Assembly: GCF_000336775.1 (NCBI RefSeq)
Contig: NZ_AOLJ01000011.1
Span: 533,084 to 597,083, forward strand
Length of the DNA: 64,000 nucleotides
Direction of reading: 5' to 3'
Source: Haloferax gibbonsii ATCC 33959
GTDB lineage: Archaea > Halobacteriota > Halobacteria > Halobacteriales > Haloferacaceae
Shown here: one piece after another, positions 1-64,000 of the stretch
Position numbering within the stretch: the stretch's first letter is position 1
How the letters are laid out: every line of letters starts with the position of its first letter
Position numbers and translations under genes: made by a program
The notes under the pieces: generated by a model
What the model saw: only the letters and a program-made list of their open reading frames with translations
Told to the model about the DNA's origin: nothing
Database searches by the model: none

Positions 1-21
1 GGGTGGGTGGGTGGGTGTGGG
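1..21 (+). repeat. G-tract repeat, potential G-quadruplex
   Basis: The window opens with GGGTGGGTGGGTGGG followed by TGTGGG. Five runs of three G separated by one to three bases meet the usual four-tract G-quadruplex pattern on the plus strand. It could instead be a short tandem repeat coding a Pro/Thr-rich stretch on the other strand of an off-window gene. Confidence 0.6.
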
Positions 22-195
22 TACCCCGTCGGCGTCGGTCGGTCGACGATGGTGGTGGGGGTTGTCGACCAGTCCCGTTCTAGGCTTCCGGTGGAACGCC
101 CGTGCACCGTTCGGTTCGGCGAGAACGGGAACGCGCCGACCGGCGCGCCGAGCGACTCGGCGTCGTCGGGTGCACGTCATCGCGTTTCTCGACCG

Positions 196-206
196 GGGTT
201 ATAAGA
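196..206 (+). promoter_or_regulatory. Orphan TATA-like element
   Basis: GGTTATAAGAG is a good haloarchaeal TATA element, but no credible reading frame starts 25-35 nt downstream on either strand. Read rightwards it would give a transcript running towards, and antisense to, the 3' end of the glucokinase gene. An unannotated small RNA is possible; chance is also possible. Confidence 0.3.
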
Positions 207-300
207 GTGCGCCACCGAGTATCAATCGAGATAACTCGGGGCGGAGAAGCGAAGCACCGCGTTACAGTCGAGACCGGTCGCCGGTGCCACCTGCGCCGGA

Positions 301-344
301 ACTGGCGAATCCTCGCGGCATCACAGCCGCGAGCGGTCGCCAGT
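301..344. repeat. Long imperfect inverted repeat over the glk stop codon
   Basis: ACTGGCGA (301-308) pairs with TCGCCAGT (337-344), and CTCGCGGC (312-319) pairs with GCCGCGAG (326-333). The loop contains the complement of the glk stop codon at 321-323. It may act as a 3'-end hairpin of the glk mRNA; there is no clear U-tract next to it. Confidence 0.6.
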
Positions 345-1289
345 CCCGCCGGTCATCGCGCTCGCCAACGCCCCCTCGACCACGACCTCGTCGCCGAGCG
401 TCGTCAGTTGAATCTCGGGGATGTTCGACATGACCATCTCGCTCATCTGCTCGCGGATGGGCTCTAACACGAGGTCCGGATTGTTGAGCGCGACCGCGCC
501 GCCGACGTAGATGATGAGCGGCGCGTACGCGTGGACGATGTTGGCGACGCCCATCGCGTTCCAGTGGCCCAGTTGGTTGATGATGTGGTCGGCGAACTCG
601 TCCTCGCCGGCGTGTTCGAACACGTCGACCGCGGAGAAATCGGGGTCCGACACGGGGAGTGCGGTGTCGACCGGGTCCTCCTCGTGGAGTTCGCGGGCGT
701 ACTTCGGGATGTTGTTCCCCGAGCAGTAGCCCTCCCAGTGACCGTTGTGGCCGCACCCGCACGTCATGAAGCCGTTCGGGTCGAGCGTCAGGTGGCCGAC
801 TTCACCGGCGTTGCCGTCCCAACCGGCGAGGACGTGCCCGTCGACGCAGACGCCCGCGCCGATACCCGAGGAGATGGTGAGATACACCATGTCGTCGGGG
901 TTGCGGTCGGAGTGGAACCGCTCGCCGATGACCCCGGCGTTCGTGTCGTTGTGCAGGTACACCTCGTCTGTCTCCAAGAGCACCGAGAGGGGACCGGTCA
1001 GCGGGATGCGGTCGATGGTGTCCGGTAGGTTCGCCGGGTTCTCGACCGCGCCCTCGGCCAGGTCGAGCGGGCCGATAGCACCGATGCCGGCCGCGACCGC
1101 GTCGCTCGGGTCGATACCCGCCTCGGCACACGCCTCGCGGACGACGCCGAGGACTGCCTCGGTGACCGCGATTCCGGTCGGGCCGCGCGGAGTGTTGTCA
1201 CGGGCCTCCCCGAGGATAGTTCCATCGTCGTCGCCCACCACGGAACGGACGTTCGTCGCCCCCAGGTCGACGCCCACGTAGTACGCCAT
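321..1289 (-). CDS. glk: ROK-family glucokinase
   Basis: Sugar kinase of the ROK family, most likely ATP-dependent glucokinase making glucose 6-phosphate in the cytosol. The phosphate loop VGVDLGATN lies at residues 5-13, a second conserved stretch GIGAIGPLDL follows, and the ROK zinc region reads CGCGHNGHWE. Most ROK proteins have Cys where this one has the second His, which could still bind zinc. About 322 residues, normal for the family. ATG at 1289 is preferred; another ATG three codons upstream (1298) is possible, since the TATA-like TTAGTTAAG near 1314-1324 suits either. It is followed by no partner gene. Glucose specificity is inferred from the family. Confidence 0.85.
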   Translation of the reverse strand: MAYYVGVDLGATNVRSVVGDDDGTILGEARDNTPRGPTGIAVTEAVLGVVREACAEAGIDPSDAVAAGIGAIGPLDLAEGAVENPANLPDTIDRIPLTGPLSVLLETDEVYLHNDTNAGVIGERFHSDRNPDDMVYLTISSGIGAGVCVDGHVLAGWDGNAGEVGHLTLDPNGFMTCGCGHNGHWEGYCSGNNIPKYARELHEEDPVDTALPVSDPDFSAVDVFEHAGEDEFADHIINQLGHWNAMGVANIVHAYAPLIIYVGGAVALNNPDLVLEPIREQMSEMVMSNIPEIQLTTLGDEVVVEGALASAMTGGTGDRSRL

Positions 1290-1374
1290 CGTTCCCATAG
1301 CGATGCGCCCTCCACTTAACTAAGCGGGATTCTCGGTAGATTTACTCGCCGCGATGTAAGTCGGCGGCCGCCGC

Positions 1375-2052
1375 CTACGCGGAGTTGTTGGTCGGGAGCT
1401 TGGGGATGAGCCACGAGAGGAACGACTCCATGCTGCGCGACTGTATCCAGACGGTTCCCGGTCCGGTGAACGTACAGACGAGCCCCTCGCCGCTGAACAG
1501 GGTGGACTTCAGGCCGCCGACGCGCTCGACCGAGAAGCTCGTCGTCTCGTCGAAGGCGACGATGTGGCCGGTATCGACCGTGTAACGCTCGCCCTCGCCG
1601 AGTTCGACCTCGTGGATGGCCCCGTAGCTCGACAGGAAACTGTCGCCGGTGCCGGTCAGTTTGAGCAGGAACAGCCCCTCGCTCCCGAAGAAGGTCTTCG
1701 CCCCGCCGAAGGAGGTGTCGAGGTCGAGCGCGGGGTCCGAGGCGATGTACGACCCGGACTGCACGAAGAGCGTCTCGTCTTCGAGGCGGTGGTGGACGAT
1801 GTCGCCCGGGAGCGGGGGCGCAAAGGAGACCTCGCCCGCCTGCCGCGCGCTGAACGTGTTCTGGAAGAACGACTCGCCGCCGAGGACGCTCCGCTTGAGC
1901 GACCCGAAGAGGCCGCCTTTCGCGTTCGTCTCGATGTCGATGCCGTCGGAGTAGCTGACCATCGCGCCGGCCTCCGACCGGAGCGACTCGCCCTCGTCGA
2001 GCGAGACGGTGAGGAGGGCGAACGACGGGCGGTAATCGATGGAGTGGTCCAT
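1375..2052 (-). CDS. AIM24 / TIGR00266 family protein
   Basis: A 225-residue protein of the AIM24 family (TIGR00266), a beta-rich fold related to TRAP-like proteins. The family is widespread in prokaryotes, but no biochemical role is established. The hallmark glycine-rich strands are present, such as GGLFGSLKRSVLGGESFFQNTF around residues 46-66 split by the usual polar turns, and the C-terminus ends in a hydrophobic helix. Start ATG 2052 has a TATA-like element (catatcttag, 2071-2080, read leftwards) about 25 nt upstream, so the mRNA is probably leaderless. It is transcribed towards glk with a 76-85 nt gap, so co-transcription is possible but not required. Confidence 0.85.
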   Translation of the reverse strand: MDHSIDYRPSFALLTVSLDEGESLRSEAGAMVSYSDGIDIETNAKGGLFGSLKRSVLGGESFFQNTFSARQAGEVSFAPPLPGDIVHHRLEDETLFVQSGSYIASDPALDLDTSFGGAKTFFGSEGLFLLKLTGTGDSFLSSYGAIHEVELGEGERYTVDTGHIVAFDETTSFSVERVGGLKSTLFSGEGLVCTFTGPGTVWIQSRSMESFLSWLIPKLPTNNSA

Positions 2053-2139
2053 GCGGGAGATGACGGCGCGCTAAGATATGTAGTTGCCTGCGAAACCCGG
2101 TCGAGTCGGTGGTCTCGCCGGCGCTCGTCCGTTACGCCG

Positions 2140-2598
2140 TCACTTGGTGTCCGCGCGGACGAACGTCACGGGACACGACGATTCGAGCATGACCTCCTGT
2201 GCGACGCTGCCGAAGACGGCCTTACCGGTCGGCGAGCGCTTTCGACCGCCGACGATGAGGCGGTCGGCGTCGACCTCGCCCGCGAGTTCGACGAGCTTCT
2301 CGCCGTGGTGGCCGACTCGGCCGTGGACGACGTAGTCGATGTCCGCGTCGTCGAAGCGCCGCGTGAGCTCTCGGACGATGGCGTGTCGTCGGGCCACGTC
2401 GTCCGCGGAGACCTCCTCGGCCGTGATGTCGAAATCGAGGTTGTCGAGCGCCTCGTCGTACTCGTCTCTCGTGAAAACGTGCCCGATGACGACCGTCGCG
2501 CCGGTCGGTCCGGCCACGTCGATTGTCTCCTCGGCGAGTCTGTCGATTCGCTCGGCGTCGCCCGCGCCGACCGCGAGCAGGATAGTTTCGATAGCCAT
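2140..2598 (-). CDS. Universal stress protein (UspA family)
   Basis: A 152-residue UspA-domain protein. It starts with the strand IETILLAVGAGD and ends with the nucleotide-binding segment VGGRKRSPTGKAVFGSVAQ, which carries the G-x2-G-x9-G-S type ATP-binding pattern in slightly altered form, then CPVTFVRA. Such proteins bind ATP and work as small stress or regulatory proteins in the cytosol; the target is unknown. Start ATG 2598 lies 27 nt after a TATA element (cgattaagtg, 2621-2630 complement), so a leaderless transcript is likely. The gene stands alone. The family call is firm and the role is not. Confidence 0.9.
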   Translation of the reverse strand: MAIETILLAVGAGDAERIDRLAEETIDVAGPTGATVVIGHVFTRDEYDEALDNLDFDITAEEVSADDVARRHAIVRELTRRFDDADIDYVVHGRVGHHGEKLVELAGEVDADRLIVGGRKRSPTGKAVFGSVAQEVMLESSCPVTFVRADTK

Positions 2599-2791
2599 AC
2601 CAGCCCGTTCGCCCCGGCGTCACTTAATCGTGCCGGGGATTTTTACTCAGAATCGAAATAAAAATTCGTGTTCGACGGTTTCGCAGTCGCTGACAGCGGG
2701 AGTGTCACGCGGTAGCAATATGTACGTTTCGCTGGCGGCACCACCGCTCGGCGGGTGGGTGCGCGAGAAAAACCAGCCCGCGTCGGACGGC

Positions 2792-3172
2792 TCAGACGTC
2801 GGGCGCGTCGTCTTCGACCGCGCGCTTCATCGAGTCGCGGCGGGACTTCGCGTCGCGGCCCGTCGCCTCGAGGAGGAAGTCGTTCTTCGCGCTGACGGCC
2901 TCGCCCGCGGCTTCGAGGTCTTCGGGAGCGAGGTCGGCCGGGTCGGCCTCCTCGAAGTTGACCGCGAGCTTGTCCTTCTTGCCGCTGTACTTGACCGCGC
3001 CGGCGACGATGCGGGTGAACACGGGGTTCTTGGGCTCGCCGACGACGTAGAGGTCGCTTCCTTTGAACTCCTCGGTGTCCGTGATGGGGCCGAAGTAGTC
3101 TTCGACCGTCGCTTTCATGTCCGGAATTCGCTCTTCGAGCGTCTCCCCACGACGCATCTTGTACTCCTTCAT
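2792..3172 (-). CDS. DUF5611 family protein
   Basis: A 126-residue acidic protein that matches, from memory, the haloarchaeal DUF5611 family (N-terminus MKEYKMRRGETLEERIPDM). It reads as a single compact domain with alternating strands and helices, with no signal peptide, membrane segment or cysteine. No function is known. It is transcribed in the same direction as its neighbours but separated by 70-190 nt on each side, so it is probably monocistronic. Confidence 0.8.
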   Translation of the reverse strand: MKEYKMRRGETLEERIPDMKATVEDYFGPITDTEEFKGSDLYVVGEPKNPVFTRIVAGAVKYSGKKDKLAVNFEEADPADLAPEDLEAAGEAVSAKNDFLLEATGRDAKSRRDSMKRAVEDDAPDV

Positions 3173-3242
3173 GGACGCCTTTTCGACAGGGGATGGTTTA
3201 CCTGTTTCGCGACTCTGCGACGCCTGCGAGGGCGTGCCGCGG

Positions 3243-4262
3243 TCAGGATTCCCGCTCGGCGATGTAGCCCTTTTTACACTCGGGGCAGATGTCGCCGGCC
3301 CGCATCGACGACGAGGACGCGCCGCGGGCGTGACCGCAGTTCGGACAGTAGTACTCGACGGCGTCGTCGGGGGCCTCGTTTCCGACGTTCGACTCGTCGG
3401 CGCGGACGAAGTCGTCTTCCTCCGCCTCGACGTACTGACCGTTCGACTGCTGGCTCGGCGAGCTGTTGCCCTCCGGGGCCAGTCCGCCGCCGAACGAGAC
3501 GGAGACGGGCTCGCCGTCGTCGGGCTGAGCGTTCCATCCCTCGTCGTCGCCCGGCGCGTCGGGCCACGCGCCGCGTTCGCGGGTCTGTGTCTGTTCGGGC
3601 TCCGCTTCGGCGTCGGCTTCGACGCCCGCCTCGGCGTCCGCGTCGATGAACTCCGCGTCGTCGCCGTCGGCCGGCGGCGTCGGGTCGTCGGTCTCGACCT
3701 CGTCGACCTCGTCGGGCCACTGCGTCCGGTCGCGGGTGGCCGACTGCTCCTCGTCGTCGTCGAGGATGATGCCGTCGTCGGTCACCGGCGGGGCGTCGAC
3801 GCTCCCGGCGTCGTCAGCCGCGTCCGGCCCGTCTGCGGGTTGGGCGTCGGCGGCGTTCGCGGCCTCGGCCGGCTGTTGCGCCGCGGGGTCCGCGCCGGCG
3901 TCGGCGTCGGCGTCCGCAGCGGCGTCGGCGGCGGCGTTGGCGTCGTCGACCTCGGCCCGCGTCTCCGCGTCCGGAGCCGTCTCGATGGCGGCGTCCTCGC
4001 TGTCGGAGACGCCGGGCTGCGGGTTCGCCGGTTCGAAGCCCGCGGCCGCGGTCTCGACTTCGCCCTCCGTCATCCCGACCTCCTCGGGCGTTCGGATGGC
4101 CGTGACCTCCTTGTTCTCGCTCATCACCTGTTCGTGTCCGCACCGCGAACAGACCTGTATCTCCCGAATCGAGACGACCACCTCGTCGCCGCGTTCCTCT
4201 CGCTCCCGTTCCGTCTCGGGGTCTCCGTAGGAGTGCCCGAGAAGACGGCAAGTAAGTCCCAT
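3243..4262 (-). CDS. DUF7093-type protein: zinc ribbons flanking an acidic linker
   Basis: A 339-residue protein recognised as the haloarchaeal DUF7093 type. Residues 1-60 form a conserved head (MGLTCRLLGHSYGD) with a CSRCG knuckle. The middle, about 200 residues, is an Ala/Asp/Glu-rich low-complexity linker, probably disordered. The last 40 residues hold a second pair of knuckles, CPNCGHA and CPECKKGY. The layout suggests an adaptor that joins two zinc-binding ends through a flexible tether; nucleic-acid or protein binding is possible but unproven. ATG 4262 is chosen over an upstream ATG at 4337 because conservation begins at MGLTC and a TATA-like element lies near 4288-4297. Confidence 0.8.
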   Translation of the reverse strand: MGLTCRLLGHSYGDPETEREREERGDEVVVSIREIQVCSRCGHEQVMSENKEVTAIRTPEEVGMTEGEVETAAAGFEPANPQPGVSDSEDAAIETAPDAETRAEVDDANAAADAAADADADAGADPAAQQPAEAANAADAQPADGPDAADDAGSVDAPPVTDDGIILDDDEEQSATRDRTQWPDEVDEVETDDPTPPADGDDAEFIDADAEAGVEADAEAEPEQTQTRERGAWPDAPGDDEGWNAQPDDGEPVSVSFGGGLAPEGNSSPSQQSNGQYVEAEEDDFVRADESNVGNEAPDDAVEYYCPNCGHARGASSSSMRAGDICPECKKGYIAERES

Positions 4263-4343
4263 TACGCGAGGATTCCGGGGTTCGGAAACAAAAAGGTACC
4301 CCCTGCCTGTCGGACGTCCGTCAGACGGGCGGTACAAGTAAAC

Positions 4344-4370
4344 AGGAGGCGAACGATGTACCCGCTATGA
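4344..4370 (+). promoter_or_regulatory. Shine-Dalgarno and four-codon ORF overlapping the next start
   Basis: AGGAGG (4344-4349) sits six bases before ATG 4356, which opens the tiny frame M-Y-P-L and stops at TGA 4368-4370. That stop overlaps the ATG (4367-4369) of the following gene. If transcribed, translation of the next gene would be coupled to this mini-frame. A TATA-like GTACAAGTAAAC (4332-4343) would instead start transcription near 4365 and leave the mini-frame out. Confidence 0.35.
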
Positions 4371-4666
4371 GAGCGAGGCGGGAGTTCCGGAACCGCCGCG
4401 ACATCGAGGTCGCGGTGCTCGACGCGCTCGTCGACCGCCACGACGAGGGGATGACGGTGTTCGAACTCCGTGCCGCCGTGGACGCCGACATCGACACCAT
4501 CGAAGAGGCGCTGTCGGCGCTGAAAGACGAGGGCCTCATCGTGGTCGAGGAGGCCGACACGCGGGTGCTCATCCACGCCGACGAGCGCGTCGTTCCGGAC
4601 CCGAGCGAAGCCGTCGAAGAGGACGCGTCGTTGTTCGAGAAACTTCGCGAGCGGTTCGGGCTCTGA
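4367..4666 (+). CDS. DUF6432 winged-helix protein
   Basis: A 99-residue protein of the haloarchaeal DUF6432 type. The first 70 residues read as a winged helix-turn-helix: helices RDIEVAVLDALVDRH, MTVFELRAAV and IDTIEEALSALKDEGLI, then the wing VVEEADTRVLIH. The tail SLFEKLRERFGL is an amphipathic helix. It is likely a DNA-binding regulator, but targets are unknown. It is divergent from the DUF7093 gene across 104 nt, so the two could share control. A TATA-like element at 4332-4343 predicts leaderless transcription from the ATG at 4367. Confidence 0.8.
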   Translation: MRARREFRNRRDIEVAVLDALVDRHDEGMTVFELRAAVDADIDTIEEALSALKDEGLIVVEEADTRVLIHADERVVPDPSEAVEEDASLFEKLRERFGL

Positions 4667-4803
4667 GCGAGCCAGCGCGGAGAACGGTCTCGTTTTGACT
4701 GTCCGGTCCGCCCGCGGCCGCCGCCGGCGGACCGCCGACCGAAAGCCGGGCGAGTCGTCCGGGAGTGGGAGGGTTTTACGCGCCGAAGGCGAAACGGGGG
4801 GTA

Positions 4804-5901
4804 ATGACACTCGTCGCCGACATCCACGAGGCACACGGTGCGACGTTCGAGACGCGCGGCGGAATCGAGGTCGTGAGCCACTACGGCCGCCCCGAGCGGA
4901 CCCACCGCGCCGTCAGAAACGGCGTCGGCGTCATCGAACACGGCTACGGCGTCGTCGTCGTCGAGGGCGAAGACCGGGTCGACTACGTCGACAACGCGGT
5001 GACTAACACCGTCCCGGACGAGGACGGCGAGGGCGTCTACGCCCTGCTTTTAGACCCCGACGGCCGCATCGAGACGGAGATGTACGTCTACAACGCGGGC
5101 GAGCGACTGCTGATTTTCACCCCGCGGGACCGCGCCGAACCGCTCGTCGAGGAGTGGCGCTCGAAGACGTTCCTCCAGCGCGTCAAACTCCGCGACGCGT
5201 CCGACGAGTTCGGCGTCTTCGGCGTCCACGGCCCGCAGTCGACCGAGAAGGTGGCGAGCATCCTCTCGGGGGCGGGCGCGCCCGAACCGGAGCTCTCCTT
5301 CGTCCGCGGCTCCATCGGCGGCGAACTCGGCGTCACGGTCGTCGCCTCCGACAACCCGACCGGCGAGGAGGGCTACGACGTCATCTGCCGCGCGAAGGAC
5401 GCAGAAGACGTGCTCGACGCGCTGCTGTTCTACGGCAACCCCTCGGTCCCCGTCGGCTATCAGACGTGGGACAGCCTCACCGCCGAGGCCGGCACGCCGC
5501 TCTTCGAGTCGGAACTCCGCGGCAACCTCCCGAACGTCGTCGGCGTCCGCAACGCGCTCGACTTCGACAAGGGCTGTTTCGTCGGCCAAGAGGTCGTCTC
5601 GAAGGTCGAAAACCGCGGCCGGCCCTCGCGCCGACTCGTCGGCTTCCGCGCCGACGACCTCCCCGACGCGGGCGCCGAGGTCTCCGCCGACGGCGAGTCG
5701 GTCGGCACCGTCACCCGCGCCGTCGAGAGCCCGATGCTCGACTCGCCCATCGGCTTCGCGCTCGTGGACTACGGCCTCGACGCCGATGCCCTCGAAGTCG
5801 TCGTCGACGGCGACCGCGTCGGCGCGACCCGCGAGTCGCTCCCGTTCGTCGAGGGAAGCGCGGTGTCGGCGCGGCTGCCGACGTATCCGGGCGAGAACTG
5901 A
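4804..5901 (+). CDS. YgfZ/GcvT-like folate-binding protein
   Basis: A 365-residue member of the aminomethyltransferase (GcvT)/YgfZ superfamily. The GcvT fold runs from about residue 10 to 260, and a C-terminal barrel follows. The segment DFDKGCFVGQEVVSK carries the K-G-C-x-x-G-Q-E signature typical of YgfZ/IBA57 proteins, which bind folate and help build iron-sulphur enzymes, rather than of true glycine-cleavage T-protein. No glycine-cleavage genes are next to it. ATG 4804 is chosen because the TATA-like GTTTTACG (4773-4780) lies 27 nt upstream and conservation starts there. Database names may say aminomethyltransferase; the YgfZ reading is mine. Confidence 0.8.
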   Translation: MTLVADIHEAHGATFETRGGIEVVSHYGRPERTHRAVRNGVGVIEHGYGVVVVEGEDRVDYVDNAVTNTVPDEDGEGVYALLLDPDGRIETEMYVYNAGERLLIFTPRDRAEPLVEEWRSKTFLQRVKLRDASDEFGVFGVHGPQSTEKVASILSGAGAPEPELSFVRGSIGGELGVTVVASDNPTGEEGYDVICRAKDAEDVLDALLFYGNPSVPVGYQTWDSLTAEAGTPLFESELRGNLPNVVGVRNALDFDKGCFVGQEVVSKVENRGRPSRRLVGFRADDLPDAGAEVSADGESVGTVTRAVESPMLDSPIGFALVDYGLDADALEVVVDGDRVGATRESLPFVEGSAVSARLPTYPGEN

Positions 5902-5928
5902 GAGGGAACGCTCGGGGGTCGCAGTCCC

Positions 5929-7011
5929 TCAGAACAGCTTCTTCAGGTGTTCGCGCGAGAAGAACGAGCTCGGTTTGTCCATGTGGACGCCGATTTCCCC
6001 CGACAGCGACCGGAGCCCGACCCGCTGGAGCCACTCGGGGAAGGAGTAACACCGGCGCACGAGGTGGCCCAGCCGAATCTCCCGGGAGAGTTCGTCGCGC
6101 CACGCGTCCTCGTAGGCCGACAGCGTCTCGGGGTCGTCGGGGTCGATGGTCGACGCGGCGATGTCGGCCGCGGTCATCCCGTAGAGGATGCCGCCGCCGG
6201 TGAACGGCTTGGTCTGGGCGGCCGCGTCCCCGATGAGGAACGCCCGACGGGTCGTCGTCCGGTCCGGCGGGCCGATGGGGATGGCACCCGAACAGAAGTG
6301 CTCGGTCTCCACGTCGTAGGTGTCGGTGAGCGCGTCGAACATCTCGTTGACCTCAGCGCCCGGCGGGGCCGCGAGGCCGTACTCGACGCCGGCGTCGCCG
6401 CGGGGGATGCGCCACGCGAAAAAGCGCGGGACCGTGAGGTGCACGTCCACGAAGTCGCCGTCGTCCGGGTCGGGGTCGAACGCGAGGACGCCGTGAAGCG
6501 TCTCCGAGGGCTCCGGGAGGTCGAGCGCTCGGCGGACCCGCGAGGTCGGGCCGTCGCACCCGGCGACCATCTTCGCCTCGAACCGGACGGTGCCGGCCTC
6601 GCCGGCCACGCTGGCAGTCAGTCGGACCCGGTCGTCGAGTTCCTCGACGGCGGTCACGGTGTGGCCCTCGCGCACGTCTGCTCCGGCGTCGCGGGCGCAG
6701 TCGGCGAGGGTACGGTCGAGTTCGACGCGGTCGATGACGTTCGAGACCTCGGTTTGCTTGTAGAACGGGTAGGCCTTGGAGTTCGGGCCGCCGACGCGGA
6801 AGTTCGCCCCGTAGATGCGGTTCTGAAACAGGCGGTCGCGCGCCTCGTCGGGGACGTACTCCCAGATGTCGGTGCTGACGTGTCCGGAGCACGCGAGGGG
6901 CGTCCCGACCTCGCCTTTCTCCAGCGCGAGCACGTCGTAGCCCGCGTCGGCCGCGCGGCGGGCGAACCGCGCGCCGGCGGGACCGACGCCGACGACGGCG
7001 AAATCGTACAT
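5929..7011 (-). CDS. Geranylgeranyl reductase family flavoprotein
   Basis: A 360-residue FAD-dependent oxidoreductase of the geranylgeranyl reductase family, which in archaea saturates the isoprenoid chains of membrane lipids or quinones. The N-terminal dinucleotide fold is clear (VVGVGPAGARFARRAADAGYD), as is the second FAD motif GDAAAQTKPFTGGGILYG near residue 255-272. There is no membrane segment; a peripheral enzyme is expected. It stands alone, with the tail-to-tail YgfZ-like gene 27 nt away. Which substrate it uses cannot be told, as haloarchaea carry several paralogues. Confidence 0.85.
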   Translation of the reverse strand: MYDFAVVGVGPAGARFARRAADAGYDVLALEKGEVGTPLACSGHVSTDIWEYVPDEARDRLFQNRIYGANFRVGGPNSKAYPFYKQTEVSNVIDRVELDRTLADCARDAGADVREGHTVTAVEELDDRVRLTASVAGEAGTVRFEAKMVAGCDGPTSRVRRALDLPEPSETLHGVLAFDPDPDDGDFVDVHLTVPRFFAWRIPRGDAGVEYGLAAPPGAEVNEMFDALTDTYDVETEHFCSGAIPIGPPDRTTTRRAFLIGDAAAQTKPFTGGGILYGMTAADIAASTIDPDDPETLSAYEDAWRDELSREIRLGHLVRRCYSFPEWLQRVGLRSLSGEIGVHMDKPSSFFSREHLKKLF

Positions 7012-7087
7012 GCTTGGCCGTTGCCGCGCCGACCCATGAATCTTCTCGCTTCGGACGAGGAGACGACTCGGACGAAAAACCGCCCGA

Positions 7088-8095
7088 CTACTCGACGACC
7101 GCCAGCCCCGCCGCAGTCCGTCGTGTCCCGTCCCACGGGACCTCGATTCGGTCCCACGAGTCGCCGAAGTCGGTCGTCCGGTAGAGGCCGCGGTCGGTCG
7201 CGGCGTAGCACTCGCCGCCGGACAGACCGGCGGCGAGAACCGCCCGCGTCGCGCCCGGCCCGGTCGGGAGTCCGGTCTCGTCGAGGCGTTCCCACGACTC
7301 GCCGCCGTCCTCCGACGAGTCCGCCCGGCGGTAGAGGTACGCCGCCGCCGACTCGACCCGGTGGGCGCGCATCGGCCCGGAGGCGGCCGACAGGAGCACC
7401 GAGTCCGGGTCCGCGGGGTCGACGACGACGCTCCAGCAGTAGCCGTGGCCCAGCCCCGCGGTCGGCGTCGTCCACGTCTCGCCCGCGTCGTCGGTCTCGG
7501 CGTAGCCGTCGCCCGCGGCGACCCGGACGCGACCCGGTCGGTCGGGGTGCGTCGCCATCGAGTGCGTGTCTCGCTTGCTCGACGGCACGCGGTCTTGCCA
7601 CGTCTCCCCGCCGTCGAGCGAGCGGACGAGCGCCCCGGCCTCGACCGCGACGAACAGCCGGTCGGGGTCGGTCGGGTCCGGTTCTATCCAGCGGACGTGG
7701 TGGGTGTGCGGGCGGGGCGGAAACGCCCACGACGACGCCGAATCGAGGTCCGAAAGCGGCGCGAGTTCGGCCCACGTGTCGCCGCCGTCGGGAGAGCGGA
7801 AGGCGGCCGAGGGCTCGGTGCCGGCGTAGACCACGCCCGGGTCGGCCGGCGAGACGGCGAGGCTCGTCACCGACTCGGGGAGCGCGTCGGTGCCGACCGC
7901 GTGCCACGACGCCCCGCCGTCGGTCGTTCGGAAGACGCCGGCGTCGAAGGTCCCGCAGAACGCCCGGTCCGGCGCGCGCGGGTCGGCCGCGACGCACTCG
8001 ATGCGGTGGTCGGCGAGTCGCCGACGGGCGGTCGAGTCGTCGGGCGACCCCGAGACCGAGAGGACCGCGCCGTTCGCGGCGGCGTAGAGGTGCAT
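7088..8095 (-). CDS. Asp-box (BNR/sialidase-type) beta-propeller protein
   Basis: A 335-residue protein with six Asp-box repeats of the S-x-D-x-G-x-T-W type: TTDGGASW, SPDGGDTW, SLDGGETW, TDDAGETW, SEDGGESW and TTDFGDSW. This predicts a six- or seven-bladed beta-propeller. No signal peptide, lipobox or membrane segment is seen, so it appears cytosolic, unlike many secreted Asp-box proteins. No catalytic residues of sialidases can be identified, so an enzymatic role is not supported; a binding scaffold is more likely. It is transcribed alone, 95 nt after the ABC permease gene. Confidence 0.75.
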   Translation of the reverse strand: MHLYAAANGAVLSVSGSPDDSTARRRLADHRIECVAADPRAPDRAFCGTFDAGVFRTTDGGASWHAVGTDALPESVTSLAVSPADPGVVYAGTEPSAAFRSPDGGDTWAELAPLSDLDSASSWAFPPRPHTHHVRWIEPDPTDPDRLFVAVEAGALVRSLDGGETWQDRVPSSKRDTHSMATHPDRPGRVRVAAGDGYAETDDAGETWTTPTAGLGHGYCWSVVVDPADPDSVLLSAASGPMRAHRVESAAAYLYRRADSSEDGGESWERLDETGLPTGPGATRAVLAAGLSGGECYAATDRGLYRTTDFGDSWDRIEVPWDGTRRTAAGLAVVE

Positions 8096-8189
8096 GGGGG
8101 GACGTAGGGGCTCGACGGTGAAAAAGCGGGCGCGGGGCGTGGCTCGCGGCGGTCGCGCGGGCCGCGGGCGACTGAGAGCGGACCGACGA

Positions 8190-8993
8190 CTACGACAGGT
8201 CGCGCCGCTCGAACACCTCGGCCGCGAGGACGACGAGGACGCACGTCACGGCGACGAGCACGGCGATGCCGCCCCAGTCCACGTCGCCGGCGACGAGGAG
8301 TTCGCCGGGGTCGAGGTAGCGCGTGAGCGACAGGGCTCCGAGGAACTCGTAGTCGGTGTCGACGGTCAGGGAGTCGAGGAGGAACGTCCCGAAGACGACG
8401 CCGATGGCCGCGCCCTGCGCCCGGCGGACGCGCCCGAAGAACGCCGACGCGAGGAGGCCGACGGCGACGCAGGCGACGAGGTAGAGGCCGCCGACGGCGT
8501 GGACCGCGAGGAGGCGAGTGAGGTGAATCTCCTCGTCGATGAGGCCCGCGCCGACGACGACGGCCGCGAGGAGCGCGAGGTCGACGACGGCGACCGCCGG
8601 GAGCATCGCGAGGAACTTGCCGACGACGAACCGGGTGCGCGAGACGGGCCGGACGAGGACGAGTTCGACCGACTGTCGGTCGACCTCGCCGGCGACGAGC
8701 GACCCCGCGGCGTAGGCGAAGTAACTCCCGACGATGAGGAGCCAGACGAGTTGGTAGAGTTCGACCACGAGGTAGCCTTCGAGCGAGGAGATGTCGGTGA
8801 CGCTCCCGACGAAGGCCGCCTGGAACTCCTCGGGGTACGACTCCAGCAGTTCGGCGAAGTCGATGTCGGACTCGCCGAACGACGGGAAGACGGCGATGGT
8901 GAGCCCCGCGGTCGCCACGAGAAGCACGCAGACGATGACGAGGCCGCGCCGTCGCCGGGCGAACTCGAAGGACGCGATGTCGAGTTCACGCAT
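8190..8993 (-). CDS. ABC-2 type transporter permease
   Basis: Membrane subunit of an ABC-2 exporter, 267 residues with about six hydrophobic segments (for example GLVIVCVLLVATAGLTIAV near the N-terminus and IAVLVAVTCVLVVLAAEVF at the end) and a long extracytoplasmic loop after the first. It starts at ATG 8993, and this start overlaps the last eight bases of the ATPase gene, so the two are translationally coupled. Reading frames that begin further upstream are artefacts. The substrate is unknown. Confidence 0.85.
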   Translation of the reverse strand: MRELDIASFEFARRRRGLVIVCVLLVATAGLTIAVFPSFGESDIDFAELLESYPEEFQAAFVGSVTDISSLEGYLVVELYQLVWLLIVGSYFAYAAGSLVAGEVDRQSVELVLVRPVSRTRFVVGKFLAMLPAVAVVDLALLAAVVVGAGLIDEEIHLTRLLAVHAVGGLYLVACVAVGLLASAFFGRVRRAQGAAIGVVFGTFLLDSLTVDTDYEFLGALSLTRYLDPGELLVAGDVDWGGIAVLVAVTCVLVVLAAEVFERRDLS

Positions 8994-9987
8994 TCGCGGA
9001 CTCCTCGGCGTCGGCGGGCGACGGCTCCGCATCGTCGTCGGTCTCGCCCGACTCGTCGTCGGTGGCGGCGCTGTCGCCGGCGTCAACGCCGTCTTCTCCG
9101 TCGCCCTCGTCGTAGAAGTGCATGAACACGTCCTCGATGGCCGTCTCGCGGACTTCGAGGTCGTCGATTCGGTAGCCCTCGAGCGCGTCCACGAGCGCGT
9201 CGTAGTTGCCCGAGGTGACGAGTCGGAGGGAGCCGTCGGGTTCGATGCGGGCGTCGATGGTCTCCGGAAAGTCGAAGTCGGCGAGGTCGATGGAGTCGGG
9301 CGACTGGACCGTGACGACCTTCCCACTCCGGGCGAGCAGGTCGTCGATGTCCTCGACGGCGACGAGCCGCCCGTTCCGGATGATGGCGACGCGGTCGCAG
9401 ACCTCGCGGACCTCCCCGAGGATGTGCGTCGAGAAGAACACCGTCACCCCGCGGTCGCGCTCCTCGCGGAGGAACTCGTAGAACTCCTGTTGGACGAGGG
9501 GGTCCAACCCCGAGGTCGGCTCGTCCATCACGACCACCCGCGGGTCGTGCATGAACGCCTGCACGATGGCGAGTTTCTGCCGGTTGCCGCGGGAGTAGGC
9601 CCGGACCGGCCGGTCGAGCGGCACCGGAAAGCGGTCGAGGAGTTCGTCGCGGCGGTCGTCGCCGGAGAGCCCGGCGAAGTAGTCGAGGGTCTTGCGGCCG
9701 GTCACGTCGTCGTAGAACCGCGGGTCGCCGGGGATGTGGCCGACGCGTCCGAGCACGTCGAGGAAGGCCGCGCGGTCGTCCACCGGAACGCCGAGGATGC
9801 TCGCCGTGCCGTCGGTCGGTTTGAGCAGGCCGAGAAGCAGGCGAATCGTCGTGGACTTCCCCGCGCCGTTGGGGCCGAGGAAGCCGAACAGTTCGCCCTC
9901 CGAGACGGAAATCGAGAGCTCCTCGACCCCGCGAACGTCCCCGTAGAACTTGGTGAGGCCGTCGATGTCGATGGCGGGGACGGACAT
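8986..9987 (-). CDS. ABC transporter ATP-binding protein
   Basis: A 333-residue ATPase subunit. It shows Walker A GPNGAGKSTT (about residues 39-48), a signature helix in the form YSRGNRQKLAI, Walker B VVVMDEPTSGLDPL and the switch histidine in FFSTHILGEV. After residue 220 comes the DUF4162-type C-terminal domain, then an acidic tail rich in Asp/Glu. It forms an exporter with the overlapping permease gene. A TATA-like element (gggatacgt, 10011-10019 complement) lies about 27 nt upstream of ATG 9987, so the operon mRNA is probably leaderless. Substrate unknown. Confidence 0.9.
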   Translation of the reverse strand: MSVPAIDIDGLTKFYGDVRGVEELSISVSEGELFGFLGPNGAGKSTTIRLLLGLLKPTDGTASILGVPVDDRAAFLDVLGRVGHIPGDPRFYDDVTGRKTLDYFAGLSGDDRRDELLDRFPVPLDRPVRAYSRGNRQKLAIVQAFMHDPRVVVMDEPTSGLDPLVQQEFYEFLREERDRGVTVFFSTHILGEVREVCDRVAIIRNGRLVAVEDIDDLLARSGKVVTVQSPDSIDLADFDFPETIDARIEPDGSLRLVTSGNYDALVDALEGYRIDDLEVRETAIEDVFMHFYDEGDGEDGVDAGDSAATDDESGETDDDAEPSPADAEESANA

Positions 9988-10129
9988 ACCGACACGTAGG
10001 CGCGCTCCGGACGTATCCCTTGCGTGACGTTACCACCGACTGAGAGCCGAGCGTGTTGTTAAGCTTACATACCGCGTATCTAGCGCGACTGAAGCGGGCT
10101 CGCCCGCCGATCACGTCGTCCCTTACACC

Positions 10130-12082
10130 ATGACTCGTCGTCCCCGGCGGGCGAGCGCGGCGCTCCTCGCCACGCTACTGGTCCTGTCCGCCCTCGCCGG
10201 CGCAACCGGGAGCGCCGCGGCCGCCAGCCGAGTGACCGGAAGTCCCGACCTCTCGATTATCGCGCCGGAGAACCGGCTCGTCGCCGGCACCGAGACCGCG
10301 GTCGAAGTGTTCGTCGTCAACAGCGGGACGGTCACCGACGACGGCCCCGAGGAGTACGAGGCGCTCGTGCAGACGGCCCGCGCGCTGACCATCCGCGGCG
10401 AGTCGAAGGGCCCCATCACCGTCGTCAGCGGCGAGATTCCCGTCGGGACCGTCCCAGAGGGCGTCTCCGGGCCGGCGTCGCTCCGCCTCCGGGTCGCCGA
10501 GGGGGCGCGTCCCGACACTTACGAGGTCCCCGTCGAGTTCACCTACGACTACACCGCCTCGGTGTACGTGGACGGCGAGACGGTCCGGACGACCCACCGG
10601 AGTCGGACCATCACGCGGACGCTCGAAGTCGTCGTGGAGCGCCGCCCCGCGTTCGCGGTCCGGACGGTCGACGCCGCCCTCGCGGTCGGCGACAGCGGGA
10701 CCGTCGCGGTCGACATCGAGAACGTCGGCCCCGTCGGGGCCGCGGACGCGACGGTGACCGTCACCTCGACCGACCCGGAGATAACGTTCGGAAGCGGCGT
10801 CGCCTCCGCGGAGACGTTCGTCGGCGAGTGGGAGGAAGGTGCGACAGAGCGCGTCGAGTTCCGCGCCCGCGTCGCCGACGACGCCATCGTCCGCAACTAC
10901 TCGGTCGAGTTGGCCGTGAGCTACCGCGACGAAGACGGCCAAGCGCGGACCTCGCGGTCGTTCGTCGCCGGGGTGCGCCCGACCCGCGGAGCCGACTTCG
11001 AACTCGCGGACGTGGACGCCGCGGTCGCCGTCGGCGACACCGGTACGCTGACGCTCGGACTCGTGAACGTCGGCGACGCGACGGCCGCGGCGACGACCGT
11101 CGGCGTCTCGTCCGCCGACTCCGAGGTGACGTTCGGGGCCGGCGCGCCCGCCGCGGAGGCCTACGTCGGCGCGTGGGAACCCGGCGAGACGAGGCGCGTG
11201 AGCTTCCGCGCCCGCGTCGCCGACGACGCGCTCGACCGGCCCTACTCGCTCGACGTGGCCGTCTCGTTCCGCAACCCCGGCGGCGACCGGAAGGTCCAGT
11301 CGCTCGTCGCCGGTCTCGACCCCGGAGCCGGCCCGGCGTTCGCCGTGACGGTCGAAGAGAGCACGCTCAGAGTCGGCGGCGTCGGCCGCGTCATCGGCAC
11401 CGTCGAGAACGTCGGCGAGGGCGAGGCCCGCGACGTGGTGCTCCGCCTCGAATCCGAGGACGCGGCGCTGACGCCGACCGACCTCGACGTGACCGTCGGC
11501 ACGCTCGCGCCCGGCGAGGCCGCCGAGTTCGAGTACGCCATCGGCCTCGCCGCGGGTTCGACGCCGGGGACGCGCCGACTCCCGTTCGTCGTCGAGTACC
11601 GACCGCCGGGCGACGAACTGCGCGCGGCCGACCGGACCGACGTGCTCGCGGCCGTGAGCACCGGCGACCCCGCCGTCGCGGTCGAACCGCGGAACGCGAC
11701 GTTCGAAGTCGACTCGAACGGTCGGCTCGTTCTCGCGGTGACGAACACCGAGGCGACGCCGCAGACCGACGTGACGGTCAGACTCGTCGCCGAGGAGCCG
11801 CTTTCGAGCGAGGACGCCGTCGCGTTCGTCCCGCGGCTCGACGCCGGCGAGACGCGCCTCGTCGTCTTCGACCTCGAAGTGAGCGGCGACGCCGTCCCGA
11901 AGACGCAGGTCGTCGGCGTCGACGTGAGCTACGAGGACGACGCCGGCAGACAGCTCTCGACGGGCACCCAGCGGGTCGCCGTCGAGGTGGTCGAACCGGC
12001 GACGACGTTCCCCCTCTTCCCGGCGCTCGTCGTGGTTCTCGCGCTCGCTGGCGTCGGCTACTGGTGGTATCGGCGTCGCTGA
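10130..12082 (+). CDS. Secreted, C-terminally anchored CARDB/NEW3-like repeat protein
   Basis: A 650-residue cell-surface protein. Residues 1-35 form a signal peptide (RRASAALLATLLVLSALAG). The body is built of four immunoglobulin-like repeats of about 110 residues (COG1361/CARDB or NEW3 type); two adjacent copies are very similar, each with a VGDSGT or VGDTGT turn followed by a VGxW and FRARVADDA segment. The end is one membrane helix (LVVVLALAGVGYWW) and an RRR stop-transfer tail. The protein is therefore exported and anchored with its repeats outside. The partner is unknown; similar proteins often accompany exporters, and the ABC pair is divergently placed 142 nt away. Confidence 0.8.
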   Translation: MTRRPRRASAALLATLLVLSALAGATGSAAAASRVTGSPDLSIIAPENRLVAGTETAVEVFVVNSGTVTDDGPEEYEALVQTARALTIRGESKGPITVVSGEIPVGTVPEGVSGPASLRLRVAEGARPDTYEVPVEFTYDYTASVYVDGETVRTTHRSRTITRTLEVVVERRPAFAVRTVDAALAVGDSGTVAVDIENVGPVGAADATVTVTSTDPEITFGSGVASAETFVGEWEEGATERVEFRARVADDAIVRNYSVELAVSYRDEDGQARTSRSFVAGVRPTRGADFELADVDAAVAVGDTGTLTLGLVNVGDATAAATTVGVSSADSEVTFGAGAPAAEAYVGAWEPGETRRVSFRARVADDALDRPYSLDVAVSFRNPGGDRKVQSLVAGLDPGAGPAFAVTVEESTLRVGGVGRVIGTVENVGEGEARDVVLRLESEDAALTPTDLDVTVGTLAPGEAAEFEYAIGLAAGSTPGTRRLPFVVEYRPPGDELRAADRTDVLAAVSTGDPAVAVEPRNATFEVDSNGRLVLAVTNTEATPQTDVTVRLVAEEPLSSEDAVAFVPRLDAGETRLVVFDLEVSGDAVPKTQVVGVDVSYEDDAGRQLSTGTQRVAVEVVEPATTFPLFPALVVVLALAGVGYWWYRRR

Positions 12083-12118
12083 GGGCACCGTCGGCGCTGA
12101 AGAAAAATCGGCGCGCGT

Positions 12119-15067
12119 TCAGTCGTCGTTCGCCACTTTCGCGGGCTTGCGACGGTCCGAGCGCGGGCCCTCTTCGTCCACGTCGGGGAGGTAGTCGCGG
12201 AGGTACCGACCCGTGTGGGAGTCGGGGTTCTCGGCGATTTCCTCGGGGGTGCCGCTGGCGACGACCGTGCCGCCGCCCGCGCCGCCCTCGGGACCGAGGT
12301 CGACGATGTGGTCGGCGTTCTTCACGAGGTCGAGTTCGTGTTCGACCACGAGGACGGTGTTGCCGTTGTCGACGAGGCGCTGGAGCACCTCGATGAGCTT
12401 CCGCTCGTCTTCCTTGTGGAGGCCGGTCGTCGGCTCGTCGAGCAGGTAGAGCGTGTCGCCGGTCTGCTTCTTGCCGAGTTCCTCGGCGAGCTTGACGCGC
12501 TGTGCCTCGCCGCCGGAGAGCGTGGTCGACGGCTGGCCGAGCTGCATGTAGCCGAGGCCCACGTCGTGGAGCAGTTGGAGGCGTCGGCGAATCTGCGAGT
12601 TCGCCTCGAAGAAGTCGAGCGCCTCGTCGACCTCCATGTCGAGCACGTCGGCGATGGTCTTGTCCTTGTACGTCACGTCGAGCGTCTCGGCGTTGTAGCG
12701 CGCGCCGTTACACTCCTCGCAGGGCACGTACACGTCCGAGAGGAAGTTCATCTCGATTTTGACGTTGCCCTGTCCCTTGCAGGCCTCACAGCGGCCGCCC
12801 TTGACGTTGAAGGAAAAGCGGCCCTTCTCGTAGCCGCGCTGTTTCGAGAGCTTCGTCTCGGCGAACAGTTCGCGGACGTAGTCGAAGACGCCGGTGTACG
12901 TCGCCGGGTTCGACCGCGGGGTGCGGCCGATGGGCGACTGGTCGATGAGCCGGACGGTCTCGATTTCGTCGTAGCCCTCGATGGCGTCGTGCTCGCCGGG
13001 GTCGACGGAGGTGTTGTCGTTCATCCGCCGGGCGAGTCCCTTGTAGAGAATCTCGTGCATCAGGGTGGACTTGCCCGACCCCGAGACGCCGGTGACGGCC
13101 GTGAACGTCCCGAGGGGAATCGGCACGTCGAGGTCGTCGAGGTTGTGCTGGCGCGCGCCGCGGACGACGAGTTCGCCGTCGCCCTCGCGCCGCGCGTCGG
13201 GCACGTCGATGTCCTTGCGGCCCGAGAGGTAGTCGGCCGTGATGGAGTCGTCGGCCGCGACGATATCGTCGAAGTCGCCCTGCGCGACGACCTCGCCGCC
13301 GCGCTTGCCCGGGCCGGGGCCCATGTCGATAATCTCGTCGGCCCGGCGCATCGTCTCCTCGTCGTGTTCGACGACGATGAGCGTGTTACCGAGGTCGCGG
13401 AGGCCTTCGAGCGTGTTGAGCAGTTTGTCGTTGTCGCGCTGGTGGAGGCCGATAGACGGCTCGTCGAGGACGTAGAGGACGCCCACGAGGCCGGAGCCGA
13501 CCTGCGTGGCGAGGCGGATGCGCTGGGACTCGCCGCCCGAGAGCGTGGCGGCCTCGCGGTCCAAGGTGAGGTATTCGAGGCCGACCTCGGTCATGAAACC
13601 GAGGCGGGCGCGAATCTCCTTGAGAATCTCCTGTGCGATGGTGCGGTCGCGCTCCGAGAGGTCGGCTTCGAGGCCCTCGAAGTGTTCGAGCGCGCCCGCG
13701 ATGGTCATGCGGTTGACCTCGGGGAGCGTCGTGCCGCCGACGCGAACGTGGCGGGACTGCTCTTTGAGCCGCGAGCCGTTGCAGTCGGGGCAGGTCGTGA
13801 CGGCCATGAACTCCTCGATGTGGTCGCGCGTCCGGTCGGAGTCGGTCTCGACGTGGCGGCGTTCGAGGTTGCCGACGACGCCCTCGAAGGGGTGTTCCTT
13901 GTGGCGCGTGCCGTTCTTCGTCGTCCACTCGAACACCACGTCCTCGGAGGTCCCGAACAGGAAGGCGTCCTGCACCTCGTCGGAAAGCTCCTCGAACGGC
14001 GTGTCCACGCTGACCCCGAAGTGGTCGGCGACGTTGTCGAGCTGGCGGCGGTAGTACGTCCGGTTGTAGCTCCACGGCTCGAAGACGTGCTTGAGCGGCT
14101 TCGACGGCTCGGTGACGACGAGGTCGGGGTCGACCTCCTTCGCCTTGCCGAGGCCCTCGCACTCCGGGCAGGCCCCGTGGGGGCTGTTGAACGAGAACGA
14201 CCGCGTCTCGATTTCCGAAAAGCGGAACGACGAGTTCGGGTTGCCGAGTTCCTCAGAGAACTCGACGACGAGGCGGTCATCGCCCTCGCCCGCGAGCGAC
14301 CCGGTCGAACGGGTGTTGGACGCGAAGGGGAGGTCCTCGGGCGGGTCGGGGACGATGAGTTTGAGGACGCCGCCGGCCTCTTCGAGGGCGGTCTCGACGG
14401 AGTCGGCGATGCGCGAGCGCGCCTCGGGCGCGACCTTCACGCGGTCGACGACCACGTCGATGGTGTGGTCGTAGTTCTTGTCGAGCTCGGGCGTCTCGAA
14501 CGAGAGGTCGAACTCCTCGCCGTCGACTTCGACGCGGGCGTAGCCCTCGGAGACGAGGTCCGAAAACAGGTCCTTGAACTCGCCTTTCTGGTCGCGGACG
14601 ACCGGCGCGACGACCTTCGCGCGGGTGCCCTCGGGGAGTTCGAGAATCTGGTCGACCATGTCCTGTGCGGACTGCTCGCCGACCTCCTCGCCCGTGATGG
14701 GGTCGTACTGGGTGCCCACGCGGGCGTACAAGAGGCGGAGGTAGTCGTGGAGTTCGGTGACGGTCCCGACGGTCGACCGGGGGTTGTTGGCCCCGTTCTT
14801 CTGGTCGATGGAGATGGCGGGCGAGAGGCCCTCGACGGCCTCGACTTTCGGCTTGTCCATCTGGCCGAGGAAGTTCCGCGCGTAGGCCGAAAGCGACTCG
14901 ATGTACCGCCGCTGACCCTCCGCGTAGACGGTGTCGAACGCGAGGGAGGACTTGCCTGACCCCGACAGGCCGGTGACGACGGTAAACGTCTCGCGGGGGA
15001 TGCGAACGTCGAGGTTCTTGAGGTTGTGCTCTTCGGCACCGCGAACCTCGATGTAGTCCTTGCTCAT
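12119..15067 (-). CDS. uvrA: Excinuclease ABC subunit A
   Basis: UvrA, the damage-recognition ATPase of nucleotide excision repair, 982 residues, full length. It has two ATP-binding modules: Walker A GLSGSGKSSL near residue 33 and GVSGSGKSTL in the C-terminal half, each with an LSGGE signature. Zinc knuckles CPECEGLG, CPDCNGSR, CEACKGQG and CEECNGAR are intact. uvrB and uvrC are not in this window. The gene faces the surface protein gene tail to tail; on the uvrA strand a T-rich run (GATTTTTCTTC) follows the stop and may terminate it. ATG 15067 lies 27 nt after a TATA-like CCTATTC. Confidence 0.97.
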   Translation of the reverse strand: MSKDYIEVRGAEEHNLKNLDVRIPRETFTVVTGLSGSGKSSLAFDTVYAEGQRRYIESLSAYARNFLGQMDKPKVEAVEGLSPAISIDQKNGANNPRSTVGTVTELHDYLRLLYARVGTQYDPITGEEVGEQSAQDMVDQILELPEGTRAKVVAPVVRDQKGEFKDLFSDLVSEGYARVEVDGEEFDLSFETPELDKNYDHTIDVVVDRVKVAPEARSRIADSVETALEEAGGVLKLIVPDPPEDLPFASNTRSTGSLAGEGDDRLVVEFSEELGNPNSSFRFSEIETRSFSFNSPHGACPECEGLGKAKEVDPDLVVTEPSKPLKHVFEPWSYNRTYYRRQLDNVADHFGVSVDTPFEELSDEVQDAFLFGTSEDVVFEWTTKNGTRHKEHPFEGVVGNLERRHVETDSDRTRDHIEEFMAVTTCPDCNGSRLKEQSRHVRVGGTTLPEVNRMTIAGALEHFEGLEADLSERDRTIAQEILKEIRARLGFMTEVGLEYLTLDREAATLSGGESQRIRLATQVGSGLVGVLYVLDEPSIGLHQRDNDKLLNTLEGLRDLGNTLIVVEHDEETMRRADEIIDMGPGPGKRGGEVVAQGDFDDIVAADDSITADYLSGRKDIDVPDARREGDGELVVRGARQHNLDDLDVPIPLGTFTAVTGVSGSGKSTLMHEILYKGLARRMNDNTSVDPGEHDAIEGYDEIETVRLIDQSPIGRTPRSNPATYTGVFDYVRELFAETKLSKQRGYEKGRFSFNVKGGRCEACKGQGNVKIEMNFLSDVYVPCEECNGARYNAETLDVTYKDKTIADVLDMEVDEALDFFEANSQIRRRLQLLHDVGLGYMQLGQPSTTLSGGEAQRVKLAEELGKKQTGDTLYLLDEPTTGLHKEDERKLIEVLQRLVDNGNTVLVVEHELDLVKNADHIVDLGPEGGAGGGTVVASGTPEEIAENPDSHTGRYLRDYLPDVDEEGPRSDRRKPAKVANDD

Positions 15068-15187
15068 TCGGACGACTCTAGGAACGAGAGGACCGAATAG
15101 GCATCGGTTCGGGCCGTTCGAGCCGCATCGCTCGCGTCGGCGACTCGGGGAGAAATCGGAGCGTAAGCGGGGTGTCGTCCGCCGGCG

Positions 15188-15544
15188 TCAGCCGTTGAGC
15201 TTCTGCCGCGAGATGGAGATGCCCGTCGGCGTGATGACGATCTGGTCGTCGCCCTTCTGGACGATGTCGCCGTCCACCTCGCGCGCGACCTGCCGGAGGT
15301 CGTCGATGATGTGTTCCATCGTGTTGTCGGAGGTCGTGTGGCGGGTGATGTCCGCGATGACCAGATTGCCGTCGTAGACGGCGTCTTTGATGGCGATAAC
15401 GTCCTGCTGGCCGCCGATTTCGGCGATGTGAACCGAGAGGCCGGCGTCGCCGCGAGCGGTGTCGAAGTCGTCGAGGTCGAGTTCGACGTAGTCCTCGGTC
15501 GTTCGGGAACCACCACCACCGAGAATCTTACTCATGATACCCAT
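15188..15544 (-). CDS. sepF: Cell division protein SepF
   Basis: Archaeal SepF, 118 residues, the membrane anchor for FtsZ at the division site in haloarchaea. The N-terminus MGIMSKILGGGG is the short amphipathic membrane-targeting helix, then an acidic linker, then the SepF core from about residue 40 (DVIAIKDAVYDGNLVIADI) that forms dimers and binds FtsZ. The start at ATG 15544 keeps the targeting helix and sits about 30 nt after a TATA-like GAACTAACC; ATG 15535 would remove only three residues. It lies 120 nt upstream of uvrA in the same direction. The sequence matches my memory of the Haloferax volcanii protein. Confidence 0.93.
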   Translation of the reverse strand: MGIMSKILGGGGSRTTEDYVELDLDDFDTARGDAGLSVHIAEIGGQQDVIAIKDAVYDGNLVIADITRHTTSDNTMEHIIDDLRQVAREVDGDIVQKGDDQIVITPTGISISRQKLNG

Positions 15545-15763
15545 AGGACGTAGAGAGGCCACAACGGGGTTAGTTCTTACGTCAGACGATTGTCTCTCAC
15601 CAGACATGTCTGGGCGCTGAGACGGGGCGAATCGACGGCAGTACGGCCACAGGAGGGTAGTGCCGCGGGAGGCGACGACGCCGGCGGACGCCCGACGTGT
15701 GCGCCATCCGCGTCGTTTCGCCGGGTGTTTTTACCTCGCGGCGCGCGGGAGCAGACGAACACG

Positions 15764-16450
15764 ATGACCTTCAGCATCTGCGTCCGCGAGTCGTACGTCG
15801 ACGACGGCGGCGACGACCAGCACCGCTTCGGCGTCGCCGTGACGACCCGCCTGCCGGGCGTCGGGGCCCTCTGTCCGTTTGCAAGTGAACACGGCGCGGT
15901 CGCGACACAGGCGCTGACGAACGTCGAACTCGGGGAGAAGGGCATGGACTACCTCGAAGACGGCCTCGCCGTCGACGACGCCCTACAGGCGCTGTTGAAC
16001 GCCGACGACGGCCGGGCGGAGCGACAGCTCCACGGCGTCGGCTCCGAGACGACGTTCGCCTTCACCGGCGACGACTGCCTCGGCTGGGCGGGCCACCGCG
16101 AGGGCGACGACTACACGGTCGCTGGCAACCTGCTCACGGGCGCGGCAGTCGTCGAAGCCGCCGCCGACGCCTACGAGCGAAGCGTCGACGGCGACAGCGA
16201 CGAGCCGCTCGCGAAGCGGCTCATCGACGCGCTCGGCGCGGGACACGCCGCGGGCGGCGACAAGCGCGACGACCTCGACGTCCAGAGCGCGGCCGTCGTC
16301 GTGACCACGACCGAGGACCGCGAGATGGAGCCGTACTACAACGACCTCCGGGTCGACGCGACGGAGACGCCGCTTCGGGACCTGCGGGAGACGTTTTCGA
16401 TGGCGCGAGAGGGGTACGAGGCGGCGCTGGAGAAGTACGCCGAAGAGTAG
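15764..16450 (+). CDS. DUF1028 family protein
   Basis: A 228-residue DUF1028 protein, a family with an Ntn-hydrolase-like fold whose reaction is not established. The conserved start MTFSICVRE and the motif ATQALTNVELGEKGMDYLEDG are clear, and a glycine-rich GHAAGGDKR segment falls where the family is most conserved. No signal peptide. ATG 15764 fits the family N-terminus; an earlier in-frame start at 15590 would add a non-conserved tail. It is divergent from sepF over about 220 nt. Confidence 0.85.
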   Translation: MTFSICVRESYVDDGGDDQHRFGVAVTTRLPGVGALCPFASEHGAVATQALTNVELGEKGMDYLEDGLAVDDALQALLNADDGRAERQLHGVGSETTFAFTGDDCLGWAGHREGDDYTVAGNLLTGAAVVEAAADAYERSVDGDSDEPLAKRLIDALGAGHAAGGDKRDDLDVQSAAVVVTTTEDREMEPYYNDLRVDATETPLRDLRETFSMAREGYEAALEKYAEE

Positions 16451-16496
16451 CCGACGCGGCCGAGAGCCGCGCGCGCCGGGGCAAGAAACAGTCGGC

Positions 16497-16976
16497 TCAG
16501 ACGGAGAACTCGAAGAGGTCGTCGCCGACGTGGTGGATGGACTCGACGACCTTGCCGGAGTCGCCGACGAGGTCCGCCCCGTCTTCGAGCGCGCGACCCA
16601 CGGCGAGCACCTTGCCGTGGGTCTCCTCGGCGATGACGACGAGGTCGCCCGCCTCGATGGTGTCGTCCGCCTCGGTGATGCCGGGGCGCATCACGTCGGC
16701 CCCGCTGGAGACGAACGAGACCGCGCCCGCGTCGACCGTGACGACGTTCGTCGTCGGCGGGAACTGGTTCGCGCCCTTGACCGTGAGAAACGGCTGGTCG
16801 TCGACGTACATGACCGCCGGCTCGCCGTCGACGAGGACGACCTCGTAGTCGGCGTCGGCGAACTCGACCGCCTCGAACGCGTCGCCGTCGAGGGCGACGC
16901 CGAGGGACGATTCGATGGAATCACACAGGGCGTCGATTTCGTCGCTTCGGAGGTGGTGGCGAGACTTGACCTTCAT
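16497..16976 (-). CDS. PUA-domain RNA-binding protein (MCT-1/DUF1947-like)
   Basis: A 159-residue protein with an N-terminal pre-PUA domain (MKVKSRHHLRSDEIDAL, DUF1947-like) and a C-terminal PUA domain from about residue 78 (VVTVDAGAVSFVSSGADVMRPGI). This pairing is that of the MCT-1/Tma20 group, which in eukaryotes works in ribosome recycling and reinitiation; an RNA- or ribosome-linked role is inferred. ATG 16976 has a TATA element (GATTTATCG, about 17000-17008 complement) 27 nt upstream, so it is leaderless. Confidence 0.85.
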   Translation of the reverse strand: MKVKSRHHLRSDEIDALCDSIESSLGVALDGDAFEAVEFADADYEVVLVDGEPAVMYVDDQPFLTVKGANQFPPTTNVVTVDAGAVSFVSSGADVMRPGITEADDTIEAGDLVVIAEETHGKVLAVGRALEDGADLVGDSGKVVESIHHVGDDLFEFSV

Positions 16977-17080
16977 ACCGGGTCGTGGACGCTCACGGCC
17001 GATAAATCGACCGCTCCGCATCGAGTGTCGGCGACGACTCCGGGGGCCGGTCGAACGCGAGTCGACCCGAGCCAATCCAA

Positions 17081-17130
17081 AACCAACCCGAAGCAACCCG
17101 AAGCAACCCGAAGCAACCCGAACCGAACCG
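17081..17130 (+). repeat. 10-bp tandem repeat array
   Basis: Four copies in exact 10-bp register of AASCAACCCG (first AACCAACCCG, then three AAGCAACCCG), followed by AACCGAACCG. It lies in the divergent promoter region between the PUA gene and the DUF7562 gene, 40 bp before the TATA-like element of the latter. The 10-bp period is one DNA turn. Confidence 0.85.
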
Positions 17131-17201
17131 CGTCGGCGTCTGACGCGCGTCAGACTGTGACAGGATAAACTGCTAAGTACGATTGGGTCCACTCCAACGA
17201 T

Positions 17202-17504
17202 ATGTGGCGCTCCCGGACGAACCGGGACCGGAAACGTGTCGTGTGCATCGCATGCGGTGACGCGGTCCTCCGGTCGGCGGCGCGCGAGTACGACAAAGAG
17301 GGGAACCGCTGGGAACGGCACGGCAAGCGGTTCGAACACCTCTGTAAGTCCTGTTATCGGGGGCTCTGTCACCAGCCCCGCGAGGAGCTCGAAGGCCTCC
17401 TCATCGACATCGAAGAACACGGCATCACCAACGAGGAGTTCCTGCTTCGCTACTTCGACGCGGTCAAAGAGCGGTACGAATCTCCCGGCGAGCGCGGCCG
17501 CTGA
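17202..17504 (+). CDS. DUF7562 small zinc-finger protein
   Basis: A 100-residue protein recognised as haloarchaeal DUF7562. Two knuckles, CIACG (residues 15-19) and CKSCYRG (about 48-54), should hold one zinc ion. The C-terminal half (LEGLLIDIEEHGITNEEFLLRYFDAVKERY) is helical. A nucleic-acid or protein binding role is plausible but not shown. A TATA-like CTGCTAAGTACG (17169-17180) lies 27 nt before ATG 17202. Upstream lies the 10-bp repeat array. Confidence 0.8.
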   Translation: MWRSRTNRDRKRVVCIACGDAVLRSAAREYDKEGNRWERHGKRFEHLCKSCYRGLCHQPREELEGLLIDIEEHGITNEEFLLRYFDAVKERYESPGERGR

Positions 17505-17605
17505 GGTCGCTTTCCTTGGCCCGCCGCCGGGGCGCGCGCGAGCGTGCTCACGAGTGACGTCGTTTCCCTCTCGTCGCGGCTCGTGCCCGACACTCATTTC
17601 TCCCT

Positions 17606-17623
17606 GCCCCGTCTAGTCGGGGC
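17606..17623. promoter_or_regulatory. Dyad at the rnr transcription start
   Basis: GCCCCGTCTAGTCGGGGC is an inverted repeat of six bases per arm ending one base before the ATG of the exonuclease gene. A TATA-like CTCATTTCTC lies near 17592-17601, so the dyad covers the expected transcription start. It could be an operator, or a hairpin at the very 5' end of the mRNA. Confidence 0.45.
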
Positions 17624-17624
17624 T

Positions 17625-18944
17625 ATGTCAGACGACGCGCAGGCGTACGCCGGGACCGCCGAAGGGCAAGGACCGGTGGAGATAGACGCCGAACTCGCGC
17701 GACACCTCCAGAACAAGCGCGAGGACCTGTTCGAGGAGTTCGAGATTCGAGACAAGTTCCCGCCGGAAGTCCTCTCGGAGGCGCGTGCGCGCACCGACGG
17801 CGTCCACGAGGAGATCGAAGACGAGTTGGAACACCGCAAGGACCTCCGAGACCTCACGACGTGGACGACAGACCCCGTCGACGCCCAGGACTTCGACGAC
17901 GCCCTGAGCATCCGCGAGAACGAGGAGACGTACACGCTGTGGGTCCACATCGCCGACGTGACCCACTACGTCCACCCCGGTTCGGAGATGTGGGCCGAGG
18001 CCGTCAAGCGCGGCAACACCGTCTACCTCCCCGCCTACACCATCCACATGCTCCCGCCGGCGCTGGCCGAGACGGTCTGTTCTCTCGTCCCCGAGGAGGA
18101 CCGACTCGCCCACACCGTCGAGATGGAGATCAAGAAGGACACGCTCTCGTTCGAGTCTATCGACATCTACAAGTCCGTCATCCACTCCAACGAACGGCTC
18201 ACCTACACGCAGTGTGAAAACCGGCTGGAAGACCCCGACCTCCCCCTCCACGAGGAGAACGCGCTGGTCTTCGACCTCGCCGACCAACTCCACGAACAGC
18301 GCAAGGAAGACGGCTCGCTCGTTCTCAACCCGAGCCGCGACCGCGCCCACACCATCATCGAGGAGTGCATGCTGAAGGCGAACAAGGCCGTCACGCACGA
18401 ACTCATGTGGAACCGCGGCGTCGAGGCGATGTACCGCGTCCACCCGCAACCCACTCCCGACCAGTGGGACAAGGCGCTCCGCGAAATCACCGAACTCGAC
18501 GGCGTGAGCATCCAGTCCACGTCGTGGGACGAGCCCCGGAAGGCCGTCAACGACGCCTTGGAGAGCGCGAACTCCCGCACGCTGAACAAGATTCAGCGCG
18601 CCGTGCTGAAGGTCATGCCCCGCGCGAAGTACATGAACGACCCCTTCGGCGGCCACTACGCGCTCAACTTCGACATCTACGGCCACTTCACCTCGCCCAT
18701 CCGGCGGCTGTCGGACCTCATCAACCACTGGATCGTCCACGAGAACGACGTGCCCGAAGACCTCGTCGAGCTCTGCGACCGCGCCTCCGACCGTCAGAAG
18801 GACGCCGAGACGGCCGAGCGGCTCTACAAGCAGTTCCTCCAAGAAGTCGGCTTGGACCCCTACGCGGTCAACAACCGCGGCATCGTCACCGTCGACGACG
18901 ACGGCGAGGTCATCGACGAAAACGGCCTCCCGCCGCGCGAATAA
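17625..18944 (+). CDS. rnr: RNB-domain exoribonuclease (RNase R/II family)
   Basis: A 439-residue RNase R/II family 3'-5' exoribonuclease. The catalytic signature DPVDAQDFDDALS lies at residues 83-95 with the metal-binding aspartates in place, and the second conserved block (HYALNFDIYGHFTSPIRRLSDL) contains the expected arginines. The protein is essentially the RNB domain alone, with no cold-shock or S1 domains, as is usual for haloarchaeal versions. It degrades RNA in the cytosol. ATG 17625 fits the family and promoter. A direct duplication ataaccgggc covers the stop codon. Confidence 0.9.
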   Translation: MSDDAQAYAGTAEGQGPVEIDAELARHLQNKREDLFEEFEIRDKFPPEVLSEARARTDGVHEEIEDELEHRKDLRDLTTWTTDPVDAQDFDDALSIRENEETYTLWVHIADVTHYVHPGSEMWAEAVKRGNTVYLPAYTIHMLPPALAETVCSLVPEEDRLAHTVEMEIKKDTLSFESIDIYKSVIHSNERLTYTQCENRLEDPDLPLHEENALVFDLADQLHEQRKEDGSLVLNPSRDRAHTIIEECMLKANKAVTHELMWNRGVEAMYRVHPQPTPDQWDKALREITELDGVSIQSTSWDEPRKAVNDALESANSRTLNKIQRAVLKVMPRAKYMNDPFGGHYALNFDIYGHFTSPIRRLSDLINHWIVHENDVPEDLVELCDRASDRQKDAETAERLYKQFLQEVGLDPYAVNNRGIVTVDDDGEVIDENGLPPRE

Positions 18945-19058
18945 CCGGGCATAACCGGGCGGTCGTCCTCGTCGCCCGCGGCCGGGAGACGAACGCGAGA
19001 CCACGGGCTCAGTCAGCGACGTACCGAAGCGACCGAAAGGCGCTCACCGCCGCGGCCC

Positions 19059-19298
19059 TTACTCCTCTTGTTTGTGCGTGAACAGCAGCACGTCGCCGTC
19101 GTGCTGGGTCACACAGAGGTCGAGCATCATGCTCAGTTCGAGACTGTTGTAGTCGTTTTCGCAGACGACCAAGTCGTCGAACGGTTTCTCACAGGCCGGA
19201 CAGGCGATGGAGACGGTGTTCTGGTAGGTGGTGACGCCGCCGCTCGACTCGTAGGGCGTGAGGGACGACCGGAGTTCGTCGAGTTCCTCGTCGTTCAT
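19059..19298 (-). CDS. DUF7385 small protein
   Basis: A 79-residue acidic protein of the haloarchaeal DUF7385 type, with one CPAC knuckle (IACPACEKPFDDLVV) and a further pair of cysteines (CENDYN, DLC) that could complete a metal site. ATG 19298 is chosen over a GTG at 19346: a TATA element (GAATTATACG, about 19322-19332 complement) lies between the two and about 27 nt before the ATG, so the transcript should be leaderless and begin at 19298. Function unknown. Confidence 0.75.
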   Translation of the reverse strand: MNDEELDELRSSLTPYESSGGVTTYQNTVSIACPACEKPFDDLVVCENDYNSLELSMMLDLCVTQHDGDVLLFTHKQEE

Positions 19299-19364
19299 GG
19301 ACGTGTTGTGCGCGCGGCGTGCGTATAATTCTTCACGGTCGGACACCGGTTACGGTCTGACGAC

Positions 19365-19739
19365 TCACGAGTGCCCGGCGTCGTCCAACCCGCAGGCCCA
19401 CCGGAAGTGCGGGTGAACCCACGACAGCCCCGCGGCGTTGGCTTCGACCCACGACGACGGGTCGCTCAGCCGACGCGACAGCACCGTCGCGCGCTCCTCG
19501 TGAGTTCCCTCCCGGTCGAACGGTATCAGTTCGAGCGTCCGCGACGCGGGATTGAAAAAGACCGCCCGCTCGGTGTCCTCGTCGAGTCCGACCAGCCGCG
19601 AGCCGTTGGCGTCCTTCTGGAGGAGCGCCTGCGCCATGCGGTGTTGGTGGACTCCCCGGCGCGTCTCGCGGAGCTTCGAGACGATGGCTCGAAAGAGGGC
19701 CGTCGGGTCCGACGGGGGTTCGCCTCGTCGTGTTTCCAT
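19365..19739 (-). CDS. Uncharacterised haloarchaeal protein
   Basis: A 124-residue protein that I do not recognise. It has a basic N-terminal half with helices (ALFRAIVSKLRETRRGVHQHRMAQALLQ) and a C-terminal half with a tryptophan-rich patch (SSWVEANAAGLSWVHPHFRW). No cysteine pairs, signal or membrane segment. Codon use and third-position GC look genuine. A TATA-like CTCTTACCG lies about 27 nt before ATG 19739. It precedes the DUF7385 gene in the same direction, but that gene appears to have its own promoter. Confidence 0.6.
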   Translation of the reverse strand: METRRGEPPSDPTALFRAIVSKLRETRRGVHQHRMAQALLQKDANGSRLVGLDEDTERAVFFNPASRTLELIPFDREGTHEERATVLSRRLSDPSSWVEANAAGLSWVHPHFRWACGLDDAGHS

Positions 19740-19879
19740 ACCGACGCCCTCGGAGCGAGACGGTAAGAGAGTCCGCCATGAGCGGAGTGAAAGTGTCGGG
19801 TTCGGCGGAAGTGAAGGCGTGTCAGCGAGCCAAGCTCGACGACCGAGTCACGTTGGGTGGCGTCGCGAAAATGGGAGCG

Positions 19880-19925
19880 GACTCGCGGGGTCCCCACGAA
19901 CGAAGCGAGTGGGGGCAAGCGAGTC
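19880..19925. repeat. Palindrome 1 beside tRNA-Ala
   Basis: Arms GACTCGCGGGGTCCCCAC (19880-19897) and GTGGGGGCAAGCGAGTC (19909-19925) pair with a few mismatches around the spacer GAACGAAGCGA. The left arm begins with 11 bases identical to the complement of the tRNA-Ala 3' end. Confidence 0.7.
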
Positions 19926-19959
19926 TATTGACTGACGGAACGAAGTGACGGAAGGAAAT

Positions 19960-20028
19960 GGACTCGCGGGGATATTGAACTCACTCGCAACGCTCCGCGT
20001 TGCTCGCTGCTCAAATCCCCGCTCGAAC
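19960..20028. repeat. Palindrome 2 beside tRNA-Ala
   Basis: Outer arms GCGGGGAT (19966-19973) and ATCCCCGC (20015-20022); inner arms GCAACGC and GCGTTGC around TCC (19987-20003). The left arm (from 19959) copies about 20 bases of the tRNA-Ala 3' end with one extra base, including the T-loop, and the right arm is an inverted, more decayed copy (CTCAAATCCCCGC). Confidence 0.75.
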
Positions 20029-20041
20029 AGGCACGATTACA

Positions 20042-20104
20042 CTCGACACCGACGTGACTCGCAGGGCTCCTGACGGAGCCACTGCTCGAAGGCGTGGTGT
20101 CGAG
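20042..20104. repeat. Palindrome 3 beside tRNA-Ala
   Basis: Outer arms CTCGACACC (20042-20050) and GGTGTCGAG (20096-20104) are perfect; the inner part GCAGGGCTCC/GGAGCCACTGC also pairs. It starts ten bases downstream of the tRNA 3' end on the transcribed strand, so it would be in any 3' trailer. Confidence 0.75.
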
Positions 20105-20113
20105 AGAAAGTAG

Positions 20114-20185
20114 TGGACTCGCGGGGATTTGAACCCCGGGCCTCTTCCTTGCGAAGGAAGCGATCTGCCACTGATCTACGAGCCC
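20114..20185 (-). tRNA. tRNA-Ala (anticodon CGC)
   Basis: A 72-nt cloverleaf on the minus strand: acceptor GGGCTCG paired with CGAGTCC (one G-T pair), D arm GATC/GATC, anticodon stem CTTCC/GGAAG with loop TTCGCAA, so anticodon CGC reading GCG, and T arm CGGGG-TTCAAAT-CCCCG. Discriminator A; CCA is not encoded. No intron. It lies between the palindrome region and the EF-1A/S10 operon and has its own promoter. Confidence 0.95.
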
Positions 20186-20208
20186 TCATTCCCACGGAGT
20201 CGTGGGAT

Positions 20209-20221
20209 ACACTTATACCCT
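20209..20221 (-). promoter_or_regulatory. tRNA-Ala promoter
   Basis: Read leftwards, GGGTATAAGTG is a strong TATA element centred about 30 nt before the first base of the tRNA. A small inverted repeat (CCCACGGAGTCGTGGG) lies between it and the tRNA start. Confidence 0.75.
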
Positions 20222-20340
20222 ATGTTTTGTCCGCGGTCGGGCATGCGATAGCATCCCGTTCCGTCGGGTGATTCTACGGGCGTCTGCTCGCGTGTCGAAC
20301 GGAAGTGAGATGACACGCGCCTTAGCGCTGAAAGTCAGCT

Positions 20341-20402
20341 CGGAGGCAGAGTCCTCCGGACGCGCGCCTCGACAACCGCGAGTGTGACGGGCGGGCCGTC
20401 AC
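20341..20402 (-). terminator. Two hairpins downstream of rps10
   Basis: GTGACGG/CCGTCAC with a five-base loop (20384-20402) and CGGAGG/CCTCCG with a six-base loop (20341-20358) follow the rps10 stop codon at 20438. They probably mark the 3' end of the tef1a-rps10 mRNA. The U-tracts beyond them are short, so this is hairpin-based inference. Confidence 0.45.
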
Positions 20403-20437
20403 GAACGGGCGATCCGGGAGTCCGGACAGCGCCGTCG

Positions 20438-20746
20438 TTAGTCTTCGAGGACGATCTCGATGCTGACGTCGTTCGGAACCTGAACGCGCATCAGCTGGCG
20501 CAGAGCGCGTTCGTCAGCGTCGAGGTCGATGAGACGCTTGTGGACGCGCATCTCCCAGTGCTCCCACGTCGCCGTCCCCTCGCCGTCAGGCGATTTGCGG
20601 GCGGGGACTTCGAGCGTCTTCGTGGGCAGCGGGATCGGCCCGCTGAGGTTGACGCCCGTCTTGTTCGCGATCTCGCGGACGTCGTCGCAGATATCGTCGA
20701 GGTCTTCCGGACTCGTGCCGGCGAGCCGAACGCGTGCCTGTTGCAT
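20438..20746 (-). CDS. rps10: 30S ribosomal protein S10
   Basis: Ribosomal protein uS10, 102 residues, part of the head of the small subunit. The N-terminus [20 protein letters not shown] and the loop [18 protein letters not shown] are typical of archaeal S10, and the C-terminus ends in VSIEIVLED. It starts two bases after the tef1a stop codon, so the two genes form one translationally linked operon, the standard archaeal arrangement. Confidence 0.97.
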
Positions 20747-20748
20747 CG

Positions 20749-22014
20749 TTATCGCTCGTTGACTTCGAGCACTTTGCCGGCCGCGATGGTCTGACCCATG
20801 TCACGGACAGCGAAGCTGCCGAGCTCCGGAATCTCGGAGGACGGCTCGATGCTGAGCGGCTTCTGCGGACGGACGGTCACGATGGCGGCGTCGCCGGACT
20901 TGATGAAGTCCGGGTTCTCCTCAGCAACCTCGCCCGACGCGGGGTCGAGCTTCTGGTCGATCGACTCGATGGTACACGCGACCTGCGCCGTGTGGGCGTG
21001 GAAGACCGGCGTGTAGCCAGCGGTGATGACCGAGGGGTGCTGCATGACGACGACCTGCGCCTTGAACGTCTCGGCGACCTTCGGCGGGTCGTCAGCCGGG
21101 CCACAGACGTCGCCGCGGCGGATGTCGTCCTTGCCGACGCCACGAACGTTGAAACCAACGTTGTCGCCAGGTCCGGCCTGGTCGACTTCCTCGTGGTGCA
21201 TCTCGACGGTCTTGACCTCGCCGCCGACGTCAGAGGGCTGGAAGCTCACGTTGTCGCCGGGGTTGAGGGTACCCGTCTCGATACGGCCGACCGGGACCGT
21301 ACCGATGCCGGAGATGGTGTAGACGTCCTGGATGGGCAGGCGCAGCGGCGCGTCCGTCGGCGGCTGCGGTGCCGGCAGGTTGTTGAGCGCTTCGAGGAGG
21401 ATGTCGCCGTCGTACCACGACGTGTTGTCGGAGCGCTCGGCGATGTTGTCGCCCTCGAAGGCCGAAATCGGGACGTAGGTCGCGTCGTCGGAGTTGAAGC
21501 GGACCTGCTTGAGGAGCTTGTTGACCTGCTCCTTGACGTCCTTGTACTTGTCTTCGCTGTAGTCGACGACGTCCATCTTGTTGACCGCGATGATGAGTTC
21601 GCCGATGCCCAGGGTGCGGGCGAGGAAGACGTGCTCGCGGGTCTGAGGCGCGACACCGTCGTCGGCGGCGACGACGAGGACCGCGTTGTCAGCCTGCGAG
21701 GCACCGGTGATCATGTTCTTGACGAAGTCGCGGTGGCCAGGACAGTCGACGATGGTGAAGTAGAACTCGTCCGTGTCGAACTCCTGGTGGGCGATGTCGA
21801 TGGTGACACCGCGCTCGCGCTCTTCGGCGAGGTTGTCCATGACGTAGGCGAATTCGAATCCGCCCTTGCCCTTCTCCTCGGCTTCCTCTCGGTGCTGCTC
21901 GATGACGTGCTCCGGGACGGAGCCGGTCTCGAACAGGAGTCGGCCGACGAGCGTACTCTTACCGTGGTCGACGTGGCCGATGATGGCCAGATTCTGGTGG
22001 GGTTTGTCGCTCAT
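20749..22014 (-). CDS. tef1a: Translation elongation factor EF-1 alpha
   Basis: aEF1A, 421 residues, the GTPase that brings aminoacyl-tRNA to the ribosome. G1 GHVDHGKST lies near residue 13-21, G3 DCPGH and G4 NKMD follow, then two beta-barrel domains. ATG 22014 begins the conserved MSDKPHQNL; an upstream ATG (22026) would add four residues. The promoter appears to lie near 22066-22076 (TTTTAGGGG leftwards), leaving a short leader. Followed directly by rps10. Confidence 0.98.
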
Positions 22015-22204
22015 TGGTGTGTTCACGCGCTAAGGCGCTCTGTGGGGAATGTTTTTGCTGAAACCCCTAAAACGATTTCGATACGCGCTACGGGCCGTCT
22101 AACCGCCGTACTGCGATTTGCGGAACCATACCATGGTCCCGGAAACGGCGTGTCCGGTGGATACCGACAGTCGAAAGAAACAGGGGTACGGGCCGCCTGT
22201 GCCG

Positions 22205-23158
22205 CTATTCGAGGCGTGAAACGTCGGACAGGACGGCGGTCGCCGTCTCGGGACCGCCCGCTCCGCGGCCGCTGATATTCAGTTGACCCGCGTGTTTGGT
22301 CTCCAACTGGACGATGTTCTGCGTGCCCGTGACCGACAGCGCGGAGCCCTGTGGAATCAGCCGCGGAGCGACGCGGACCCCGTCGGCCGTCGCCTCGCCG
22401 ATGAGGCGGACCGTCCGACCGTCCTCGGCGGCGAGGTCGAGCGCCGTTCCCGGCACGTTGCGGATGCCCTCGACCTCGGCGTCGTCGAGCGCGTACTCGG
22501 TCTCGCCGTCGGAGAGGACGTTCGCGAGGATGACGAACTTCAGCGCGGCGTCGATGCCGTCGACGTCGAACGTCGGGTCCGCCTCGGCGACGCCGAGGTC
22601 CTGGGCCTCCGCGAGCACGTGCTCGTAGTCGAGCCCCTCGGCGGCCATCCGCGAGAGGATGAAGTTCGCCGTCCCGTTCAGCACGCCGCGAGCGGCGGTC
22701 ACGTGGGGCGCACCGAGGTCCGAGATGGTCGAGAGGACGGGAATCGCGCCGCCGACGGCGGCCTCGAACTGGACGGTCCCCTCGCTTTCGGCTTCGAGCG
22801 CGCGCAGGTCGGCGTAGCGTTCCGCGACCGGACCCTTGTTCGCGAGCACGACGTGGCGGTCGTCCGCCAGCGCCCGCTCGACGTGCGAAAAGCCGGGCTC
22901 GGCGTCACCGAGCGTCGTCGGCGTCGCCTCCACCAACACGTCGTAGTCGGCGTCGAACACCGCCTCGGGGGCCGCCTCGCCGACCACGCCGTCGCGTTCC
23001 TTTCGGTCGTGGACCGCGCTCGGGTCGAGTCCGGCGGGGTCGACCGCGGAGGAAGACGAGTCCGCGAACGCGACGACGTCGTGACCGTAGTCGCCCGCGA
23101 GATCGAGAACCGAGCCGCCGACCGCGCCCGCGCCGAGCACGGCGAGTCTGAGGCTCAT
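22205..23158 (-). CDS. hom: Homoserine dehydrogenase
   Basis: NAD(P)-dependent homoserine dehydrogenase, 317 residues, making homoserine from aspartate semialdehyde for threonine and methionine. The dinucleotide fold opens with LGAGAVGGSVL, the catalytic region contains LANKGPVAERY, and the substrate-binding part includes GVLNGTANFILSRM. No C-terminal ACT domain is fused; instead, a separate ACT protein gene overlaps its start by four bases (ATGA), so the regulatory module appears to be supplied in trans. Confidence 0.93.
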   Translation of the reverse strand: MSLRLAVLGAGAVGGSVLDLAGDYGHDVVAFADSSSSAVDPAGLDPSAVHDRKERDGVVGEAAPEAVFDADYDVLVEATPTTLGDAEPGFSHVERALADDRHVVLANKGPVAERYADLRALEAESEGTVQFEAAVGGAIPVLSTISDLGAPHVTAARGVLNGTANFILSRMAAEGLDYEHVLAEAQDLGVAEADPTFDVDGIDAALKFVILANVLSDGETEYALDDAEVEGIRNVPGTALDLAAEDGRTVRLIGEATADGVRVAPRLIPQGSALSVTGTQNIVQLETKHAGQLNISGRGAGGPETATAVLSDVSRLE

Positions 23159-23724
23159 TGGGACCCCTCCGCGAGCGGTTCGACGACGTGCAGTCCCTTC
23201 TCGGCGGCGAGGTCGCGAACGACCGACAGCGTCTCGTCGACGCGGCCGGAGCGGACCGCGAGTCGGAGTCGGGCGCTCGACGCCTCGTCGGTCCCCTCGC
23301 GGGCGGACAGCGACAGGTCCTGCAGGGTCGCGTCCGCCGAGGACTCGATGCGGTGGAGCGTGTCCGAGAGGTCGGAATCGACGATGTCGCCGACGAGGAT
23401 GACCATTACCTCCTCACCGAAGTGCTCCGCGCCGGCGCGGATGACGTTGACGCCGGCCTCGCGGAGCGCCTCGACGATTCGCTCGAAGCGGTCGGGCGGG
23501 CATTCGAGGTCGACCTCCACGGGGATGTGCCCCCGGGGAGTCAGACTCCCGCGTTCGTGGAAGATGGAAAGCAGGTTACCGCCGTTGTCGGAGATGGGCT
23601 TGAGCGCGGCTAAAAGCTGTCCGGGCTCGTCGACGAGTTCGAGCCGAATCGTGTGCGGTTTCGGCATCTCGCCGCTCCCGTCGGTCTCGGCGTCGCTCCC
23701 GCCGTCGAGGTCCTGTGCGCTCAT
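23155..23724 (-). CDS. ACT-domain protein, likely regulator of homoserine dehydrogenase
   Basis: A 189-residue protein with an ACT domain near residues 22-95 (RLELVDEPGQLLAALKPISDNGGNLLSIF) and a second ACT-like half after residue 100. ACT domains bind amino acids. It overlaps hom by four bases, so it is probably the amino-acid-sensing partner of that enzyme, sensing threonine or methionine; this is inference from context. A palindromic TATA-like element (GGCTTATACC) lies about 130 nt upstream, which would give a leader of about 100 nt, long for a haloarchaeon. Confidence 0.8.
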   Translation of the reverse strand: MSAQDLDGGSDAETDGSGEMPKPHTIRLELVDEPGQLLAALKPISDNGGNLLSIFHERGSLTPRGHIPVEVDLECPPDRFERIVEALREAGVNVIRAGAEHFGEEVMVILVGDIVDSDLSDTLHRIESSADATLQDLSLSAREGTDEASSARLRLAVRSGRVDETLSVVRDLAAEKGLHVVEPLAEGSQ

Positions 23725-24064
23725 CGCCCCACCCCCGTGGGCCGTCCCGACGCTGTTGTCCGCGACGCGCGGTTCGGTCGTGGTTTCGCGTCGTCGCGCC
23801 AGGAGTCGAGAGACGTACCCTTACGCATACGTATCCGTGATTCGGCCACGTGGTATAAGCCTTCGCAGCCGACACGGTTTGCCGACGTCGACAGCGTGCT
23901 GGCATGTGTCACGGAGAGGTCGACCGCGACAGAGCGCTCGAAGACGGTCTCGGCCACCGGGAGACGACGCGGGAAGGCCGTCGGACGCGGCACGGTGGCG
24001 GGCCGACGGACCGGGGCCATCGCTGCCCGGGTGAAAAAACGAAAGAAGGCGCGAAGGTTCGCGC
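23725..24064. other. Gene-free region between aef2 and the ACT/hom operon
   Basis: These 340 bases have no supported gene. They contain the aef2 terminator at the right end, a TATA-like GTATAAGCC (palindromic, near 23850-23860) and the near-palindrome CGCATACGTATCCG (23824-23837) between that element and the ACT gene. The left 100-130 bases may be an untranslated leader of the ACT-hom mRNA. Confidence 0.5.
24033..24064 (-). terminator. Intrinsic-type terminator of aef2
   Basis: Directly after the stop codon the transcribed strand reads GCGCGAA-CC-TTCGCGC, a perfect seven-base stem, then a T-rich run ending in TTTTTTCAC. This is a textbook hairpin plus U-tract. Confidence 0.75.
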
Positions 24065-26248
24065 TTAGATGTAGTCGATAGCCTGCGAGAGCTCGAGCTT
24101 CATGCCCTTGCGCTCGCGGATCTCCATGATCTTCTCGCGCTGGAGGTTGTCCGAGAGCACGCGGAAGCCGGCGTTCTCCGTGTTCCAGGAGGCGCGACCT
24201 TCCGTGGCCGAACGGATGTCCGACGAGAAGCCGATCATCTCTTCGACGGGCGCGATGCCCTCGATGACCATGAGGTCACCTTCCTGGTACATGTCGTCGA
24301 CGCGGCCGCGGCGACCCTGAATCTCGCCGGAGGCCGAGCCCATGTATTCGGAGGCAACGTCGATGCGGACGTTCTGGATGGGTTCGAGGAGCTTCACCTG
24401 ACCCGCGATGAGCGAGCGGTGGACCGCGTCACGCGTCGCAGGGATGACCTGGGCGGGACCGCGGTGGATGGTGTCCTCGTGGAGTCGCGCGTCGTGGAGG
24501 CGCAGGAGCGTCCCCTGAACGGGCTCCGCGGCGAGCGGACCGTCGTCGAGCGCCTCTTCGAGACCCTCGATGACGAGTTCCATCGTCTCGTTGAGGTGCT
24601 GGATACCCTTCGTGTCGTCGATGAGGATGTTCGTCCCGTGGATGTGTTCGACGTTCTGGGACGTGTCCTTGTCCATGCCGGCTTCCTGGAGGGCCTCGCG
24701 GCGCTCCAGTTCGGGCATGTCCATCGAGATTTCGCCGAGCTTGATGGAGTCGACGATGTCCTGCGAGAGGGGTTCCGCCGTGATGTAGAACTTGTTGTGG
24801 CGGTTCGGGGAGACGCCCTCGACCTCGTGGGACTTGCCCTGGACCTGCTCGCGGTAGACGACAATCGGCTCACCGGTGCGGACCGGGATGCCCTGGTTGT
24901 CGCGGATACGCTGGGTGATGACTTCGAGGTGGAGCTCGCCCTGACCGGAGATGAGGTGCTCGCCCGTGTCCTCGTTAATCTCGATGCGGATGGTCGGGTC
25001 TTCCTTCGCGACCTGCTGGAGCGTCTGGATGAGCTTCGGCAGGTCGTCCATGCGCTCTGCCTCGACGGACTTCGTGATGACGGGCTCGGAGATGTGCTCG
25101 ATGGACTCGAACGGCGTCATCTCGACGGAGGAGACGGTGGAACCGGCGATGGCGTCACGGAGACCCGTGACGGCCGCGATGTTCCCCGCGGGGACGCCGC
25201 GGTCGAGTTCCTCGCGCTCGCCGCCCATGAAGACACCGACGGACTGGACGCGGTTCTTGCCCGCGGTCCCGGAGACGTAGAGCTCCTGCCCCTTGCGGAT
25301 GGTGCCGGAGAACAGGCGACCCGTCGCGATTTCGCCCGCGTGGGGGTCCATCGAGATGTCGGTCGCCATGAAGACGACTTCGCCGTCGTCGTCGACTTCG
25401 CGCATCTGGCGCGCGAGGTCGGACTCGGAGTCACCGCGCCAGACCGTCGGGATACGACGGGGCTGGGCGTCGAGCGGGTTGGGGAAGTGCTCCGCAACCA
25501 TGTCGAGGACGACGTCCGAAAGCGGCGTGCGCTCGTGGAGTTCCTGGCGGTCGCCACCGCGCTCGAGTTCCATGATGTCGCCGAAGGAGATACCGGTCTC
25601 CTCCATCGACGGCATGGAGACGCCCCACTTGTAGAGGGCGGACCCGAAGGCGACGGTTCCGTCTTCGACGGAGACCGTCCAGTCGTAGTCCTTCTCCTCG
25701 GTCATCCCGCGGATGAGTTCGTTGACGTCGGAGATGACGTCGACGAGACGCTTCTGCATCTCCTCGGGACCTTCCTGCAGCTCGTTGATGAGGCGGTCGA
25801 CCTTGTTGATGAAAAGCGCCGGCTTGACGCCCTCGCGGAGCGCCTGACGCAGGACCGTCTCGGTCTGCGGCATGGCACCCTCGACGGCGTCGACGACGAC
25901 GAGCGCACCGTCGACGGCGCGCATCGCGCGCGTCACGTCGCCACCGAAGTCGACGTGGCCCGGCGTGTCGATGAGGTTGATGAGGTGGTTCTTGTCTTCC
26001 CATTCGTGGGTCATCGAGACGTTTGCGGCGTCGATGGTGATGCCGCGTTCCTGTTCGTCTTCCTTCGTGTCCATCGCGAGCTGCTGGCCGGCAGTCTCGT
26101 CAGAGATCATGCCCGCACCCGCGAGGAGGTTGTCGGAGAGGGTCGTCTTACCGTGGTCGACGTGAGCGGCGATGGCGATGTTCCGGATCTGCTCCGGCTT
26201 GTCCATCAGTTTCTCACATTCCTGGACGATCTTCTTTCGTCGGCCCAT
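24065..26248 (-). CDS. aef2: Translation elongation factor EF-2
   Basis: aEF2, 727 residues, the ribosomal translocase. GTP-binding motifs AHVDHGKTT (near residue 28-36), [10 protein letters not shown] and NKVDR are intact. The diphthamide loop [12 protein letters not shown] near residue 600 contains the histidine that is modified. ATG 26248 begins the conserved [15 protein letters not shown]; an upstream ATG at 26311 is not supported. Archaeal str operons often have aef2 right after rps7; here a gene on the other strand lies between them and aef2 has its own TATA-like element near 26277-26286. Confidence 0.98.
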
Positions 26249-26438
26249 TATACAGGGGTCTACCGGCAGGAGGGTCAAAAGAGTAGTGTTTTTGCCGAGC
26301 GGATTTCCCATTTTCAGCCGTCCTACCGCCGGGGTATGAGCATTTTTGTCACGATAGGCGAGACTGTCCGCCGGACGCGAATCTCGGTGCCGGGGTCGGC
26401 GTAAGAGTCATGTCGATTGATAACATTTCTCAAGTCGA

Positions 26439-27194
26439 ATGGACCTCCGAGTCGTCGGGGGCGCACCGGCAGACCCGTTCTTGAGCGCCGCCGACCTGTT
26501 CGAAACCGAGTTCGAGCTTTCGTACCCCGTGTACGTGCGCGTTCGCGATGATCCCGACTCCCGCACGTGGGCCGGCCACTATCAGGACCGCCACGTCCTC
26601 AACATCTCCCGACAGGCCGCCACCAGCGCGATGGCCCGCGAGCTCGCGCTCCACGAACTCTCACACATGGCCCGAAACGAAGAGGGGCACGTCTCGCACT
26701 ACCAGTCCACGCGCGAGGCGGTCTTTCTCGCGCTCGCGGGGCGCACCGTCGAGCGCCGAAAGCTCGCGCACTGCTATCAAATCGCCAACCACTGCAAGGA
26801 CATCTACGCCGACGACCTGACGCTGTCTGTCGCGCCCGCGGACAAGCTCGTCCAGTTCCTCGAGTCGCAACTGGCGGCGGCGCTCGCCGACCGACCGCAG
26901 GCGTCCGGCCGCCCCGGCTCCCGACTCGTCACCGCGGGTTCGGACCCCGAAATCACGGCCGTGAACGCCGCGTTCGCCCTCGCGCTCGTGGAGCGACACG
27001 ACCTCGTCGAGTCCGACCACCGGCTGTACGACCTCGCTCACGCCGCGGGCGACGACGCGCCGTCGGTGTCTCTCGAGACGTTCAAAGAGCACTTCCGAAC
27101 GCTCGCCGACGACCCCTCGAAAAGCGAGTACCGCCGGACGCTCGTCGACGTGGTGAAACACTACGTGGTCAATCCGGGGATGGCCGCCGACTGA
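26439..27194 (+). CDS. DUF5781 protein with HExxH motif
   Basis: A 251-residue protein of the haloarchaeal DUF5781 type. Residues 72-76 read H-E-L-S-H inside the helix ELALHELSHMARNE, the zinc-binding HExxH signature of metallopeptidases, followed by a histidine-rich GHVSHYQS that could supply a third ligand. No signal peptide or membrane segment, so it would act in the cytosol. It lies on the opposite strand between rps7 and aef2, converging with rps7. Peptidase activity is an inference from the motif; the substrate is unknown. Confidence 0.75.
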   Translation: MDLRVVGGAPADPFLSAADLFETEFELSYPVYVRVRDDPDSRTWAGHYQDRHVLNISRQAATSAMARELALHELSHMARNEEGHVSHYQSTREAVFLALAGRTVERRKLAHCYQIANHCKDIYADDLTLSVAPADKLVQFLESQLAAALADRPQASGRPGSRLVTAGSDPEITAVNAAFALALVERHDLVESDHRLYDLAHAAGDDAPSVSLETFKEHFRTLADDPSKSEYRRTLVDVVKHYVVNPGMAAD

Positions 27195-27272
27195 GCGACG
27201 CGCGCCGGTCGCGAGGCGTCAGGCGAACGCTGTGGTCCCACGGGCCGACCGTACAGCGTCGTCACTCGGCGC

Positions 27273-27286
27273 AGTGAAAAACGAAA
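27273..27286 (-). terminator. U-tract downstream of rps7
   Basis: On the rps7 strand, TTTCGTTTTTCAC follows the stop codon by about 15 bases. The same TTTTTCAC ending is seen after aef2 and atpD. No strong hairpin precedes it, in keeping with U-tract termination in archaea. Confidence 0.5.
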
Positions 27287-27299
27287 GAGAGTGGAGAGA

Positions 27300-27914
27300 T
27301 TACCGGGCCGCTTCGGCGACGCGCTCTTTCTCCTCTTTCTGGGAGATAGCGTACGTCTGGACGTCGTAGTCGGCCGCGCCGATGAGCTGCTGTGCGAGCG
27401 CCTCGGCGGCGGTGGTCGTCGTCTTGTAGGAGCCGCTGAGCGTACCCTGCGCGATGAACTTCAGCGCCTCGTCGACGCGGCGCTGCGGGGCGACGTCGAC
27501 GGCCTGCGGGACCGAGATACCGCCGTACTTGAGGCGGACGGTCTCCTCGCGGGGACCGGCGTTCTCGACCGCGCGGATGAGCACCTGCACGGGGTTCTCC
27601 TCGGTGCGCTCGTTGACGATTTCGAACGCTTCCTTGACGATTTTGCTCGTCTTCTGCTTGTGTCCCGTGTTGTCCTCGGTCTGCATCAGGCGGTTGATGA
27701 GCCGCTCGACGATGCTGATTTCGGACTTCTGGAACTGCTTCGAGGCGTGACGACCCATCGTGTGGGCGATGGGCGTCGCCTTGATGTACCGGCTCATGCT
27801 GGGGTCGGTGTACTCCATCTCGGAGACGTCCCAGACGCCGAACAGAAGCGCGTTCTCCTTTGCTTCCTCGCTGCTCGCGGGGGACTCGGGCTCGGGTGCG
27901 TCGCTTTCCGACAT
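27300..27914 (-). CDS. rps7: 30S ribosomal protein S7
   Basis: Ribosomal protein uS7, 204 residues, which binds 16S rRNA in the small-subunit head. The core begins near residue 28 (WDVSEMEYTDPSMSRYIKAT) and includes HKQKTSKIVKEAFEIV and GGISVPQAVDVAPQRR; the first 25 residues are an acidic extension usual in halophiles. Its ATG lies two bases after the rps12 stop codon, the normal rps12-rps7 pair. Confidence 0.97.
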   Translation of the reverse strand: MSESDAPEPESPASSEEAKENALLFGVWDVSEMEYTDPSMSRYIKATPIAHTMGRHASKQFQKSEISIVERLINRLMQTEDNTGHKQKTSKIVKEAFEIVNERTEENPVQVLIRAVENAGPREETVRLKYGGISVPQAVDVAPQRRVDEALKFIAQGTLSGSYKTTTTAAEALAQQLIGAADYDVQTYAISQKEEKERVAEAAR

Positions 27915-27916
27915 GG

Positions 27917-28345
27917 TTAGCGCACCGGCTTTTCAGCGTTCCCGCGGACGAGTTCGATCATCGAGACGCCGTTGACCTTCTCGACCTTGTAGTTGACACC
28001 CGAAAGGTCACCCATCGCGCGACCCTTCGCGCCGCCGATACCGGCGATGGTGACTTCGTCGTGTTCGTCGATGAACGAAATCGCGCCGTCACCGGGACAG
28101 AAGGCGGTGACCTGCTTTCCGTTCTTGATGAGCTGAACACGGACGCATTTCCGAATCGCCGAGTTCGGCTGCTTCGCTTCGATACCGACCTTCTCGAGGA
28201 CGATGCCGCGACCCTGCGGAGCACCCTCGAGCGGGTCGGACTTCTTGCCGAGACCGCGCTCACGGCGCGCGTACTCAGAGTCGGACCAGCGGCGCTTCTG
28301 CCGGTCCTGCTTGAGCTTGCGCGCGGCGTATTTGCCGTTCGCCAT
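27917..28345 (-). CDS. rps12: 30S ribosomal protein S12
   Basis: Ribosomal protein uS12, 142 residues, at the decoding centre. The loop [15 protein letters not shown] and the segment [15 protein letters not shown] are characteristic. ATG 28345 ([14 protein letters not shown]) is the archaeal family start; an ATG three codons upstream is less likely. A TATA-like GGCTTAAGTAG (28370-28380 complement) lies about 30 nt upstream, so rps12-rps7 have their own promoter, separate from the polymerase genes. Confidence 0.97.
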
Positions 28346-28508
28346 AGTGAACAACAGTTCCAGATGGAGCTACTTAAGCCTCCCTTTTCGAATCCGACGA
28401 GACGGCTTCAGGAGCGATTAGCGACCCCTAAGGAGGAATCTGAGGTCGTTTCTCCGATTCGAACGACGCCCCCTCCGCGGCGAAGAGGGACTAAACCGCC
28501 CGGAGATG

Positions 28509-28539
28509 GTGTCGTTTCGTCCACCCGTGCGAACGACAC
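28509..28539 (-). terminator. Hairpin downstream of the MscS gene
   Basis: GTGTCGTT (28509-28516) and AACGACAC (28532-28539) pair perfectly, and the pairing can extend by TCG/CGA with one bulge. It begins about 30 bases past the MscS stop codon on that strand, a place for a 3'-end hairpin. There is no long U-tract. Confidence 0.4.
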
Positions 28540-28570
28540 GCACGCGGGGTGACGCGCCCGTCTGACCGGG

Positions 28571-29464
28571 TCACTCGCCGCCGCGCTCCCCGACGAGGTC
28601 CACGTCGAGGCGGCCGCTGACCTCCCGGCCCGACGCCGGGCCCAGCGTCAGCCCCTCCTCGTCGAACCGCCGCTTGACTCGACGCCGGTACTGCGAGCGA
28701 ACGTCGACGAGACTCACGTCCATCGGCGATTCGACCCAGAACTCCGCCTGCAGGCCGATCGAACTCCCGGCGAACTCGAGGATGCGCGCGGTCGGCTCCG
28801 GGTCGTCGAGCACGCGGTCGTCCTCCCGCGCCGTCTCGACGAGTTCGCGGAGCGCCAACTCCGTGTCGTCGGCGTACGCGACGTCGACGCGCTCGGTGAT
28901 TCGGTACCGCTCTCGGCCGTACGGGCGGGTGAGCGCGTTCGTCGTGAGTTCCGTGTTCGGCACGGAGATAGTCTCGTTATTCACCGTCCGCACGCGCGTG
29001 ACCCGGAAGTCGACCGCCTCGACGACGCCCTCGCCGCCGGGCCACGATATCCAGTCGCCGACGTTGAAGTCCGGGTCGGCCACGAGAAAGAGGCCGCTGA
29101 TGAGCGCGCCGATGACCTCCTGCCCGGCGACGCCGACGACGAGCGTCAGCGCCGCGACGATGAGCGCGGTGTCGGTCAGCACCGACGCGTAGCCCGCGCC
29201 GACGACGCCCGCGAGCGTTGCGAGCGCGATGACGAACGCGTGCGCGTAGGTCTCCGTCGCCGACTGCAGCGTCGGGTTGTTCCGGTTCCGGGCGCTGACG
29301 AGCCTGGTCACGCCCGGGACGACGAGGAGCCGACCGACGAGATAGACCACGACCGCCGCGGCGGCGAACCCCACGGTCGCGCTCGCGAGCTCCTCGTACT
29401 CGGCGAATCCCGTCGGGTCGAGTTGTCCGACCGCGACTCCGACAGACTGTCGTATCGGCGACAT
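28571..29464 (-). CDS. MscS-family mechanosensitive channel
   Basis: A 297-residue small-conductance mechanosensitive channel. Three membrane helices lie at about residues 18-45, 68-90 and 95-125; the third runs into the MscS motif GQEVIGALISGLFLVADPDFNVGDWI. A beta domain with the usual VRTVNNETISVPN segment and a C-terminal mixed domain follow. It would release solutes on osmotic down-shock. ATG 29464 is favoured over 29491. It sits between the nusA-like gene and rps12 in the same direction, an odd position for a channel gene. Confidence 0.9.
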   Translation of the reverse strand: MSPIRQSVGVAVGQLDPTGFAEYEELASATVGFAAAAVVVYLVGRLLVVPGVTRLVSARNRNNPTLQSATETYAHAFVIALATLAGVVGAGYASVLTDTALIVAALTLVVGVAGQEVIGALISGLFLVADPDFNVGDWISWPGGEGVVEAVDFRVTRVRTVNNETISVPNTELTTNALTRPYGRERYRITERVDVAYADDTELALRELVETAREDDRVLDDPEPTARILEFAGSSIGLQAEFWVESPMDVSLVDVRSQYRRRVKRRFDEEGLTLGPASGREVSGRLDVDLVGERGGE

Positions 29465-29518
29465 GCGTAGCTCGCCGTTCGGTGAGGACAAAAACGTGTG
29501 GTCGAGTCGACCGCCGCC

Positions 29519-29938
29519 CTACGTCAACTGGATGTCGTCGATGTCGTAGTGACGACGCGCCAGCTCGCGCGCGGTGTCGATGGTCTTTCCGCTCGCGCCG
29601 ATGGCGACGCCGCGGTCGGCTTCGGCGACCTCGACGTACGCGACGGTGTCGTTCTGCCGCGAGAGAGTCACGTGTCGGACGGCCGCCGGCGCGAGCGCGC
29701 TCGCGACGAACGCCTCCGGCGTGTCGGCGTCCTCGACCAGTTCGACCGACCGACCGAGTTGTCGCTCGACCGACTGGACGGTCCGCCCGCCGGGGCCGAT
29801 AGCCGTCGCCATGTCGCCCGCGGCGACGAGGAAGACGACGCGGTCCTCGAACACGAGGCAGTCGTGGGCGGTCGCCTCCGTCTCCTCCTCGAAGAGGGCG
29901 ATGAAGCGCCGGGCCGTATCCGACAGCGTAACTTTCAT
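29519..29938 (-). CDS. nusA: NusA-like transcription factor
   Basis: A 139-residue archaeal NusA-like protein made of two KH domains (the second with GASGKTIDTARELA; the first with GPGGRTVQSVERQL), without the N-terminal and S1 parts of bacterial NusA. It binds RNA and is thought to act in transcription elongation or termination. It starts two bases after the rpoA2 stop codon, so it is the last gene of the polymerase operon. Confidence 0.93.
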   Translation of the reverse strand: MKVTLSDTARRFIALFEEETEATAHDCLVFEDRVVFLVAAGDMATAIGPGGRTVQSVERQLGRSVELVEDADTPEAFVASALAPAAVRHVTLSRQNDTVAYVEVAEADRGVAIGASGKTIDTARELARRHYDIDDIQLT

Positions 29939-29940
29939 CG

Positions 29941-31200
29941 TCAGTCGTCAGACGGTTCGGGTGCCGCGTTGGCGTCCGCGTCCTCGACGTCGAGCGAGCC
30001 CATGCGGAGGTCCACGTCGCCGGTGCCGATCGCAATCGGCTTGCCGACGATGACGTTCTCGATGACGCCGTCGAGGTCGTCTTCCTCGCCGTGGATGGCG
30101 GCGTCGAGAAGGTGGTTGACCGTGACCTCGAACGCGGCGCGGGCGAGGACGGAGTCCTTCGACCCGGAGATGCCGTGACGACCGATGGACTCGATGGTCC
30201 CGTCGTTCGTCATGATGTCCGCGACGAGCATCAGGTGGCGGATGTTCACGTCGTCGAGACCCTGCTCGCGGAGCGTGTTCATCGTCTCGTCGATGATGGC
30301 CTCGCGGGCGGCCTCGATGCCGAGTTGCTTGTGCACCTCGTGGATGTTGTTCGAGGTGGTCCGGGAGGCGTCGACGCCCTCGATGGCGAGCGCGTCGCCG
30401 AACGCCGAACCCTCGGTGTAGAGGACGAACTCCTCTTCGTCGGTGTCCTCGTTGTTCTCCTTGCGGATGACGACGCGGGAGACCTCCTCGATGCCCTTGA
30501 ACACGATGTCGCGAAGCTCCTCGACGAGTTGGAGGAGTCGGCGGTAACTCGGGCTCTCGGGACCGAACTCGATGAGCGTCCCCTCGCGGCGGGTCTTGAT
30601 ACCGAGCGCGTCCTCGATGGTCTCCGCGATTTCGCTCGCGACGACGCCCTCGTCGTCGTAGGTCGGCCAGCGTTCGAGGAGCGTCTCGTCGTTGAGGTTG
30701 ATCTGGACGACCATGTCGGCGACGTTCGTCGAGATGTCGCCGAGCGCCAGAATCTTCGTGGACTCGATGTTCCAGACGACCTGGTGGGCGAGTTCGCGGT
30801 TGTTCGCGTACTCGTCTTCGAGGTACACGGTCATCATCGGCGTGTCGGGGGTCTTCCGCGCGTCCACCAGTTCGATGAGGCGCGGCAGCCCCTGCGTGAC
30901 GTCGATTTCGGCGACGCCCGCGTAGTGGAACGTGTTCATCGTCATCTGCGTCCCCGGCTCACCGATGGACTGCGCCGAGACCGTCCCGACGGGGTCGAGC
31001 GGGTCGACGCGGGTGTCGAGGTAGCGCGCCTCGACGGCCTGCGCGATTTCGCCGGCCTGTTCGAACGAGACGCCCTCGCGCTCTTCGATGGTCTGGTAGA
31101 TGCGGTCCTTCAGGCGTCGAGACAGCTCTTTGGACTCGACGACGTCGACGATGGCGTCGTCGACGAACTCGTAGTCGGCGGTTGCGTCGTGTTCAGTCAT
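29941..31200 (-). CDS. rpoA2: RNA polymerase subunit A''
   Basis: Archaeal RNA polymerase subunit A'', 419 residues, equal to the C-terminal third of the largest subunit. It carries the trigger-loop region ([21 protein letters not shown]) and the jaw. ATG 31200 overlaps the end of rpoA1 by eight bases. The A'/A'' split is the normal archaeal state, not a frameshift. The C-terminal 20 residues are a short acidic tail. Confidence 0.98.
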
Positions 31201-34123
31201 CGGATTCGACCCCCGCACGGGCGTCGACACGCGGTTCGGCGTGCTCGGAGAGGTTGGTCGGCGGTTCGCGCTCGCCGAGGAAGCGTTCCTTCTCCTCGGC
31301 GGAGCTGAACTCCGAGGTGAGGATTCGGTCGGCGATGTTCTCGACGTCGATCGGCGTCTCGTCGTCGGACGAGACCTTCACCGGGCTCGTGCCGTCTTCG
31401 CCGAACTCGAACTGGACGATGGTCCCCGACGTGTCGCGGACGGAGCCGTCGTACTGCGCTTCGAGTTCGGAGAGGGCGTTGATGAGCCGACGCTGCAGGT
31501 ACCCGGACTTCGAGGTCCGGACTGCCGTGTCGACCAGCCCTTCGCGGCCACCCATCGCGTGGAAGAAGAACTCACGCGGCGTGAGGCCGGCGCGGTAGGA
31601 GTTCTCGACGAAGCCGTGGGCCTCGGCCGAGAGGTCGCCTTTCTGGTAGTGGCTCAGGGTGCGACCCTCGTAGCCGCGGTTGATGCGCTCGCCCCGAACC
31701 GCCTGCTGGCCGACGCAGCCGGCCATCTGGGTCAGGTTGAGCATGGACGCACGCGCGCCGGACTTCGACATCACGACCGCGGGGTTGTCCTCCTCGAAGT
31801 GGTCCTCCGCGATTTCACCGGCGGAGTCACGCGCCTTGCCGAGGCGCTGCATGATCTTCATCTCCAGGGTCTCGTCGACGGAGCGGCCCGGCAGGGACTC
31901 GAGTTCGCCCGCCTCGTAGATTTCGATGAGTTCCTGAATCTTGTCGTAGGCGGCGTCGATGGCCTCGTCGACCTGCGCCGTCGCCTCGTCCGGGATGGAC
32001 TCGTCGTCGATACCGATGGAGAGCCCGAAGTGCATGATGGCGCGCATCGCGAGCGAGGCGATCTCGTTGATGAAGATGCGCGAGCGCGTCTTCGAGTAGT
32101 CCTTGGCGAGGGCGTCGACGATTTCGCCGCCGAACGCGCCGACGGCGTCCTCGTCGATGGTGCCCTGAGTGAGCTGGCCGTCCTCGATGGTGACCGTGTC
32201 GCCGACCTTCGAAGTGAACTCCATGTTCAGGTCGTCGGGCAGGAGTTCGGAGAAGATCTGCTGGCCGGTCCAGTAGGGCTGGCCGTCCTCGTTTTCGCCC
32301 GCGGGCTCGGGCAGGGTGTCCACGCGCGTCGCGCGGAGCAGGTCGAGCGCCTGCGTCTCGACGAACTCGGGGTTGTCGTGGGTGAGCAGGTAGGTGCCCG
32401 AGATGTGGTCCTGAATCGCGCCGATGATGTTCTCACCGAAGCGCGGCGAGAGAATCTGCTCTTGGACGCGCATGAGGACGCGCGCCTCGGCACGGGCCTC
32501 CTCGTTCTGGAGGGCGTGCATGTTCATCTCGTCGCCGTCGAAGTCGGCGTTGTACGGCGGACAGACGACGGTGTTCAGGCGGAACGTCTTGTACGGCATC
32601 ACGACGACTTCGTGCGCCATGATGGACATCCGGTGCAGCGACGGCTGTCGGTTGAAGATGACGATGTCGCCGTCGACGAGGTGGCGGTTGACCTCCCAGC
32701 CGAGTTCGACCTTCTCCGCGAGTTCCTCGCAGTTCTTTTCGGTCACCTTCAGGCGGCGGCCGTCCGGACGGCGGACGTAGTTCGCGCCGGGGTGGCTCTC
32801 GGGTCCGTTACGGACGTACTGGCGAGCCTCGTCGATGTTGCGCTCGGTGACGTTCATCGTCTGGGTCATCTCGGACGCGACGCGGTCCGGGACGCCGACC
32901 TCGTTGAGCGACAGGGTCGGGTCCGGCGAGATGACGGTACGAGCCGAGAAGTTGACGCGCTTGCCGGACAGGGAGCCGCGGAAGCGACCCTCCTTACCCT
33001 TCAGGCGCTGGCTGAGCGTCTTCAGCGGGCGGCCGGAGCGGTGCCGCGCCGGCGGCGTGCCCGAAATCTCGTTGTCGATGAACGTGGTGACGTGGTACTG
33101 AAGCAGCTCCCACAGGTCCTCGATAATCAGCTGCGGGGCACCCGCCTCGCGGTTCTCCATGAACCGCTGGTTGATGCGGATGATGTCCACGAGCTTGTGG
33201 GTCAGGTCGTCCTCGGAGCGCTGGCCGTTGTCCAGCGTGATAGAGGGACGCGCCGTGACCGGCGGGACGGGGAGGACGGTCAGAATCATCCACTCGGGGC
33301 GCGACCGGTCGGGGTCGATGCCGAGCGTGATGAGGTCCTCGTCCGGGATGTCCTCGAACCAGTCGCGGATGTCCGAGGGCATCAGCTTGTTCATGTCCTC
33401 TTCCGTGAGGTCGAGGTCGAGCGCCTTCTCAAGCGCCTTGCGGTCGTCGCCGACCGGGCGGAACTCGCCGGCGAGCACCTGGTTGACGCGCTCGGCGTCG
33501 AGGCCGGTCTCGTTAGCGAGGGTGACGGGGTCGACGCCCTCGTCGTCCTCGTCGTCGGGGTCGGGCTGCATCGCTTCGGCGATGCGCTCGGAGTAGTCCC
33601 CGGCGAGCACGTTCTGGACCTCGTAGTAGGTCGTCGGCTTCTCGTGTTTGATGTCGTGCTGCGGCGAGCCGCAGTGGGGACAGCGGTGGGCCTTGCGGGC
33701 CTGCCGGACCGCCGACTTCATCACGTCGCTCCAGTCGTCGCCGAGTTCCTTCGTGCGACCGAGCTTGTCGCGGTACTCGTCTGCTTCCTCGTCCGTGAGC
33801 GAGAGGCGACCGCACTCGCGGCACGTCGAGCGGAGCAGGCGGCGGATGAGCTTCGTGAAGCCGACGTGGATGACGGGCGCGGCCAGTTCGATGTGGCCGA
33901 AGTGCCCGTTACACGACCCGGAGTGCTGGCCGCAGGTGCGGCACTGCAGGCCGGGGTCGATGACGCCCAGCCGCGGGTCCATGAGACCCATGTCGATTGG
34001 GTAGCCGTCGTCGTCGTAGGTGTCCGCGGTGATGACCTTCGTCGCGGACATGTCTCGGTACGTCTCCGGGTCCATCAACCCGAACTGGATGCTGCCGATT
34101 TCTTTGGGTGTCTGCATTGACAT
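31193..34123 (-). CDS. rpoA1: RNA polymerase subunit A'
   Basis: Subunit A' of RNA polymerase, 976 residues, forming the clamp and active centre. The catalytic loop [12 protein letters not shown] with three metal-binding aspartates is present, as are N-terminal zinc motifs ([18 protein letters not shown] and CRECGRL...CPHCG). ATG 34123 or 34117 can start it; both follow the rpoB1 stop within about ten bases. No intein is present. Operon order B''-B'-A'-A'' is conserved. Confidence 0.99.
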
Positions 34124-34129
34124 GAGTGG

Positions 34130-35959
34130 TTAGACCGCGTCCTTCAGTTCGATTCGCGGCCGGACGCCGAGCGCGACCATCTCGTCGAGGAGCAGCTTGA
34201 ACGCGTAGCTGATCTCGATCTCGTGGATGTTGTCCTCGTCGCCGGTGACCGGGTCGTAGATGCGGCGCTGGTCGCGGTCCTCGACGGCGACCATGCCGGT
34301 GTCGGCGGAGATGTAGACCTTCTCCTTGTCGGAGGAGTCGAGCAGGCGCTCCTGGAGCACCATCGCGGCACCGTGGCCGATGACGGTGTCGCGCTCCATC
34401 TCCCCGAGACGGAGGCCACCCTCGCGGGCGCGCCCCTCCGTCGGCTGGCGGGTGAGCACCTGCACGGGACCGCGCGAGCGGGCGTGCAGCTTGTTGCTCA
34501 CCATGTGGTACAGCTTGTGGTAGAAGATGATGCCGACGAAGATTTCGGCCTCGATCTTCTCGCCGGTGACGCCGGAGTACATGACCTCCTTGCCGGAGGA
34601 CATGAAGCCGCGCTCTTCGAGCGCCGAGCGGAGCTCCTCTTCGTTTTCGCCCTGGAAGGCGGTGCCGTCGACGCGGCGGCCTTCGAGCGCACCGACCTTG
34701 CCGCCGAGCATCTCCAGCACGTGGCCGACCGTCATCCGCGACGGCAGGGCGTGCGGGTTAAGCACGAGGTCGGGAACGACGCCATCCGCGGTGAACGGCA
34801 TGTCCTCCTGGGGTGCCAGGTGGCCCACGACGCCCTTCTGTCCGTGGCGGGACGCGAACTTGTCGCCGAGTTCCGGAACGCGCTGGTCGCGGACGGACAC
34901 CTTGGCGAGCTTCGAGCCGTCTTCGCCCTCCATGAGCGTGACCGTGTCCACGACGCCGGACTCGCCCGAGCGCATCGTGACGGAGGTCTCGCGGCGCTTC
35001 TGCGGCGAGAGCCCCGCCATGTCGTCGGGTTCCTCGAGGAACCGCGGCGGCGAGGTCTTGCCGAGCAGCACGGAGTTCTCGTCGACGACCGTCTCGGGGT
35101 TGACGAGGCCGTCCTCGTCGAGGTGCGAGTAGGCGTCTTCACCGCGCGCGCCGCGCACGTCCTGCGACGGAATCTCGAAGCGGTCTTCCTGACCGCCGGG
35201 GTAGCGGCGCTCTTCGCCCTCGTAGGTGCGGAAGAAGTGCGAGCGGGCGAGGGCGCGTTCGACGGAGCCCTTGTTCATGACGAGCGCGTCCTCGATGTTG
35301 AAGCCCTCGTAGGACATGACGGCCACGACGAAGTTCTGGGCCGCGGGTCGCTCGTCGAACCCGATCTGCTCCGTGGTCTGCGTCTTGACCATCGAGAGCT
35401 GCGGGTAGTGCATGAGGTGCTGACGGGTGTCCGGGCGGATGCGGTAGTTCGCCGCGGGCAGCCCGAGGGACTGCTTCATCATCCCTGCACCCATCGTAAT
35501 GCGGGGCGAGGCGTTGTGCTCCGGGTACGGAATCATCCCGGCACCGATGCCGAAGATGAGCTGCGGGTCGATTTCGAGGTGCGTGTGGTCCTCGTTGAGT
35601 TCGTCCTCGTCGACCGCGACGTAGATGTCTTCTTCCTCCTCGGCGTCGATGAACTCGACGAGTCCGCGCTCGACGAGGTCGTCGAAGTCGAGGTCGTTGT
35701 TGTCGAGCGCCTCGACGTGGTCGTCGTCGAGGAGCGGCTCACCGTCTTCGACGACGATGAGCGGACGGCGGGCGCGGCCCGCGTCGGCGTTGATGATGAC
35801 TTCGCGGGTGCGCTCTTTGACGGAGACGTTCACCATCTGGCTCACGTCGCCGCGGCGGCGCGCCTCTCGGATCTGTGCCGCGAGTTGGTTGGGGTCCGGG
35901 TGGGTCCCGACGAGACTACCGTTGACGTATACTTTCGCTTCTCGCTGTGCCTGAGCCAT
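34130..35959 (-). CDS. rpoB1: RNA polymerase subunit B'
   Basis: Subunit B' of RNA polymerase, 609 residues, the C-terminal half of the second largest subunit. [13 protein letters not shown] near the active site and the hybrid-binding part ([13 protein letters not shown]-like, here [13 protein letters not shown]) are clear. It starts at ATG 35959 ([14 protein letters not shown]), one base after the rpoB2 stop. The B subunit split into B'' and B' is normal in haloarchaea. Confidence 0.98.
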
Positions 35960-35960
35960 G

Positions 35961-37526
35961 TTAGTCGTCCGCGGGTGTGGCGTCGACGCTGTCGATGCCG
36001 GGGATACCCTCGACACCCATCGACGCGAGTTCTCGTTTCAGCGACTGTTCGTCTTCGACGTTCTGGGAGAGTTCCATCGCCTGCGCGAAGTTCTTCACCA
36101 GACCGCAGTTCGGTCCCTCGGGAGTCTCGGAGGGACAGATGCGACCCCACTGGGTCGCGTGCAGGTCGCGCGCCTCGAAGTGCGGCTGCGACCGCGACAG
36201 CGGACTGCGGAGGCGGCGAAGGTGCGACAGCACACCCATGTAGTCGGTGCGGTCGACGAGCTGGGAGACGCCGGAGCGGCCGCCGACCCAGTTACCCGTC
36301 GCGATGGGGTGTTCGAGCCGCTCGGTGAGCACGTCGGACCGGACGACGGTGTTGACCGTCAGGTTCCGGTTCCGCATGTTGGCGCGCTCGAGCTGGTACT
36401 TCACGTCGCGTGCCAGCTTGTTGAGCGCCGTCCGGAAAAGGTCCTTCATGAGGTCGCCGGAGACCTTCAGGCGCTTGTTGGCGTAGTGGTCCTTGTCGTC
36501 GGAGTCGCGGCGCTGCAGCGCGAGTTCGAAACACGCCTCGGCCATGCGACAGAGGTAGTACGCCTTGTTCATGCGCACTTCCTCTTCCTCCGCGCCCTCC
36601 TCGTGGAGGTGCGGGAGCAGGTAGCGGTCGATGACGTAGTTGGCGCGCTTGAGCTGGTAGTTCTTGCCCTGGCCGCCGGCGACGCGCTTGCCGAGCGCCT
36701 CGATGGCCTGCTCTTGGGTCTGCACCTCGGCCTCCTCGAGGTTCTCGAGCATGAACTTCACAATCTCCGGGTCGTCGGAGACGCGGTGGACGATCTCCTC
36801 GTCGGATTCGAGGCCGAGCGCGCGGACGAGCGTGACGAAGTTGACGCTCCCGGAGACGGACGGGAACGACACTTCGAGGAGTCCCTCGCGGTTGCGCTCG
36901 CAGAGCACGAGCGCGCGGTAGCCGCGGCGCTGGCTGAACGTCTTCGCGACCTGAATCTCGTCGCCGTACTTCGTGTCGTACTCGGCGAGAATCTTGTTCG
37001 GCGCCAGGTCCTCCGAGGTCATGAGCACGCGCTCGGAGCCGTTGACGATGAAGTAGCCGCCGGGGTCGACGGGGTCTTCGCCGATTTCGACGAGGTCCTC
37101 GTCGGAGAGCTCGGCGATGTTGCACTTCGAGGAGCCGACCATGATGGGCATCCGGCCGACCTTCGTCTCCGCGGTGTCGACGACGACCTCCTCTTCTTCT
37201 TCGCCGCCGCGGACGATGGACATCTCCATGAACACGGGGGCGGAGTAGGTGATGTTGCGCAGGCGCGCTTCCTGCGGGAAGAGCAGTTCCTCGGAGCCGT
37301 CGGCCTCGCGGACGCGGGGCGTCTCCACGCGGACGCCACCGAGTTCGACGTAGACGGGTTCCTCGCCCTCCTTGTCGCCGATGTCGGTCTCGATGGTCGC
37401 CTTCTCCTCGACGACGTCCATCATGCCGCGTTCGAGGAACGCGTTAAACGAGCGGAAGTGGTGTTCAGCGAGCCGTTCTTCGGAGAAGTACTTGCGAGAG
37501 ACCTCGCGTCGCGCTTGTCGGTTCAT
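35961..37526 (-). CDS. rpoB2: RNA polymerase subunit B''
   Basis: Subunit B'' of RNA polymerase, 521 residues, the N-terminal half of the second largest subunit with protrusion, lobe and fork parts (ending in [25 protein letters not shown]). Its start codon overlaps the end of rpoH by four bases, so translation is coupled. Length is normal. Confidence 0.98.
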
Positions 37527-37750
37527 TCGATCACCAGTCGGTATACGACTGCTTTGTCTGTCGTTCGAGAGTTCCGAACGATCTTGATGACGTCGCCGGG
37601 CTCTGCGTCCTCGGGGAGCGCCGGGTCCTTCAGCTTGATCTTCGGGAGGTTCGTCTTCTCGACGTTATACTCCTGTAACACGTCCTCGACGGCCTCGTCG
37701 TCGAGTTTCGTGTGTTCCGGAACCAGTTTGTGTTGGCTTACGTCTACCAT
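37523..37750 (-). CDS. rpoH: RNA polymerase subunit H
   Basis: Subunit H of RNA polymerase, 75 residues, equal to the C-terminal domain of eukaryotic RPB5 and part of the lower jaw. [13 protein letters not shown] and [18 protein letters not shown] are the family hallmarks. ATG 37750 is the family start. It is the first gene of the polymerase operon. A TATA-like TGTTAAATGGG near 37816-37826 would leave a leader of about 40 nt. Confidence 0.97.
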
Positions 37751-37908
37751 GTATGGTGCTGCTGGGTGCTGGAAGAAGCTGTCACGGGATACTACGGCTG
37801 ATTTTGGGACGCACCCATTTAACACTTGCCAACTGCGTCGAAGAAAGGCGACGCTATCGGAGGTCACGCACCGGAGATGCGCGAATCGTCACGTGTTGGC
37901 ATGGGGTA

Positions 37909-37921
37909 TCGCGATATAAAT
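37909..37921. promoter_or_regulatory. TATA-like element between rpoH and tRNA-Asp
   Basis: CGCGATATAAATG reads as a TATA box rightwards and, less well, leftwards. It could be a second promoter for the tRNA-Asp pair about 105 nt away or a distal promoter of the polymerase operon. Confidence 0.4.
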
Positions 37922-37974
37922 GTCTTCGGGGCAAGAATCGCGGTACCGCGGGCCAAGGGCAACCCAGATGGTAA

Positions 37975-37990
37975 GTCTTATCTATAAACC
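37975..37990 (+). promoter_or_regulatory. tRNA-Asp promoter
   Basis: CTTATCTATAAAC lies about 33 nt before the first tRNA-Asp base and fits an archaeal TATA element. It probably drives both tRNA-Asp genes; no separate TATA is seen in the 30-base gap between them. Confidence 0.65.
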
Positions 37991-38017
37991 TCGGCTACGG
38001 ATGAGTGCAGACGGAGG

Positions 38018-38090
38018 GCCCGGGTGGTGTAGTGGCCCATCATACGACCCTGTCACGGTCGTGACGCGGGTTCAAATCCCGCCTCGGGCG
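38018..38090 (+). tRNA. tRNA-Asp (anticodon GTC), copy 1
   Basis: A 73-nt cloverleaf: acceptor GCCCGGG/CTCGGGC, anticodon stem CGACC/GGTCG with loop CTGTCAC giving GTC, T arm GCGGG-TTCAAAT-CCCGC, discriminator G. CCA is not encoded and there is no intron. It is identical to the second copy 103 bp further on. Confidence 0.96.
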
Positions 38091-38120
38091 CTCTCCGTAC
38101 CGCAAAACTCACTTCAGTAA

Positions 38121-38193
38121 GCCCGGGTGGTGTAGTGGCCCATCATACGACCCTGTCACGGTCGTGACGCGGGTTCAAATCCCGCCTCGGGCG
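38121..38193 (+). tRNA. tRNA-Asp (anticodon GTC), copy 2
   Basis: The same 73-nt sequence as copy 1, separated from it by 30 unrelated bases. The two are very likely co-transcribed. The 3' side continues into a series of palindromes containing partial copies of this tRNA. Confidence 0.96.
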
Positions 38194-38204
38194 TACTTTT
38201 CGAT

Positions 38205-38251
38205 GAATTACTCTCTGAGCGCCGAGTCTCGTCTCGGCGCGAGCGTAATTC
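38205..38251. repeat. Palindrome A after tRNA-Asp
   Basis: Outer arms GAATTAC (38205-38211) and GTAATTC (38245-38251), inner arms GCGCCGAG and CTCGGCGC around TCTCGT. It begins 12 bases past the second tRNA and could form a 3'-trailer hairpin. Confidence 0.75.
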
Positions 38252-38267
38252 TCGTGAATACCCCAAA

Positions 38268-38335
38268 GGGATTGAACCCGACGACGAGCGAGTGTAGCGA
38301 GTGACGTCGGCACGGTTCAAATCCCGCCTCGGGCG
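38268..38335. repeat. Palindrome B with exact tRNA-Asp 3' end copy
   Basis: GGGATTGAACC (38268-38278) and GGTTCAAATCCC (38314-38325) are the arms, with CGACG/CGTCG inside. The right arm is the start of a 22-base exact direct copy of the T-arm and acceptor end of tRNA-Asp (38314-38335). Confidence 0.8.
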
Positions 38336-38342
38336 CTTCTCT

Positions 38343-38396
38343 GATTTCAACTCCTCCAGCGAGGCGTCTCGTCGCCGAGCGACAGTGAGTGAAATC
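38343..38396. repeat. Palindrome C
   Basis: Outer arms GATTTCA (38343-38349) and TGAAATC (38390-38396), with GCGAGGCG/CGCCGAGCG inside. It carries no tRNA piece. Confidence 0.65.
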
Positions 38397-38413
38397 TGTA
38401 AGCGACGACAGGC

Positions 38414-38474
38414 GGGATTTGAACCAAGGAGCGAAGCGAGCGGTAGCGAGCGGAGCGACTGAGGTTCAAATCCC
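38414..38474. repeat. Palindrome D with inverted T-arm pair
   Basis: GGGATTTGAACC (38414-38425) and GGTTCAAATCCC (38463-38474) are perfect 12-base inverted arms, both equal to the tRNA T-arm, around a spacer made of GAGCGAAGCGAGC-type repeats. Confidence 0.8.
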
Positions 38475-38477
38475 CGA

Positions 38478-38503
38478 CCCTTACCGGAAGAGCGCCGTAA
38501 GGG
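38478..38503. repeat. Small hairpin before the SDR gene
   Basis: CCCTTAC (38478-38484) pairs with GTAAGGG (38497-38503) around twelve bases. It lies upstream of the SDR gene promoter. Confidence 0.5.
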
Positions 38504-38544
38504 GGCGTCAACACCGCCATATTCTCGCGTGACGTCGGTACAGT

Positions 38545-39336
38545 ATGACGAGTGGGACAACCGACGGGCGGGTCGTCGTGGTGACCGGCGCGAACGAGGG
38601 AATCGGTTACCACACGCTAGTGGCGCTCCTGAAGAAGGGCTACCGAGTCGCCGGGCTCGACGTCAACGTGGACGCCCTTCGCCCGCTTCAGGAGGCGTAT
38701 CCCGACCGCGTCCGCGTCTACGAGTGCGACGTGACGAACGACGACGACGTGGAGGCGGCGGTGGCTGGACTCCTGGACGAGTGGGGACACATCGACATCC
38801 TCCTCAACAACGCGGCGATATTCAACTTCGGCTTGTTCGACGACCGAACGCTCGACGACACGCGCGAGGAGTTCGAGGTGAACTACTTCGGCTACCTTCG
38901 GATGATACGGGCCGTCCTGCCGCACATGCGGGCCCGAAACTCGGGGCACATCCACAACGTGAGTTCCGGCGTCGGACTCGTCGGCACGCCGGGACTATCG
39001 GGGTACGCGTCGACGAAGGGCGCAATCGAGGCGTTCACCCGTTCGCTCCGGATGGAACTGCAACGCGAGAACGTCTCCTGTTCGGTGATGCACCCGCCTT
39101 ACACCGCCACCCGGTCGGCGGCCCGACTCGGACTCCCGTCGTCGATGATGAGTGACCCCGAAGACGTGGGGCGGAAGTTCGCCGACAAAATCGAGTCGAC
39201 CCGTCTCGTCGTCACCGCCGACCTGACGACCAGAATCGGGCTGTATCTCGCCCGCCGCTTCCCGTTCATCGTCAGGCGGGGGACCAAACGGTTCCTCGAC
39301 GAGCGCGAGGCGGCCGTCGAATCGGGCGGGCGGTGA
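38545..39336 (+). CDS. Short-chain dehydrogenase/reductase
   Basis: A 263-residue classical SDR oxidoreductase. The cofactor motif TGANEGIG (residues 14-21), the structural NNAA motif, a serine in NVSSG and the catalytic YASTK are all present. The aspartate after the second strand (LDVNVD) hints at NAD(H) preference. The substrate is unknown; the family includes acyl and steroid or retinol reductases. A TATA-like CATATTCTC (38518-38526) lies 27 nt before ATG 38545. It stands alone, just beyond the palindromes. Confidence 0.88.
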   Translation: MTSGTTDGRVVVVTGANEGIGYHTLVALLKKGYRVAGLDVNVDALRPLQEAYPDRVRVYECDVTNDDDVEAAVAGLLDEWGHIDILLNNAAIFNFGLFDDRTLDDTREEFEVNYFGYLRMIRAVLPHMRARNSGHIHNVSSGVGLVGTPGLSGYASTKGAIEAFTRSLRMELQRENVSCSVMHPPYTATRSAARLGLPSSMMSDPEDVGRKFADKIESTRLVVTADLTTRIGLYLARRFPFIVRRGTKRFLDEREAAVESGGR

Positions 39337-39345
39337 GCGCCGGAC

Positions 39346-39702
39346 TCACCCGACCGTCCCACCCACCGCCCCGCCAATCGCCACCCCAACCAACGCCGCC
39401 AGCAACGTCCCAAAGGCGTAGCGGGCCGCCGTGTCGTAGTCGCCCGCGTCCGCGAGTTCCGCGACGCCGACCGCGAACGACGAGAACGTCGTGAAGGCCC
39501 CGCAGAATCCGGTTCCGGCGAGCGCCACCGCCGCGTCGCCGACGGGCGCAGTGACGAGAAATCCAAGCGCGACGCTCCCGAGGACGTTGACGGTGACGGT
39601 GCTCCACTTGCCGACGATTCGCTGGTCGACGGTGTGCCGAGAGACCGCGCCGGCCATCCCGCCGACGCCGACGAGGACGGCCGAGAGAAGCGAGAGACTC
39701 AT
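39346..39702 (-). CDS. crcB: CrcB/Fluc fluoride channel, second subunit
   Basis: A 118-residue membrane protein with four helices and the CrcB signatures GGMAGAVSRH and GFCGAFTTFSSFAVG. It exports fluoride passively. Its start overlaps the first crcB gene by four bases, so the two are made together. In two-gene Fluc systems the subunits pair as heterodimers of opposite orientation, which is likely here. Start ATG 39702; longer open frames upstream run in the wrong frame of the neighbour. Confidence 0.92.
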   Translation of the reverse strand: MSLSLLSAVLVGVGGMAGAVSRHTVDQRIVGKWSTVTVNVLGSVALGFLVTAPVGDAAVALAGTGFCGAFTTFSSFAVGVAELADAGDYDTAARYAFGTLLAALVGVAIGGAVGGTVG

Positions 39703-40034
39703 CGCCGTCCTCCGAACGCGAGGCCGAGCGCGGCGGCGGCGAAGCCGAGCGCGTAGTTCGCGCCGACGTTGAGCGCGCCGCCCATCGGCGACAGCGACGC
39801 GGTCTGGACGGCGAACGTGCTGTACGTCGTGAACGACGAGAGCAGCCCGGTCCCGAAGAACAACTGCGCCCGGCGGGAGGAGACCGACGTGATGAACGTC
39901 CCGAGGACGAAGCTCCCGAGGACGTTCACGGCGAGGGTACCGCCCGCGCCGGGAATCGCGACGGAGGCGCCGTAGCGCAGTAGCGCCCCGGCGAAGCCGC
40001 CGAAGGCGACCAGTGCCAGTTCCGAGCGGTCCAT
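39699..40034 (-). CDS. crcB: CrcB/Fluc fluoride channel, first subunit
   Basis: A 111-residue four-helix membrane protein with GGFAGALLRYG and GLLSSFTTYSTFAV, the CrcB motifs with the pore-lining Phe/Ser-Thr pattern. It is the upstream member of the overlapping pair. It starts 20 bases after the stop codon of the HerA-like gene, so all three could be one transcript. No fluoride riboswitch is visible upstream. Confidence 0.92.
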   Translation of the reverse strand: MDRSELALVAFGGFAGALLRYGASVAIPGAGGTLAVNVLGSFVLGTFITSVSSRRAQLFFGTGLLSSFTTYSTFAVQTASLSPMGGALNVGANYALGFAAAALGLAFGGRR

Positions 40035-40054
40035 ACGGCTCTTCTCCGGCCGGA

Positions 40055-41104
40055 CTACTCGATGGTTTCGGAACGGTCACGGTCTGGAACCGCCCGCGGC
40101 GTCGCACCCCCGTCCGGCGTCTCTCGGGGACGCACCCGCACGTCGTGGACCGTCTCCGTGGTGTCGTCGACGACGAGCGCGCACCCGCGTTCCCGCGGGA
40201 GCCGAGCGCGGAGCGATTCGTCGAAGTACGTCGGGTCTGCGGCCGCCATCGCCGACACGTCGGGACCGGCGGTGAGTCGGTGGACGACCCGGAGGTCGGC
40301 CTGCGAGACGGCGACCTCGGGGAGCGCCGAGGGCCGCTGGGTCGCGAGAACGACGCCGACGCCGGGGGCTCGCCCGCGCGTGAGAAGCGTCCGAAGCGCG
40401 GAGTCTGCGAGCCCGCCGACGAACGCGTGGGCCTCGTCGAGAAGCACCCACGGGATGCGAGAGACAGCGTCCGCGACGCGGGCGTCGTAGAGACCGCGGG
40501 CGACGACGCGGACGACGGCGCTCGCGGGGGTCTCGTCCAGTCCCGAGAGGTCGAGCACGTCGGGCGCGGGACCGCAGAGCGACCGCGGGTCGAGCCCGTC
40601 GGGGTGGAACACGCCCCACGAGTCGGCGAGCGCGAGGTGGTTCGCCGCGGCTCTGCGCGTCTCGGGCGCGGCGTCGGCGTCGTCGACCGCCCCGCGCATC
40701 GCAAGGAGCGAGTCTTCCTCGGCCGCGAGTCGCCAGACGAGCGACCCCGCGGGGGCGGTCGGGTCGAGACCGAGCAGGTCCGGCCACGCGCTCGGCGGGA
40801 GCGCGTCGGCGCGGACGCTCGGCGCGTCGTGGACCGTCCCGTCTATCGGCGACGCTTCGAGGCCACCGAAGACGCCCATCGGGTCGATGACGACCGGCGC
40901 GACGCCCGCGGCGCGCGCCAGACCCTCGGCCATGACGCCGAGCGTGTGGGATTTCCCGCTTCCGCGCTTGCCGACGACGACCGCCGCGTGCGGGCGGTTC
41001 ACGTCGAGGCCGACGGCCGCGCCCTCGCTCCCGTCGCGGGCGCGGTAGTTCCCGAACCGGCAGACGGGGCCTTCTTCGTCCGAGTCGCGGCCGATGGTGT
41101 GCAT
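40055..41104 (-). CDS. HerA-like ATP-binding protein
   Basis: A 349-residue P-loop ATPase of the HerA/FtsK group. Walker A VVVGKRGSGKSHT lies near residues 42-54, Walker B IPWVLLDEAHAFVGG in the second half, and an arginine-rich LTRGRAPGVGVVLATQRPS follows as in HerA sensor regions. It lacks the long N-terminal HAS-barrel of full HerA and no NurA or Mre11 gene is adjacent, so a DNA-end-resection role is not supported by context. It may be a stand-alone DNA-translocating or regulatory ATPase. The C-terminal 25 residues are disordered. Confidence 0.8.
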   Translation of the reverse strand: MHTIGRDSDEEGPVCRFGNYRARDGSEGAAVGLDVNRPHAAVVVGKRGSGKSHTLGVMAEGLARAAGVAPVVIDPMGVFGGLEASPIDGTVHDAPSVRADALPPSAWPDLLGLDPTAPAGSLVWRLAAEEDSLLAMRGAVDDADAAPETRRAAANHLALADSWGVFHPDGLDPRSLCGPAPDVLDLSGLDETPASAVVRVVARGLYDARVADAVSRIPWVLLDEAHAFVGGLADSALRTLLTRGRAPGVGVVLATQRPSALPEVAVSQADLRVVHRLTAGPDVSAMAAADPTYFDESLRARLPRERGCALVVDDTTETVHDVRVRPRETPDGGATPRAVPDRDRSETIE

Positions 41105-41179
41105 GGCGCGGACTGGTCCCGCGATGCGACTTGAACCTCCGGGCGAGAGTTTATATACGAACCCGCGGCCAGACGGCCC

Positions 41180-41623
41180 ATGCTCGATACGTTTCGGTCA
41201 GACACGCGCGCCATCGAAGGTCTCCCGGTCCGCCTCGTCGTCGCCCTCGTGGTCGGCGTCGCCAGCATGAGCGTCATGCTCAACATGCTCTCGGGAGTGC
41301 AGGGTCTCGCCACCTCGGAACTCGACGTGAAGCCGACGCCAGACGTGGTCGGTCCGGGCGCACAGGACCTCGACTTCACCGTCGTCGACCACGAGGGAAA
41401 CCCCGTCGAGGGGGCGACGGTCATCGTGAAATCCGGTACCGCGGAAATCGACGGCGTTGAGACGGCAAAGACCGGCGGCGGCGGGGCAGCGACTGTTCAC
41501 GTCGACGCCGAACTCGGGGCGAACCGCGAAGACGGGACGCTCGTCGTGGACGTGAAGCCGCCCGCCGGGGGGTCGTTCGTCGACCGCCGCGAGAACACGA
41601 ACGTGCTGGTCGTCCAAGACTGA
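41180..41623 (+). CDS. Pilin-like anchored protein with Ig-like domain (DUF7382-type)
   Basis: A 147-residue protein. The first 16 residues are charged (SDTRAIEGLPVR) and run into one hydrophobic helix (LVVALVVGVASMSVMLNML), an arrangement close to that of archaeal type IV pilin-like proteins, though the exact cleavage motif is not standard. The rest is a carboxypeptidase-regulatory-like beta-sandwich (FTVVDHEGNPVEGATVIV). A strong TATA TTTATATA (41150-41157) lies 27 nt before ATG 41180, so the mRNA is leaderless. Function unknown; DUF7382 is my best recollection of the family. Confidence 0.7.
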   Translation: MLDTFRSDTRAIEGLPVRLVVALVVGVASMSVMLNMLSGVQGLATSELDVKPTPDVVGPGAQDLDFTVVDHEGNPVEGATVIVKSGTAEIDGVETAKTGGGGAATVHVDAELGANREDGTLVVDVKPPAGGSFVDRRENTNVLVVQD

Positions 41624-41647
41624 GGGAGACGGCCGCGAGCCGCGGGC

Positions 41648-42916
41648 TCAGCGTTCGGGGTGCGTCGCCGCGTCGAAGCCGCCGCGAACGAGCGGTTTGG
41701 CGACGTGTCGGCGGGCGCAGGGCGGCACCTCGTACCAGCCGAGTTCGAGGTCGCGGTCGACCGCCCGCTCGACTTTGCCGGGCGCGTCGGTCCCGCAGTC
41801 GCGACACCGGTAGCCCTGATTCCGCCCGGCGCTTTTCATCGTCCGCCCGCAGTCGGGGCAGACCGGCGTCGCGGGCTCCGTGCGCACGAGGTCGCGGACC
41901 GCGAACTTCTCCAGTTTGAGCGTCCCGTCTCCGACCTCGCCGCAGGCGGTGAGGGCGTCGCCGACGCGGAGCGCCCGCACCCGGTTCCGGAAGCGCTTCG
42001 TCGGTTCGAAGGCGGCGACGGAGACCGTCGAGTCGCCGGCTTCGAGGTCCAAAAAGACGTGGCCGCCGGCGCGCGTCTCCGGGTCGGAGGCGACGGTGCC
42101 GGCGACGCGGTAGGCGCGGCCGTCGCGGAGGTCCGAGACGGCGCCGTCGCGGAGGTGCGCGTCGGTCCCCTGATTCGTGAGGAACGTCGCCGAGCGGTCG
42201 ACGGGCTCGGAGTCGATGGCGGCGGCGACCTCGCGGACGGTGTCGGCGTCGTCGCCGCGGATGCCGTGGAGAATCGGTCCCGGCGCGTTCGGCACGCAGA
42301 CGGCCTCGCCCTCCTCGCGGTCCACGGTGTCCCACGCGTCGGGATACGCCGCGTCGGCCGCGTCGAAGACGGAGTCCAAATCGACCTCGCGGGGCGTCCC
42401 GCAGCGGTGGAACTCGCGGTAGGAGATGTGTTCGTAGGTCCACTCGTCGAAAGCGGCCCACGCGCCGACGGCCGCGAGCGCGCCGATGCGCCCCCGCCCG
42501 CCGTGCCAACCCTCGGTCAGAAACCCGGAGCGCTCCGCGAGGTCGACCGCGTCGTCGAGGTCGTGGAAGTCGCGGACGGCGTCGCGGGCGAAGTCGGCGA
42601 CGGCGGTCGAAACCGTGTCGGGCGACCCCGGCGCGACGACGAGGCCCGGACTGGTTCGGTCGTCGTCGAGGACGGCCCAGCGGTCGAGCTCGTCGCGGGC
42701 GACGTCGAGCGCCGCGCCCGCGGGGAGGTCGGTGTGAAGCGCCAGCGCCGCGTTCCCGCGGGTCTTGTGTTCGACCGCGGGGTTCAAGCGGACGAGGAGT
42801 CGCCGCTCGACGGTCCCGCCGCGGGCCTCGACTGCCTCTGCGACGAGCGTCGCCAAGTACGTCGTACACATCCCGAGGGTGCGGGAGTCGGTGTCGTCGA
42901 GGCCGATGACGGTCAT
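41648..42916 (-). CDS. tiaS: tRNA(Ile2) 2-agmatinylcytidine synthetase TiaS
   Basis: TiaS, 422 residues, which attaches agmatine to C34 of tRNA-Ile(CAU) so that it reads AUA. The N-terminus MTVIGLDDTDSRTLGMCTTY is the kinase-like domain hallmark, followed by the DUF1743/FLD part, an OB-fold near residues 270-340 and a C-terminal zinc ribbon (CPDCGRTMKS...CRDCG). ATG 42916 is the family start. A TATA-like TTTATATAG is seen near 42966-42975, giving a short leader. Confidence 0.93.
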   Translation of the reverse strand: MTVIGLDDTDSRTLGMCTTYLATLVAEAVEARGGTVERRLLVRLNPAVEHKTRGNAALALHTDLPAGAALDVARDELDRWAVLDDDRTSPGLVVAPGSPDTVSTAVADFARDAVRDFHDLDDAVDLAERSGFLTEGWHGGRGRIGALAAVGAWAAFDEWTYEHISYREFHRCGTPREVDLDSVFDAADAAYPDAWDTVDREEGEAVCVPNAPGPILHGIRGDDADTVREVAAAIDSEPVDRSATFLTNQGTDAHLRDGAVSDLRDGRAYRVAGTVASDPETRAGGHVFLDLEAGDSTVSVAAFEPTKRFRNRVRALRVGDALTACGEVGDGTLKLEKFAVRDLVRTEPATPVCPDCGRTMKSAGRNQGYRCRDCGTDAPGKVERAVDRDLELGWYEVPPCARRHVAKPLVRGGFDAATHPER

Positions 42917-43058
42917 CGCCGGAGATTGCCGGAGGGCGCAGTAACGCCTTTCGGGTCGGTCGCGGCTATATAAATGCGGCATCGAGAAGGGATACACGTC
43001 GGCGAGGGCGGCGATACCGGGGAAAACGCTTTATGGGCCGAATCGCTTATTGCCCCCT

Positions 43059-44033
43059 ATGTCCCGGTCAGCGCTGGTTGGTAATGTCGCCGCGATGCTC
43101 CAAGACGCGGGCTTCGTCGTGAGCGACCGCATCGCCATCCGGCCGAAGAGCTTCGACCTCGCCGCCCGGAGAGGTGAGGACCTGTTGCTCCTCAAGATAC
43201 TGGGGAACATCGACGCGTTCGACGGCGTCACCGGCTCCGAGATGCGACGCCTCGGCTCGTACCTCGACGCCACGCCGTTGGTCGTCGGGCTTCGGACCCG
43301 AGACGAGGACCTCAAACCCGGAGTCGTCTACTTCCGTCACGGCGTGCCGGTGTTGAACCCCGACACCGCCATGGACCTGTTCGTCGAGGAGGTTCCCCCG
43401 CTCATCTACGCCGCCCCCGGCGGTCTGTACGTGAGCCTCGACGGCGACGTGCTCGCCGAAGAGCGGCAAGAACGCGGGTGGAGCCTCGGACAGCTCGCGA
43501 CCGAGCTCGGCGTCTCGCGGCGCACCGTCTCGAAGTACGAAAACGGCATGAACGCGAGCATCGAAGTGGCGATTCACCTCGAAGAGCTGTTCGACCGGCC
43601 CTTCTCGAGCCCGGTCGACGTGCTCACGGGCGCGGAGGACGTGCGCGACGCCGAGCCGACTCCCGAAGACCCGGACGTGGACCCCGACGACGAACACGTT
43701 CTGTCGGTGTTGACGCGCGCCGGCTTCACCGTCCACCCGACCGCCCGCGCACCGTTCAAGGCCGTCAGCGAGGACGCCGGACGCAAGAAGGAGACGAACG
43801 TCCTCACGGGCCACTCGTCGTTCACCCGCAGCGCCGAAAAGCGCGCCCAAATCATGTCTTCGCTCGGCGAAATCACGCGGACGCGCTCGGTCTACTTCGT
43901 CGAGGAACAGCAGAAGCGCGAGTCGGTCGACGGAACCGGCATCGTCAGCTGCGAGGAACTCGCCGCCATCGACGACCCCGACGAGATTCGCGACCTGATT
44001 CGAGAGCGGACCCGCGACCCCGCAGAGAGCTAA
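43059..44033 (+). CDS. HTH-type transcriptional regulator (archaeal MF_00584 type)
   Basis: A 324-residue predicted regulator. Residues 1-110 form a conserved N-terminal domain ([20 protein letters not shown]) of nuclease-like appearance without a clear active site. Residues 125-185 are a Cro/CI-type helix-turn-helix ([26 protein letters not shown]). A C-terminal domain follows. This arrangement is widespread in archaea, targets unknown. A TATA-like CTTTATGGG (43029-43037) lies 27 nt before ATG 43059, so a TTG nine bases upstream is rejected. Confidence 0.85.
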
Positions 44034-44103
44034 CCGCAGGGTCGCGGCACGCTCTCGTGCGGTTGCTACTATGGTTATCATCGTCGCCAGCGTAGCGGTT
44101 GCT

Positions 44104-44487
44104 ATGTCGAACGTGCGAGGGCCGAACGGGAACGACGGCGTGAGTGAGGAATCGCGGGCCGCCGTCGAAACGCTCGCGGCCGCGGTGTGGCGCGAGGCCG
44201 CCTCGTGGCCGGCGGTCGAGCGGACGGCGCTTTTCGGCTGCCCGTCGTTTCGGGCGAACGGGACGCTCTTCGCCGTCGTCTCCGAGCAGGGGCTCTCGCT
44301 CACGTCGCTGTCGGCCGAGTCGCGGGCGGCGGTGGCGAAACGACACCGCGTCCTGCCGTTCGAGGCGAACGGTCGCATCGTCGGGTCGTGGGCGACCGTC
44401 GATATCGAGCCGAGCCGAATCACCGAACTCTCGGACGCGCTCCGCGCGAGCTACGAGACCGCGTGCGGTCGAAAACGAGAACAGTAA
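44104..44487 (+). CDS. Small TfoX/YjbR-like protein
   Basis: A 127-residue protein, not firmly recognised. The segment ALFGCPSFRANGTLFAVVSEQGLSLTSL resembles the N-terminal fold shared by TfoX and YjbR proteins (a small alpha-beta domain), and the C-terminal ELSDALRASYETA is a helix. No catalytic residues stand out. ATG 44104 is chosen over an upstream ATG at 44071, which would add a short hydrophobic tail without conservation. Confidence 0.6.
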   Translation: MSNVRGPNGNDGVSEESRAAVETLAAAVWREAASWPAVERTALFGCPSFRANGTLFAVVSEQGLSLTSLSAESRAAVAKRHRVLPFEANGRIVGSWATVDIEPSRITELSDALRASYETACGRKREQ

Positions 44488-44527
44488 GCGGGAGCCCGGC
44501 GGCCGCCGCGAGAGGGGAGGGAGGGGG

Positions 44528-44782
44528 TTACGCCGCCGAGCCGTAGGTCTCTTCGAGGTAGTCGACGATATCGTCGCTCTCGGGCATCCCCTCGACGCCG
44601 TGTTCCTCGTCGACGAGGACGGGAACGCCGGTCTGGTCGCTTACCTCCTCGACTTCCGTGCGCTCGGCGTGGGCGCTGGGAACCATCCGCGACTCGTATT
44701 CGAGGTCGAGTTCGGCGAGCTTGTTCTTCACCTTCGCGCAGTACGGACAGCCCTGCAGTTCGTAGAGGACGAGTTGAGACAT
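44528..44782 (-). CDS. Glutaredoxin-like protein
   Basis: An 84-residue thioredoxin-fold protein with the active-site C-P-Y-C near residues 12-15 (ELQGCPYCAKVKNKL) and the cis-proline in TGVPVLV, then GMPESDDIVDYLEE. It is a dithiol glutaredoxin by sequence; in haloarchaea, which use gamma-glutamylcysteine rather than glutathione, the reductant may differ. ATG 44782. It follows the nucleobase permease gene in the same direction by 111 nt. Confidence 0.88.
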   Translation of the reverse strand: MSQLVLYELQGCPYCAKVKNKLAELDLEYESRMVPSAHAERTEVEEVSDQTGVPVLVDEEHGVEGMPESDDIVDYLEETYGSAA

Positions 44783-44893
44783 CGCTCGGAGGTATGGAGT
44801 CCGAGCGGAAAAACGCGGCGGTGGTGTGTGTCGCGGACGCATCGGAGAGAAACGCACGCCCGCGGGGGAACCGAGCGGTCGCGGGTCGGCGTC

Positions 44894-46306
44894 TCAGACC
44901 TGCGCTTGCAGCATGCCCGAGGTGCGGATGACGAAGTAGAGGAAGAACGCGACGGCGAGTCCCCACTGGCCGGCGCTGACCTCGTCGTACTCGCCGGCGG
45001 CGACCTTCACGAGCGGGTACGAGACGATGCCCGCCGCGATGCCGTATGCGATGGAGTACGTGAAGGGCATGACGAGGATGGTCATACCGGCGGGGATGGT
45101 GACGGTGATGTCGTCCCACGCGACGTCGACGACGTTGCGGAGCATCACGACGCCGATGACGACGAGCGCGATGTGGGAGGCGTACTGCGGAATGGCCGTC
45201 GCGAGCGGGACGATGGCGAGCGAGCCGAGGAACAGGAGGGCGACGACGAGCGCGGTGAGGCCCGTGCGGCCGCCCTCTTCGACGCCCGTGGCGGACTCGA
45301 TGTAGGTCGTGACCGTCGAGGTGCCGAGCATCGCGCCCGCGGTGGTACCGACCGCGTCGGCCATGAGCGGCTTGTCGATGTCGGGGAGGTCGCCGTTCTC
45401 GTCGAGGAAGTCCCCGGCCTGGCCGACGCCGACGAGCGTGCCGGCGGTGTCGAAGAAGTCGACGAAGAAGAACGTGATGACGATGAGCGCGAAGCTGAAC
45501 GCCTCGACGTTGCCGAAGCCGGAGATGAACGCGCCGGCCAGCGGCGTGATGTCGTAGGTGGCCGCCGAGGAACCGGCGACGAGACTGGCCTCAGACGAGA
45601 CGACGCCCGAGACGGTGAGGCCCCAGCCGAGAAGCGACGTGCCGACGATGCCGATAATGATGGAACCGGGGACGTTCGCCGCGTAGAGCGCGAACGTGAA
45701 GAACAGGCCGACGATGGAGACGATGGCGACGGGGTTCGACGCGAGGTCACCCATCGTGATGAGCGTCGCGGTGTCGTCGACGACGATGCCCATCGCCTGC
45801 AACCCGATAATCGCTAAGAACAGCCCGATACCGGTTCCGACGGCCATCTTGACCGGTTCGGGGAACACCTTGATGATAGCTTCCCGCGCGCCGGCCGCGG
45901 TGAGCGCGATGAAGATGATGCCCTCGACGAAGACGGCCGCGAGCGCCGTCTGCCACGGGACGCCCAACGCACCGACGACGGTGAACGCGAAGAAGGCGTT
46001 CAGGCCGAGGCCCGGCGCTTGCGCGAAGGGTCGGTTGGCGTAGAACGCCATGACCGTGGTCGCGATTGCGGCCGCGAGGATGGTGACGACGGCGAGCATG
46101 GACTGGACCTCGCCCGGCGTGTACCCGGCGATGGCGATGCCGTCGACGCCCTCGATGTACGGTTGGTCTGTGAGAAGCGACGGGTTGACCACGACGATGT
46201 ACGACATCGTGAGGAACGTCGTGATGCCCGCGAGAATCTCGGTCCTGACCGTGGACCCGTGTTTATGCACGTCGAAGTAGTTTGCGAGGGTTTCAGAGAG
46301 CCCCAT
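44894..46306 (-). CDS. NCS2-family nucleobase permease (AzgA-like)
   Basis: A 470-residue membrane transporter of the NCS2/AzgA group with 12 or more helices. The N-terminal amphipathic region (NYFDVHKHGSTVRTEILAGITTFLTMSYIVVVNP) is the AzgA hallmark and suggests adenine, guanine or hypoxanthine uptake by proton or sodium symport. A TATA-like GCTTATGTG near 46335-46345 gives a short leader. It lies downstream of the HTH-phosphoribosyltransferase and pyrE2 genes, which fits nucleobase salvage. Confidence 0.9.
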   Translation of the reverse strand: MGLSETLANYFDVHKHGSTVRTEILAGITTFLTMSYIVVVNPSLLTDQPYIEGVDGIAIAGYTPGEVQSMLAVVTILAAAIATTVMAFYANRPFAQAPGLGLNAFFAFTVVGALGVPWQTALAAVFVEGIIFIALTAAGAREAIIKVFPEPVKMAVGTGIGLFLAIIGLQAMGIVVDDTATLITMGDLASNPVAIVSIVGLFFTFALYAANVPGSIIIGIVGTSLLGWGLTVSGVVSSEASLVAGSSAATYDITPLAGAFISGFGNVEAFSFALIVITFFFVDFFDTAGTLVGVGQAGDFLDENGDLPDIDKPLMADAVGTTAGAMLGTSTVTTYIESATGVEEGGRTGLTALVVALLFLGSLAIVPLATAIPQYASHIALVVIGVVMLRNVVDVAWDDITVTIPAGMTILVMPFTYSIAYGIAAGIVSYPLVKVAAGEYDEVSAGQWGLAVAFFLYFVIRTSGMLQAQV

Positions 46307-46495
46307 GATGCACGACTAAGCATACCCACGATTGCACACATAAGCATTACCATCCTCCCGGGGAGAATTACCCACGAACGTGAGTTAAACGACCCATTCG
46401 ACGTGTGAGAACGGCACAGAAGTGCCTATTTTCCCACCAGTTGTAAGTGAACTAACGAGTTTAGAGCCGTTTATCCGAGCGGCCGCGGGGGAGCC

Positions 46496-47209
46496 TCAGT
46501 CGAAACTGCTCAGCGCGCCGACCGGGGCGTCGGTGAGTTCGCGGGCGCGGTTCGTCCCCTCGTCGCCGACGGCGATGAGCGCGAAGACGCCGGCGATGTC
46601 GGCGTCGGCCTGCAGCGCGATGTCCAAGAGGAGTTCCTGCGTCTCGCCCGAGCGGATGAGGTCGTCGACGACGAGGACGCGCTCGCCGTCGTCGATGGCG
46701 CTGGCGGGGAGGTAGTAGGTGAGTTCGATGCCGGACGCGAGGCGCTGGCGCGACTCGATGAAGTCCTCGACGGCGGTCTCTTTCGACTTCTTCGCGTACG
46801 CGAGTCGCGCGCCGAAGTAGCTCGCCATCGCCGCGCCGAGAGTGATGCCGTCGGTCGCCGCGGTCAGAATCACGTCGGGGCGTTCGAGGTTCAGCGTGTT
46901 CGCCGCGACGGGCGCGACGAGGTCGAGGAACGACTGGTCGAAGACGACGCCGGAGTTGTCGACGTAGCCCTCGTCGTCGAATCGGACGCGGGCTTCGAGT
47001 TCGTCGGCGAGCGCGTCGCGGCCGACGCCCTCGACGACCTCCCGGGCGCGTTCGACCCCGGGCAGGACGTGCCCGTTGACGTAGCGGTTGAGGTCGCCGG
47101 CCGGCAGTCCCGTGAGTTCGGCCAGCTCGTCGTACGTCCGGGTCTCTTTGAGCATCCGGAGCACGGAGACAGCCTGCAACTGGAGTGCGGCCTTCTCTGC
47201 TCTGTTCAT
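46496..47209 (-). CDS. HTH-phosphoribosyltransferase regulator (GfcR/PurR-like)
   Basis: A 237-residue protein with a helix-turn-helix at residues 20-55 (TYDELAELTGLPAGDLNRYVNG) and a type I phosphoribosyltransferase domain with the PRPP loop VLVVDDLIRSGET near residues 175-187. This pairing is the GfcR/PyrE-like regulator group of haloarchaea, where the transferase domain senses a ligand. Members are sometimes annotated as a second orotate phosphoribosyltransferase. Position between pyrE2 and a nucleobase permease suggests control of nucleotide genes. ATG 47209. Confidence 0.85.
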   Translation of the reverse strand: MNRAEKAALQLQAVSVLRMLKETRTYDELAELTGLPAGDLNRYVNGHVLPGVERAREVVEGVGRDALADELEARVRFDDEGYVDNSGVVFDQSFLDLVAPVAANTLNLERPDVILTAATDGITLGAAMASYFGARLAYAKKSKETAVEDFIESRQRLASGIELTYYLPASAIDDGERVLVVDDLIRSGETQELLLDIALQADADIAGVFALIAVGDEGTNRARELTDAPVGALSSFD

Positions 47210-47283
47210 GCCTCCGCCTTCGTACTTGCACAAAAATGAATACTTCGATTGCCGATTCCGAGTGAATTAGTCACAAGCGTGTA

Positions 47284-47814
47284 TTAGCGGTCGGCGTCAG
47301 CCAGCAGATCCTCGGCGGTGAGAAGCGACTCCAGTTCGATGTCGTGTTCGGCTAACAGCTCCGCTGCGCCCTCCTGTCGGTCCACGACGACGATGACGCG
47401 GTCGACGACCGCGCCGGCCTCGCGGAGCGCCTCCACGGCGTCGACGGCGCTCTGGCCGGTCGTCGCGATGTCTTCGAGGACGACGACTTCCTCGCCCTCG
47501 TCGAGCGCGCCCTCGATGCGCTTCGCGGTCCCGTACTCCTTCGCCTTCTTGCGGGCGATGACGTACGGCTTGTTCGTCTCGACCGCGGTCGCGGCCACGA
47601 GCGGGACCGCGCCGAGCGCGACGCCCGCCAGCTTGTCGTCGTCCGCGACGCGCTCCGCGAACGCCTCAGCGATGAGCTTCAGACACCGGGGGTCGGTCTC
47701 GAAGAGGTACTTGTCCACGTAGTAGCTCGACGTGCCGCCGTGGGAGAGTTCGAACTCGCCGAACTGGACCGCGTCGGCGGCTCGAAGCGCCTCGATGAGT
47801 GCTGCGTTCGCCAT
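47284..47814 (-). CDS. pyrE2: Orotate phosphoribosyltransferase
   Basis: A 176-residue orotate phosphoribosyltransferase, converting orotate and PRPP to orotidine 5'-phosphate in pyrimidine synthesis. PRPP loop [17 protein letters not shown] near residues 108-124 and the lysine-rich loop [14 protein letters not shown] are intact. It agrees with the Haloferax pyrE2 gene as I remember it. A TATA-like CGCTTAAGCG (47838-47847) is centred 28 nt before ATG 47814, so the mRNA is leaderless, and an array of phased repeats lies immediately upstream of the TATA. Confidence 0.95.
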
Positions 47815-47835
47815 CTTGTTTCGAGAGGGTTCAGG

Positions 47836-47849
47836 GAGGCGCTTAAGCG
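47836..47849 (-). promoter_or_regulatory. pyrE2 promoter
   Basis: The palindromic GCGCTTAAGCG holds the TATA-like core TTAA, centred about 28 nt before the pyrE2 ATG. It borders the repeat array with only a few bases between them. Confidence 0.6.
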
Positions 47850-47850
47850 G

Positions 47851-47931
47851 GACGGTTCGGGGGCGGTTCGGACCGGTCCGGAGGAAGTTCGGAGCGGTTC
47901 GAGGCGGTTCGCGATGCTCAGGGTGGTTCGG
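47851..47931 (-). repeat. Phased CGAACC repeat array upstream of pyrE2
   Basis: On the pyrE2 strand the motif CGAACC (or a one-base variant) recurs at spacings of about 11, 10, 10, 11, 10 and then 19 bases: plus-strand GGTTCG-like cores begin near 47854, 47865, 47875, 47886, 47896, 47906 and 47925. The spacing is one helical turn, so all copies face the same side of the DNA. Confidence 0.7.
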
Positions 47932-47970
47932 ACGCGGCGACCCCCGCGACCGCGGAACTGTGGGCGACCC

Positions 47971-49167
47971 CTACTTTCCGGTCTTCTTCGTCACGCGGAA
48001 GTCGCGGGGCGGGTCGAGGATGCCCGCGACCGTCCCCATCGAGTGGACGACGGTGACGACCGGCGCGAGCGGGACCGCGAGCGCCCACGAGAACTTGTCG
48101 CGGCCGTAGTAGACCACGCCCCGGAGGTACCAGAACGCCGTGAGCGCGCCGAGCGCGAGCGACGCGAGCGCGAACAGGCCGCTGGCGACGAGGCCGACGC
48201 CGAGGACCGACAGGGGGACGGCGACGACCGTGACCACCGGCGAGAGCGCCCACGCGTAGTTGCGGACGCGAGTGAGAAGCTGATAGTGAGCGGGGAGCGC
48301 CGTCGCGGCGTCGAGGTTACCGGCGGCCCAGCGGCGGCGCTGTTGGAGAATCTCGGTGAGCGACGGCGGGGCCTCGTTGGCGCAGGTCGCCGTCGCGAGG
48401 TCGAACGTGAAGTCGTCGAGTTCCTGTGCGGCCGCCCAGACGAACGCGGTGTCCTCGACGAGCGTCTCGCGGTCCCACGTGACCGCCTCTTCGACCTCTC
48501 GGCGGACGGCGATACCGCCGCCCCACGCGAACAGCGGAATCGAGAGGCGCGCGAAGGCGCGCTGTTCTATCTGGACGCCCATCCGGTAGACGTCGGCGAG
48601 GTAGGAAAACAGCGAGTCGGTCCGACGCGGCCGCTCGCGCAGTTGGACCACGTCGGAGCCGGGAAGCCCGTCGAACGACTCCAGCAGGCTGTCCTCGTCC
48701 AGGTAGAGGACGTACTCGCGGTCGGTTTCGAGGTTCCGCCGCGCCCACTCGATTGCGCGGCCCTTCCGGACGGCGTCGCAGTCGAACTCGTCAGGGACGG
48801 CGTGGACCGCTGCGCCCGCGACGTCGATGTCGGTCTCGGCGACGACGTGGACCTCGTCGAACGACGCCGGGAGCGAGTCGACGGTCGATTGGACGACCGA
48901 CTCGGCGTCGACGGTGAGGATGCGGACCTGAATCTCGTCGGGGCCGTACTCCGGGGCCGGGGGCTCGTAGCCCGCGCCGACGACGTAGGTGAGGACGACC
49001 CAGACGAGGGCCGTGAGGGTGAAAAGCGCCGTCGTTCCGACGACCAGCAGTTCGCCCGCGGCGGTCCAGTCGACCCCGCCGGGTGCGAGCCACGGCGCGG
49101 CCGTCCCGACGGCCGCGAGGACGGCCACGAGTCCACCGACGATGAGTGAGATTCGTTCTGTCTTCAT
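47971..49167 (-). CDS. Membrane glycosyltransferase family 2
   Basis: A 398-residue processive-type GT2 enzyme. Two N-terminal helices (ISLIVGGLVAVLAAVGTA and ALFTLTALVWVVLTYVVGA), a cytosolic GT-A domain with the metal-binding LDEDS near residue 175, the acceptor-site QQRRRW and a C-terminal group of helices. It likely adds sugars to a membrane or extracellular polymer; the product is unknown. ATG 49167 begins the first helix; ATG 49182 would add five residues. The promoter is TATA-poor (TTCAAG about 30 nt upstream). Confidence 0.85.
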   Translation of the reverse strand: MKTERISLIVGGLVAVLAAVGTAAPWLAPGGVDWTAAGELLVVGTTALFTLTALVWVVLTYVVGAGYEPPAPEYGPDEIQVRILTVDAESVVQSTVDSLPASFDEVHVVAETDIDVAGAAVHAVPDEFDCDAVRKGRAIEWARRNLETDREYVLYLDEDSLLESFDGLPGSDVVQLRERPRRTDSLFSYLADVYRMGVQIEQRAFARLSIPLFAWGGGIAVRREVEEAVTWDRETLVEDTAFVWAAAQELDDFTFDLATATCANEAPPSLTEILQQRRRWAAGNLDAATALPAHYQLLTRVRNYAWALSPVVTVVAVPLSVLGVGLVASGLFALASLALGALTAFWYLRGVVYYGRDKFSWALAVPLAPVVTVVHSMGTVAGILDPPRDFRVTKKTGK

Positions 49168-49395
49168 CTGGCCGAGTCGCAACCGTCGGAGGGACTTGAA
49201 CCGAGGCGTCCGTCCAGCGCAGTACGGGACGTTTGACCCGGATTATCCCGAGTTAATCGCGGTGTCTCGCGGTGATATCGGCTTCGTAACAGGAACGAGC
49301 GGGGACCGAAGGGGCGGCGGCGCGAGCGACCGCGGGACCGACCTCGTCGACTCGCGCGCGTCGGTTGGCGACCCGGCGCGCGGACGCTCGACCGC

Positions 49396-49938
49396 CTACC
49401 ACGGCTCGTTTTTCAGCCCGAGCAGGTACGCGCCGACGTTGGTGACGACGTGGAGCACGGGCGTCATCACGAGCACGACCGCGAGCACGGGGAGGGTGAA
49501 CGTCGCCGAGAACCAGCCGGGCGCGGCGACGAGCGCGAGGACGAGCGCGCCGACGACGAAGTCGAGCTGGTCGAGGCCGGGGAAGGCGGCACCGCGCTCG
49601 CGGCCCGACCGACGCTTGAGGAACGACGCGCCGATGTCGCCGAGCATCGCGCCGAGCGCGAGGCCGAACCCGGCGGCGAGCGGGAACGTCGGGAGCGAGA
49701 CGCCGAGTGCGCCCGAGACCGCGGGCCCGACGGCGTTGAGGACGACGGCGAGGAGCGTCCCGGCCAGCGTCCCGGCGGCGGTGCCGCGCCACGTCTTTCC
49801 GTCTCCGAGGACGCGCCGGCCGCCCCACGTGCGCCCGCCGTCGATGGGGCGGCCACCGCCGGCGAGGACGGCGGCGTTGTTCGGCACGTACGCGGGCAGC
49901 ATCGCCCAGAAGGCGGTGGCGACGAGAGAGACGACCAT
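49396..49938 (-). CDS. carS: CDP-archaeol synthase CarS
   Basis: CarS (DUF46 family), 180 residues, which makes CDP-archaeol from CTP and digeranylgeranylglyceryl phosphate, the branch point for archaeal polar lipids. Five membrane helices; the conserved cytosolic parts [24 protein letters not shown] and [17 protein letters not shown] are present. ATG 49938 is the family start; longer open frames upstream belong to the antisense of the proline dehydrogenase gene. The gap to the glycosyltransferase gene is 228 nt with no gene in it. Confidence 0.93.
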
Positions 49939-50025
49939 ACCGACCCGTCGGCGGCGAAGAATGTAAGTTCCGACGGTTCGTCGCCGTTCGAAGCGCCGGG
50001 GTCGTTCGATTTCGCGTCCGAACCG

Positions 50026-50050
50026 ATGATAACCCTCAATAGCTGAGGGT
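50026..50050 (+). promoter_or_regulatory. Proline dehydrogenase promoter with dyad
   Basis: A perfect inverted repeat ACCCTCA-ATAGC-TGAGGGT (50032-50050) begins directly behind the TATA-like GATGATAA (50025-50032) and ends 14 bases before the ATG at 50065. It covers the space between TATA and expected start site, where a repressor would block transcription. Confidence 0.5.
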
Positions 50051-50064
50051 CGTAATCGTTCGTT

Positions 50065-50904
50065 ATGATTCCGCCCATCGCGAGCAGGTTCGTCGCGGGA
50101 GAGTCCGCGGCGGGAGCGCTCGACCACGCCCGACGGATGAACGACGACGGCGTGGCGGTCATCCTCAACCTCCTCGGGGAGCACTACGGCGAACGCGGCC
50201 CCGCGGACGAGGACGCGGCGGCGTACGTCAGCCTCGTCGAGGACATCGCCTCGACCGGCATCGACGCCTGCGTGTCGGTCAAGCCCTCGCAAATCGGCCT
50301 CGACGCGGGCGACCGCGTGTTCGAGGAGAACTACCGGCGCATCGCCGAGGCGGCGGACGAACACGGCGTCTTCCTGTGGTGCGACATGGAGGACCACGAG
50401 ACGACCGACGTGACCCTCGACGCCTTCGAGGAACTCGCCCGCGAGTTCGACGGCGGGATGGGGCTGTGCGTGCAGGCGAACCTCAAGCGCACCCCCGAGG
50501 ACCTCGAACGCCTCGCCGACGTGCCGGGGAAAATCCGCCTCGTCAAGGGCGCGTACGACGAGCCGGCGGCGGTCGCCCACAAGCAGAAATCGGCGGTCAA
50601 CGAGGCGTACAAGGAACTCCTCGCGTACCTGTTTCGGGAGTACGACGGCGGTATCGCGGTCGGCAGCCACGACCCCGAGATGATAGCCTACGCCCGGGAC
50701 CTCGGCGCGGAGTACGACCGCGACTACGAGGTGCAGATGCTCATGGGCGTGCGCGAGGACGCCCAGCGCGAACTCGCCGCCGAGGGCGTCGAGGTGTGGC
50801 AGTACGCGCCCTACGGCGACAAGTGGTTCTCCTACTTCTACCGCCGGGTCCGCGAGCGCAAGGAAAACGCCCTGTTCGCGCTCCGGGCCGTCGTCGGCGT
50901 CTGA
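50065..50904 (+). CDS. Proline dehydrogenase
   Basis: A 279-residue FAD-dependent proline dehydrogenase (PRODH, the monofunctional type), oxidising proline to pyrroline-5-carboxylate. The barrel strands [22 protein letters not shown] and [10 protein letters not shown] and the substrate-binding [12 protein letters not shown] near the C-terminus are all present. No pyrroline-carboxylate dehydrogenase gene is adjacent. The promoter carries a dyad that could be a proline-responsive operator. Confidence 0.93.
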
Positions 50905-50983
50905 GAGGGCGGTGGGGTGCGGGTACGCCCCCGTCCCGCACTAGAAATCCCCTTATGCCCGCGGGTTCACGTACCCGATATCA

Positions 50984-51628
50984 ATGTCCTCGTGGAGACG
51001 CGACTTCGCCAGCGGCCTCGTGGTCCTCGTTCCGCTCATCGTCATCCTGTACATCCTCGCACTCTTCTACAACGCCATCGTCAGGATACCCTACGTCGCG
51101 ACGCTCCTCGAGTTCCCCGACCAGTACGCCTACCTCTCGGAGGTGTTCGGCTTCTTCGTCGCCATCGTCATCTTCCTGCTTTTGATTCTCTCGGTCGGCT
51201 ACCTGATGCGGACGACGGCCGGTCGCCTGCTCGAATCCGGCCTCGACGGCGCCATGAACAAGGTCCCGCTCGTTCGCGTCGTCTACAACGCTTCTAAGCT
51301 CGCGGTCGAAACCGCTCTCACTGGTACCGAAGACCTCCAGAAGCCGGTCCGTCTCGAAACGTGGCCGGGCATCCGAATGACCGCGTTCAAGACCGGGAAG
51401 ACGACCAAAGACGGCAAGGAGATCGTCTTCATGCCGACCGCGCCGAACATCACCACCGGGTTCGTGATGGAAGTCGACCCCGAAGACATCGAGGAGACCG
51501 GCGAGAAGGTCGAAGAGGCACTCACGCGCGTCCTCTCGGCCGGGTTCGCAGAACAGGACCACGTGGACGAGTTCAACATCGAAGTGACCGAGGAGTCCGG
51601 CGACGGGCGCGTCCCCAGCAACGAGTAA
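50984..51628 (+). CDS. DUF502 membrane protein
   Basis: A 214-residue DUF502 protein with two membrane helices near residues 8-30 (GLVVLVPLIVILYILALFY) and 52-75 (FGFFVAIVIFLLLILSVGYL), then a conserved cytosolic domain (PLVRVVYNASKLAVE, FMPTAPNITTGFVMEVDPEDI). The family is widespread in bacteria and archaea without a known function. It is transcribed alone, 79 nt after the proline dehydrogenase gene. Confidence 0.88.
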   Translation: MSSWRRDFASGLVVLVPLIVILYILALFYNAIVRIPYVATLLEFPDQYAYLSEVFGFFVAIVIFLLLILSVGYLMRTTAGRLLESGLDGAMNKVPLVRVVYNASKLAVETALTGTEDLQKPVRLETWPGIRMTAFKTGKTTKDGKEIVFMPTAPNITTGFVMEVDPEDIEETGEKVEEALTRVLSAGFAEQDHVDEFNIEVTEESGDGRVPSNE

Positions 51629-51706
51629 GGATTCGGCGGCGGCGGCCGTCGCTATCGGGACGCGGCGGTACAGTGACGTGAAAAGGGAGCTCGTTTTCGC
51701 GGGCGT

Positions 51707-52645
51707 CTACTGCTCGTCGACGTAGGTGAACCACTCTTCGTGGTCGTCGGTGCGGCGCTCCACGAGGTCGAAGAAGGCGGACTGCAGTTCCTCCGTGACC
51801 GGGCCGCGGGTGCCCTCGCCGATGACGACGTTGTCGACCTTGCGGATGGGGGTCACTTCGGCGGCGCTGCCGGTGAAGAACAGCTCGTCGGCCGTGTTGA
51901 GTTCGCCGCGGCTGATGGTCGCACTGTCGTCGACCTCGTAGCCGCGCTCGCGGGCGAGCGTGATGACGGTGTCGCGGGTGATGCCGTCGAGGATGCTCTG
52001 GGAGAGACCGGGGGTGTAAATCTTCCCGTCGCGGACCATGAAGATGTTCTCGCCGGGGCCCTCGGCGACGTTGCCCTCCTTGTTCAGGACGATGGCTTCG
52101 ACGTAGCCGTTGCGGCGGGCTTCCTCGCCCGCGAGCATGGAGTTCACGTAGAGCCCGGTCGTCTTCGCGTTCGTCGGAATCTGGCTGGAGGCGTGCTTGC
52201 GCCACGACGAGACCATCACGTCGACGCCGTTTTCGAGCGCGTCCTCGCCGAGGTAGGTCCCCCACGGCCACGCCGCGATGGCGACCTCAGTCGGGTTGTC
52301 CTTGGGGCTGACGCCGAGCGAGTCGTAGCCGTAGAACGCGATGGGGCGGATGTATCCGCCGTCGAGGTCGTTGCGCCGGATGACCTCCAGGGTCGCCTCG
52401 GTGAGTTCCTCGCGCGTGTACGGAATCTCCATGTCGTAGGGCTTCGCGGACTGATAGAGCCGTTCGAGGTGCTCCTCCCAGCGGAAGATAGCCGGGCCGC
52501 GGTCGGTGTCGTAGGCGCGAACCCCCTCGAAGACGCCCGTCCCGTAGTGGAGACCGTGGGTGAGGACGTGCACCGTCGCGTCCTCCCAGTCCTTGTACTC
52601 TCCACTCTGCCAGATCGTCGAGACATCCATCTCGTCAAATCCCAT
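51707..52645 (-). CDS. ilvE: Branched-chain amino acid aminotransferase
   Basis: A 312-residue class IV PLP-dependent transaminase for leucine, isoleucine and valine. The PLP lysine is K161 in NAKTTGLYVNS, at the place of K159 in the E. coli enzyme; EGPGENIFMV and FFTGSAAEVTPI are also diagnostic. A TATA-like GATTTTAGAGG (52667-52677 complement) lies 27 nt before ATG 52645, so it is leaderless. The stop is followed on that strand by CCTTTTCAC, a likely U-tract terminator. Confidence 0.95.
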   Translation of the reverse strand: MGFDEMDVSTIWQSGEYKDWEDATVHVLTHGLHYGTGVFEGVRAYDTDRGPAIFRWEEHLERLYQSAKPYDMEIPYTREELTEATLEVIRRNDLDGGYIRPIAFYGYDSLGVSPKDNPTEVAIAAWPWGTYLGEDALENGVDVMVSSWRKHASSQIPTNAKTTGLYVNSMLAGEEARRNGYVEAIVLNKEGNVAEGPGENIFMVRDGKIYTPGLSQSILDGITRDTVITLARERGYEVDDSATISRGELNTADELFFTGSAAEVTPIRKVDNVVIGEGTRGPVTEELQSAFFDLVERRTDDHEEWFTYVDEQ

Positions 52646-52700
52646 GTAGTGGCCTTCGGCGGCCCCCCTCTAAAATCATGACGACCCGACCACCGCGTCC

Positions 52701-52720
52701 CCCGCGGTTTTGTCCGCGGG
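52701..52720 (+). promoter_or_regulatory. TATA-like element inside a dyad
   Basis: CCCGCGG-TTTTGT-CCGCGGG is a perfect seven-base inverted repeat whose spacer TTTTGT is centred 27 nt before the epimerase ATG (52736), where a TATA box belongs. A protein binding this dyad would cover the promoter. It lies 56 nt from the divergent ilvE start. Confidence 0.5.
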
Positions 52721-52735
52721 CCGCCATGACGGGGT

Positions 52736-53626
52736 ATGAGCCTCGAATCCGTCGCGGTCACGGGCGGGACCGGAAACCTCGGGCCGACCGTCGTCGCCCA
52801 CCTCCGCGCGAGCGGCTACACCGTCACGAATCTCTCGCGGCACAGCGAGTCGTCGCTCGCGGACCGCGACTACCGCGTGAGCGCGCTCGACCCGGGCGAC
52901 CTCACCGCGGCGCTCAGCGACGTCGACGCCGACGCGGTCGTCCACCTCGGAACCATCTCGACGCCGACGAACGACCCCGGCCACCGCGTCTTCGAGAGCA
53001 ACGTCCAGTCGACCTACGTCGTCCTCGAAGTCGCCGCCGCGCTCGGCATCGACCGCGTGGTCGCCGCCTCCAGCATGAGCGCCATCGGCGGGAGCTTCGA
53101 ACCCGACCCCGCCCGCGTCGACTTCCTCCCGGTGGACGAGACCCACCGCGCGACGCCCTCGAACCCCTACGGCCTCGGGAAGTACGTCGCCGAGCAGACC
53201 GCCGCGGGGTTCGTCCGCCGCGACGACGCCCCCGAAACGGTCGCCAGCCTCCGGTTCCCGTGGATGCCGAGCGAAGAGGAGGCCCGCCGGACCTTCGCCG
53301 AGGCCGACCGCTCGCTGTCGGGACTGCGGGACGCCGGGCACTTCCACACCGCGCGCAACACGCTCTTTTCGTACCTCGGCAGAGAGGACGCCGCGCGACT
53401 CGTCCGTCGGGCGCTCGAAGCCGACTTCGCGGGCCACGAGGTGTTCTGGGCCGCGGCCGCCGACACCTCGACGACCGTCGAGTCGGCGAGGGTCGCCCGC
53501 GAGGTCTACCCCGGCGCGGAGGTGAGAACGACCCTTTCGGGCCACGAGGCGCTCGTCTCGACCGAGAAGGCGGAGCGGCTGCTCGGCTGGGAACCGACGT
53601 GGTCGTGGCGCGACGGGCGCGCGTGA
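52736..53626 (+). CDS. NAD-dependent epimerase/dehydratase family protein
   Basis: A 296-residue extended SDR protein. The cofactor loop AVTGGTGNLGPTVVAHL lies near residues 7-23, and the catalytic region has a serine in AASSMSA and Y-x-x-x-K in NPYGLGKYVAEQ. Such enzymes act on nucleotide sugars or related substrates; here the substrate is unknown and no sugar cluster is near. Divergent from ilvE over 90 nt; the two could be co-regulated. Confidence 0.88.
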   Translation: MSLESVAVTGGTGNLGPTVVAHLRASGYTVTNLSRHSESSLADRDYRVSALDPGDLTAALSDVDADAVVHLGTISTPTNDPGHRVFESNVQSTYVVLEVAAALGIDRVVAASSMSAIGGSFEPDPARVDFLPVDETHRATPSNPYGLGKYVAEQTAAGFVRRDDAPETVASLRFPWMPSEEEARRTFAEADRSLSGLRDAGHFHTARNTLFSYLGREDAARLVRRALEADFAGHEVFWAAAADTSTTVESARVAREVYPGAEVRTTLSGHEALVSTEKAERLLGWEPTWSWRDGRA

Positions 53627-53659
53627 GAAGGTAAACCGGGGCGGACCCCCCTCGACCGC

Positions 53660-54349
53660 TCAGACGAGTTCGTCGATGAGGCCGTCGCCGTCGACGAAGG
53701 CGAAGCCGTGTCGGTCGGCGTAGTCGCGGGCGGCGTCCTTCGAGAGGGCCGCGCCGGTCTCGTCGTCGAGCATCTCGCAGACGACGACCGCCGGCGGGAT
53801 ACCCGCCTCGTCGGCCATCGCGAGGCCGAGTTCGGTGTGGCCCTGCCGGTCAGAAAGCAGGTTCGGCGCGCCGCGGAGCAGGTGGACGTGTCCGGGCGCG
53901 CGGAACTCGCCGCCGAAGTCGTCGGCGTCGTAGTCGCCGGCGCGGGCGGCTTGGGCGACGGGCGCGAGTCGAGAGATGGTCATCGCGCGGTCGCGGTCGG
54001 TGATGCCCGTAAACGAGTCGCGGTGGTTCACGGTGAAGGAAAACGACGACCGAGAGTCGTAGGCGAGGTCGTGAGACGACGCGGCCGGGTGGTCGAGCAC
54101 GTCGTCCATGAACGGGAGGCCGAGGGACTCTGACACGTCGTTCGGGAGAGCGACGCAGACGAGGCCGCCGGCGTCGTTGCGCATCCGGGCCACGTCGGCG
54201 GGGCCGACCGCGCCCGCGGGGTAGACGAGGTCGGTCTCTCCCTCGCGGTCGTCGAAGTCGTGGACGAGCACCGGTTCGCCGGCGCGGAAGGCGTCGAGAA
54301 CGCGCGAGACGGCGTCGAAGTCGCCGGTCGACTCGGCGGTGCGGCTCAT
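53660..54349 (-). CDS. ribB: 3,4-dihydroxy-2-butanone-4-phosphate synthase
   Basis: RibB, 229 residues, making the four-carbon unit of riboflavin from ribulose 5-phosphate. The acidic metal and substrate loop [16 protein letters not shown] lies near residues 35-50, with RHGFAF-type C-terminal features and DRQGHTELG. It overlaps the riboflavin kinase/regulator gene by four bases and is translated after it. The product of the first gene probably controls this operon. Confidence 0.94.
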
Positions 54350-55059
54350 TCGTAATCCGCCTCCTCGACGCGGACCGTGACCTCGTCGTCGTCGTCGAGG
54401 TCGAGTTCGTCGCGGAGCTTATCGGGCGCGATTATCTCCAGTTGCGACTCGTCGTGGTGGGTTCGCTCGGGGACGATGATGTGGACCGGCTCGTAGGACT
54501 CGTCGCCGACCGCGACCGAGGCGGCGTAACACGTCGCCGGGCCGAAGGTGCGTTCGTCGTCTTCCCAACCGTCTATCGGGACCGCGTCGAGGGCGGTCAT
54601 GCCGGCGCGAGCGCGGACCGCGTCGTCGTCGAGGCGGACGTTCAGCGTGCCGGGGAACGGCTCGTAGCCGAGCCGGTCTTTGAACTGCTCCATGTAGCCC
54701 GAAAGCGAGATGTAGTGGCGACCCTCGCCCATCCCGCCGGTGACCTCGCCGTCGAGGACGACAACCGAGGGCGTCTCGAAGATGCGTCGGTAGTCGGCGT
54801 ACTCCTGTCTGAGCGCGGACTCGCCCGCGTCGGTGATGGTTATCCACTGGCCGTCGGCGACGACCTCGCGGTCGATGAAGTCGGCTTCTTCGAGGCGCTG
54901 GAGGCGACGAGAGGCCGTCTGGTTCGACACGTCGAGTCGGTTCGCGACGCCGGAACAGGAGAGCTTGACCGGGCCGGAGCGCCCGCCGTCGAGCGCGACG
55001 AGTTTGAGCGTGGCCAACTCGTCGTACCCGACCGCCGCGGCGACTGCCGATTCTGACAT
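54346..55059 (-). CDS. ribK: CTP-dependent riboflavin kinase with HTH domain (RbkR type)
   Basis: A 237-residue fusion: residues 10-90 are a winged helix-turn-helix ([25 protein letters not shown]), residues 95-230 the archaeal DUF120 riboflavin kinase with GEGRHYISL and [10 protein letters not shown], using CTP to make FMN. Proteins of this build (RbkR) both catalyse the step and regulate riboflavin genes. ATG 55059 is chosen over 55086: a TATA-like CGCTTATGG (about 55083-55091 complement) covers the earlier ATG and predicts a leaderless mRNA from 55059. A dyad lies just upstream. Confidence 0.92.
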
Positions 55060-55100
55060 ACCCTCGGCTTCGAACGCGCGCCCCATAAGCGTATCGTAAG

Positions 55101-55114
55101 TGGAATGCGTTCCA
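55101..55114 (-). promoter_or_regulatory. Candidate RbkR operator
   Basis: TGGAATGCGTTCCA, a perfect five-base inverted repeat with a four-base centre, lies about 10 bp upstream of the TATA-like element of the ribK-ribB operon. Autoregulation by the HTH domain of RibK is the simplest reading. Confidence 0.5.
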
Positions 55115-55417
55115 AAAATGAGATGGCTTGCGGGGAGAGAAGCGGCGGGGCGCGACCGCCGTGGATACGCGACAGTTCCAATCGCGGACGGGTAAGTCCG
55201 TCGGTCAGTCTATCGCGGCGAAAAGGGTGTTGTCCGGGGGCAACGCGGCCAAACCTCGCGATTCGGGGAACCGGTGCCGGCCGCTGTGGTCGGTGTGGGG
55301 GTGCGTTGAGACGCGGAAAGCGCCGTGGGTGTGTGGTGGGTAGTGCGGTGGGTGGTGTGGCGAGCGCGTGCTTCCGCGTGCGTCGGACCTGTCAAGGTCT
55401 GCGGCCGGGTGGCGACT
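55115..55417. other. Gene-free region with a G/T-rich block
   Basis: No coding frame is supported over 303 bases between the ribK promoter and the small DUF7563 gene. The right half holds a strongly G/T-rich block (55325-55360, GTGTGGTGGGTAGTG and similar), and small inverted repeats such as ACGGGTAAGTCCGT (near 55187). A small RNA is possible; no known RNA family could be recognised. Confidence 0.5.
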
Positions 55418-55570
55418 TCAGAGGGAGGACGCTCTCCGCTCGGTGCTGACCTGTGAGATACCCGCGTTCGCCGAGCAACTGGGACACGCGTACACGTTGC
55501 CGTCCTGGTCGCCGAAGACTCGGACGAAGTTGTTCGACACGAACGCATCGCAGTGGTTGCATTGACTCAT
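55418..55570 (-). CDS. DUF7563 small zinc-ribbon protein
   Basis: A 50-residue protein, too short for many gene finders. It has two knuckles, CNHCDAFVS (residues 4-12) and CPSCSANAG (29-37), separated by NNFVRVFGDQDGNVYA: a single zinc ribbon of the haloarchaeal DUF7563 type. These micro-proteins are common in haloarchaea; roles in regulation are suspected but unproven for this one. A TATA-like GGTATATCG (about 55626-55635 complement) gives a leader of some 35 nt that contains the hairpin GGCGGCGACCCGCCG. Confidence 0.8.
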   Translation of the reverse strand: MSQCNHCDAFVSNNFVRVFGDQDGNVYACPSCSANAGISQVSTERRASSL

Positions 55571-55781
55571 GGGTGGGGTGGTGAGAGCGGCGGGTCGCCG
55601 CCCGTGATTTGAATGTCGTCCGCTTACGATATACCACTATTACCTAACCAGTAAGGTATCGGAGCGAGCGGCGGTGAGACCACCCCGTCGACCGGGGAAG
55701 CGAGCGTCACCGTTCGATGCGGCGCGCGGTCGCTCGGACGGTTCGGAAAGGCCTTTAGCCGCCTATCGAGAATCCGCGTAC

Positions 55782-57545
55782 ATGTTCAGACAGTTCCGTG
55801 AGGAGGTCGAGACGGCGCTCTCTGCGGCGCTCTCGTCGCTCGACCTGCCCACCGACGACCTCGGGGTCGAGGAACCGCCGGAGGACGTACCCGCGACGCT
55901 CGCCTCCAGCGTCGCCTTCAGACTCGCCGGGGTCGTCGGCGCGCCGCCGCCGAAAATCGCCGTCGACATCGCAGACGAACTCTCCGTCGAGGGCTACGAC
56001 TACCTCGCCGCGGTCGACACGCAGGGCCCGTACGTCAACTTCCACGTCTCCGACGCCTACTACGACGACACCCTCGAAGCCGCCGCGGCCGACGAGGAGT
56101 ACGGTCGCCTGCCCGCGACCGGCGACAGCGTCGTCGTCGAGCACACGAGCGCGAACCCGACCGGTCCGGTCCACGTCGGTCGCACCCGCAACCCGGTCAT
56201 CGGCGACGCCGTCGCCAACCTGCTCGACTTCGCCGGCAACGACGTCGACCGCCACTACTACGTGAACGACGCCGGCCGCCAGATGGCCGTCTTCACGTGG
56301 GCCTACGAGACGTTCGACGAAGCGGAACTCGACAGCGAACCCGCGCGCGAGCGCGTCGAGTACGACCTCGTCCGCTACTACCGCAAGGGCAACGCGTTCC
56401 TCGAAGAGGCCGACCCCGAGGAAGTCGAACAGGCCGAAGCGGAAATCACCGAGATACTCCAGGGCATCGAGGAGGGCGACGAGGAGACCTACGCCCGCGT
56501 CGAGACCGTGGTCGACCAGGTGCTCGGCGGCATGCGCGAGTGTCTCGAACGCCTCCCCGCGGAGTTCGACGAGTTCGTCAAGGAGACGCGGTTCATGTTC
56601 GACGGGAGCACCCGCGACCTCGCCGAGCGCCTCAAGGAGACCGACCACGCCGTCTACGAGGAAGACGCGTGGCAGCTCGAACTCGACGACTACGGCTTCG
56701 AGAAGAACCTCGTGTTCCTGCGGTCGGACGACACCTCGCTGTACACGACCCGTGACCTCGCCCACCACGAGTGGAAGTTCGACAACTACGACCGCGCCGT
56801 GACCGTCCTCGGCGAGGACCACAAGCTCCAGTCCGGACAGCTCCGCGCCGCGCTGGACATCCTCGGCAACGACGTGGACAAACTGGAGAACGTCATCTAC
56901 TCGTGGGTCAACCTCCCCGGCGGCGAGACGATGTCCACCCGCAAGGGGACGGGCGTCATGCTCGACGACCTCCTCGACGAGGCCATCGACCGCGCCCGCG
57001 ACGAGGTCGAGACCCGCCTCGAAGGCCGCACCCGCGACGACGACCTCGGCGAGGCCGACATCGACCGCATCGCCCGGCAGGTCGGCATCGGCGCGGTCCG
57101 CTACGACATCGTCTCCAAACAGCCCACGAAGACCATCACCTTCGAGTGGGACCAGGCGCTCAACTTCGAGGCGCAGTCCGCGCCGTACATCCAGTACGTC
57201 CACGCGCGCTGTTGCGGCATCGCCGACGAGGCGGCCGCCGCCGGCCTCGACGCGAGCGAGGTCGACCCGACCGTGCTGACGACCGACGCCGAGCGCGACC
57301 TGCTGGCGACCATCGCGCGGTTCCCCGCCGTCGTCGAGGCCGCGGCCGACGACCTCGAACCCCACACCGTGGCGACGTTCGCCCGCGAGCTCGCCGAGGT
57401 GTTCAACACCTTCTACCGCGAGTGCCCCGTGCTCGACGCCGACGAGGAGGTCGGCGCGGCCCGCCTCGCGCTCGTGGAGGCCTCGCGGAACGCGGTGGCG
57501 AACGCACTCGCTATCGTGGGCGTGGAAGCGCCCGAGTCGATGTGA
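55782..57545 (+). CDS. argS: Arginyl-tRNA synthetase
   Basis: Class I ArgRS, 587 residues. HIGH-type motif HVGRTRN after [15 protein letters not shown]-like MSTRKGTG near residue 395, and the C-terminal anticodon domain ([12 protein letters not shown]) are present. ATG 55782 is chosen because GCCTTTAGC (55751-55759) is a TATA element 27 nt upstream and the family start begins at [10 protein letters not shown]; the longer open frame upstream is Arg-rich and unconserved. Confidence 0.96.
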
Positions 57546-57574
57546 CCGCGGGCTGAGCGAGTTCTTCGGAGACG

Positions 57575-57586
57575 GCTTTTTTCCGG
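57575..57586 (+). terminator. U-tract downstream of argS
   Basis: GGCTTTTTTCCG follows the argS stop codon by about 30 bases. A run of six T on the coding strand is a typical archaeal termination signal; no strong hairpin precedes it. It overlaps nothing but the 3' flank of the small membrane protein gene. Confidence 0.5.
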
Positions 57587-57590
57587 CGGT

Positions 57591-57728
57591 TCAGAAGAAA
57601 ATCGGGAGCGCCGCGGCCCCGGCGATGAGCGACCCGCCGACCGAGAAGACGACGGCGGCACCGCTGCCGAGCGCGAGGACGAGAAACAGGACTATCCACC
57701 AGAAGGGAACGGACTCAGAGTCTGCCAT
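57591..57728 (-). CDS. 45-residue membrane protein
   Basis: ATG 57728 to TGA 57591 gives a 45-residue protein: a polar start (MADSESVPF), one long hydrophobic helix or helical hairpin (WWIVLFLVLALGSGAAVVF then LIAGAAALPIFF). Such single-helix proteins are common in haloarchaeal genomes and are often missed. It lies between minD4 and argS, upstream of nothing; minD4 reads towards neither. Support is the clear codon pattern and membrane profile; function unknown. Confidence 0.55.
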   Translation of the reverse strand: MADSESVPFWWIVLFLVLALGSGAAVVFSVGGSLIAGAAALPIFF

Positions 57729-57767
57729 AGAGGGCTTTCCGCAGACGCGAGTAAAAGGCCTTCCCGT

Positions 57768-59600
57768 TTAGCCGAGGAAACGACTGAAGAATCCCTTTTT
57801 CTTCTCGTCGCGCTCGTCGTCGTCGAACGACTCGACCTCCTCGACGAGCGAAGTGGTGTAGACGCCCTCCTCGTCGCCGCCGGCTTCGGGCGATTCGTCG
57901 GCGTCGGCGTCCGCATCAGCCTCAGCGTCGGTAGTACTCGGCTCGGCCTCGGCGACGAGGGGTTCGTCCGCGCCGTGCGCGTCCGTCTCCTCGGCGGCGG
58001 GGTCGAAGTCCGCAGGGACGGACTCCGCGGATTCGGAACCCTCAGATTCGGAACCCGCAGTCACCGGGTCAGCATCGTCCGCCGGCGTCTCGGAAGCCTC
58101 GGCGGGGTCGTCGGACGGTGAACTTGGCGACAGGTCGCCGACCGACTCTTCTTCGACCGCCCCTTCGGCGAGCGGGTCCGCGCCCGTCGCACCGGCGTCG
58201 GCGTCGACATCCAGGGCGGCCTCGTCGTCGGCGTCACCGAGGGCCTCGTCGTCGGCGGTCGAGGTGCCGCGAGTGACCGCTTCGAGGTCCGCCGCCAGCG
58301 GGTCGCTCTCCGGTTCCTCGTCGCCGACCGATTCGGGGGCGGCGACCATCGAGTCGTCGGACGCGTCGGCGGCCAGCGGGTCGGCCGGCGCGTCGTCATC
58401 ACCGGCTTCGACGGCGGCCGCACCAGCGTCTGGGGCTTCGACGACACCGTCGGGTTCGGCGGAGTCGTCACCATCCATCGGGTCGGCGACTGCGTCCGCT
58501 TCGACCGCGTCCTCGGCGGGGTCCGCGTCGGGTTCGGTGGAGTCGTCCGACGCCTCGACGGAGCCACCGGAGAACGGAATCGACGCCGCGAGGTCGTCAT
58601 CCGGTTCGGGGTCGGCGTCAGTGTCCTCGACCGCCGGGTCCGGGTCCGTGTCAGTGGTCTCGGCTTCGACTTCGGGTTCCGGGTTCGGCTCGGGGTCCGC
58701 TTCGGGGTCCGCGTCGACCTGAACGACCGACGTGTGCTCACTCGCCTCCGGCGTGTCCGCTTCGTCGTCGACTCGGCCGTCGTCGCTGGCCGCGTCGGAA
58801 GCGGGTTCCGCGGTGGCCGCCGGTTCGGGTTCCGTGTCCGACTCGTCCGCCGCGACCTCGGAGTCGGCCGAGTCGACCGCGTCGTCCGGAATCGGCACCG
58901 GCTTGCCGGTGAGCGCTTCGGCGAGGGCGCGGTAGCCCGCGGCCGCGATGCTGTCGGGCGAGCGGGCGACGACCGGAACCTGCGTGCTGAGCGCCTCGCG
59001 GATGGCCGGGTCCTCGGGGACGACGGCGATGACGCCGGCGTCGAGGAGCGAGGCGACCACGTCGGCGTTCGGGTTCGACTGGTTGACGCGCGTGAGGACG
59101 ACGCCGACCACGTCGGCGCCGATGCGCTCTGCGAGCTGTCGGGTCTTCTCGGTGTCCCCGAGCGACTCGCGCTCCGTCGTGGAGACCAAGACGACCTCGT
59201 CGGCGAGCTTCAACGGGACGAAGGTGTCGTCGCTCAGCCCCGCGCCGGTGTCGATGATGACGATATCGTAGCTCGCTTCGAGCGCCGAGACGACCGGTTC
59301 GAGCTCCTTCGCGTTCGCCGTCGCGAACGCTTCGAGGGCGTTCGAGCCGGGGAGCACCGAGAGTCCCGCCGGTCCCTCGTAGACGGCCGCCTCGACCGCC
59401 GCCTCGCCTGTCAATACGTCGTGAAGCGTCGCCCCGTCCGGGTCGACGCCGAGCGCGCCGGCGAGGTTCGGCATCCCGAGGTCACCGTCGACGACGACGA
59501 CGTCGTGACCGGCCATCGCGAGCGTCGTCCCGAGGTTGGCCGTGGTCGTCGTCTTTCCAACCCCGCCTTTCGCGCTGGCAACTGCGTACACCCGGGCCAT
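57768..59600 (-). CDS. minD4: MinD4-type ParA/MinD ATPase with acidic C-terminal tail
   Basis: A 610-residue protein. Residues 1-245 are a MinD ATPase: deviant Walker A AKGGVGKTTT (9-18), VVVDGDLGMPN and IIDTGAGL. Residues 250-590 are an Asp/Glu/Ala-rich low-complexity tail, and the end DEKKKGFFSRFLG closely resembles the membrane-targeting helix at the end of bacterial MinD (EEKKGFLKRLFGG). In Haloferax volcanii MinD4 oscillates between poles and positions archaella and chemosensory arrays; order and build match that gene from memory. ATG 59600 is the ATPase start. Confidence 0.9.
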   Translation of the reverse strand: MARVYAVASAKGGVGKTTTTANLGTTLAMAGHDVVVVDGDLGMPNLAGALGVDPDGATLHDVLTGEAAVEAAVYEGPAGLSVLPGSNALEAFATANAKELEPVVSALEASYDIVIIDTGAGLSDDTFVPLKLADEVVLVSTTERESLGDTEKTRQLAERIGADVVGVVLTRVNQSNPNADVVASLLDAGVIAVVPEDPAIREALSTQVPVVARSPDSIAAAGYRALAEALTGKPVPIPDDAVDSADSEVAADESDTEPEPAATAEPASDAASDDGRVDDEADTPEASEHTSVVQVDADPEADPEPNPEPEVEAETTDTDPDPAVEDTDADPEPDDDLAASIPFSGGSVEASDDSTEPDADPAEDAVEADAVADPMDGDDSAEPDGVVEAPDAGAAAVEAGDDDAPADPLAADASDDSMVAAPESVGDEEPESDPLAADLEAVTRGTSTADDEALGDADDEAALDVDADAGATGADPLAEGAVEEESVGDLSPSSPSDDPAEASETPADDADPVTAGSESEGSESAESVPADFDPAAEETDAHGADEPLVAEAEPSTTDAEADADADADESPEAGGDEEGVYTTSLVEEVESFDDDERDEKKKGFFSRFLG

Positions 59601-59755
59601 AATTCCAACGTCGAAGTCCACCCATGACAGCCACATAAATGTTCTCCGACCGCGCTGGTCTCCACAATCAGTTCGTAGGGCCGCTCATGCGGCGAGATAC
59701 CGCGGGACGTGCCCAGTCAAAGGTTACTTAGCCGCTGGAGGGACTAGGTGGAGTG

Positions 59756-61000
59756 ATGAGTAGCGACGCCGAGGAGGCGAGCGAGGACCGCCGAAAGTAC
59801 GAATTCAAGAAGGTCATCGAGGACCTGCGAGAGTACGAAGGGTCAGGAACGCAGCTCGTCACCATCTACATCCCCGAAGACAAGCAGATTTCCGACGTGG
59901 TCGAACACGTCATCACGGAGCACAGCGAAGCGTCTAACATCAAATCGAAGCAGACGCGAACGAACGTCCAAGACGCCCTGACGAGCATCAAGGACCGACT
60001 CCGGTACTACGACACCTTCCCACCGGACCGCGGTATCGTCATGTTCTCCGGAGCGGTCAACTCCGGCGGCGGCCAGACGGACATGGTCACGAAGGTGCTG
60101 GAGAGCCCGCCGGAGCCGATTCAGTCGTTCCGGTACCACTGCGACTCGAACTTCCTCACCGGACCGCTCGAGGACATGCTCATGGACAAGGGCCTGTTCG
60201 GGCTCATCGTCCTCGACCGCCGCGAGGCCAACGTCGGCTGGCTCAAGGGCAAGCGCGTCGAGCCGGTCAAGAGCGCCTCGTCGCTCGTCCCCGGTAAGCA
60301 GCGCAAAGGTGGTCAGTCCGCCCAGCGTTTCGCCCGCCTCCGCCTCGAAGCCATCGACAACTTCTATCAGGAGGTCGCCGGGATGGCCAACGACCTGTTC
60401 GTCCCCAAGCGACACGAGATGGACGGCATCCTCGTGGGCGGTCCCTCGCCGACGAAAGACGAGTTCCTCGACGGCGACTACCTCCACCACGAACTGCAGG
60501 ACCTCGTCGTCGGGAAGTTCGACGTGGCCTACACCGACGAGTCCGGACTGTACGACCTCGTCGACGCCGGCCAGGACGCGCTGGCCGACCAAGAGGTCAT
60601 CAAGGACAAAAAGCAGATGGAGGAGTTCTTCGAGAAGCTCCACCGCGGCAACGAGTCCACCTACGGATTCGAGGCGACCCGGAAGAACCTCGTGATGGGG
60701 TCGGTCGACCGCCTCCTCATCTCCGAGGACCTGCGGAAGGACATCGCCATCTACGACTGCGACGGCCAAGAGGAGTACGAACTCGTCGACCACCGTCACA
60801 ACACGCCGACCCACGAGTGCGAAGGCGGCTCGGAGGCCGAACTGAAAGAGCGCGAGGACGTCATCGAGTGGCTCATGGACCTCGCCGACCAGCGCGGCAC
60901 CGAGACGAAGTTCATCAGCACGGACTTCGAGAAAGGCGAACAGCTCTACGACGCGTTCGGCGGTATCGCCGGCATCCTCCGGTACTCCACCGGCGTCTAA
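59756..61000 (+). CDS. prf1: Peptide chain release factor aRF1
   Basis: Archaeal class 1 release factor, 414 residues, reading all three stop codons. NIKS at residues 61-64 (stop recognition) and GGQ at 185-187 (peptidyl hydrolysis, KGGQSAQRF) are intact, with the C-terminal domain that binds the recycling ATPase. A TATA-like GGTTACTTAG (59722-59731) lies 27-30 nt upstream; GTG 59753 directly before the ATG could also be used. Confidence 0.97.
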   Translation: MSSDAEEASEDRRKYEFKKVIEDLREYEGSGTQLVTIYIPEDKQISDVVEHVITEHSEASNIKSKQTRTNVQDALTSIKDRLRYYDTFPPDRGIVMFSGAVNSGGGQTDMVTKVLESPPEPIQSFRYHCDSNFLTGPLEDMLMDKGLFGLIVLDRREANVGWLKGKRVEPVKSASSLVPGKQRKGGQSAQRFARLRLEAIDNFYQEVAGMANDLFVPKRHEMDGILVGGPSPTKDEFLDGDYLHHELQDLVVGKFDVAYTDESGLYDLVDAGQDALADQEVIKDKKQMEEFFEKLHRGNESTYGFEATRKNLVMGSVDRLLISEDLRKDIAIYDCDGQEEYELVDHRHNTPTHECEGGSEAELKEREDVIEWLMDLADQRGTETKFISTDFEKGEQLYDAFGGIAGILRYSTGV

Positions 61001-61059
61001 ACGACTCCTCCTCGGCGTCTTCGCGCGCCACGGTGTCAGACAGCACGGAGCGGCGGCGC

Positions 61060-61443
61060 TCAGAGGAACGCGTCCAACTGCGCCTGCCGACGGGCGACGT
61101 CGAAGTGAGGGTCGGCCGCCTCCCGCTGGAGTCGGTCGAGCGTGAGATGCACGTCGATGCCGGACCGTTCGGCGAACTCGACGCAGTCGACGATGCCGGC
61201 GCGGTTGAGCGCCAGCGAGTCGAGCATGCCGACGAGGAGCGCGACCGAAGCGCCCGCGTCGCCCTCGGGAAGCACGTCCGCGAGCGGGCGCGAGTCGCCG
61301 TCGGTCGGCGCCGTCTCCGCCGGGTGAAGTCGGAGGCAGCCGGCACACAAGCCGACGGTCAGCGCCGCCTCGGGCGCGTGAGACTCGAGCGGTTCGGGCA
61401 CTGCGAAGACGGCGAGTTCACCGTCGCAGTCGGGACAGGACAT
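61060..61443 (-). CDS. DUF6276 family protein
   Basis: A 127-residue protein of the haloarchaeal DUF6276 type: an N-terminal zinc ribbon with CPDC (3-6) and CAGC (33-36), then a helical part (SVALLVGMLDSLALNRAGIVDCVEFAERSG) ending in LQREAADPHFDVARRQAQLDAFL. The role is unknown. The ATG lies 23 bases beyond the atpD terminator, so it may be transcribed by read-through or from the T-rich element acting as TATA. Confidence 0.8.
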   Translation of the reverse strand: MSCPDCDGELAVFAVPEPLESHAPEAALTVGLCAGCLRLHPAETAPTDGDSRPLADVLPEGDAGASVALLVGMLDSLALNRAGIVDCVEFAERSGIDVHLTLDRLQREAADPHFDVARRQAQLDAFL

Positions 61444-61465
61444 GGAAGTCTCTACGCGCCGAGAC

Positions 61466-61492
61466 GGTGAAAAACGGTCGGAGACCCGACCG
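61466..61492 (-). terminator. Intrinsic-type terminator of atpD
   Basis: On the atpD strand CGGTCGG-GTCT-CCGACCG forms a perfect seven-base stem with a four-base loop, followed at once by TTTTTCACC. This is the clearest intrinsic terminator in the window. Confidence 0.8.
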
Positions 61493-61531
61493 AGAGAGAA
61501 CTAGAGAGAGAACGGTCGCGCGGGGTCGGCC

Positions 61532-62221
61532 TCAGTCGGCCGTCGCCGCTTCCGCTTCGGCGGCGGCTTCCTCGGCGGCGCGTTCTTCCTTCTCTTCTTC
61601 TTCCTTCTTCGCCTTGATCTTCTTCAGGCGGAAGATCTCCTCGCGTTCCTGTTCTTCGAGCTTCTGCTCGATGTACTCCTGGTTCTCGTAGAGCTCCGGC
61701 AGGAGTTTGAACTCGAGCGCGTTGACGCGGCGCTTCGTCGTCTCGATTTCCTCGAGCATCTTCTTCATCGCCGTCTCGACCTCCGCGGCGAGGATGATGG
61801 ATTCGAGGAGCTCCTCGTAGGCGTCGGCGGCCTCGTCGATGCGGGCCGAAGAGCCGAGCAGCCCGTAGCCGCGCTGGTCGAGGGTCTTTTTCACGCGCGA
61901 GGACTCGATCTGCGGGACGACGACGCCCATGATGTTCTTGGACTGCGTCGTGATTTCCGGGTACTCCTTCAGCGCGGCGGCCGCGCCGCGGACGGCCACG
62001 TCGCCCTCCATGGCGCGGGCCATGTTGATTTTGTTCTGCGCGCGCTCGTAGTCCTGGTTGAGATTGGCCCGCACGTCCTGGGCCTGGTCGAGGATATCCA
62101 TGAACTCCATGATGAGCCCGTCACGCTTCTGTTCGAGCGTGTCGTGGCCCCGCTCGGAGAGTTCGATGCGATCTTCGATCGCCATCAAGTTCTTGCGGGT
62201 CGGCTTGACGTCTTCGGCCAT
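61532..62221 (-). CDS. atpD: A-type ATP synthase subunit D
   Basis: Subunit D of the archaeal A-type ATP synthase, 229 residues, the central rotor stalk. Start [32 protein letters not shown] and the later [20 protein letters not shown] are family hallmarks; long coiled coils fill both ends and the C-terminus is an Ala/Glu-rich tail. The other ATP synthase genes are not here; in haloarchaea subunit D is often detached from the main operon. A TATA-like AAGATTAAC lies about 30 nt upstream. Confidence 0.95.
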
Positions 62222-62418
62222 CGTTGGCGGGGGTTGTTCGCCTGGGGTGTTAATCTTTTACTGTCTGGCCGGCCGGACCGCCCGAAATCCGTCGTGACGG
62301 AGTGGTGTCACGTCTGTTGGTCGACGACCGCGATTCAGTTCGCGGGTCGCCACGGTGCTGATGTCGACGTACCGAGAGTGGTAGACATCGAGCGGCTATC
62401 GAAAAACGAAGAGACCCG

Positions 62419-64000
62419 TTAGTATGGCTCCCCGTCGAAGAATCGAGAGATGAGTTTTCGCTCCGCCGCGTGCAGGTGCTGGTGAAACGTCGCCCGCGAG
62501 ACACCCATCGTCTCCGCGAGTTCGTCGCCGGTGACGGCGTGCGGCCACTCGAAATACCCGCCGAGATAGGCGAGTTGGAGGGCCGACTGCTGGCGGTCGG
62601 TCAGGTCGTCGTTGACGCTCGCGACGAACTCGCGGCGCGCCTCCGGCGGTTCGGAGCGGTTCGTCACGGAGCGGAGTTCGGCGTTCGCCGCGACCGACTT
62701 GAAGTCGTCGAGGAGCGCCCGCCCCGCCACGCGGTCGGGGACGACGACCGTGAGTCGACAGCCGAGGCGGTCTACTTCGAGGTCGACGAGTCGCCCGCCC
62801 GCGTCGGCGACGAGGTGGACGAGCGACCCGTCGGCGAAGGTGAGTTCGTAGAGTTCGGCGTCGTCACCGCGGGGGAGGACGTCGACGCTCCGAAGACCGT
62901 CGAGCGCGGTGTCGGCCTCGTCGAACTCCGTCGCGGGGTCCGTCGAGACGAACAGACTCACGGTCCCGTCGTCGTGCTGGGCCGAGCCGCGGTACGAGAG
63001 TTCGCAGTCCCCCGCGGCGGCGAGTCGGACCAGCGGCTGCGTCTCGTCGCGCACCTCGATTTCGAGTTCGAGCCGCTCGTCGGACAGCAGGGACCGCCGG
63101 CTCTCGAACGCGTCGATGGCCGCGCCGACCGCCCGACCGAGCGTCCCGAAGACCACCCGAACCTGGTCGTCGAGTTCCGCGGCGTCGGTGTAGACGGTCA
63201 ACACGCCGTAGAGCGTCCCGCGGTGGGCCAGCGGAACCGCGATGACCGAGTCGAACGGGACGAGCGCCTCCCCGGAGACGCTCCCGTCACCGACGGTCGC
63301 CGACTGGACGGTCCGCGTCTCCGCGGCGCGAGCGGTGGGGTCGTCGGGGTCGGACCGGTCGATTTCGAGGCCGTCGAGGAATTCGGTGTCGGTTCCGGCC
63401 CGCTCGTTCGGGACGATGACCGCCGGTGCGAGGTCGCAGTGACCGACCCACGCGCAGGTGAACGACCCGGCGGCGGTGACTCGGTCGCAGACGGCGGCTT
63501 CGAGTTCCTGTCTGCTCTCCGCGCGGACGAGCGCGCTCGTCACGTCCGCCAACAAGCCCTCGATGTGCTCGACGAGCGTCTGGAGACGCTCGCGCTCTTC
63601 GTCGACTCTCTCGGCGTACCGCTCGGCGGCCGCCTCCGCGCGCACGCGCTCCGTGATGTCGGTCTGGAAGCCGACGTAGTGTGTCACCTCGCCGTCCGGC
63701 CCGCTCAACGGCGCGACGTCGACCCGGTTCCAGAACGTCTCGCCGTTCTCGCGGTAGTTCAGCAGTTCGACCGACGCCGACTCTTCGGCCTCGATGGCGC
63801 GGCGGAGTTCGGCAACGCGCTCGGGGTCGGTGTTCGGGCCCTGAAGGTATCGGCAGTTCCGCCCCAGCGCCGCGTCGGCCGAGTAGCCGGTCATCGCCTC
63901 GAACGCCTCGTTGACGTAGACGAGCGGTCGGTCGGGAAGCGAGCAGTCGGCGACGGTGATGCCGACCGGTGCCTCGTCTATCGCCTGTTCCTTCAGATCC
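62419..64000 (-). CDS. LOV-GAF-Bat sensor regulator with HTH_10 (partial)
   Basis: The gene is cut by the right edge of the window; the open frame continues upstream without a start codon that can be trusted. Visible from the N-terminal side: a PAS domain of LOV type with GRNCRYLQG (cysteine codon at 63853-63855), FWN and GFQTDITE; a coiled linker; a GAF domain (SFTCAWVGHCD to GRAVGAAIDAF); the bacterio-opsin-activator domain; and a C-terminal HTH_10 (LTDRQQSALQLAYLGGYF...ATFHQHLHAAERKL). It is probably a DNA-binding regulator that senses blue light or redox through flavin. Targets unknown. Confidence 0.88.
   Translation of the reverse strand, partial: DLKEQAIDEAPVGITVADCSLPDRPLVYVNEAFEAMTGYSADAALGRNCRYLQGPNTDPERVAELRRAIEAEESASVELLNYRENGETFWNRVDVAPLSGPDGEVTHYVGFQTDITERVRAEAAAERYAERVDEERERLQTLVEHIEGLLADVTSALVRAESRQELEAAVCDRVTAAGSFTCAWVGHCDLAPAVIVPNERAGTDTEFLDGLEIDRSDPDDPTARAAETRTVQSATVGDGSVSGEALVPFDSVIAVPLAHRGTLYGVLTVYTDAAELDDQVRVVFGTLGRAVGAAIDAFESRRSLLSDERLELEIEVRDETQPLVRLAAAGDCELSYRGSAQHDDGTVSLFVSTDPATEFDEADTALDGLRSVDVLPRGDDAELYELTFADGSLVHLVADAGGRLVDLEVDRLGCRLTVVVPDRVAGRALLDDFKSVAANAELRSVTNRSEPPEARREFVASVNDDLTDRQQSALQLAYLGGYFEWPHAVTGDELAETMGVSRATFHQHLHAAERKLISRFFDGEPY

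Follow-up and report, generated by a model that had tools for sequence, protein, structure and literature searches.

Hairpin cassettes carrying copies of the host tRNA 3' end behind tRNA genes of Haloferax gibbonsii and other haloarchaea

In a 64,000-nucleotide stretch of the genome of Haloferax gibbonsii ATCC 33959 (the window), a tRNA-Ala and a tRNA-Asp locus are followed by non-coding DNA of one shared plan, which raises the question of what kind of element carries pieces of two different tRNAs in the same arrangement. The initial annotation had described, at both loci, a GCGAGCGAAGCGAGC-like spacer flanked by inverted T-arm pieces, and all three copies of this arrangement were confirmed, while GCGAGCGAAGCGAGC itself, read there as a spacer repeat, turned out to be the apical part of a structured hairpin and not a simple repeat. 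The features of the three copies, with the evidence for each, are the following:

38018..38091, plus strand: tRNA-Asp(GTC) gene 1 (ARAGORN, Rfam RF00005)
38121..38193, plus strand: tRNA-Asp(GTC) gene 2, anchor of the array (ARAGORN, Rfam RF00005)
38194..38267, plus strand: first hairpin (H1) of Asp cassette 1, 'gamma' module, found in other Haloferax too (RNA fold, z -5.7; orthologous loci with the same module)
38268..38278, plus strand: left arm of Asp cassette 1, inverted T-loop with a one-base deletion (sequence)
38279..38313, plus strand: hairpin tip of Asp cassette 1 (sequence, fold)
38314..38335, plus strand: right arm of Asp cassette 1, direct copy of tRNA-Asp from the T-loop to base 73 (direct repeat D2)
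38336..38409, plus strand: H1 of Asp cassette 2, 'alpha' module, hairpin not significant in this copy, z -1.1 (orthologous loci, fold)
38410..38425, plus strand: left arm of Asp cassette 2, inverted tRNA-Asp T-arm region, 16/16 (inverted repeats I1-I3)
38426..38462, plus strand: hairpin tip of Asp cassette 2, of a type that recurs in relatives (fold, z -6.7)
38463..38474, plus strand: right arm of Asp cassette 2, T-loop copy, the acceptor part beyond differing from tRNA-Asp (repeat D3, sequence)
20113..20185, minus strand: tRNA-Ala(CGC) gene, anchor (ARAGORN)
20023..20112, minus strand: H1 hairpin of the Ala cassette (fold, z -4.4)
20009..20022, minus strand: left (inverted) arm of the Ala cassette (sequence, fold)
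19981..20008, minus strand: hairpin tip of the Ala cassette, of a type also found at other tRNAs in the genus (DNA matches, contexts)
19959..19980, minus strand: right arm of the Ala cassette, tRNA-Ala from the T-loop to base 73 with one inserted base (sequence)
19879..19891, minus strand: tRNA-Ala acceptor end copied once more, apparently closing another short-hairpin unit (direct repeat D1, 70% to reference; similar units in L019 and L130)

The arms of Asp copy 2 at 38414-38425 (GGGATTTGAACC) and 38463-38474 (GGTTCAAATCCC) are complementary at 12/12 positions, and its full left arm (38410-38425) is complementary at 16/16 positions to the T-arm region of both tRNA-Asp genes. The right arm extends past the T-arm into the acceptor 3' end of the tRNA itself, so that in Asp copy 1 (38314-38335) it equals the tRNA-Asp 3' end; this part is decayed in Asp copy 2. 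As the Ala copy is on the minus strand, all three units are downstream of their own tRNA and on the tRNA strand. Folded as RNA and compared with shuffles, the tip hairpins of Asp copy 2 and the Ala copy are stable (z -6.7 and -6.0) and that of Asp copy 1 is weak (z -2.2, with 8/200 shuffles equally good), while H1, between the tRNA and the left arm, folds as a hairpin in two of the three copies (z -5.7 and -4.4, against -1.1 in Asp copy 2). An Rfam scan of window positions 37900-38600 detected no RNA family at cut-off other than the tRNAs. Shorter units that end in an acceptor copy and are without T-loop arms were also seen (window positions 19879-19958, L019, L130 and L171-L174); in these, a hairpin directly precedes ...ACTCCCGCC or ...GGACCCCGCG.

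The common order of a unit is the tRNA 3' end, H1, a left arm that is an inverted copy of tRNA bases ~53-64, the hairpin tip, and a direct copy of bases ~54-73, units being delimited by these 3'-end copies from base ~54 to 73. Such cassettes are non-coding, roughly 80-150 bp long, and lie behind haloarchaeal tRNA genes on the tRNA strand. An exact-arm pattern (GGATTTGAACC, 20-50 nt, GGTTCAAATCC) was detected in 13/39 genomes, the window's genome included, and the reversed pattern used as control gave 0 matches. Scanning a genome collection with the same pattern yielded at least 120 stretches, 111 of those listed being haloarchaeal by title (two 'uncultured archaeon' records included). Among the 115 hairpins in these 111 stretches, 102 lie downstream of an ARAGORN tRNA on the same strand (median distance 67 nt, 27 isoacceptors) and none upstream; 9 have no nearby tRNA call and 4 overlap a doubtful one. 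In a phylum sample the exact pattern was present in 9/24 genomes of the organism's own order and in 0/124 others. The tips were also searched alone, so that arms were not selected for, and class A was found in 61/117 genomes (130 matches) and class B in 35/117 (60 matches), with 0 matches in the reversed controls; thirty loci were examined per class. By these patterns the distribution is patchy among related genomes, and many loci are related, so these counts are not independent. Chance or simple repeats as the origin are ruled out by the reversed controls of the pattern and tip scans. A dispersed CGARCGNAGYGAG repeat was rejected as the carrier, with 37 matches in the window's genome against 26 for the reversed control (hardly a repeat) and 1 match within the window against 0.28 expected, as was a halovirus origin, for which a scan of viral contigs gave 6 stretches, none with a haloarchaeal tip. 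A Woesearchaeota genome bin (L038) has a cassette-like unit behind tRNA-Ser(CGA), made up of an inverted T-loop, an AT-rich hairpin and a repeat of the tRNA end, which may represent the same plan outside haloarchaea.

Regarding the relation between arms and host gene, the right arm matches its own tRNA at 356/390 positions in class B and 314/338 in class A (maxima of 300 permutations 256 and 229, respectively), and the left arm at 288/360 in class B (permuted maximum 268) and 242/312 in class A (219). The class B test used the 30 of 32 hits that have a tRNA call (L144 and L159 left out) and the class A test 26 of 34 hits (L204, L205, L211, L217, L219, L220, L222 and L225 left out). The 32 class-B hits come from 30 loci; the tRNA call lies close upstream in 30 of them and an acceptor end was recognized by eye in the other two. 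Left arms behind tRNAs with a TTCGAAT loop are GGATTCGAACC-like, and tRNA-His (TTCGATT), tRNA-Asn (TTCGAGC) and tRNA-Tyr each have their own kind of arm. Position by position, in the 59 cassettes that passed minimum matches, host specificity of the right arm runs from the first informative base, 57, largely to 73 (0.56 against 0.46 at +1, past base 73), and that of the left arm spans 57-64 and rises slightly again at 68-69; bases 53-56 are identical in nearly all tRNAs, and over bases 46-52 neither arm is much host-specific (the difference peaks at 0.15, for base 52 of the right arm). The outer stem over tRNA bases ~57-64 is host-specific, and the tip is common to different tRNAs. Reverse transcription from mature tRNA is thought unlikely as the source of the copies, because these stop at base 73 and no CCA follows in the rows examined.

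The same plan was found at the ends of two protein genes, one encoding a nitrite/sulphite reductase (L204; repeat of 15/18 bases, through the stop codon) and one an enzyme of the enolase superfamily (L219; repeat of 14/14, to the first base of the stop codon). L220, L222 and L225 seem to be one orthologous non-tRNA locus with a class-A-like tip hairpin at about position 1500, without clear T-arm arms or direct repeat, which counts against a strict tRNA rule.

Within the window's genome, which has 56 matches to RF00005, prevalence was determined for the 52 distinct tRNA genes that have 200 nt or more of downstream sequence, tandem tRNAs being masked. A copy of the gene's own 3' end (at least 16/20 bases) is present within 400 nt downstream of 26/52, and 16/52 also have a left arm of at least 9/12; a cross-isotype control using the downstream DNA of another isotype gave 1.5% for the 3'-end copy and 1.3% with left arm. 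The test misses gapped copies, which in the window are taken to include the Ala copy and, in Asp copy 1, the left arm. With half of the tested tRNA genes concerned, the cassettes are a sizeable feature of this genome.

Regarding the structure of the hairpins, a gapless alignment of 24 class-A hairpins of one length has paired bases in 94.8% of cells against 79.6% in shuffled alignments (0/500 as high) and two-sided change in 15/25 pairs (shuffled mean 10.1, 0/500), including 8/11 arm pairs, while the number of further pair types has no excess over shuffles (29 against 27.5, 159/500). This set was selected with AGTCGC, AGCG, ACC and GTCT fixed, so those columns are invariant by choice, and the T-T mismatch and the CAG/AC loop, likewise fixed by the search pattern, prove nothing. 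Among the class-A matches a central tandem G-A occurs in 106/130 and a GNA triloop in 90/130; both are unusually stable in single-stranded DNA, and RNA can form them too. In the arm-selected hairpins, the apex CGA-N-C, GNA, G-N-GAG is present in 65/115, where shuffled tips lead one to expect 0, and AGTCGC..GTCT in 42/115. The outer three tip pairs vary freely yet pair, being Watson-Crick in 232/261 cases against 98 shuffled (87 hairpins).

The same tips recur at different tRNAs. From 312 tRNA calls, 221 distinct units were collected at 38 tRNA species, a number that gives no prevalence, as the loci were mostly chosen for holding cassettes and include a few non-haloarchaeal ones. The left-arm rule of 8/12 used in collecting them is passed by shuffled DNA in 17% of trials; 205/221 units reach the stricter rule of 9/12 (chance 2.5%), and 96/221 tips fall in no tip class. 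Among these units, 98 pairs of different isotype have a tip identity of at least 92% with a median H1 identity of 0.55, and in 105 pairs H1 is at least 80% identical, 15 of these carrying unrelated tips. Two tRNA-Tyr loci of the window's genome have different tips, while H1 (with a single base change), the left arm and the greater part of the acceptor copy are the same, and in another genome (L281) an 83-nt acceptor-to-acceptor unit is exactly duplicated in tandem. The tip of the Ala cassette (class E) was found by DNA similarity at many places in the genus, among the matches listed. All 20 selected regions fetched from pattern or similarity matches contain a tRNA gene, and 13 of the 14 class-E tips in them are, by eye, flanked by arms of the local tRNA; the left arm of the second copy in L279 is interrupted by an unread base. 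At the orthologous tRNA-Asp loci of 15 Haloferax genomes, one of which is cut by a contig end and one of which is without hairpin, three H1 modules and several tips are arrayed in shuffled order. An apparent strain-level empty site at Halorubrum tRNA-Ser (L053) was rejected, since L053 also holds a cassette, and neither a free circle nor a strain-level empty site was found in the genomes and viral contigs examined.

Thus, of what had been proposed for these loci at the outset, the existence of a real type of non-coding element, built to a common plan, is borne out by the recurrence and the zero matches of the reversed controls, capture of T-arm sequence is seen in arms that match the local tRNA in both orientations, and the suspected mobility looks genuine, one tip being found at many tRNAs together with tip swaps and tandem units. 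The contrary outcome named there, an absence of further copies and of a conserved spacer, was examined and the results went the other way. The proposed T-arm mimic RNA does not stand as worded, the two T-arm pieces pairing with each other as one long stem and not as separate T-arms, and such an RNA may be one option among several.

The interpretation preferred here, whose chance of being correct is close to even but falls short of it, is that the units are integrative cassettes, non-autonomous and placed at the 3' ends of genes, chiefly tRNA genes, in which the folded stem mimics an attachment site and tips are exchanged at the T-loop by a postulated enzyme. The direct repeat would be the attachment site, at which a tyrosine recombinase of haloarchaea targeting tRNA 3' ends would cross over, and the copied 3' end would keep the tRNA whole after integration. 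One extruded strand would form a hairpin in which an 11-12 bp duplex has the sequence of the tRNA half-site. The integron integrase uses the folded attC strand as a duplex site, and the recombinase could treat the folded cassette strand in the same way. Recombination between two such capped stems would swap their tips within the T-loop, the breakpoint falling at one and the same base pair in either arm, and crossover together with selection or palindrome correction would keep the arms matched to the host. Supporting boundaries are the end of the repeat at base 73 at tRNAs and its extension to the stop codon at the two protein genes; boundaries of this kind are what integration at the 3' ends of genes usually entails. 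For haloarchaeal proviruses, the portions consulted of two reports give a 13-bp att site equal to the tRNA 3' end (PMC7911831, PMC8371274). Simple insertion of a circle would place the donor's acceptor strand in the recipient tRNA, and a transfer from one tRNA to another would therefore require an additional step. The largest gap in the model is the arrival of a tip at a fresh tRNA with no wrong acceptor left behind, a difficulty that tip-for-tip exchange between existing cassettes escapes and first colonization does not.

The exchange of tips could also arise passively, by template switching in which nascent strands jump at 7-11 nt of T-loop microhomology and copy tips, with quasi-palindrome correction perfecting the arms and no dedicated recombinase. 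This process accommodates the junctions, which in both arms fall within the T-loop, the part in which tRNAs resemble one another most, and the tandem unit duplications, which look like ordinary slippage. Template switching would, however, be expected outside haloarchaea also, yet 0/124 sampled genomes from the remainder of the phylum have the exact pattern against 9/24 of the order, and the specific apex in 65/115 arm-selected hairpins (0 expected) suggests selection for recognition; this explanation appears rather unlikely.

Mismatches give a hint as to which strand folds. On the tRNA strand, G-T exceeds A-C in class-A helices (14 against 2), in the outer helix (6 against 3) and in the arms (53 against 19, or 32 against 19 without one recurrent position), the arm count being made on 58 distinct arm pairs with at least 8/13 paired, a selection that favours paired arms. 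This excess is suggestive of the tRNA-sense strand as the folding strand, a reading from sequence weakened by the relatedness of the loci. It fits an RNA as well and in that respect counts against the integrative interpretation. The cassettes might be structured trailers of tRNA transcripts, acting as small RNAs or as processing or termination devices similar to the RtT repeats of E. coli, with arm pairing selected in an RNA hairpin. Besides the G-T excess on the sense strand, the position of 102/115 haloarchaeal hairpins downstream on the tRNA strand and 0 upstream, the strong covariation and the small-RNA annotation of RtT, which has the same plan, are in keeping with an RNA element. Such an element leaves the host-copying inverted arm, the tip swaps between tRNAs and the two protein-gene units unexplained, the patchy distribution among related genomes speaks against it, and single-stranded DNA is equally compatible with sense-strand folding; a purely RNA-level role is given a low probability.

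Regarding a possible enzyme for the integrative cassettes, 19 cassette loci have no adjacent tRNA call (L003, L023, L031, L055, L069, L078, L114, L126, L130, L144, L159, L204, L205, L211, L217, L219, L220, L222 and L225), and a tyrosine integrase gene was detected in six of these (L003, L069, L114, L130, L144 and L211) by tblastn with the two integrases from L003 and L069 as queries. No relatives were found by this search in any other locus then examined; among the 13 loci of the set without a match, three run into a contig edge, and the majority of the loci span just 3-8 kb. The Pfam Phage_integrase domain scores above the cut-off in L069 and L114, at the cut-off in L211 and 0.5 bits below it in L003, where the cut-off for the SAM-like domain is passed. 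In L003, L069, L114, L130 and L211 the 3' end of the integrase gene points towards the cassette with an acceptor copy in between, while in L144 the 5' end does. It is likely that the integrase elements insert in the tRNA proper and displace older cassettes downstream. The integrases near the six loci seem to be part of larger elements that have no such hairpin at their attR, the hairpin being absent from the integrase-side end in 5/5 loci where that end is readable, and we infer that they are of the SNJ2 type. They lie outside the cassette bounds, and the cassettes do not encode an integrase of their own, tips of 27-74 nt and H1 of 19-150 nt (221 units) being too short for a gene.

The att sites of SNJ2-type integrases, found in pleolipoviruses and other elements, resemble the cassettes in having a direct repeat equal to the tRNA 3' end, which in the cassettes ends at base 73. 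They differ in that the att core is about 13 bp, the elements are kilobases long and encode an integrase, and the attR seen here has no tip hairpin. The hairpin of the SNJ2 rolling-circle origin was considered and set aside, having a different place and partner in the part of the source that describes it (PMC13107129). Scars of ordinary proviruses or integrated plasmids, that is, attL-attR remnants left by internal deletion and without a role of their own, could account for the 3' boundary, which is that of provirus att sites, and for the integrases present in the same hotspots. Given the hairpin-free integrase-side ends of the larger elements in the five readable loci, the tRNA call close upstream of 30/32 class-B hits with an acceptor end at the other two, and the covariation of the tips, such an origin is quite improbable. 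Decayed tRNA duplications or chance palindromes, although the right arm is a genuine tRNA piece, can be dismissed almost entirely in view of the recurrence, the zero reversed-control matches and the two-sided covariation.

The closest known system is the RtT repeat behind E. coli tyrT. Like the cassettes, RtT (tyrT/tyrV, RF00391) is a tandem array following a tRNA, in which every unit terminates with the copied 3' end of that tRNA (AATCCTTCCCCCACCACCA), and an upstream inverted copy (GGGGAAGGAT) pairs with the end copy as a hairpin; the cassettes, held against this plan, are likewise tandem units with a tRNA 3'-end copy and an inverted partner. RtT differs in its 178-bp units and in an inverted copy that lies on the T-stem/acceptor side and not the T-loop. 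At the E. coli K-12 locus three units lie behind tyrV, each with a 16/20 match to the tRNA end, GGGGAAGGAT is by eye 10/10 complementary to the copied end and pairs with it in the predicted fold (z -2.95), and the region carries the annotations small RNA RttR and Rfam RF00391. An RtT match is present in 4687/5426 E. coli genomes. Of six further places with RtT, five are immediately preceded by a pair of tRNA-Tyr genes and one is without a tRNA call, and no second kind of anchor was seen among the six. RF00391 gave no match to the Asp cassettes (window 37900-38600) at Rfam E values up to 1, where the positive control, L361, scored 132.9-137.5 bits. The RtT units of L361, between 1211 and 1737, contain CGAGCGCCAGCGAG or CGAGCGTCAGCGAG, near the apical motif of the haloarchaeal tips. 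The PLSDB records NZ_OL790696.1 and CP125156.1 (4.8 and 5.4 Mb), filed as plasmids, are chromosome-like in size.

Other systems share parts of the plan. Integrons and the cassettes both consist of small units arrayed behind a fixed anchor, and in both the unit terminates in an imperfect hairpin (attC in integrons) with a stem base that corresponds to the anchor site. This is a resemblance at the level of the plan only, and the cassettes differ in that no coding cassettes were seen and the arms follow the host gene; the main text of a report on archaeal integrons has no mention of Halobacter-, halophil- or tRNA (PMC9668308). The PATEs, SMRs and MITEs of Haloquadratum are, in the portions of the source that describe them, short, non-coding, palindromic and haloarchaeal like the cassettes, and are either IS605-related or of unknown mobiliser, but those portions describe no target-specific arms or tRNA 3'-end repeats (PMC3119063). 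Fixed terminal inverted repeats shared with a transposon, by which MITEs are defined, were not found in the cassettes, whose inverted arms vary with the host tRNA. Sites at tRNA-Met in Bifidobacterium (L028, L029 and L137) and in viral contigs (L198-L203) also have inverted and direct copies of the tRNA 3' part, and differ in being bacterial, with a short spacer and longer arms that include the anticodon stem. By eye these copies adjoin an apparent integrase reading frame; they amount to a bacterial attachment site that is palindromic and copies its target.

No description of hairpin cassettes that follow haloarchaeal tRNAs and match their host was found in the open-licence literature searched, and no annotation of the feature was seen in the records examined. 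That they constitute a new class of mobile DNA, in which tips are capped duplex stems that pass from gene to gene through strand exchange on folded single strands, adopting the arms of the gene where they land, is a possible but doubtful further step. If true, one tip family could colonize many tRNA genes and some protein-gene ends without harm. The cassettes bear on the E. coli RtT repeats, which have the same plan, and on how elements change their tRNA targets and how repeats build up at tRNA 3' ends, and they offer a test bed for site-specific recombinases acting on folded DNA in archaea.
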